Shown in pieces: positions 1 through 23,876 of a stretch of DNA of 23,876 nucleotides. Both the position numbers and the translations under genes were made by a program. The stretch is from a virus: IMG/VR virus record IMGVR_UViG_3300029787_000223, positions 1 to 23,876 of that record. The stretch is one strand, 5' to 3'. The notes beneath the pieces were generated by a model. The model had not been told where the DNA came from and did no database searches. It saw nothing but the letters and a program-made list of their open reading frames with translations. How positions within the stretch are numbered: position 1 is the stretch's first letter; every line of letters begins with the position of its first letter.

Positions 1-1
1 T

Positions 2-3000
2 GAAGTAGCCTTAAAACAAATGAATGCTACATTAACAGCCGGAGGAGCCTTAAGTCCCGGTGCTCAAAGGATGCTTGAAGACTTTATAAAAGAAGATCCA
101 GATGGAGTTACAGGAAGACAAGCTAAATTAACTTTACAAAAAGCAGGTCTTTCTACAGATGTAGAACAACTAGGCGAAGCCCCTCAAGCAGACATGACAG
201 ATGTTGATGCTAGAGCTTTGGATGTTGCTCAAGGAACTGCACAGCAAGCAGGATTAGAAACTGGAAATCTTGTAGAAAGGTTTGATCCTAGTACTGTTAC
301 TGGTCAAATGGCTCCAACAACTGCGGCTCAAAGTGAAATACTTGCAACCGCAGAAGCTAATAAATATGCAGATGCTTTTATTTCAGAGTTTCCTGAGTTT
401 AATGATAATCAAAAGTTTCGTGCTAGAGAATGGGCTAAAAACGCTAGACTAGGTTTAAATCCACCTATGCCTGACTTTTTACAAGAGTCAGACTTTAATA
501 AAGGTTTAGCAACTGCTAACAAAGTAAGACTAGACCCTATAGATTTAATAACAGGAGAAGCAGGTCAAGCACAAGCTGAAGATGTAGATACAGCACAAAG
601 AGATAAAGCCGCTGAAGAAGAGGCAAAGGGAAAAGCCGCAACAAGACCACCGACTCGTGATTATGCAGAAGCCGCTACAACTGATGATGAATTTGTTGTA
701 GGCCCAATCGAAGGCCCTGCTGTAGATACTCGTACAGGCGTAACAATACCGCAATCTAAAATTGATGAGCTTACAAAGCTTGCAAAAGATAGAGGACTTG
801 ATCCCACACAGGCCATAGAAGAATATAGACAATCTATGGGTGAAAGAGAAGTTCAAACAGCCGATGCCGCACAAAAAGGCTACACGCCTAGACTTGGAGA
901 ATCTCCTGAAGAAACAGCGGCTAGGGCAGAATACTATGGTGCTGATTATACACCGCAAGGCGGTAAAACAGAAATAGATGATACTCCTGCATATAAAAAA
1001 GCTACAGCAAGAGAAGCACAGGTAGCTGAAGCCGCACAGCGTATTGCAAACGAATTAGGCGATGTACCTTCAACAGACTTAGAAGGTCGTGAAGCTATTA
1101 CTGGAACTGCTCCTGCCGGAGATGCCGCACAGATTGGTGGTGTTCCTACAATGGCGGCCGCAACTAGACAGGCTGTAACAGGACAAGAAAGAAATGTAGC
1201 CGCTTCAGATATGAATGCGGTTGTTGCTGATTTACCTGAAGAAATAACTGCGGCTGTATCTCAAGACCCTGCAACCGTAGAAGCTCAATTAGATACTGAT
1301 GCTGATCCACAAGTAACAGCCGCTGTAGCCGCACTACCTACTGAAGCTTTAGTTTCTACACAAATGGAAAGTTTACTTGCAGGAATGGAAGAAGGAGAAA
1401 CACCTGCATGGGCTAGACCTGCGGTTGATGCTATTAATCAACAAATGGCTAGAAGAGGTTTATCTGTTTCGACAGTAGGTCGTGATGCATTGTTTAATGC
1501 TATTATACAAAGTGCATTACCTATAGCTCAAAGCAATGCAACAGCACTTCAAACTAGAGCGCAACAAAATCTAAGTAATGAGCAACAAGCTAACTTAGCG
1601 ACTGCTCAAAATACTATGCAAGTTCGTATGCAGAACTTAGCAAACCGTCAGACTGCCGCATCTCAAACGGCTCAGATGGCTCAACAGATTGCTGTACAAC
1701 AAGGTACATTTGATCAACAAGCCGTAATGACAACTGCCCAACAACAGCAAGAAACAAACTTAGCTAATGCTCAAATGGCACAGCAAAGGGCGCAACAAGA
1801 GTCTTCTCAACGTCAACAAGCCGCTATAGCTCAACTTAGTACTAATGCTCAAATGGACTTAGCAAACTTGCAAGCTCTTAATGCCGCAGGTTCACAAAAC
1901 TTAAGTTCAGAGCAACAAGTTAAATTAGCTACATATAATGCTCAAGTTGCTAAGATTATGCGTCAAGCTGAGTTAACTCAAGACATGGAAAAAGCTAATC
2001 TTTCTCCTGCATTACAAGTTGAGATGCAAAGAGTTTCAGAAATAAATGCGGCCGCAAAAGATACAATGACCGCAGAAAATCAAGAGCGTTTAGTAGAACT
2101 TCAAACTCTTATAGACTTCCGCAAGACTGATGCTACATTTGCTCAACAAATGGACATGGCTAATATGTCTAATGAGCAACAAATAGAACTTGCAATGCTA
2201 CAAGAAAAAGCGGCTACTGATGCGGCTAACTTTACAGCAGACAATCAATTTGAATTAACTAGATTAAATAATATTGTTGCTCGCTCTGTTCGCCAAGCAG
2301 AACTTAATTCTAGAATGGAAGAAGTTAATTTAGATGCTAAGTTAAAAATAGAACTATCTGAATTGTCTGAAAAGAATACAACATCTCGCGCAAACATGAC
2401 TGCTGAACAACAAACAAGACTTGCAAATCTTAATGTTCTTGTAGACTTCCGCAAAACTAATGCGGCTATGGCACAGCAAATGGATGTTGCTAATTTAGCC
2501 AACGAACAACAAATGGAACTTGCATTACTTCAAGAGCGTTCAAATGTAGATGCCGCTAACTTTACTGAAGATAATAGAACTAGAATGCAGTCTCTTAATA
2601 CTTATGTTCAAGTTATGTCACAGAACGAACAACTTTTACAAAATGCTGACATGGCTAAATTATCAATGCAAGAAAAAATTAATCTTGCAAATCTTAATTC
2701 GCAGAGTCAAGCAGACATGGCTTCTATGACTGCTGAAAACAGAGCAGAGCTTTTGTCCTATGAGAAAAGAATGCAAGCAGGTCAAGTTAATGCACAGCTT
2801 GCACAACAAATGGGATTAGCTGAATTAAGCAACGAACAACAAGCCGCAATGTTTAATGCACAAATAGACGCAGGTTTTGATATGCGACAGTTTGATGCTA
2901 ATCAACAAATGGAGTTAGCTAATAGTAAGTTCTTACAATCAATGACTATGACACAGTTTAATGCTGACCAACAATCAGCTATATCGAATGCAGTTAGATT

Positions 3001-3736
3001 AACTCAAGTTGATTTAGCAAATGCAGATGCAAGAACTAAAGTATCAGTAGAAAACGCTAAAAACTTTTTAACTGTAGATATGGCTAATTTAAATAATAGA
3101 CAGCAAGCAATAGTACTAGATCAACAAATGAGACAACAAGCTTTGTTATCTGACCAAGCCGCAGAGAATGCCGCAAAGCAGTTTGGAGCAACATCTGCAA
3201 ATCAATTAAATCAGTTTTTAATTAGTCAGTCTAATTCTATGAAACAGTTTAATACTAATGCTAGGAATGCTATGGAAAGTTTTAATGCTACTGAAGCTAA
3301 TCGTATGGAAGCTATTGAAGCAGGTAATTTCTTACAGGCTGATACTTTTACCGCACAGCTTGAAGCAGACATAAATAAGTTTAATGTACAAATAGATAAT
3401 CAAAGAGAACAATGGAATGCGGCAAATGCACAAGCTGTAGAACAATCTAATATTAACTGGAGAAGACAATCAAACACTATTGATACTGCCGCCCAAAATG
3501 CCGCAAATCAACAGAATGTTCAGAATGCTTATAATATATCTGCACTAGATCAAACTCAATTATGGCAACAATTAAGAGATGAAGCGGATTATATTAGAAC
3601 TGCATATGAAAATGAAGAAACAAGAAAAACACAACTTTATGCAACTGCTTTAGCAAATGAAGCAGGAGCTAGTGGAGACAAAAATTCTACAAATTCAAGT
3701 ACACTTGTAGGAATTGTAAATGGTTTATTTTCGTAA
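2..3736 (+). CDS. Giant Ala/Gln-rich helical virion protein, 5' end cut by window edge
   Basis: At least 1245 residues. The frame is open to the first bases of the window, so the ATG at 20 is only the first one visible and the gene very likely starts upstream. The first ~480 residues are mixed and acidic. From about residue 480 (counting from that ATG) the protein becomes almost purely Ala/Gln/Asn/Met/Leu, without Pro or Cys over long stretches, as expected for a long alpha-helical rod. Motifs of the form N-L-S-N-E-Q-Q-x-x-L recur, and residues 644-973 are three 110-residue tandem copies. It heads a run of five large same-strand genes before a lysis cassette, which in podoviruses is where tail and internal ejection proteins lie. 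A tail-fibre shaft, tape-measure-like or ejection protein are all possible. No enzymatic motif was recognised. The virion role is inferred from context and composition. Confidence 0.8.
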   Translation, partial: EVALKQMNATLTAGGALSPGAQRMLEDFIKEDPDGVTGRQAKLTLQKAGLSTDVEQLGEAPQADMTDVDARALDVAQGTAQQAGLETGNLVERFDPSTVTGQMAPTTAAQSEILATAEANKYADAFISEFPEFNDNQKFRAREWAKNARLGLNPPMPDFLQESDFNKGLATANKVRLDPIDLITGEAGQAQAEDVDTAQRDKAAEEEAKGKAATRPPTRDYAEAATTDDEFVVGPIEGPAVDTRTGVTIPQSKIDELTKLAKDRGLDPTQAIEEYRQSMGEREVQTADAAQKGYTPRLGESPEETAARAEYYGADYTPQGGKTEIDDTPAYKKATAREAQVAEAAQRIANELGDVPSTDLEGREAITGTAPAGDAAQIGGVPTMAAATRQAVTGQERNVAASDMNAVVADLPEEITAAVSQDPATVEAQLDTDADPQVTAAVAALPTEALVSTQMESLLAGMEEGETPAWARPAVDAINQQMARRGLSVSTVGRDALFNAIIQSALPIAQSNATALQTRAQQNLSNEQQANLATAQNTMQVRMQNLANRQTAASQTAQMAQQIAVQQGTFDQQAVMTTAQQQQETNLANAQMAQQRAQQESSQRQQAAIAQLSTNAQMDLANLQALNAAGSQNLSSEQQVKLATYNAQVAKIMRQAELTQDMEKANLSPALQVEMQRVSEINAAAKDTMTAENQERLVELQTLIDFRKTDATFAQQMDMANMSNEQQIELAMLQEKAATDAANFTADNQFELTRLNNIVARSVRQAELNSRMEEVNLDAKLKIELSELSEKNTTSRANMTAEQQTRLANLNVLVDFRKTNAAMAQQMDVANLANEQQMELALLQERSNVDAANFTEDNRTRMQSLNTYVQVMSQNEQLLQNADMAKLSMQEKINLANLNSQSQADMASMTAENRAELLSYEKRMQAGQVNAQLAQQMGLAELSNEQQAAMFNAQIDAGFDMRQFDANQQMELANSKFLQSMTMTQFNADQQSAISNAVRLTQVDLANADARTKVSVENAKNFLTVDMANLNNRQQAIVLDQQMRQQALLSDQAAENAAKQFGATSANQLNQFLISQSNSMKQFNTNARNAMESFNATEANRMEAIEAGNFLQADTFTAQLEADINKFNVQIDNQREQWNAANAQAVEQSNINWRRQSNTIDTAAQNAANQQNVQNAYNISALDQTQLWQQLRDEADYIRTAYENEETRKTQLYATALANEAGASGDKNSTNSSTLVGIVNGLFS
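1949..2938 (+). repeat. Three in-frame 330-bp tandem repeats (110 codons each)
   Basis: Copy 1 is 1949-2278, copy 2 is 2279-2608 and copy 3 is 2609-2938, all exactly 330 bp. By my count copies 1 and 2 share 58 of 110 residues. Copy 3 is more diverged but keeps T-A-E-N, A-Q-Q-M and N-E-Q-Q at the same offsets (41, 65, 75). Within copies 1 and 2, motifs of the form N-[hydrophobic]-[S/T/D] fall near offsets 17, 39, 72 and 94. This gives a 55-residue sub-period, i.e. 5 x 11, so the unit looks like a hendecad coiled coil. Confidence 0.85.
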
Positions 3737-3750
3737 AATGAGGAAACATA

Positions 3751-4986
3751 ATGGGAGTTTTTAGTAAATTTTTTAAAGGTGTTAAAAACGTATTTAAAAA
3801 AATAGGTAAAGGTATTAAAAGTGCTTTTAAAAGTATTGGTAAATTTGTGGGTAAACTAGGTATAGTTGGTCAAATAGGGCTTGGTTTATTTATGCCATAT
3901 TTAGGAGGTATGCTTGGTAAATGGGCAATAGGTGCAATGGGTTCAAGTAATGCTATTGTGTCTGCCGCAGGAAATTTTGTAAATGCCGCTATTAATGTAG
4001 GCACTAGAGCAGGTAATGTTTTTAAGTCTGTGACTGAAGGAGTTATGAATGTAGTAGGAGAAACTGTTGGTGCAGTCGCTAATAACTTAGGTTTGCGTGA
4101 CCCTATATTTAATTTAACTGGCGGTAAAATTGATGTAGCAGGAAAAGGATTTGGAAGTATTTTTGATAAAGTAGGTAAAGGCATGACAGAAACTTTAAAG
4201 TCTGGAAAAGAACTATTTAGCACTTCAACTTTTACAGATACAAACCCATTTGGTGTTAAAAGTCAAATAAAAGAAAGTATAGAAGACACTACCTTTGATA
4301 AAATATCTGAAGAAGATATGTTTGATAAAGACGGAAAACTTAAACCTTTAGGCGAAATGGTTCTTGCTAAAACTGAGGAAACACCTAATAAGTTGTTTTT
4401 TGATCTAGAAGGAAGACCAACTAGCTTGTTAGCTAAAGCTAAACCTTTAGGCGAAATGGTTCTTGATAAACCCGGGGAAAGCATCTTCAACTATATTTTA
4501 CCGCCACCCGAAAGAATAAGTTCAGATTTTATTAAACCTGAAGGTTTTTCAAGTCTTATTGAAAGTCAAATGAGCATTCCAGAAATTTCAGAAACAACAA
4601 AAAAATATTTAGATACAGGAGAGTTTGTAAAAAAAGTAGACATACCTACTGATGAAAAAAGTTTTTTTGAAATGCCTGATAGTTCTAAGTTTCTTGATAA
4701 AGTTCAAGATAGAACTGCAAAAACAGTTGGAACAGGTATCGGTCAACAATTAACTGGAACAACTCCAGAGTATAAAACAGAAATTAATTATAGTGCTATA
4801 CCTACTATTGACTTAGGAACTACTTCTGGAATTAGAATGGCTAGGAATTATGGTTTTGATCCACGAGCTTTTGAGCAAAATATAGATTTCTTTAATCAAA
4901 ATCCTTATGGTAGTTCAGCAGTTCTTGCAAACGTCCACAGTCAATATAAAGAAGCATTTACACCATCAGCAAACATGATAGGATAA
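3751..4986 (+). CDS. Virion protein with cationic amphipathic and Gly-rich N-terminus
   Basis: 411 aa, with a Shine-Dalgarno-like GAGGAA 8 bases before the ATG and 14 nt after the previous gene. Residues 1-36 are Lys/Phe/Ile/Gly-rich with a K-x-F-K-x-I/V rhythm, which would form a cationic amphipathic helix. Residues ~36-65 are hydrophobic and Gly-rich (GLGLFMPYLGGMLG). The middle is charged and contains the octapeptide KPLGEMVL twice, 33 residues apart. The C-terminal ~50 residues are Asn/Phe/Tyr-rich and look like a compact domain. No family was identified. The position between two large virion genes and the membrane-active-looking N-terminus suggest an ejection or tail protein that contacts membrane; this is inference. 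Confidence 0.75.
   Translation: MGVFSKFFKGVKNVFKKIGKGIKSAFKSIGKFVGKLGIVGQIGLGLFMPYLGGMLGKWAIGAMGSSNAIVSAAGNFVNAAINVGTRAGNVFKSVTEGVMNVVGETVGAVANNLGLRDPIFNLTGGKIDVAGKGFGSIFDKVGKGMTETLKSGKELFSTSTFTDTNPFGVKSQIKESIEDTTFDKISEEDMFDKDGKLKPLGEMVLAKTEETPNKLFFDLEGRPTSLLAKAKPLGEMVLDKPGESIFNYILPPPERISSDFIKPEGFSSLIESQMSIPEISETTKKYLDTGEFVKKVDIPTDEKSFFEMPDSSKFLDKVQDRTAKTVGTGIGQQLTGTTPEYKTEINYSAIPTIDLGTTSGIRMARNYGFDPRAFEQNIDFFNQNPYGSSAVLANVHSQYKEAFTPSANMIG
4341..4465 (+). repeat. 26-bp perfect direct repeat pair inside a virion gene
   Basis: Bases 4341-4366 and 4440-4465 are identical, 99 bp apart, in frame, and encode the core K-P-L-G-E-M-V-L. Flanking sequence does not match, so only the core was duplicated or conserved. 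Confidence 0.9.
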
Positions 4987-4990
4987 AATT

Positions 4991-5599
4991 ATGGCAGATG
5001 AACAATACACTAGTTACATTGCTCAAATGAAACGTCCGATTCCCGGACAATCTTTAAGTAGCGACCCAGACAATTCTGCTCCTTATGAAAGGCCACCTGA
5101 GTTTACAAATGTCCATAAAGCTATTGAGTATTTATTTATAAACATAATTGATGAACAAACTTATGTTCCTATACTTCAGGCTATTTCAGATGGAACACCT
5201 GTAATGGAATTAGTTCAATTAATTCTTTTTGATGGTTTTCAAAGAGGTAAGTTTAATCCTGATTTAATGATAATGTTAGCAGAACCGTTGGCTTATATTC
5301 TTATTGCTTTAGCTGAAAGAGTAGATATAGATGTTATTATTTATCGTGGTGAAGATGAAGATGAACAAAATGAAGAAGAAGTATTTGGTGTTCAATTTGA
5401 TGAAAAAAGAATAGACGGTTTAAAAAAAGCCGCAGGTAGAGGAGAAATACCAGAAGGTATACTCCCCAAAAAAGTTGTAGAAGAGATAAAAAATCTTCCA
5501 CAAGAACCAGTTGAAAGTTTACTTTCTGCTCCTGTAACAAAAACTTCTGAAAAAAATCAAAGTTTATTATCACAGCAACCAGTAGAACAACAAGTTTAA
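4991..5599 (+). CDS. Conserved-looking structural-region protein, function unknown
   Basis: 202 aa, starting 4 nt after the preceding gene with an AGGA-type ribosome site overlapping that gene's end. Residues ~10-40 contain MKRPIPGQSL and a Pro-rich stretch. Residues ~40-115 look like a helical folded domain with hydrophobic patches (PLAYILIALAERV), followed by the acidic stretch EDEDEQNEEE. The last 40 residues are Pro/Gln/Ser-rich and probably disordered. I recognise the MKRPIPGQSL opening as similar to proteins beside tail genes in marine phages, from memory and without a named family. It is probably a virion or assembly protein because of its location; the exact role is unknown. Confidence 0.7.
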   Translation: MADEQYTSYIAQMKRPIPGQSLSSDPDNSAPYERPPEFTNVHKAIEYLFINIIDEQTYVPILQAISDGTPVMELVQLILFDGFQRGKFNPDLMIMLAEPLAYILIALAERVDIDVIIYRGEDEDEQNEEEVFGVQFDEKRIDGLKKAAGRGEIPEGILPKKVVEEIKNLPQEPVESLLSAPVTKTSEKNQSLLSQQPVEQQV

Positions 5600-5612
5600 A
5601 GGATATTAACTA

Positions 5613-7124
5613 ATGGCTATTGATACTTTTGCAAAATCATTAATTGCAGATGCAAAAAAGAAAAACAAACAAAGACAAAGAGATGAACTTAAAAGTACTT
5701 TTGGTTCAGTTTTTGGCACACTTATAGGTTCTGGTATAAAAAGTGTATTAGAAACAAAATTAGAACAAAAAAAGAATACATTTTTACAAAATGAAGAAGT
5801 ATTAGCTACTAAATTAAAATATAAATCAGCAGTAAATGATGCAAGTACTTTTTTAGACACGCAACAAAAAATAAAAGAATCGGGAAAAAACGAGGAGGAT
5901 TATTTCTTTGACGTTTTAAAGCCTTTATACAAAGAAACAGCTTTAACTACAGGAGCAGGTGTAGATAATAAAGTTTTAGATGCAGGTATATCTGGAAACG
6001 AAAGATTATTTCAAGTTAATTTGCATGATGCTTTAAGACCTAAAGCTAAAGAGTTAGCTGAACAACATAAAAAAGGTTTAGAAATTGCACAAGCACTTGG
6101 AGAATATAAAGACTTTAACACATTTGTAAATACTAAAATTAAAAGTGTTCGTCCTGAAAATATTACAGATGCCGCAGTAAATACATTTAGAAATTTGTTT
6201 TCGGGTAAAAGTTCTGCTGAACAAGAAGAAGAAGTTTTAAAACTAATTCGTTCTGGAGTTTTATCTACAAATGCAAAAGCAATGGCAGATTTTAATGAGG
6301 AGTATAAAAATAGTAAAAGTGCTATTCGGTCATTTAATTTTATGGATTCATTAAATCAAGATGTAGTTGATAAAATTATAGCAGAAGAACCAGATGTTGA
6401 AAAAGAAACAACAGGTAAATTTCAAACTTTAGGAGATCAAGTTTTTTTAGTTAAAAATACAAAAGAAACAAATAAAATAACAGGAGAAGTTACAGATACG
6501 CCTACAAGAGAATTAGTTTCTAGTAGTGATGACCCTGCTACATTAGCTAAACAATTTAAAGCTATAGCTGACTTACAAAAAATATCTACTGATATATTAA
6601 CTCCTTCTGCAAATGCAGACTATAGAAAAAAGCTTATTGCTAACGATATTAATATTTATCAAATAAAAGATTTTAATGATTATTCCAAAGCAACAAATTT
6701 TTTAAGCGAATACACTAGTAAATCACAAAACTTAAAAGATGGGTTTAAAGATGAAATGTTAAAAGCAATTTTGTCTCAATATACCTCAGGTTCACTACAG
6801 CTTAATGAAAGTTTAATATCAATATCAGATCCGGGAAGTGAACAAAGTAAAGAATTTTTAGAGAGGTTTCAAAAAGAAAAATTAAGTATAGGTGCATTAG
6901 CAGAATATCTTACAGATACAATTACTGCTCTTAAAGATAATCCTCAAAAAGTAGTTGGTCTTGCTAGAGATCAATTAATTAAAAATTTAAAAACAAATGA
7001 TCCGAATATAACTGATACTCAAATAGAAGATTTATTAGACAATGGAGAAATTGTGCTATCTAATGGAGATAGGTTCACTATTATGTTTGATAAAGATACT
7101 GATACATACTTTAAAGTTAGGTAA
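5613..7124 (+). CDS. Hypothetical virion protein, Lys/Glu-rich, 503 aa
   Basis: 503 aa with an AGGA ribosome site about 9 bases before the ATG. The N-terminus is very basic (KKKNKQRQRDE at ~15-25), followed by a short Gly/hydrophobic segment (FGSVFGTLIGSGI, ~30-43). This echoes in weaker form the cationic-then-glycine-rich start of the 411-aa protein two genes upstream. The rest is predominantly helical-looking, with many Lys, Asp, Glu and Asn, and no Cys. No catalytic motif was seen. It lies between other presumed tail/ejection genes and ends 4 nt before the next ATG. I place it in the virion/ejection group by context only. Confidence 0.7.
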   Translation: MAIDTFAKSLIADAKKKNKQRQRDELKSTFGSVFGTLIGSGIKSVLETKLEQKKNTFLQNEEVLATKLKYKSAVNDASTFLDTQQKIKESGKNEEDYFFDVLKPLYKETALTTGAGVDNKVLDAGISGNERLFQVNLHDALRPKAKELAEQHKKGLEIAQALGEYKDFNTFVNTKIKSVRPENITDAAVNTFRNLFSGKSSAEQEEEVLKLIRSGVLSTNAKAMADFNEEYKNSKSAIRSFNFMDSLNQDVVDKIIAEEPDVEKETTGKFQTLGDQVFLVKNTKETNKITGEVTDTPTRELVSSSDDPATLAKQFKAIADLQKISTDILTPSANADYRKKLIANDINIYQIKDFNDYSKATNFLSEYTSKSQNLKDGFKDEMLKAILSQYTSGSLQLNESLISISDPGSEQSKEFLERFQKEKLSIGALAEYLTDTITALKDNPQKVVGLARDQLIKNLKTNDPNITDTQIEDLLDNGEIVLSNGDRFTIMFDKDTDTYFKVR

Positions 7125-7128
7125 TACT

Positions 7129-10100
7129 ATGACTGATAGCTATACATTGTCTAAAGACCCTTTTGCCACTAATTTAACAGCACCTGAAAAAGAAATTTAT
7201 AGGCCTACTATAGATCCTTTTACTAATCAAATAATAAAAGATGAAAAAGAATTAGAAGAATTTAAAGAAGATAAAAGTTATACTGCTGATGCTCTTAGAA
7301 GTCTTATGGGTTTTGGAGATAAATTAGTTAATATACCTATAGATGTTTTAAATAAAGTTTCTGAAAATGTAACTGGAAAACCTTTAGTTACTGAACGCAT
7401 GAAACAAATAAGAAATTTAAATGTTATGCGTTCAGGTGCTTTACCGTTTGAAACTGTAGGCGTAGATACACAACCTTTTATTGATAAAGTTTTAACTCCA
7501 GAAGGAGATATAAAAGAAACAGAAACTGTTCCGGGCATGGCTCTTGATATTGCTCCTATTTTTGTACTTGCTCAACGCGCACAAGCATCTAAAACACTTA
7601 AAAACTTAGGGATTAAATCAGGCACTAAAAGAGCAGTTATTGGCGGAGGACTAGCAAACCAAATTATAAATGAAAAAGGAGATGAAAACTTTTTTAATTT
7701 TTTAGAAGATTTAGTTGAAGTTCCTGTTTTAGAAGATGCTATTTCTTTTATGGCTGAAAAAGAAGAAGACCCTGAAACTGTTAGACGTTTAAAACTTGTA
7801 GGAGAAGAGCTAACTTTTCTTGCAGTAAGTGAATTACTTGGATCTGCTTTAAAAGCAGACTATAAAAGTTTTTTAAATTTTGATAAACCAGTTGAATTAC
7901 TTTCAAAAACAGAAAAAGGTGAATTATTTGTTGACTTATTAAGAGAAAAGAAAAATAAAATACAATCTGGCACAGCTAACTTTTTTGGAAAAACAGACTT
8001 TAAAGGTAAATATTTTGAAGAATCTGAGTTTATAGCTCGTTTAAGAGAAGTTACAAAAGGTAATGTTAAACCTAAAGAAATACAAGAAATACCTAAAGGA
8101 TCAGAACAAGTAGCAAAACAACAAGGAGCAAGTTTTTCTTCTTTGTTAACAAGATTGACAGGCGGTCTTTTTACAAGTCGAGGTTATTTTTCATCTAGGG
8201 CATATAATGCATTTGAAGATTCTATTTATGCACAACGACAATCTATAAGACAAGCTGAAAATACTGCAAATAGACTGCAAAGAACTTTAGATGATATTGT
8301 TAAAAACAATCCACAATCTGATATTAAAGAAAAAGTATCGGCAATATTTGAAGAAGGTAAGCTTGATTTTTCATTTATTCCTAAAGGATCAAGTTTAGAA
8401 AATCAAGTTAAAGCTGTATCAGTAGCATTTGATTTACCAGAAAACGTGGCTACAGAATTGTTGCAAGCCAGAAATCAAATAGATGAATTATCTAGAAATC
8501 TTTTAAACTCTCCAAATATTCCAAAACAATTTAAAGATTCTATTACTAAAGGCATGAACTCTTATATTAGAAGGTCATATCGTTTATATGAAGATTCTAA
8601 TTATACTCCTAGTGATGATGTAAGAAAAAGAGCTAGAGAATTTTTAATAAAAGATTTTAAACAAAAAAATAAAAACATAACAAATGAAGAAGCAACCGCA
8701 CAAGCTGATAATTTTTTAAATGAAATCTTAGAAACTAAAAATATAACAGAAACTGGACAATATTTTAATCGTGTAGAAAAAATAAATACTCAAATATTAC
8801 AAGGCAGAAAAGATATTCCAGAAGAATTAAGAACTTTTATGGGCGAAATAAAAGAACCTGCGGATAACATTATACTTACTGTTAGTAAAATGGCTAAGTT
8901 TTCAGAAACAAGTAGATTCTTTGGAGTCCTTAAAGACTTAGGAGAATCAGGAGGTTATATTTTTAATGCTAAAACAGTTAGGCCAGAAGGTTATGATCAA
9001 ATTATAACAGGCACTAATTCAACATTAGATGGAATGTATACATCTAAAGAAATGATAACTGCTCTTAAAAATGAACAAGGAAAAATAACTTCACTTAGAC
9101 AATTTGATACTTATAGAAAATTTTTAAATGTTCAAGGAAGAATACAAAAATATAAAACTATTTATAGTCATCTTACACATATGAAAAATATGACAGGTGG
9201 CGGAGTAATGTCATTAGCAAACGGTATTAATCCTCTTTCTAAAGAAGGAAAAGAATCTTTTACAATTCTTTATAATTCTTTAGCTAAAAAAGGCGGTAAA
9301 GAATTAGACGAAGTATACGAAAAATTTTTACGTCTTGGGATTGTAAATACAAACGTAACTGTTAATGAATTTAGAGACTTAATTACAACAGGATATAAAA
9401 CCACTACTGACGGATTTAAATGGTTAGATAATAAACCATATGGAAGAGGCGTAAATAAAAAACTAGTAGTTCCTATAGAAAAAGGGTTAAACGCTATTCA
9501 AGATATTTATATTGCAACAGATGATTTTTATAAAATAAACACTTACTTACATGAATTAAAAATTTTAAAAAAAGCAAATACTGGAAAACCTATTGAAGTT
9601 CTTGAGGCAGAAGCCGCCAGAATAACTCAAAATACTTATCCTAACTATGATAAAGTTCCTCCCTTTATAAAAAGTTTAAGAGATTTTCCTTTAGGAAGCT
9701 TTGTTTCTTTTCCTGCTGAAAGCATTAGAGTAAATGTTAATGTAATAAAACAAGGATTTAAAGAAATGTCTTCTGAAAATCCTGTTCTTGTGCAAAGAGG
9801 AAAAGTAAGACTTAGTTCTTTAATTGCTACACAATCGGCAGTACCTGCGGCAAGCTTTGCTACTGGACAACTTGTCTTTGGAGGAGATGAAGAAAAAGTA
9901 AAAGCCGCACAAATTTTAAGTGAAGAACCTTGGTCAAAAGCTACCCCTAGAATATTTAATCAAGATGAAGATGGTAATATTTTATATTTTGATACGGTTA
10001 CACATGATCCTTTTTCAGCAACAAAAGAACCAATAACCACTATTGTTAAAGATATTTTAGATGGAAACATAAAAGAAGAAGATTTAGATGTAAGACTTTT

Positions 10101-11127
10101 AAATCTTACTAAAGAAACTGTTTCGCAACTAGCAGAACCTTTTATTAGTAGAACTATTTTAGCAGATGTTCTTTATGATGTTGGTTATGCTTTAACTGAT
10201 CCTGAAGGAAGAACTAGAAAAGGAAAAGAAATGTTTCCTAAAGAACTAGAGTTTAGTGAAAAGTTAAGTACTTTTGCTTATCACGCTCTTGATAAATTAG
10301 GGCCGGGATCTTTAGTATCGGTAATGGATTTAATTGACGCTCAATCAGAAGAACCTAATAAATTTACAGGTAAGCCAAAACCTAAAGAGTTAGAATATTT
10401 AAAATTTATTTCTAGTGTTAATTTTAAAAAATTAGATGTAGAAGATAGAATGCTTTATTCAGCAATGGAGTACAACAAAGAAGTAAATACTCTACTAAGT
10501 TTAGGTATAAACTATGAAAATACTTTAGAAGACATTGAAAAAAGATATTTAGCAAGAGAAAAAAGAAGATATAAATTAGAGCAAGAGTTTGCAAGAAAAA
10601 TACAAGCAAGTATTAAATTAGTAGGAGAACCAAAAACTTTTGAGTATTTAAATAAGGCTAATGTTCCTAAACAAAAAATAAAACTTTTAATAGACAATAT
10701 ATTTATGCCTAATCCTATTGGAAATAATAAAAATATAATGACAGCTATATTAGAAAAAACACCATTTGATAAAGATTCTTCTGAGTTTCAAGATTTTGCT
10801 TTAAGAAATAGTAGAGCTTATATGAGAATGGCAAATACACCTCTTATTAGAGTTGATGATGAAAAAGAAAACATTAACAAAATGAGAGAGCTTCAAAATT
10901 TAAATACAGAAGACTTTTTAAGACTTGGATTTAACATAGGCGGTGAAGTATCTACAGTCATCCCTAATGCCCCTATAGAGCCAGATGAGCGTGTTAACAA
11001 GCTTACTGGACTCCCCTACAATGAAACCGCAGGAACGGCTTATATGGACTTTGATGACCCTGTAAGGCCATTGAGTATGTCAAAGGGCGGTAAAGTACTA
11101 AAAGTATTAAAGAGGAAATGTGTTTAA
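7129..11127 (+). CDS. Very large internal/ejection-type virion protein
   Basis: 1332 aa from the ATG at 7129, giving MTDSYTLSKDPF. A longer in-frame start at 7042 would overlap the previous gene by 83 nt and add 29 residues of unrelated hydrophobic sequence, so I reject it. The protein is rich in Lys, Glu, Asn and Phe, with no recognisable transglycosylase or peptidase motif. Residues ~60-200 contain Gly/Ala/hydrophobic stretches. The C-terminal ~70 residues (GFNIGGEV, a P-D-E-R-x-N-K-L-T-G-L-P-Y-N-E segment, AGTAYMD and a final Gly/Lys/Val tail) resemble an ending I recall from giant proteins of marine phages. Size, position just before the endolysin, and the T7-type replication genes suggest the counterpart of a podovirus core/ejection protein. 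This is inference. Confidence 0.75.
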   Translation: MTDSYTLSKDPFATNLTAPEKEIYRPTIDPFTNQIIKDEKELEEFKEDKSYTADALRSLMGFGDKLVNIPIDVLNKVSENVTGKPLVTERMKQIRNLNVMRSGALPFETVGVDTQPFIDKVLTPEGDIKETETVPGMALDIAPIFVLAQRAQASKTLKNLGIKSGTKRAVIGGGLANQIINEKGDENFFNFLEDLVEVPVLEDAISFMAEKEEDPETVRRLKLVGEELTFLAVSELLGSALKADYKSFLNFDKPVELLSKTEKGELFVDLLREKKNKIQSGTANFFGKTDFKGKYFEESEFIARLREVTKGNVKPKEIQEIPKGSEQVAKQQGASFSSLLTRLTGGLFTSRGYFSSRAYNAFEDSIYAQRQSIRQAENTANRLQRTLDDIVKNNPQSDIKEKVSAIFEEGKLDFSFIPKGSSLENQVKAVSVAFDLPENVATELLQARNQIDELSRNLLNSPNIPKQFKDSITKGMNSYIRRSYRLYEDSNYTPSDDVRKRAREFLIKDFKQKNKNITNEEATAQADNFLNEILETKNITETGQYFNRVEKINTQILQGRKDIPEELRTFMGEIKEPADNIILTVSKMAKFSETSRFFGVLKDLGESGGYIFNAKTVRPEGYDQIITGTNSTLDGMYTSKEMITALKNEQGKITSLRQFDTYRKFLNVQGRIQKYKTIYSHLTHMKNMTGGGVMSLANGINPLSKEGKESFTILYNSLAKKGGKELDEVYEKFLRLGIVNTNVTVNEFRDLITTGYKTTTDGFKWLDNKPYGRGVNKKLVVPIEKGLNAIQDIYIATDDFYKINTYLHELKILKKANTGKPIEVLEAEAARITQNTYPNYDKVPPFIKSLRDFPLGSFVSFPAESIRVNVNVIKQGFKEMSSENPVLVQRGKVRLSSLIATQSAVPAASFATGQLVFGGDEEKVKAAQILSEEPWSKATPRIFNQDEDGNILYFDTVTHDPFSATKEPITTIVKDILDGNIKEEDLDVRLLNLTKETVSQLAEPFISRTILADVLYDVGYALTDPEGRTRKGKEMFPKELEFSEKLSTFAYHALDKLGPGSLVSVMDLIDAQSEEPNKFTGKPKPKELEYLKFISSVNFKKLDVEDRMLYSAMEYNKEVNTLLSLGINYENTLEDIEKRYLAREKRRYKLEQEFARKIQASIKLVGEPKTFEYLNKANVPKQKIKLLIDNIFMPNPIGNNKNIMTAILEKTPFDKDSSEFQDFALRNSRAYMRMANTPLIRVDDEKENINKMRELQNLNTEDFLRLGFNIGGEVSTVIPNAPIEPDERVNKLTGLPYNETAGTAYMDFDDPVRPLSMSKGGKVLKVLKRKCV

Positions 11128-11481
11128 ATGGAAAGTTTTAAATATTTTAAATTAGAAGATTTTAACTGCCAAGAAACAGGCGAGAACGGAATGCAAGAGT
11201 ACTTTATTCGTAGGTTAGACTGCTTACGAGAGGCTTGTGGTTTTCCGTTTTATATTACTAGTGGTTATAGAAGTCCAAATCATAGCATAGAAAAAGCTAA
11301 GAAAACTCCGGGGCAACACGCTAAAGGTATAGCGGCTGACATAGCAGTTAAAGATGGAGTACAAAGAATGCAAATTGTAAAACAAGCATGTGCTTTAGGA
11401 TTCACAGGTATTGGAGTTGCTAAAGGCTTTGTGCATGTAGATATAAGAGATACAAACACCCCTGTATTGTGGGGATATTAA
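11128..11481 (+). CDS. Peptidase M15 family endolysin (D-Ala-D-Ala carboxypeptidase-like)
   Basis: 117 aa, beginning directly after the TAA of the giant virion gene, with AGAGGAAA upstream. It shows the M15A pattern: SGYRSPNHS at ~45-53, H64-x6-D71 in HAKGIAADI, and VHVDIR with H103. H64, D71 and H103 are the expected zinc ligands, and D105 follows. The whole protein is this single domain, with no signal peptide or separate wall-binding domain. The expected role is cleaving peptidoglycan cross-links for lysis, reaching the periplasm through the holin encoded three genes downstream. The family assignment is strong; the exact bond cleaved is not shown by sequence. Confidence 0.9.
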   Translation: MESFKYFKLEDFNCQETGENGMQEYFIRRLDCLREACGFPFYITSGYRSPNHSIEKAKKTPGQHAKGIAADIAVKDGVQRMQIVKQACALGFTGIGVAKGFVHVDIRDTNTPVLWGY

Positions 11482-11493
11482 TAGGAGCATATT

Positions 11494-11796
11494 ATGAGTG
11501 ATTCAATTAAAGTGCCTACATGGGCTTTGCCTTTGATAGTTAGTTTATTTGTTGGTGCTATTAGCTATGGTGCGGCCCAAGCAAATGCACAAGCAACCGC
11601 GAAAGAAGTAGAGCGTGTAGAAAAGATTGTAGAAAAAGTACAAGAAAGTACAACCGACAATTCAAAGAAAACCGCCTTAAATGAGCAAATGATACAGCAG
11701 ATAGCTGATGGTTTATCTCAGCAAGTAGAAATATCTAAAGCTACTGACGCAAAATTATCTAGACTAATAGACATAATGATTGAAAACAGACAATGA
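11494..11796 (+). CDS. Single-TM protein with periplasmic coiled coil, lysis-associated
   Basis: 100 aa with a strong AGGAGC ribosome site 7 bases before the ATG. One membrane segment lies at ~9-29 (WALPLIVSLFVGAISYGAA), then an Ala/Gln linker and a charged helix with heptad-like spacing (residues ~35-98). There is no enzymatic motif. It sits between the endolysin and the holin and overlaps the next gene by ATGA. The topology fits an inner-membrane spanin or an accessory holin; the sequence alone does not decide between them. Confidence 0.75.
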   Translation: MSDSIKVPTWALPLIVSLFVGAISYGAAQANAQATAKEVERVEKIVEKVQESTTDNSKKTALNEQMIQQIADGLSQQVEISKATDAKLSRLIDIMIENRQ

Positions 11797-12035
11797 AATT
11801 AGTAATTGCTTTAATCGTTTTAATTGATGGTGTTCCAGATGATTCTAAAAAAACTTATTATAATAACCCAAGTCATTGTGAGTACGTTGCTCAAATGCTC
11901 ACCAGACAAAGAAGATATTATATGGGTGTTGAGGAAGGTACAGTTTTCTGCCGCCCAGAATGGGTTGAAAAAGACACAACAGTAACTAGATTAAATGTAA
12001 TACCGCGACCAAAGGTTGAAGAGGAAGAAGAATGA
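11793..12035 (+). CDS. Small protein with hydrophobic start and acidic tail, unknown
   Basis: 80 aa. The start codon overlaps the previous stop (ATGA), and its own stop overlaps the next start, so it is translationally coupled inside the lysis cassette. The first ~12 residues (MKLVIALIVLID) are hydrophobic but too short for a convincing signal peptide. Two Cys lie at ~29 and 53, Tyr/Arg-rich sequence lies between them, and the protein ends in five consecutive Glu. No family was recognised. Confidence 0.65.
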   Translation: MKLVIALIVLIDGVPDDSKKTYYNNPSHCEYVAQMLTRQRRYYMGVEEGTVFCRPEWVEKDTTVTRLNVIPRPKVEEEEE

Positions 12036-12397
12036 TAGAAAAATTAATAGCTCCAGTATCAGGACTACTAGATAAGTTTATTCCTGATGCAGATCAAAAA
12101 GCTAAGTTAGCCCATGAGATAGCAACTCTTTCAGAAAAACAACATCAAGAAGTTATGTTGCAACAAATAGAGCTTGCAAAGATAGAAGCACAAGGCAGTA
12201 TGCTACAGCGAACTTGGAGGCCGATGATTGGACATTGTTGTTGGGTTGGGTTAGGATATAACGTAATCATAAGTCCATTTCTAGGTATTTGGTTGCCAGT
12301 ACCGGAGATACAGAGCGACCTACTTTATCCTGTTTTGCTTGGAATGTTGGGAATGTCAGGAATTAGAGGAATAGAAAGAGTTAAGGGAAAAGCATAA
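12032..12397 (+). CDS. Holin of the three-TM superfamily (gene-transfer-agent holin type)
   Basis: 121 aa. The N-terminal ~55 residues are helical and charged (LLDKFIPDADQKAKLAHEIA, then Gln/Glu-rich). This leads to the typical TWRPMIGHCCWVGLGYN entry into a membrane segment, with further hydrophobic segments at ~75-92 and ~97-112 and a basic C-terminus. Arrangement and the W-R-P motif match the 'holin of 3TMs, for gene-transfer release' family as I know it. It would form inner-membrane lesions that let the M15 endolysin reach the wall. Starts and stops overlap both neighbours. Confidence 0.85.
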   Translation: MIEKLIAPVSGLLDKFIPDADQKAKLAHEIATLSEKQHQEVMLQQIELAKIEAQGSMLQRTWRPMIGHCCWVGLGYNVIISPFLGIWLPVPEIQSDLLYPVLLGMLGMSGIRGIERVKGKA

Positions 12398-12582
12398 TGG
12401 CTGTTAAAAAGAAAAAGTCTACAGTAAATAAAGCAGGAAACTACACTAAGCCTACAATGCGTAAAAGATTATTTAATAGAATTAAAGCAGGATCAAAGGG
12501 CGGTAAGCCGGGTCAATGGTCAGCGCGAAAAGCACAGATGTTAGCTAAAGAATATAAAGCCAAAGGGGGCGGTTACAAGTAA
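12397..12582 (+). CDS. Small basic protein with KGGKPGQWSARKAQ motif
   Basis: 61 aa, very Lys-rich, with the ATG sharing one base with the previous stop. The central motif AGSKGGKPGQWSARKAQ and the terminal KGGGYK are a conserved signature I recall from phage and environmental small proteins (possibly Pfam DUF5872, from memory). The function is unknown; the composition suggests nucleic-acid contact. A run of five G's near the 3' end (12564-12569 region) opens an alternative frame discussed with the next element. Confidence 0.75.
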   Translation: MAVKKKKSTVNKAGNYTKPTMRKRLFNRIKAGSKGGKPGQWSARKAQMLAKEYKAKGGGYK

Positions 12583-12679
12583 GACAACAATATACGTTCA
12601 TCCTTATTTAAGGACGGAAGTAGGCATGGGGCCGAAGGAACGCGATTGATTAACAGTCAATTACGTTATGGAGGTTAAT
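12583..12679 (+). other. Intergenic element with possible three-way-junction RNA fold
   Basis: 97 nt without an ordinary gene in an otherwise gap-free module. Three helices can form: P1 CGTTC (12595-12599) with GAACG (12638-12642); P2 TCCTT (12601-12605) with AAGGA (12610-12614), loop ATTT; P3 GGC (12623-12625) with GCC (12631-12633), loop ATGGG. The purine-rich linkers are CGGAAGTA and GAAG. The same bases read in one frame as HPYLRTEVGMGPKERD followed by TGA. A -1 shift would continue as LINSQLRYGG and stop at the ribosome site of the next gene. It could be a structured RNA, a frameshifted small gene, or both. Confidence 0.35.
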
Positions 12680-12796
12680 ATGACTAAACAACAAAACACG
12701 CAAAAAGTATATAGAGGTGTTAAATACAACGCAGTTAAAAAAGAAACTTCTCAATTAAACCAAGGTGTTTATCGCGGAGTTAAGTGGAGTAAATAG
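12680..12796 (+). CDS. 38-aa basic protein with duplicated YRGVK motif
   Basis: The ATG at 12680 follows GGAGG with a 5-nt spacer, one of the best ribosome sites in the window, which supports this very short gene. The protein contains YRGVKY near the N-terminus (11-16) and YRGVKW at the C-terminus (32-37), joined by a Lys/Gln/Asn linker. A double YRG-V/L-x-aromatic arrangement is typical of DUF4278 proteins, mostly cyanobacterial; the resemblance is from memory and the rest does not align clearly. Function unknown. Confidence 0.65.
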   Translation: MTKQQNTQKVYRGVKYNAVKKETSQLNQGVYRGVKWSK

Positions 12797-12805
12797 GAGA
12801 GTAAC

Positions 12806-12958
12806 ATGAAAGTAAAAGCCCCCTCTGGTTATCATTGGATGAAGCAAAAGAATGGAGCATATAATCTAATGAAACATACTGGTAAGTTTGTACCGCACAA
12901 AGGTGCATCTTTAGAAGCTAATTTTAAAATACAAAAGTTACATGACAAAAAGAAATGA
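12806..12958 (+). CDS. 50-aa basic protein, KAPSGYHWMKQKNG type
   Basis: The ATG at 12806 is preceded by AGGAGAG, and the stop TGA overlaps the ATG of the next gene. The sequence begins MKVKAPSGYHWMKQKNGAYN and continues with LMKHTGKF. Lys and His are abundant, with no Cys and no membrane segment. I recall similar short proteins in marine phage late regions but know no function. It fills part of what would otherwise look like a 370-nt gap. Confidence 0.65.
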   Translation: MKVKAPSGYHWMKQKNGAYNLMKHTGKFVPHKGASLEANFKIQKLHDKKK

Positions 12959-13245
12959 AAAGTTTTTTATTATGGGTACATGAAAGTTGGGAACTAGTAA
13001 TGAATGCAAAAGTAAACCCACTTAGATACATTCCTGATCCTAGTCTACAAGCATATTTTACTATTGTTTTATTTACAATGTGGAGTTGTTTTTTTGGATT
13101 ACTTTGTTCATATTGGGGTGGGTTGTTTGCAAGCTATGATACTTTTACAAGCATAGTTGTTCATTTATTAATTGTTATTCCTATTATTATAACTAACTCT
13201 GTATTTAAAGAAGCAGAAAAATATAGGATAAAAGATGGCACTTAA
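12955..13245 (+). CDS. Two-TM small membrane protein
   Basis: 96 aa, ATGA overlap with the previous gene. Residues ~30-57 (SLQAYFTIVLFTMWSCFFGLLCSYWGGLF, abbreviated here) and ~65-80 (IVVHLLIVIPIIIT) are hydrophobic enough for two membrane segments, with a charged C-terminal tail (FKEAEKYRIKDGT). It may take part in lysis or in altering the host membrane; no family was recognised. The next gene starts inside its last codons. Confidence 0.7.
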   Translation: MKSFLLWVHESWELVMNAKVNPLRYIPDPSLQAYFTIVLFTMWSCFFGLLCSYWGGLFASYDTFTSIVVHLLIVIPIIITNSVFKEAEKYRIKDGT

Positions 13246-13480
13246 AAAATCTCAAAAGTCTTTAAAGTCTTGGACAAAACAAAAGTGGCGAACTAAGAGT
13301 GGTAAAAAATCTTCTAAAACTGGCGAAAGATATCTCCCCGAAAAAGCTATAAAGGCTTTAAGTGCTAAAGAATATGCGGCAACTACGCGCAAAAAAAGAG
13401 AAGATACAAAGAAAGGAAAGCAACATTCAAAACAACCAAAGCGAATAGCTAAGAAAACGAGGTCATACAGAAAGAAATGA
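13235..13480 (+). CDS. 81-aa highly basic protein, unknown
   Basis: About one third Lys/Arg. It contains KSLKSWTKQKWRTKSGK, a TGERYLPEKAIKALSAKEYAA segment and a basic tail ending RSYRKK. It overlaps the previous gene by 11 nt and the next by ATGA. The pattern is one I associate with conserved marine-phage small proteins. DNA or RNA binding, perhaps as a packaged basic protein, is a guess from composition only. Confidence 0.75.
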   Translation: MALKKSQKSLKSWTKQKWRTKSGKKSSKTGERYLPEKAIKALSAKEYAATTRKKREDTKKGKQHSKQPKRIAKKTRSYRKK

Positions 13481-13686
13481 AAACAAAACTTTTATTTTGT
13501 TTGCTTTTAGGAGCATGTACTAATATTAATCAACCTAAATTTGAAGGTGAATCTTTATTAAATGTAGATACATTTTATTGTCCTAAAGATATGGTTAAAT
13601 ATTGTGAAGGAAGAAATAAAAATAATTTAGAATGTGGATGTGTGACTCAACAATCTTTAAGTCAAGCTTTTGAATTTTTAAGATGA
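13477..13686 (+). CDS. Small predicted lipoprotein
   Basis: 69 aa. The N-terminus MKTKLLFCLLLGAC has a basic start, a hydrophobic core and the lipobox L-L-G-A-C, predicting cleavage before Cys14. The mature part is ~56 residues with four Cys in the last 37 (YCPKDMVKYCEGR, ECGC), probably two disulfides in the periplasm. It could be an outer-membrane spanin partner for the single-TM coiled-coil protein at 11494-11796, but it lacks the Pro-rich character common to small o-spanins. It overlaps both neighbours. Confidence 0.7.
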   Translation: MKTKLLFCLLLGACTNINQPKFEGESLLNVDTFYCPKDMVKYCEGRNKNNLECGCVTQQSLSQAFEFLR

Positions 13687-13817
13687 GTTGGTTAGAAGAC
13701 TACAACGGAGACGGAGCTAGATGGTGGCACGTTATAGTTTTAATTGTACCCATAATTAGTTTTATTGTTTATGTTCTTTTGTTTGGTGGTGAACCAGAGG
13801 TACAGATAAATGAGTAA
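13683..13817 (+). CDS. 44-aa single-TM protein
   Basis: The ATG at 13683 overlaps the previous stop (ATGA), and the gene ends 8 nt inside the next gene. The N-terminus MSWLEDYNGDGARWW is soluble and acidic. Residues ~16-35 (HVIVLIVPIISFIVYVLLF) form one membrane helix, followed by a short acidic tail. No family was recognised. Exact fit between two coupled genes is the main support. Confidence 0.6.
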   Translation: MSWLEDYNGDGARWWHVIVLIVPIISFIVYVLLFGGEPEVQINE

Positions 13818-14100
13818 AAAGAAAGATTCTAGATTATCAAGGGCAGGAGTTAGTGGATACAATAAACCGAAGCGTACCCCTAGTCACCCTAAGAAAAGCC
13901 ACATTGTTGTGGCAAAAGAAGGTGACAAAATTAAGACGATTAGATTCGGTCAACAAGGAGCCAAAACCGCAGGTAAACCCAAGGCAGGTGAATCATCTCG
14001 TATGAAAAAGAAGAGAGCAAGTTTTAAAGCAAGACACGCTAAGAATATAGCTAAAGGCAAAATGTCTGCGGCATATTGGGCGAACCGTACCAAGTGGTGA
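13810..14100 (+). CDS. DUF6321-like basic protein
   Basis: 96 aa, rich in Lys, Arg, Ser and Gly. The opening SRLSRAGVSGYNKPKRTP, the middle VVAKEGDKIKTIRFGQQG and the end FKARHAKNIAKGKMSAAYWA match the family I know as DUF6321, common in phage late regions; recalled, not searched. Function unknown. Its start lies 8 nt inside the 44-aa gene and the next small gene begins 4 nt after its stop. Confidence 0.8.
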   Translation: MSKKKDSRLSRAGVSGYNKPKRTPSHPKKSHIVVAKEGDKIKTIRFGQQGAKTAGKPKAGESSRMKKKRASFKARHAKNIAKGKMSAAYWANRTKW

Positions 14101-14103
14101 GAG

Positions 14104-14262
14104 ATGAAGAAGTTTTGGAGTCTGTGGGCATTAAGCCTAGGAGAAAATGTGGAAGAAGCAGACTCAGACGCTCATAAAGTTGCTGTCATCAAAACAACGA
14201 TAGTTGTTATAAATCTAATATGTTGTTTCTGTATTATACTAAAAACATTTTCATTTATTTAA
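14104..14262 (+). CDS. 52-aa membrane protein, last gene of rightward module
   Basis: ATG at 14104, just after the DUF6321-like gene, with GAG-type upstream sequence from that gene's end. The N-terminus MKKFWSLWALSLGE is followed by an acidic stretch (ENVEEADSD) and one hydrophobic helix (~27-47, VAVIKTTIVVINLICCFCII). I recall similar 'W-L-W-x-x-S-L-G-E ... VxIxxxI' proteins in marine phages. Its TAA (14260-14262) lies inside the 3' end of the convergent minus-strand gene. Confidence 0.6.
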   Translation: MKKFWSLWALSLGENVEEADSDAHKVAVIKTTIVVINLICCFCIILKTFSFI

Positions 14263-14761
14263 ATTTAAATTCCATTAATTTATACCAAAGAGTTTCTATA
14301 GGTTCTAAGTCATTATGATTCATGACTAATCTATCCCCATATCCAAAATTATTTTCATAGCTTTTAGTTTCAAAATTTTTTTTACTTATCCATCCATTAA
14401 CACGCATAACATTAGGGTCTTTTGTTTTACCTACAAGCACAGCAATTTGAGATTTAAATTTTTCTAGGTTATCAAAAATAAGTTTTCCATATTCTAAATT
14501 ATTAAATTTAACATCTATACTATAATCATCAAACCATAAATCAACTCCGCCATCACTAGCTACATTAATAGTAGGTAACTCTAAATTAAAAAGTCTAGCT
14601 ATTGCAAACTCAGCTTTAAAACCATATATATTAGCTTCAACTCTCGATTGATTTTTATTATCTAGACGAGGTTTAAAACCTTGCATTTCACATAACTTTA
14701 CTGTGTCTGCACCCATTAAAGAACAGGTGTGTGCGTCTTTTTTACTTAATCTAATTAACAT
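14255..14761 (-). CDS. PD-(D/E)XK nuclease-like protein
   Basis: 168 aa, the last gene of the leftward operon. Candidate catalytic residues follow the PD-(D/E)XK order: E51 in GFKAEFAIARLF, D74 in GGVDLWFDD, then D83-V-K85 in YSIDVKF. This resembles restriction-endonuclease-like folds. Whether it is an active nuclease is unproved. Its start is 1 nt after the stop of the small gene upstream, and its end overlaps the opposing 52-aa gene by 8 bp. A function in host DNA degradation or recombination is inferred from fold and operon. Confidence 0.65.
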   Translation of the reverse strand: MLIRLSKKDAHTCSLMGADTVKLCEMQGFKPRLDNKNQSRVEANIYGFKAEFAIARLFNLELPTINVASDGGVDLWFDDYSIDVKFNNLEYGKLIFDNLEKFKSQIAVLVGKTKDPNVMRVNGWISKKNFETKSYENNFGYGDRLVMNHNDLEPIETLWYKLMEFKFK

Positions 14762-14762
14762 T

Positions 14763-14984
14763 TTAAATATGACTCAAAGATTTTAATTCTTTTTCTAAAT
14801 AGAAATGCATTTCTTCTAACTTAGGTTTTGCAAGACCTACTAGTTTTTTCATAATATTTAATTCATTATCTTTAAAGACTCTAGACAAATGATTCTCAGG
14901 GACACTACTAAGTTCTGTTATAATAGTGCCACTAGAATCTATAATAACTTTAAAGCTTATAATGTTAGCTTCATTGTATTTCAC
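14763..14984 (-). CDS. 73-aa protein with GTG start, unknown
   Basis: The start codon is GTG (14982-14984), 14 nt inside the RNR gene's 3' end, with AGGAAC upstream. A beta-like N-terminal half (ANIISFKVIIDSSGTIITEL) is followed by a helical half (ELNIMKKLVGLAKPKLEEMHF and on). No family was recognised. Coupling to the reductase may be only operon packing. Confidence 0.65.
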   Translation of the reverse strand: MKYNEANIISFKVIIDSSGTIITELSSVPENHLSRVFKDNELNIMKKLVGLAKPKLEEMHFYLEKELKSLSHI

Positions 14985-16851
14985 AAGATGTTCCTACACA
15001 CGCCAACTCCTGAGAGCCTACCGTATTATCTTCTGTTTCAAAAGCTTGTAACTCTACAGCCCAATCTACATCTTTAGGCATTTCTTTTAAAAGCTCTTGA
15101 TATTTACTTCTATCTATTTCTTCATAAGGTGCTTGCTGATAAACATGATCACTATATGGTAGTAACGATATACCAGAACAAACATCAAAGTTTTTCCATA
15201 TCCATTGAGCAACCTCAAGAAACTCGTCATCAGTATAATAAATAGTAATACTAGGTTTATGTTCGCACCAAGCATCTTGATACATTTTCCAAAGATTTAG
15301 TTGTTCCATTGCGCCTGTTTGTTTAACAGTTACACTAGACTTTGGAGCCTGTACAGGAAAGCTAAATACTTTAGACTTAGGAGACATTACATCCTGCTCA
15401 ACAGGAAAACCCCTATCAGACATAAACACAGAAAGAGGGTCTTTCTCGTCCGCACGAACTCTACGGATATAATACTGAGAAAAACGAGGATGGATACCAC
15501 TAGCACTATTAACAAGTTGACTAACAGTACCGCTTGGTTTAACGCATGTAATAGCCGTTGATTGATTAATGTCAAGTTTCTTTGCCCATGTTTTATTAGT
15601 TTTGATAGCAACATATTTCATCTCTCCTAACCATAGTTCTGTTTTATCACATGGTTTTCCAAGAACAGGATGATCCATAATGCCTGTCAAACTTACTCCA
15701 AGCAATGCTTCTTCTTCTGTATTCTTTTTCCAAACACTTCTTAAATACCTAAAGTCCGTTAAAGTAGCTTGAAGAGTTCCTATAATAGCGGCTACTTTTA
15801 CTTTTTCTTTTAAAGTTTCTAGGTTATCGTCATTTCTAATAACTACTTCAGATAAATTACAAAATTGATTTGACCTAAGTATAATCTCAGAACAAGGATT
15901 AGTTCCAAAGTCTTGATTAGGATCTCTTCTATCGTTTCTAGCGGCTATCTTTTGAGCCGCAACCCTGCTAAAGATACCGCGCTCTCCGGCCTTAGATTCA
16001 TACATGTTCTGCATCTCACTAAGAAAGGCTTCAAAGTCAGGCTTTTCAGTATAGGCTACACTATTGTTAGCTAATCTTCTTTGACCCTCATTGCGCCACC
16101 AGTCACCCATCTTAGCTTTACCCATTCTTTGATCCGAAAGATTAGATAAACTAATTAAAGCAGAACGCCTAACACCACCGACAACTACAATGTCTGCAAC
16201 CTTACAAACAACATCGTGGCATTCTATAGAAGTAAGCTTACGTCCTTTTGCTTTTGTAAATATACCAACACAAAAATTAAACAAATCATCTAGTGGTTCA
16301 GGGCCAGAAGCTCTACCGCCAAAAGTTTTTAATCTAGCTCCGGCAGGTCTTACTTTACTTAAATCCCACTTAGGAATCTTACCTGCATAAAGTAAACTAA
16401 TTAACTCTCTAAATGCAGAAGACCACCCTATCTTACTATCTGCTACAACAATCATCGTATCAGTTGGATGAAAAGATTCAGCAACTTCCGGGAGTTTATT
16501 AATAAAGTTTCTTTCTACACTAAAGCCAACACCAGTACCGCACATAAGAACATACATGAGTTCATCAAAAGACCTTGGAGAATCTATGTGCAAATAACTA
16601 CAATTAAATCCTGCTACATTATCTCTATCTAATGCTTCTCCGGCTGTCATAATACAACGCATAGATGGCATAACATCTAAGTTATAAACAGCCTCATATA
16701 TTTTCTGTCCTTCTGCTACAGTTATTTGTTCTCTGTCTCTCCAAAACTGTACATAACGATAAACAGTTTCTGCCCATGTTTCTCTTCTTTTATGTTCAGG
16801 GAGCCATCTAGCATAACGACTTTTATGTATAAACTCTTGATACTGATCCAT
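14971..16851 (-). CDS. Class II (adenosylcobalamin-dependent) ribonucleotide reductase, monomeric type
   Basis: 626 aa. It should reduce ribonucleoside triphosphates to dNTPs using adenosylcobalamin and supply phage DNA synthesis. The expected residues are present: C84 in GFNCSYLHI, the radical Cys C320 and E322 in GTNPCSEI, C331 eleven residues later in FCNLSEV (same 11-residue spacing as C408/C419 of Lactobacillus leichmannii RTPR), the phosphate loop PSGT at 439-442, and a C-terminal redox pair C618-x4-C623 as in RTPR C731/C736. It is shorter than RTPR (739 aa), so insertions are reduced. No intein is visible. No beta subunit or activase is encoded nearby, as expected for class II. The start is 4 nt after the small basic gene upstream. 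Confidence 0.93.
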   Translation of the reverse strand: MDQYQEFIHKSRYARWLPEHKRRETWAETVYRYVQFWRDREQITVAEGQKIYEAVYNLDVMPSMRCIMTAGEALDRDNVAGFNCSYLHIDSPRSFDELMYVLMCGTGVGFSVERNFINKLPEVAESFHPTDTMIVVADSKIGWSSAFRELISLLYAGKIPKWDLSKVRPAGARLKTFGGRASGPEPLDDLFNFCVGIFTKAKGRKLTSIECHDVVCKVADIVVVGGVRRSALISLSNLSDQRMGKAKMGDWWRNEGQRRLANNSVAYTEKPDFEAFLSEMQNMYESKAGERGIFSRVAAQKIAARNDRRDPNQDFGTNPCSEIILRSNQFCNLSEVVIRNDDNLETLKEKVKVAAIIGTLQATLTDFRYLRSVWKKNTEEEALLGVSLTGIMDHPVLGKPCDKTELWLGEMKYVAIKTNKTWAKKLDINQSTAITCVKPSGTVSQLVNSASGIHPRFSQYYIRRVRADEKDPLSVFMSDRGFPVEQDVMSPKSKVFSFPVQAPKSSVTVKQTGAMEQLNLWKMYQDAWCEHKPSITIYYTDDEFLEVAQWIWKNFDVCSGISLLPYSDHVYQQAPYEEIDRSKYQELLKEMPKDVDWAVELQAFETEDNTVGSQELACVGTSCEIQ

Positions 16852-16855
16852 TGTT

Positions 16856-16987
16856 CTACTCTCTATCCTTTGGTTGATTGTCTTTGTGTTTTATTTTTTT
16901 TAACTTAGAAGAGTTTTCTATTTTGTTAAACTTTTTTTTACGCACAAACCTATCTCTTCTTTCATCTTTTCTGCTAAAAGTAGTCAT
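16856..16987 (-). CDS. 43-aa very basic protein
   Basis: The ATG (16985-16987) overlaps the TGA of the DUF3310 gene as ATGA, and the TAG ends 4 nt before the RNR start, so it fits the operon exactly. Composition is Arg/Lys/Asp/Asn: MTTFSRKDERRDRFVRKKKF, then a Lys-rich tail. No fold or family was recognised. The coupling and exact fit are the support; the function is unknown. Confidence 0.55.
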   Translation of the reverse strand: MTTFSRKDERRDRFVRKKKFNKIENSSKLKKIKHKDNQPKDRE

Positions 16988-17325
16988 TTATTTTCTAAAA
17001 GCTCGACCATTTTATTTAAATACCATATAGCCTTTCGAGCGTCCTCTATTGTTTTACCTTTATTAAACAATCTAGATCCTGTGTACTTTAACACATTACC
17101 GTGGCAATACCTGACAGCATATTCAATTCCTAATACATCAATTATATAATCAATCGTTTCTATATCACCTTGATTATAATGCGGTGGGTGGTTTACTGCT
17201 TCCGTAATAGCGGTTGAAGCCCTATTCCAATTTAATCTATCCCATTCTTCGGGGGTAGCATCATCTATACTATTTCTAGCCATATCACTTTGCATCCTTA
17301 AATAATCTTCTATTTCATTCGACAT
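16984..17325 (-). CDS. DUF3310-family phage protein
   Basis: 113 aa from the ATG at 17323-17325; an in-frame TTG sits directly before it and I prefer the ATG. The C-terminal half has the family pattern: VNHPPHYNQGDIETIDYI at ~46-63, then YCHGNVLKYTGSR and a D-A-R-K-A-x-W-Y-L helix. Family members occur widely in phage replication modules, sometimes labelled nucleotide kinase-related, but no kinase motif is visible. It overlaps the endonuclease gene by 11 nt. Function unknown. Confidence 0.85.
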   Translation of the reverse strand: MSNEIEDYLRMQSDMARNSIDDATPEEWDRLNWNRASTAITEAVNHPPHYNQGDIETIDYIIDVLGIEYAVRYCHGNVLKYTGSRLFNKGKTIEDARKAIWYLNKMVELLENK

Positions 17326-17791
17326 CAAAACTATCTCTTTTATTTTCGTTTATCCAAGCACTAGGTATACTGTCTTCACTAAACCATTTAAAACCATTAG
17401 CACTTGCCCACTCTCCATGACTTCTTTTAGTTCCATCTTTTCTTCTTTTAGCTTGCGGCATTGGGGCATTAGGATTAGCAAATAAAAAAACTAATTCTTT
17501 ATTTTCAGGGAGTACTTTTTTAATCCATACATATTTACTGTATTCAGCGTAGTCCCAGAACCTACCTTTAGCTTCAAGTAAAATAGTCTTACTGCCAATT
17601 ACTTTTGTAAAATCAGGTTCATAGTAGTGTTCAACAATATAATTAATTTTATCTACATGAAACTTCCAAGAATCTAAAATACCATTATGTAATTCGTATT
17701 CCCAATTAGAATCGTAACCTTCCATTAAGTTTTTTTCTACAGGTCTTTTAACTCTAGGTTTTCTAAGACCCTTTTTTATTTTTTTATTCAA
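17315..17791 (-). CDS. T7 endonuclease I-like Holliday junction resolvase
   Basis: 158 aa using a TTG start at 17789-17791 that overlaps the previous TGA (TTGA); the first in-frame ATG is codon 23. The catalytic set aligns with T7 gp3: E31 in SNWEYELHNG (T7 E20), D60 in YYEPDF (D55), E73 and K75 in LLEAKGRF (E65, K67). The C-terminal half also follows T7: HGEWASANGFKWFSEDSIPSAWI. The enzyme should resolve branched DNA during recombination and packaging and may help degrade host DNA. The basic N-terminal 20 residues are extra. The TTG is an inference from residue alignment, coupling and an AAGG 10 nt upstream; starting at codon 23 would still leave the active site intact. Confidence 0.9.
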   Translation of the reverse strand: MNKKIKKGLRKPRVKRPVEKNLMEGYDSNWEYELHNGILDSWKFHVDKINYIVEHYYEPDFTKVIGSKTILLEAKGRFWDYAEYSKYVWIKKVLPENKELVFLFANPNAPMPQAKRRKDGTKRSHGEWASANGFKWFSEDSIPSAWINENKRDSFDVE

Positions 17792-17955
17792 TGAAAAGTA
17801 ACCTTAGATTTTCTGTCTATTTCTAAATCAATTAATTCTTTTAGCTTTAGCCATACTTCTAAAGCTACATTATTAGAATGACCGCCATCAACTACCATCC
17901 AATGACTTAAAGAATATAAACAGTCTTGTAAGTTTATGTTTTTTTCTTCGTCCAT
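17788..17955 (-). CDS. 55-aa acidic helical protein
   Basis: The ATG at 17953-17955 has AAAGGA 6 nt upstream and lies 22 nt inside the preceding gene. Its TGA overlaps the TTG start of endonuclease I. The sequence MDEEKNINLQDCLYSLSHWM is followed by VVDGGHSNNVALEVW and Lys/Leu-rich helix. No family was recognised. Strong ribosome site and coupling to the endonuclease I gene support it. Confidence 0.6.
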   Translation of the reverse strand: MDEEKNINLQDCLYSLSHWMVVDGGHSNNVALEVWLKLKELIDLEIDRKSKVTFH

Positions 17956-18221
17956 TCTATGTCCTTTAAACTTATAGTTTCTATATCTTTAAATGGTAAT
18001 AGCTTTATAATTTTTTTAATTTTGTTTTTAATCCATTTAGGATTATACGAATTTAAATATATAGTCTTGTTAGCATAGAAGTGTGTTTGTTCGGGTACAA
18101 ATTTTAAACAATTATTTACGGATACTTTATCTGCTTCTTCTTGCGGCAATAAAGTTTTAAGCCATTCTACTAATATAACTTTGCATTGATTAGAAATCTT
18201 TTTAGATTTTTTACCATTCAT
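17934..18221 (-). CDS. 95-aa Lys-rich protein, unknown
   Basis: Coupled by ATGA to the Cas4/RecB-like nuclease gene upstream. It contains a helical region (VILVEWLKTLLPQEEADKV) and a Tyr/Asn/Trp/Lys-rich C-terminal half (NSYNPKWIKNKIKKIIKLL). There are two Cys (13 and 38), but no metal-binding pattern. Likely a small accessory of the replication or recombination operon, on location alone. Confidence 0.7.
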   Translation of the reverse strand: MNGKKSKKISNQCKVILVEWLKTLLPQEEADKVSVNNCLKFVPEQTHFYANKTIYLNSYNPKWIKNKIKKIIKLLPFKDIETISLKDIEWTKKKT

Positions 18222-19072
18222 AATATTTCTTCTACCTGCGGTTCTGATTCAACATGAGTTAAAAAAACAAGACTGTTAGAATATTTAAATGTTCTAAGTC
18301 CTTCACCATTATTAGAATCACTATAACAATCAAATTTATATTTACACCAAGCACACGATTTATGTAATTTATAATTGCCTTTCTTACCATCAGGCACAGG
18401 ATTATAACATCTTTCTGGCATATCATTTACTTCTATAGCAGATATAAGATTATCTATTTTATTTTTAATATTAGGCTTATCTAATTCTTCTGGTTGATGT
18501 AAACAAAGCTCTCCTGATTCTTTGTTAATAACTAAGAAGCCACCGTTGTTAGTACCTTCTGCTTCTTCGTATCCTGCAAGCTGTCCTAGATATCCAAAGG
18601 GGTCATCATCAGTTAAAGTTCCATACTTGAATTTTTTAAATGCAAAACTAGATGCAGTTTTAACGTCAATTACTTCGCCATTAATTTTACAATCCATGTG
18701 TCCTGTAATGTTATTTACTTTAACTTCTTTCTGTTCGTCTGTAACATTATGACCTGCCATTCTAGCTAACATTAAAACTATTTCTTCTAAGATATGTCCA
18801 TATAAAAACTTTATTTGAGATGCTCCATCAATATCACTACTTGAAGTATCTCTTTTTTGATACCATAGTTGTCTAGCAGGTCTACCTATATTAGACATTC
18901 TTAATGAAAAGTTGCTATCTCTTTTTGTGGGTTTAGACCAAGATAATATAGCATCTTTTAAACGAGACATTGTTTTATCTAATTCTTTTTCTGTAATAGG
19001 TAAGGCAACACCATTAGATAATTCTTCTAGTGGTTTATAAATATCTTCTATAAGAGTTTCAAGTTTTTTCAT
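18218..19072 (-). CDS. Cas4/RecB-type PD-(D/E)XK exonuclease with C-terminal Cys cluster
   Basis: 284 aa. Motifs in order: GHILEEIVL (H93, E96), GHMDCKI (D127), EVIDVKTAS (D136, K138) and QLAGYEE (Q164, Y168), the RecB-nuclease order E-D-DxK-QxxxY. Four Cys near the C-terminus (C222, C240, C243, C249; C-x17-C-x2-C-x5-C) could hold a 4Fe-4S cluster as in Cas4 and AddB, though in those proteins one Cys usually lies N-terminal to the nuclease. It may serve in place of the T7 gp6 5'-3' exonuclease for recombination and host DNA degradation; that role is inference. ATGA overlaps at both ends. Confidence 0.85.
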   Translation of the reverse strand: MKKLETLIEDIYKPLEELSNGVALPITEKELDKTMSRLKDAILSWSKPTKRDSNFSLRMSNIGRPARQLWYQKRDTSSSDIDGASQIKFLYGHILEEIVLMLARMAGHNVTDEQKEVKVNNITGHMDCKINGEVIDVKTASSFAFKKFKYGTLTDDDPFGYLGQLAGYEEAEGTNNGGFLVINKESGELCLHQPEELDKPNIKNKIDNLISAIEVNDMPERCYNPVPDGKKGNYKLHKSCAWCKYKFDCYSDSNNGEGLRTFKYSNSLVFLTHVESEPQVEEIL

Positions 19073-19389
19073 TTTCTATGCTCTACAAATTTACATTGTT
19101 TAGAATGACTATTAAATACTAATATAACAACACCTTCTTTTTTTTGTTTATTAGTTCTCATTTTTTTTCTTGATGATTTAACATCTATAAGTTTTACTTT
19201 TTTATTTTTAACAGCTATTAAATCTATATACCCACTACCTCCACAATTTTTAAATACCTCGTATCCCTGATCCCAAAGCCAAGTTACTGCATGGTATTCA
19301 GCAAAGTCTCCTTTTCTTGTTGAACTAGAAGACTTACTTATATCTCCAGATATTTTATTAATGTGTTTCTGACCAGTTGTTTCCGACAT
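19069..19389 (-). CDS. Small PD-(D/E)XK nuclease, Holliday-resolvase-like
   Basis: 106 aa from the ATG at 19387-19389, which has GGAG 6 nt upstream; the ATG four codons earlier (19401) has no ribosome site. Numbered from this start, E31 in GDFAEYHAVTWL, D56 in GGSGYIDLIAV and D69-V-K71 in LIDVKSSR give the classical nuclease core, like archaeal Hjc or PDDEXK_5 proteins. The N-terminal ~25 residues are Ser/Lys-rich and flexible. It overlaps DNA polymerase by 32 nt and the next nuclease by ATGA. Substrate unknown; branched DNA or nicked host DNA is plausible. Confidence 0.75.
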   Translation of the reverse strand: MSETTGQKHINKISGDISKSSSSTRKGDFAEYHAVTWLWDQGYEVFKNCGGSGYIDLIAVKNKKVKLIDVKSSRKKMRTNKQKKEGVVILVFNSHSKQCKFVEHRK

Positions 19390-21121
19390 TATATTCTCCA
19401 TCTAAGGGACAATTTAATTTCAAAGCACAGGTAGTTTCTTTTATAGAAATAACTCCTAGCCTTCCAACTTCATCAGCTATATCTTCTTTAACTTCTAATT
19501 GCCATTCGTCATGTACATTGGCTACAAACCTAGCATCATAACCGCTTTTAAGTATTTTATCATTAAAAATAACTAATGCTTGCTTCATAGCTATTGCTCC
19601 ATCACCCTGCAATAAAGTATTAAGTGCTGAGTGCGGAGAGCGAACAGTAAGTTTTCTTCCGTCTATGGCACGAATGAAACCTTTTGAAGCCTCTCTTGAT
19701 ACTCTGTCTTTAACTGCTTTAAATGCAGGGACACTAGCAAAGAAGCGTTGTTTAAGTCGTTTGCCATCTTCTCTACTTCCTCCAACCACAGCCCCAACTT
19801 TTGCATCTCCTGCCCCGTAGCAGACGGCATATACGAAAGTTTTCGCCTGATTTCTTGATTCAAGTCCTGCAAATTTTTGATTAGCGGTGTGTATATCTCC
19901 ATTGAGGATTTCATTTATATACTCCTTATCGTTCATGTGATGTGCCAACATTCTTAATTCTAATCCAGATGCATCTATACCAACTAACTTATAACCCTCT
20001 GGTACAACCCAACAACTTCTACATTCCGCACCATAAGGTGAGGAACAACTTGGAATTTGTGCTGTATTAGGATAAGAATGAGTCATTCTAGATGTGATTG
20101 CGCCATTGTGATTAACAAAACCGTGGATGCGGTTATCACTTTGTACTTCTTTTAACCAAGAAGTTATTTGAGCAATCCGTTTTTGTAGCATTAAGTATTC
20201 AGATATCATAGATGCTTGAGGTATATTTTTAACATTTGTTAATGTTAATTCGTCTACTACAGGCTGTCCTGTAGGAGTAAATTGTTTAGGTTTCCATCCA
20301 AAGTTAATAAGATATTCACCTATTTGTTTTCTAGATCCTAAGTTAAATTCTGTAAATGTTTTTCTTTCTATTGGTTTTTTATATAACTCTAATTCTGCAT
20401 ACTCTTTATCTGTTAGTCTTACACCTATACCATCTTGGTCTACAGCTAACCTAGAAAACTCGCCTGTCTTTGTGTGCTTATAATTAAGAGTTTGAATAGT
20501 AACCTTTGGTTTAAATTCTTCATGCACTTCATCTTTAACTTGATTTAACTTATCGTTTAACTCTGCTAGTAACAACATGCATTTCTGGCAGTCAATTAAG
20601 AATCCTGTTTCTCTTTGTTCATGAATTATTTTTGCTACGTTATGTTCTATTATTACAGACTTAGAACTAAATCCTTGAGACTCAAACCTTAATCTTTCAT
20701 AAACTTTTAAGTTTAATTTAACATCATTAATACAATATTCTAGCATTTCTGGTGTAAACGAATCCCAAGCATGTTCGTTATCTTCAGCATAGTCTCCTTT
20801 TAAAAAGTTTAATCTATAGCCCCAACTTTCTAAGCCATGACCGCCTTCTCGTACTGGATCAAACAAACGAGATAATACTAAAGTATCTATTATTTTTTTA
20901 TCAGATAAATTTATATTTTCTATTTTAAGTAAAGCAGGTAAATCATAACCTATAATGTTATGTCCAATAAGTTTAGTAGCTGTACTTAAAAACTCACAGC
21001 CCTCGCGTATCTGAGTATTATCAAAACTATAAACTTCTTTTGTATCTACATCTATAGCAACAATACAGAATATTACTGTTGGCTCTAAGCCATCTGCCTC
21101 TATATCAAAAACTAAATTCAT
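19358..21121 (-). CDS. DNA polymerase, family A, T7-like, with 3'-5' exonuclease
   Basis: 587 aa. The exonuclease domain has FDIEADG (D6, E8), GHNIIGYDLP (D60) and YCINDVKLN (Y129, D133). The polymerase domain has motif A GIDASGLELRML (D383), motif B RNQAKTFVYAVCYGAG (R423, K427, Y431) and motif C VHDEWQ (H537, D538, E539). GKRLKQRF and DGRKLTVRSPHSALNTLLQ match T7 closely. The Tyr in motif B is at the position of E. coli Phe762 and equals T7 Tyr526. T7 polymerase is 704 aa; the shortfall falls mainly in the thumb and palm insertions, so the thioredoxin-binding loop appears reduced or absent. This is inferred from an alignment in memory. It starts by ATGA overlap with the primase-helicase. 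Confidence 0.95.
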   Translation of the reverse strand: MNLVFDIEADGLEPTVIFCIVAIDVDTKEVYSFDNTQIREGCEFLSTATKLIGHNIIGYDLPALLKIENINLSDKKIIDTLVLSRLFDPVREGGHGLESWGYRLNFLKGDYAEDNEHAWDSFTPEMLEYCINDVKLNLKVYERLRFESQGFSSKSVIIEHNVAKIIHEQRETGFLIDCQKCMLLLAELNDKLNQVKDEVHEEFKPKVTIQTLNYKHTKTGEFSRLAVDQDGIGVRLTDKEYAELELYKKPIERKTFTEFNLGSRKQIGEYLINFGWKPKQFTPTGQPVVDELTLTNVKNIPQASMISEYLMLQKRIAQITSWLKEVQSDNRIHGFVNHNGAITSRMTHSYPNTAQIPSCSSPYGAECRSCWVVPEGYKLVGIDASGLELRMLAHHMNDKEYINEILNGDIHTANQKFAGLESRNQAKTFVYAVCYGAGDAKVGAVVGGSREDGKRLKQRFFASVPAFKAVKDRVSREASKGFIRAIDGRKLTVRSPHSALNTLLQGDGAIAMKQALVIFNDKILKSGYDARFVANVHDEWQLEVKEDIADEVGRLGVISIKETTCALKLNCPLDGEYNVGNNWSETH

Positions 21122-22812
21122 AATACTTCACCGCAGTTATAGTCATCTACTTCACTTAGTCTACCAGTTTGTGAATCATATTTTAAATATCCTGCAACCC
21201 CTGTCTCACCACTAAATCTATTCTTTAATACTCTAATAGTTGTCATGTTTCTTTCTTCGGGGTCTTCAGCCTGTCTATTACCTTCAAGTGCAATAGCTAT
21301 ATTACTTAAATGTGCTATAGCGTTTGACCCTCTTAGGTCTTGAAGACGGACTCTGCCGCCTTCTTCGTGGCTGTTTCTACTACCAGTAGCTTTACTTAAA
21401 TGACTTATAGCTATAAGACTGACTCCTGTTTCTTCTACTACTGCTCTTAAATTGTGCATAACAGAATCAATAGCTTTTCTTTCATCATTATTAGAACCTA
21501 AAGCCATTCCTACAAGAATACTAATATGGTCTAAAACAATAACACCGCAGTCTTCAGCTTTAGCTAGATACTTCATTTTATTTAAGACACTATCCATATC
21601 AAACTTACCAACATGCCGCAAGAAAAAGAACCTACCGCCTGACAGTATATCATTATAAGCTTTTTCTTTCTCTTCTAAAGAAATGCTTTCAGCTAACTTA
21701 GGTTTCTTATAAATATTAGATGGGTCTTTTAATATGTATTTAATCATTTGTTCTCTAGTAGGTAAATGCAAAGGCTTGTTAGCAGACAAAGACATAAGAC
21801 CTAATGCGGCAGTAGCTACATTTTCTTCTAGAGAAATTACTCCTATTTTTTCTTCGGTATGTTTGAATACTTCTTCTTGAATTTGTTTTACAACAGTAGA
21901 TTTACCTACACCTGTACCTGCTGTTATAGTAATTAACTCTGATTTTCTCATGCCATACAACATAAGATTTAAACAATCCCAAGGATAGCTACAATAAGGC
22001 ATAGCTAATTCAGACATTACTTCATCGTGTAAGTTATTACTTACTACTATTCCTTCAGGTATATATCTTTCTGACTTCCACCATGAGCTTACAAAAGTAC
22101 TATAGCTATTAGCAAGTAAGTAATCGCAAGCATCTTTATGTGGCTTAACGTGCTTCATTACTAAAGCTTTACCGCCAAAAAGTTCTGCTACTTCTTTAGT
22201 TGCTTTAAGTCCTACATCATCGCCATCAAAACAGATAACAATGTTTTTAAATTTATCAAGCCACTCAAAACATTTCTTGCAGTCTTTTAATGCGGAGCTT
22301 CCAGACTTAACAGAAACAACAGGATACTTACTACCTGTCATTTGATATACAGCCATAGCATCATCTTCACCCTCAACCAGAGTTACATATTGATACTCTG
22401 TAGTAAACTCATTCATTCCAAACAAGTCTGATTGAGATGCTTCTCCAACCCAACTAAATTTTTTATCTTTTATTTGTCTTATTTTGGTAGCAGTTAACTC
22501 ACTACCATAGTAATAAGGATAATAAATTCTATCTACTATTCCATTACTGTTCTTACTAATTTTAACTCCGAATTTTCTACAAGTCTCTTCATTTATCTTT
22601 CTATGTTCAAGAGACCCAAAGAACTTTGTACTATCTAAACCTGTGTTTAATTTTCTTACAAAATTATTATTATCCATTTGGTCTGTATACTCATCATAGT
22701 TTCTATAATAATGTTCGCAACTAAAACAAAACCCGGAGCCATCATTATTGATGGACACCGGGTCTGAGCCACCACAAACCTTACATGGTAAATGGTATCT
22801 AACGAAAGTCAT
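21118..22812 (-). CDS. T7 gp4-like primase-helicase
   Basis: 564 aa. An N-terminal zinc finger (C10, C13, C29, C32) for template reading is followed by a TOPRIM primase domain (VEGEDDA with E148; FDGDD with D196 and D198). The hexameric helicase domain has Walker A AGTGVGKST (298-306), GVISLEE (324-330), Walker B VIVLDHIS (D428), ISHLSK (469-474) and a C-terminal VLKNRFSGETG whose R532 corresponds to the T7 arginine finger. It should unwind DNA 5'-3' at the fork and make RNA primers for the adjacent polymerase. Length equals T7 gp4A (566 aa). The start is 2 nt after the previous stop with AGAGGAA upstream. Confidence 0.95.
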   Translation of the reverse strand: MTFVRYHLPCKVCGGSDPVSINNDGSGFCFSCEHYYRNYDEYTDQMDNNNFVRKLNTGLDSTKFFGSLEHRKINEETCRKFGVKISKNSNGIVDRIYYPYYYGSELTATKIRQIKDKKFSWVGEASQSDLFGMNEFTTEYQYVTLVEGEDDAMAVYQMTGSKYPVVSVKSGSSALKDCKKCFEWLDKFKNIVICFDGDDVGLKATKEVAELFGGKALVMKHVKPHKDACDYLLANSYSTFVSSWWKSERYIPEGIVVSNNLHDEVMSELAMPYCSYPWDCLNLMLYGMRKSELITITAGTGVGKSTVVKQIQEEVFKHTEEKIGVISLEENVATAALGLMSLSANKPLHLPTREQMIKYILKDPSNIYKKPKLAESISLEEKEKAYNDILSGGRFFFLRHVGKFDMDSVLNKMKYLAKAEDCGVIVLDHISILVGMALGSNNDERKAIDSVMHNLRAVVEETGVSLIAISHLSKATGSRNSHEEGGRVRLQDLRGSNAIAHLSNIAIALEGNRQAEDPEERNMTTIRVLKNRFSGETGVAGYLKYDSQTGRLSEVDDYNCGEVL

Positions 22813-22814
22813 AT

Positions 22815-23057
22815 TTATTCCTCTGCGTTATCTGGCTCCTCTGTTTCAATTATAGCCTCATCAACTAAGTGTTCACCCATGCTTTGGTTTAAAGTCATGA
22901 TAGATGCCCTTGCTAAAGTTAATTCTAATTCAGCATTACGCATCTTGTTTTGAGCATTAAGTAAAACACCAAACACTGATTGTCCTTCGGGTGATAGTTT
23001 ATTAACATCATATTTAACGTCATCTTTAATAAAGATTAGTTGTGGTTGTTCGCTCAC
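22815..23057 (-). CDS. 80-aa acidic protein with GTG start between SSB and primase-helicase
   Basis: The start is GTG at 23055-23057, sharing a base with the SSB stop TAG, with AGGAG 8 nt upstream inside the SSB tail. The N-terminal LIFIKDDVKYDVNKLSPEGQ is followed by a long helix (VLLNAQNKMRNAELELTLAR) and an acidic tail (IETEEPDNAEE). It resembles small helical proteins recalled from phage replication modules (possibly DUF6447-like, unsure). Placement suggests a role tied to ssDNA binding or helicase loading, which is inference. Confidence 0.7.
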   Translation of the reverse strand: MSEQPQLIFIKDDVKYDVNKLSPEGQSVFGVLLNAQNKMRNAELELTLARASIMTLNQSMGEHLVDEAIIETEEPDNAEE

Positions 23058-23488
23058 TATATTATCTCCTCTAAGCTATCATCTTCTACTTCAAACTCAG
23101 CACCATCAATATTTTTTGTTGACTCTATTAAGTTTATAACTTGAACAGCTTGTAAGTCTAATCCTCTAAAGTCTTTGCCTTTCCAAGTGGATTCCCACTC
23201 ACGATACTGAACTTTAACAGTAGAACCATTACCCACTGTATAAGAAACAGGATTTTTAAACCTATCAAAAAGCTTGGGTGCAGGTCTAATCATACCATTA
23301 GGGCCATTCACCTTTCTTTTGATAATTAAAGCCGGACCTTCTTCCATATCTTTAATAGTAAAACCTCTAGATTTAAAGTCATCTGCTACTGGTTGATCAA
23401 CAACCAAGTTGACTGTATATACATGTTCGAAATTTGTATTGGGTACTGTGATACTCGCCCAATAAGCTTTTCCTTCTAATATTGCCAT
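23057..23488 (-). CDS. Probable ssDNA-binding protein (OB-fold, acidic tail)
   Basis: 143 aa with AGGAGA 7 nt before the ATG. Residues 1-115 are beta-rich (ILEGKAYWASITVPNTN, VYTVNLVVDQP, FTIKDM, ALIIKRKV, VGNGSTVKVQYREWE), consistent with an OB fold. The last 15 residues are acidic and end in hydrophobic Ile (EFEVEDDSLEEII), the usual tail by which phage SSBs contact polymerase and helicase. The place ahead of primase-helicase and polymerase matches T7 gp2.5's role. No clear signature motif exists, so the family is argued from shape, tail and context. Confidence 0.75.
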   Translation of the reverse strand: MAILEGKAYWASITVPNTNFEHVYTVNLVVDQPVADDFKSRGFTIKDMEEGPALIIKRKVNGPNGMIRPAPKLFDRFKNPVSYTVGNGSTVKVQYREWESTWKGKDFRGLDLQAVQVINLIESTKNIDGAEFEVEDDSLEEII

Positions 23489-23519
23489 ACTACTTTCTCC
23501 TAGTTTTTAATTGAATGTG

Positions 23520-23549
23520 CATATAAACACACGATAAATTGATTGTCAA
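23520..23549 (-). promoter_or_regulatory. Sigma70-like promoter before SSB gene
   Basis: On the minus strand a perfect -35 TTGACA (23549-23544) is followed by 17 nt and TTATAT (23526-23521), or 18 nt and TATATG (23525-23520). The leader is about 25-30 nt and then AGGAGA precedes the SSB ATG. It lies in the largest intergenic gap of the leftward operon (82 nt). This would let host RNA polymerase transcribe the replication genes. Confidence 0.6.
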
Positions 23550-23570
23550 CATAAATATCGGCAATCAAAA

Positions 23571-23780
23571 TTAGTCTCGTAAAACATAAATAGCAGGTCT
23601 ACTTATACCACCATATCTATTTTTAACTTGATGAGTTTCTGTTTCGATATTCATTCCGCGCTTTCTAAGTCTAAAAATAATATCAGATAAACGGTGAATA
23701 CCTAACTCATAAATAGCAGTAGAACTACCTAAAGCTTTATGTCTTTGTAAATAATCTGTAACTACTTCTGTTTGTGTCAT
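23571..23780 (-). CDS. Small helix-turn-helix protein
   Basis: 69 aa with AGGAGAT upstream of the ATG. Residues ~1-45 form a winged-helix pattern: a helix (TEVVTDYLQRHKALGSS), the turn/recognition part AIYELGIHRLSDIIFRLRKRG, and a wing with NIETETHQVKNRYGGISRP. This fits the HTH_39-type phage domain as I know it. Its gene sits just upstream of the sigma70-like promoter, so it could regulate that promoter. Possible but untested. Confidence 0.75.
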   Translation of the reverse strand: MTQTEVVTDYLQRHKALGSSTAIYELGIHRLSDIIFRLRKRGMNIETETHQVKNRYGGISRPAIYVLRD

Positions 23781-23795
23781 AATGTATCTCCTATT

Positions 23796-23876
23796 TTAAA
23801 ATATTTCATTAGCGGTTCTATATTCATCTAACAATACCTGCATAAATTGTCTTTTATTTATCTCAAAACCTAGTGT
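23796..23876 (-). CDS. C-terminal end of a leftward gene cut by window edge
   Basis: The reading frame is open to the right edge and ends TAA at 23796-23798, giving 26 residues: LGFEINKRQFMQVLLDEYRT, then ANEIF. It ends 15 nt before the HTH gene's ATG, with that gene's ribosome site in between. Length is too short for identification, but operon-like spacing and helical composition make a real gene more likely than chance. Confidence 0.5.
   Translation of the reverse strand, partial: TLGFEINKRQFMQVLLDEYRTANEIF

Follow-up and report, generated by a model that had tools for sequence, protein, structure and literature searches.

What fills the only sizeable stretch without an ordinary gene in the late small-gene block of this phage is the question raised by the locus. 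The window (the whole stretch of DNA analysed, 23,876 nucleotides) is part of a virus record of 30,059 bases, and the block in question carries a peptidase M15 endolysin-like gene at 11128 and a GTA-type holin at 12032. Adjacent ORFs between 11128 and 14262 overlap or sit within about 12 nt of each other, with 12583–12679 (97 nt) as the sole exception, which bears out the sequence-only reading in calling this the only real gap of the module. Three proposals had been made there for the gap: a free small noncoding RNA, a cis-regulator of the genes downstream, or a small gene needing frameshifting. No tRNA or tmRNA was found within the window, and a search of the whole window against all of Rfam returned a single match, to RF01739, the type I (glnA) glutamine riboswitch. 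The parts of the gap and the gene preceding it are as follows.

12397–12582, plus strand: upstream gene encoding a 61-aa basic protein (phrog_17747, E 8e-38), intact and unshifted, with the C-terminus GGGYK and stop as in L012
12593–12646, plus strand: type I (glnA) glutamine riboswitch aptamer (RF01739, 62.5 bits, E 7.2e-12, model positions 1–53 of 53)
12595–12599, plus strand: P1 5' strand CGTTC, 5 bp with 12638–12642 (Rfam alignment)
12601–12614, plus strand: P2 hairpin TCCTT-ATTT-AAGGA, 5 bp, 12601–12605 with 12610–12614 (Rfam alignment)
12615–12622, plus strand: J2/3 CGGAAGTA, a sequence fixed by the search pattern in relatives
12623–12633, plus strand: P3 hairpin GGC-ATGGG-GCC, 3 bp, 12623–12625 with 12631–12633 (Rfam alignment)
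12638–12643, plus strand: P1 3' strand GAACG plus C12643 (Rfam alignment)

The curated cut-off of RF01739 is 35 bits, and all strongly conserved consensus positions of the family are matched by the window aptamer in the Rfam alignment. The three-way junction that had been drawn from the letters, with a 5-bp closing stem, a 5-bp and a 3-bp hairpin and purine-rich linkers (CGGAAGTA and GAAG), is exactly P1/P2/P3 of this family. The fold thus stands while its extent does not, as the aptamer covers 12593–12646 and not the whole 97 nt, the remaining 12647–12679 being leader with a ribosome site. By plain folding the 97 nt stand out only mildly (z -2.36), yet the element is taken as real because the family match lies far beyond chance. 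A type II glutamine riboswitch (Downstream-peptide, RF01704) was considered and rejected, with a partial match of 19.5 bits against a cut-off of 33. We put the probability that the gap is a type I glutamine riboswitch controlling the YRG gene that follows it, as read from the sequence, at roughly 90%. Of the three proposals the cis-regulator of the downstream gene was the right one and can now be named, and the element is a new case within a known riboswitch class, not a new kind of element.

In the solved structure glutamine is held by C1, G22, C58 and G59 (PMC6698751), G22 and G23 stack on it, and G23-C60 is the linchpin pair when glutamine binds (PMC11477058). The conserved junction segments CGGAAGTA and GAAGGAACGC are present in the window; assigned by motif, C1, G22, G23, C58, G59 and C60 correspond to C12595, G12616, G12617, C12641, G12642 and C12643, and none of them is missing. 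C12595 should then be the counterpart of the ligand-contacting C1, and G12616/G12617 those of G22/G23, with C12643 as the predicted equivalent of C60, the linchpin partner of G23.

The genes at and beyond the 3' end of the gap are the following.

12670–12674, plus strand: ribosome-binding site GGAGG of the YRG gene (from the sequence), 5 nt upstream of the ATG at 12680
12680–12796, plus strand: predicted regulated gene, a 38-aa protein with two YRG motifs (DUF4278-like; PF14105 21.6 bits; phrog_5049/phrog_545)
13235–13480, plus strand: downstream basic-protein gene (phrog_14910), also found after the riboswitch and YRG gene in L012 and L031

With its end at 12646, the Shine-Dalgarno (SD) sequence at 12670–12674 and the start codon at 12680, the aptamer has the position of a 5' leader element near a start codon. 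The free small noncoding RNA is therefore not needed as an explanation, because the element ends 33 nt upstream of a start codon that has its own ribosome site. The YRG protein (MTKQQNTQKVYRGVKYNAVKKETSQLNQGVYRGVKWSK) matches DUF4278 (PF14105) with E 3e-4, its 21.6 bits being under the gathering cut-off of 25.3, and phrog_5049 with E 5e-5, and phrog_545 is also matched; a viral relative (L023) passes the PF14105 cut-off with 26.5 bits. An alignment of 18 proteins, taken from viruses, cyanobacteria and a SAR92-type bacterium, shows no variation in either YRG motif. Among close relatives the gene shows three nonsynonymous and zero synonymous codon differences, and hence no sign of purifying selection at that range. 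A weak structure model (pLDDT 76.7, pTM 0.27) predicts two short beta hairpins.

Glutamine riboswitches of cyanobacteria are mainly located ahead of DUF4278 genes (PMC6316151). That of gifB governs IF17, a glutamine synthetase inhibitor that can do without its DUF4278 part (PMC6316151), and through it glutamine increases the synthesis of IF17 (PMC6316151; PMC11288750). Related small proteins under the same switch in cyanobacteria act, or are thought to act, on nitrogen or glutamine metabolism. By analogy the YRG protein might act on host nitrogen or glutamine metabolism, a role that is possible though on balance doubtful, and an action on glutamine synthetase itself is a guess only, because 38 aa are too short for both parts of IF17. 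As for the host, the DNA polymerase is closest to those of pelagiphages HTVC115P, HTVC103P and HTVC104P (46–49% identity), and the 61-aa gene is shared with phages that infect SAR11, roseobacters, OM43 and SAR116, so that both point to a heterotrophic marine bacterium rather than a cyanobacterium as a candidate host.

The whole gap is 100% identical in the close viral relatives L044 and L099, in which the neighbouring genes differ by 0.5–13%. L012 and L031, which are more diverged viruses, have the same succession of 61-aa gene (phrog_17747), riboswitch, YRG gene and phrog_14910, with an extra gene separating the 61-aa gene from the riboswitch in L031; their leaders align at 81–84% (the aptamer is about 85% conserved), the YRG gene can no longer be aligned as DNA, and the aptamer of L012 scores 56.8 bits with RF01739. 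Among the matches listed, the first three pairs of P2 are canonical in all 81 distinct viral aptamers (shuffled means 56–66, maximum 71). These aptamers were gathered by exact matching to the conserved blocks, which fixes P1 and J2/3 and leaves only P2 and P3 informative. Compensatory changes give TA, AT, GC and CG pairs in P2 across the 81. Homologues with neither conserved pairing nor a conserved peptide would have spoken against a functional element; what the relatives show is pairing that is conserved and covaries.

In L073 the riboswitch and its YRG gene sit behind a relative of the window gene at 13810–14100, and in other relatives behind other genes of the block. The best 80 viral relatives of the 61-aa gene have no aptamer within the stretch examined around each, and the pair is for this reason not fixed to the neighbourhood of the 61-aa gene. 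Since it is found behind other genes in other relatives and is lacking in those of the 61-aa gene, the riboswitch-YRG pair seems to be a cassette moving inside this gene block. HTVC103P and HTVC115P, the nearest isolated relatives by DNA polymerase, and MEP401 and HTVC033P are each without an RF01739 match, and a plasmid search gave chance matches only.

The riboswitch is likely a translational ON switch, mainly by analogy with the tested members of the class. No intrinsic terminator was found in the leader, and translation is therefore the likely level of control. One alternative pairing stands out in the predicted fold.

12639–12667, plus strand: proposed expression platform, anti-P1 AACG 12639–12642 with CGTT 12664–12667 around a hairpin at 12644–12662 (ligand-free minimum free energy fold)

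The anti-P1 pairing and P1 are mutually exclusive, and L012 has the same topology, so that the predicted folds of two lineages give modest support to this platform as the switching hairpin of the window. At low glutamine, CGTT 12664–12667, a copy of the P1 5' strand, would pair with the P1 3' strand and leave the start region, SD and start codon included, partly closed. When glutamine is plentiful, P1 would be stabilised and C12643 captured, which would break the alternative pairing and allow the YRG protein to be translated from within a longer late transcript; the phage would thus probably make this protein only in a glutamine-rich infected cell. The cost of opening the region from SD to AUG is 4.9 kcal/mol in the free state versus 3.7 with the aptamer formed, a difference in the right direction but small, and the mean pairing of the window SD is unchanged at 0.75 in both states.

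In most viral and bacterial leaders with this aptamer, an anti-SD helix has its start at C60 or beside it, and its arms differ between leaders but match each other (for example CACCT/GGGTG, CGCCTC/GAGGCG, CATCTTT/GGAGATG and CTTTAC/GTAAAG). Among the matches listed, stems of this kind reach five pairs or more in 67 of the 79 viral leaders and 33 of the 41 bacterial ones, the mean number of pairs being 5.6 and 6.0 respectively, versus 3.6 and 3.3 in shuffles. A helix so placed would be consistent with a ribosome site that is set free once glutamine captures C60. The window leader is without it, with a pairing run of just 2 at C60, and because of this the mechanism proposed for the window rests on the predicted alternative fold of the two lineages. 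A copy of the P1 5' strand is present in 29 of 79 viral leaders among the matches listed, versus 15.4 in shuffles. As a general idea the mimicry of P1 was given up, the enrichment in the YRG subset (10 of 26 versus 5.7 shuffled, maximum 12) not being significant. Simple folding was also discarded as proof of an ON switch: when the aptamer was enforced in 92 leaders, SD pairing rose by more than 0.2 in only one of them and fell by more than 0.2 in five, and nearest-neighbour energies thus fail to show the switch.

That the aptamer is instead an OFF switch, or acts through transcription or RNA stability, is a less likely alternative, to which we give about a third of the weight of the translational ON switch. 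Enforcing the aptamer is for most viral leaders not enough to free the SD (mean unpaired 0.41 in the free state and 0.38 with the aptamer), and SAR11-type aptamers precede glnA- and amtB-like genes, for which repression by glutamine is more obvious. Against it, both relatives that have been tested (Synechocystis gifB and the type II riboswitch) are ON switches (PMC6316151, PMC6698751), the anti-SD helix of most leaders begins at the linchpin C60 as ligand-driven release would have it, and the leader shows no terminator. The translational ON switch is accordingly kept as the preferred mechanism. A decayed riboswitch, an inherited aptamer that regulates nothing in this phage, would be in line with the lack of the common anti-SD helix in the window leader; it is very improbable, as the aptamer has every conserved position intact (62.5 bits), and the leader is 100% identical in L044 and L099 and still present in L012 and L031.

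A hidden or frameshifted small gene (HPYLRTEV..., MGPKERD) filling the gap can practically be dismissed, even though there is a 16-codon open stretch and a ribosome-site-like GGAAGTAGG ahead of an ATG. The peptide HPYLRTEVGMGPKERD, followed by a stop, and LINSQLRYGG in another frame exist as literal translations of the gap, and are by-products of the aptamer sequence. The lengths of the aptamer in relatives, 41–61 nt, are spread over all three frames, the HPYLRTEV frame has stops in L012, L031, L045 and L114, and in L012 the 61-aa gene has an unchanged end, GGGYK and stop. For these reasons a frameshift into the gap is not indicated, neither for a small gene needing it nor by the G-run of the upstream gene, which had been suspected of shifting ribosomes into this frame. 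The GGAAGTAGG noted before the MGPKERD ORF is indeed there, but it is the conserved J2/3 of the aptamer and does not mark a small gene.

A scan of viral contigs with the pattern found this riboswitch in at least 119 stretches, in most cases ahead of unstudied microproteins. The YRG protein is the next gene in 32 of 121 viral sites among the matches listed, a count in which the window is included twice (as the window and as L001). In L002–L120 the riboswitch is located before at least five unrelated types of microprotein (YRG, DNPFYP, GTSGY..KSTNNW, WTxYCR and NWQLxLIKQQKEKEQ), most of them without a family match. Pattern matches in bacteria precede YRG proteins in SAR92-type and DNPFYP-type proteins in SAR86-type genomes, and are also found in cyanobacteria; in L125, L129, L140, L141, L146, L147 and others, from SAR11-type alphaproteobacteria, the type I switch stands before glnA- and amtB-like genes, names that come from a reading of the translated sequence and not from a family search. 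Across the family-level groups that were searched, a match exceeding the cut-off occurs in 12 of the 28 genomes from one Pelagibacterales group, in 5 of 35 from a SAR86 group and in 4 of 112 from a SAR92 group. Tandem glutamine aptamers before one gene occur in G001–G003, G006, G011, G012, L148 and L168 (SAR92- and SAR86-type, and some viruses), unlike in the window, which has one aptamer. As a tentative proposal, to which we give somewhat less than even odds, marine phages of several host groups could have built a small "glutamine regulon", in which one switch class controls several unrelated microproteins (YRG, DNPFYP, GTSGY..KSTNNW and WTxYCR), some of them resembling SAR92, SAR86 and OM43-like host microproteins under the same switch, so that infection would read or reshape the nitrogen status of the host.

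Glutamine riboswitches in phages and together with DUF4278 are already published. The Synechocystis gifB leader (RF01739) shares with the window the aptamer class, the P1-P2-P3 junction, J2/3, C60 and an adjoining DUF4278-type gene, whereas here the gene is of a phage, the 38-aa protein is without the IF17 inhibitor part, and another leader hairpin follows P1. The OM43 phage Melnitz, Pelagibacter phage Mosig and Prochlorococcus phage AG-345-P14 are also marine phages with a glutamine riboswitch, in genomes with tmRNA genes and in Melnitz at a two-piece tmRNA gene (PMC9004378), while the window has its riboswitch within a late small-gene block, ahead of the gene for a small protein. The isolated T4-like cyanophages S-H34 and P-TIM68 resemble the window in having an RF01739 match directly upstream of a YRG protein, of 43 or 47 aa, and have weaker aptamers (43.7 and 35.4 bits). 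These riboswitches (L325 1001–1091 and L326 1047–1093) are absent from the listed features of the two records. The type II riboswitch (RF01704) binds glutamine at a closely similar site and also has DUF4278 targets, in picocyanobacteria, but its pseudoknot architecture is unlike that of the window aptamer. A 2018 review gave the type I class as restricted to cyanobacteria; new are this phage lineage, the wide spread among viruses ahead of microproteins of unrelated types, and the occurrence of the switch in bacteria of the SAR11, SAR86 and SAR92 types. An unexplained gap thereby becomes a testable switch, with a phage gene expected to respond to one named metabolite, and the interest lies in the breadth of such switches in marine phages and in the YRG protein, which bears on whether phages control host nitrogen assimilation.

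Two further observations concern other genes of the window. The 50-aa gene at 12806–12958 is replaced by a different 98-aa basic protein in L044 (6078–6374) and L099 (1252–1548), the swap site lying between the YRG gene and the window gene at 12955–13245; this is a local gene exchange, the stretch being otherwise about 98% identical. On the minus strand, 14971–16851 encodes a 626-aa protein resembling class II (B12-dependent) ribonucleotide reductase, with Pfam matches that are weak and split.
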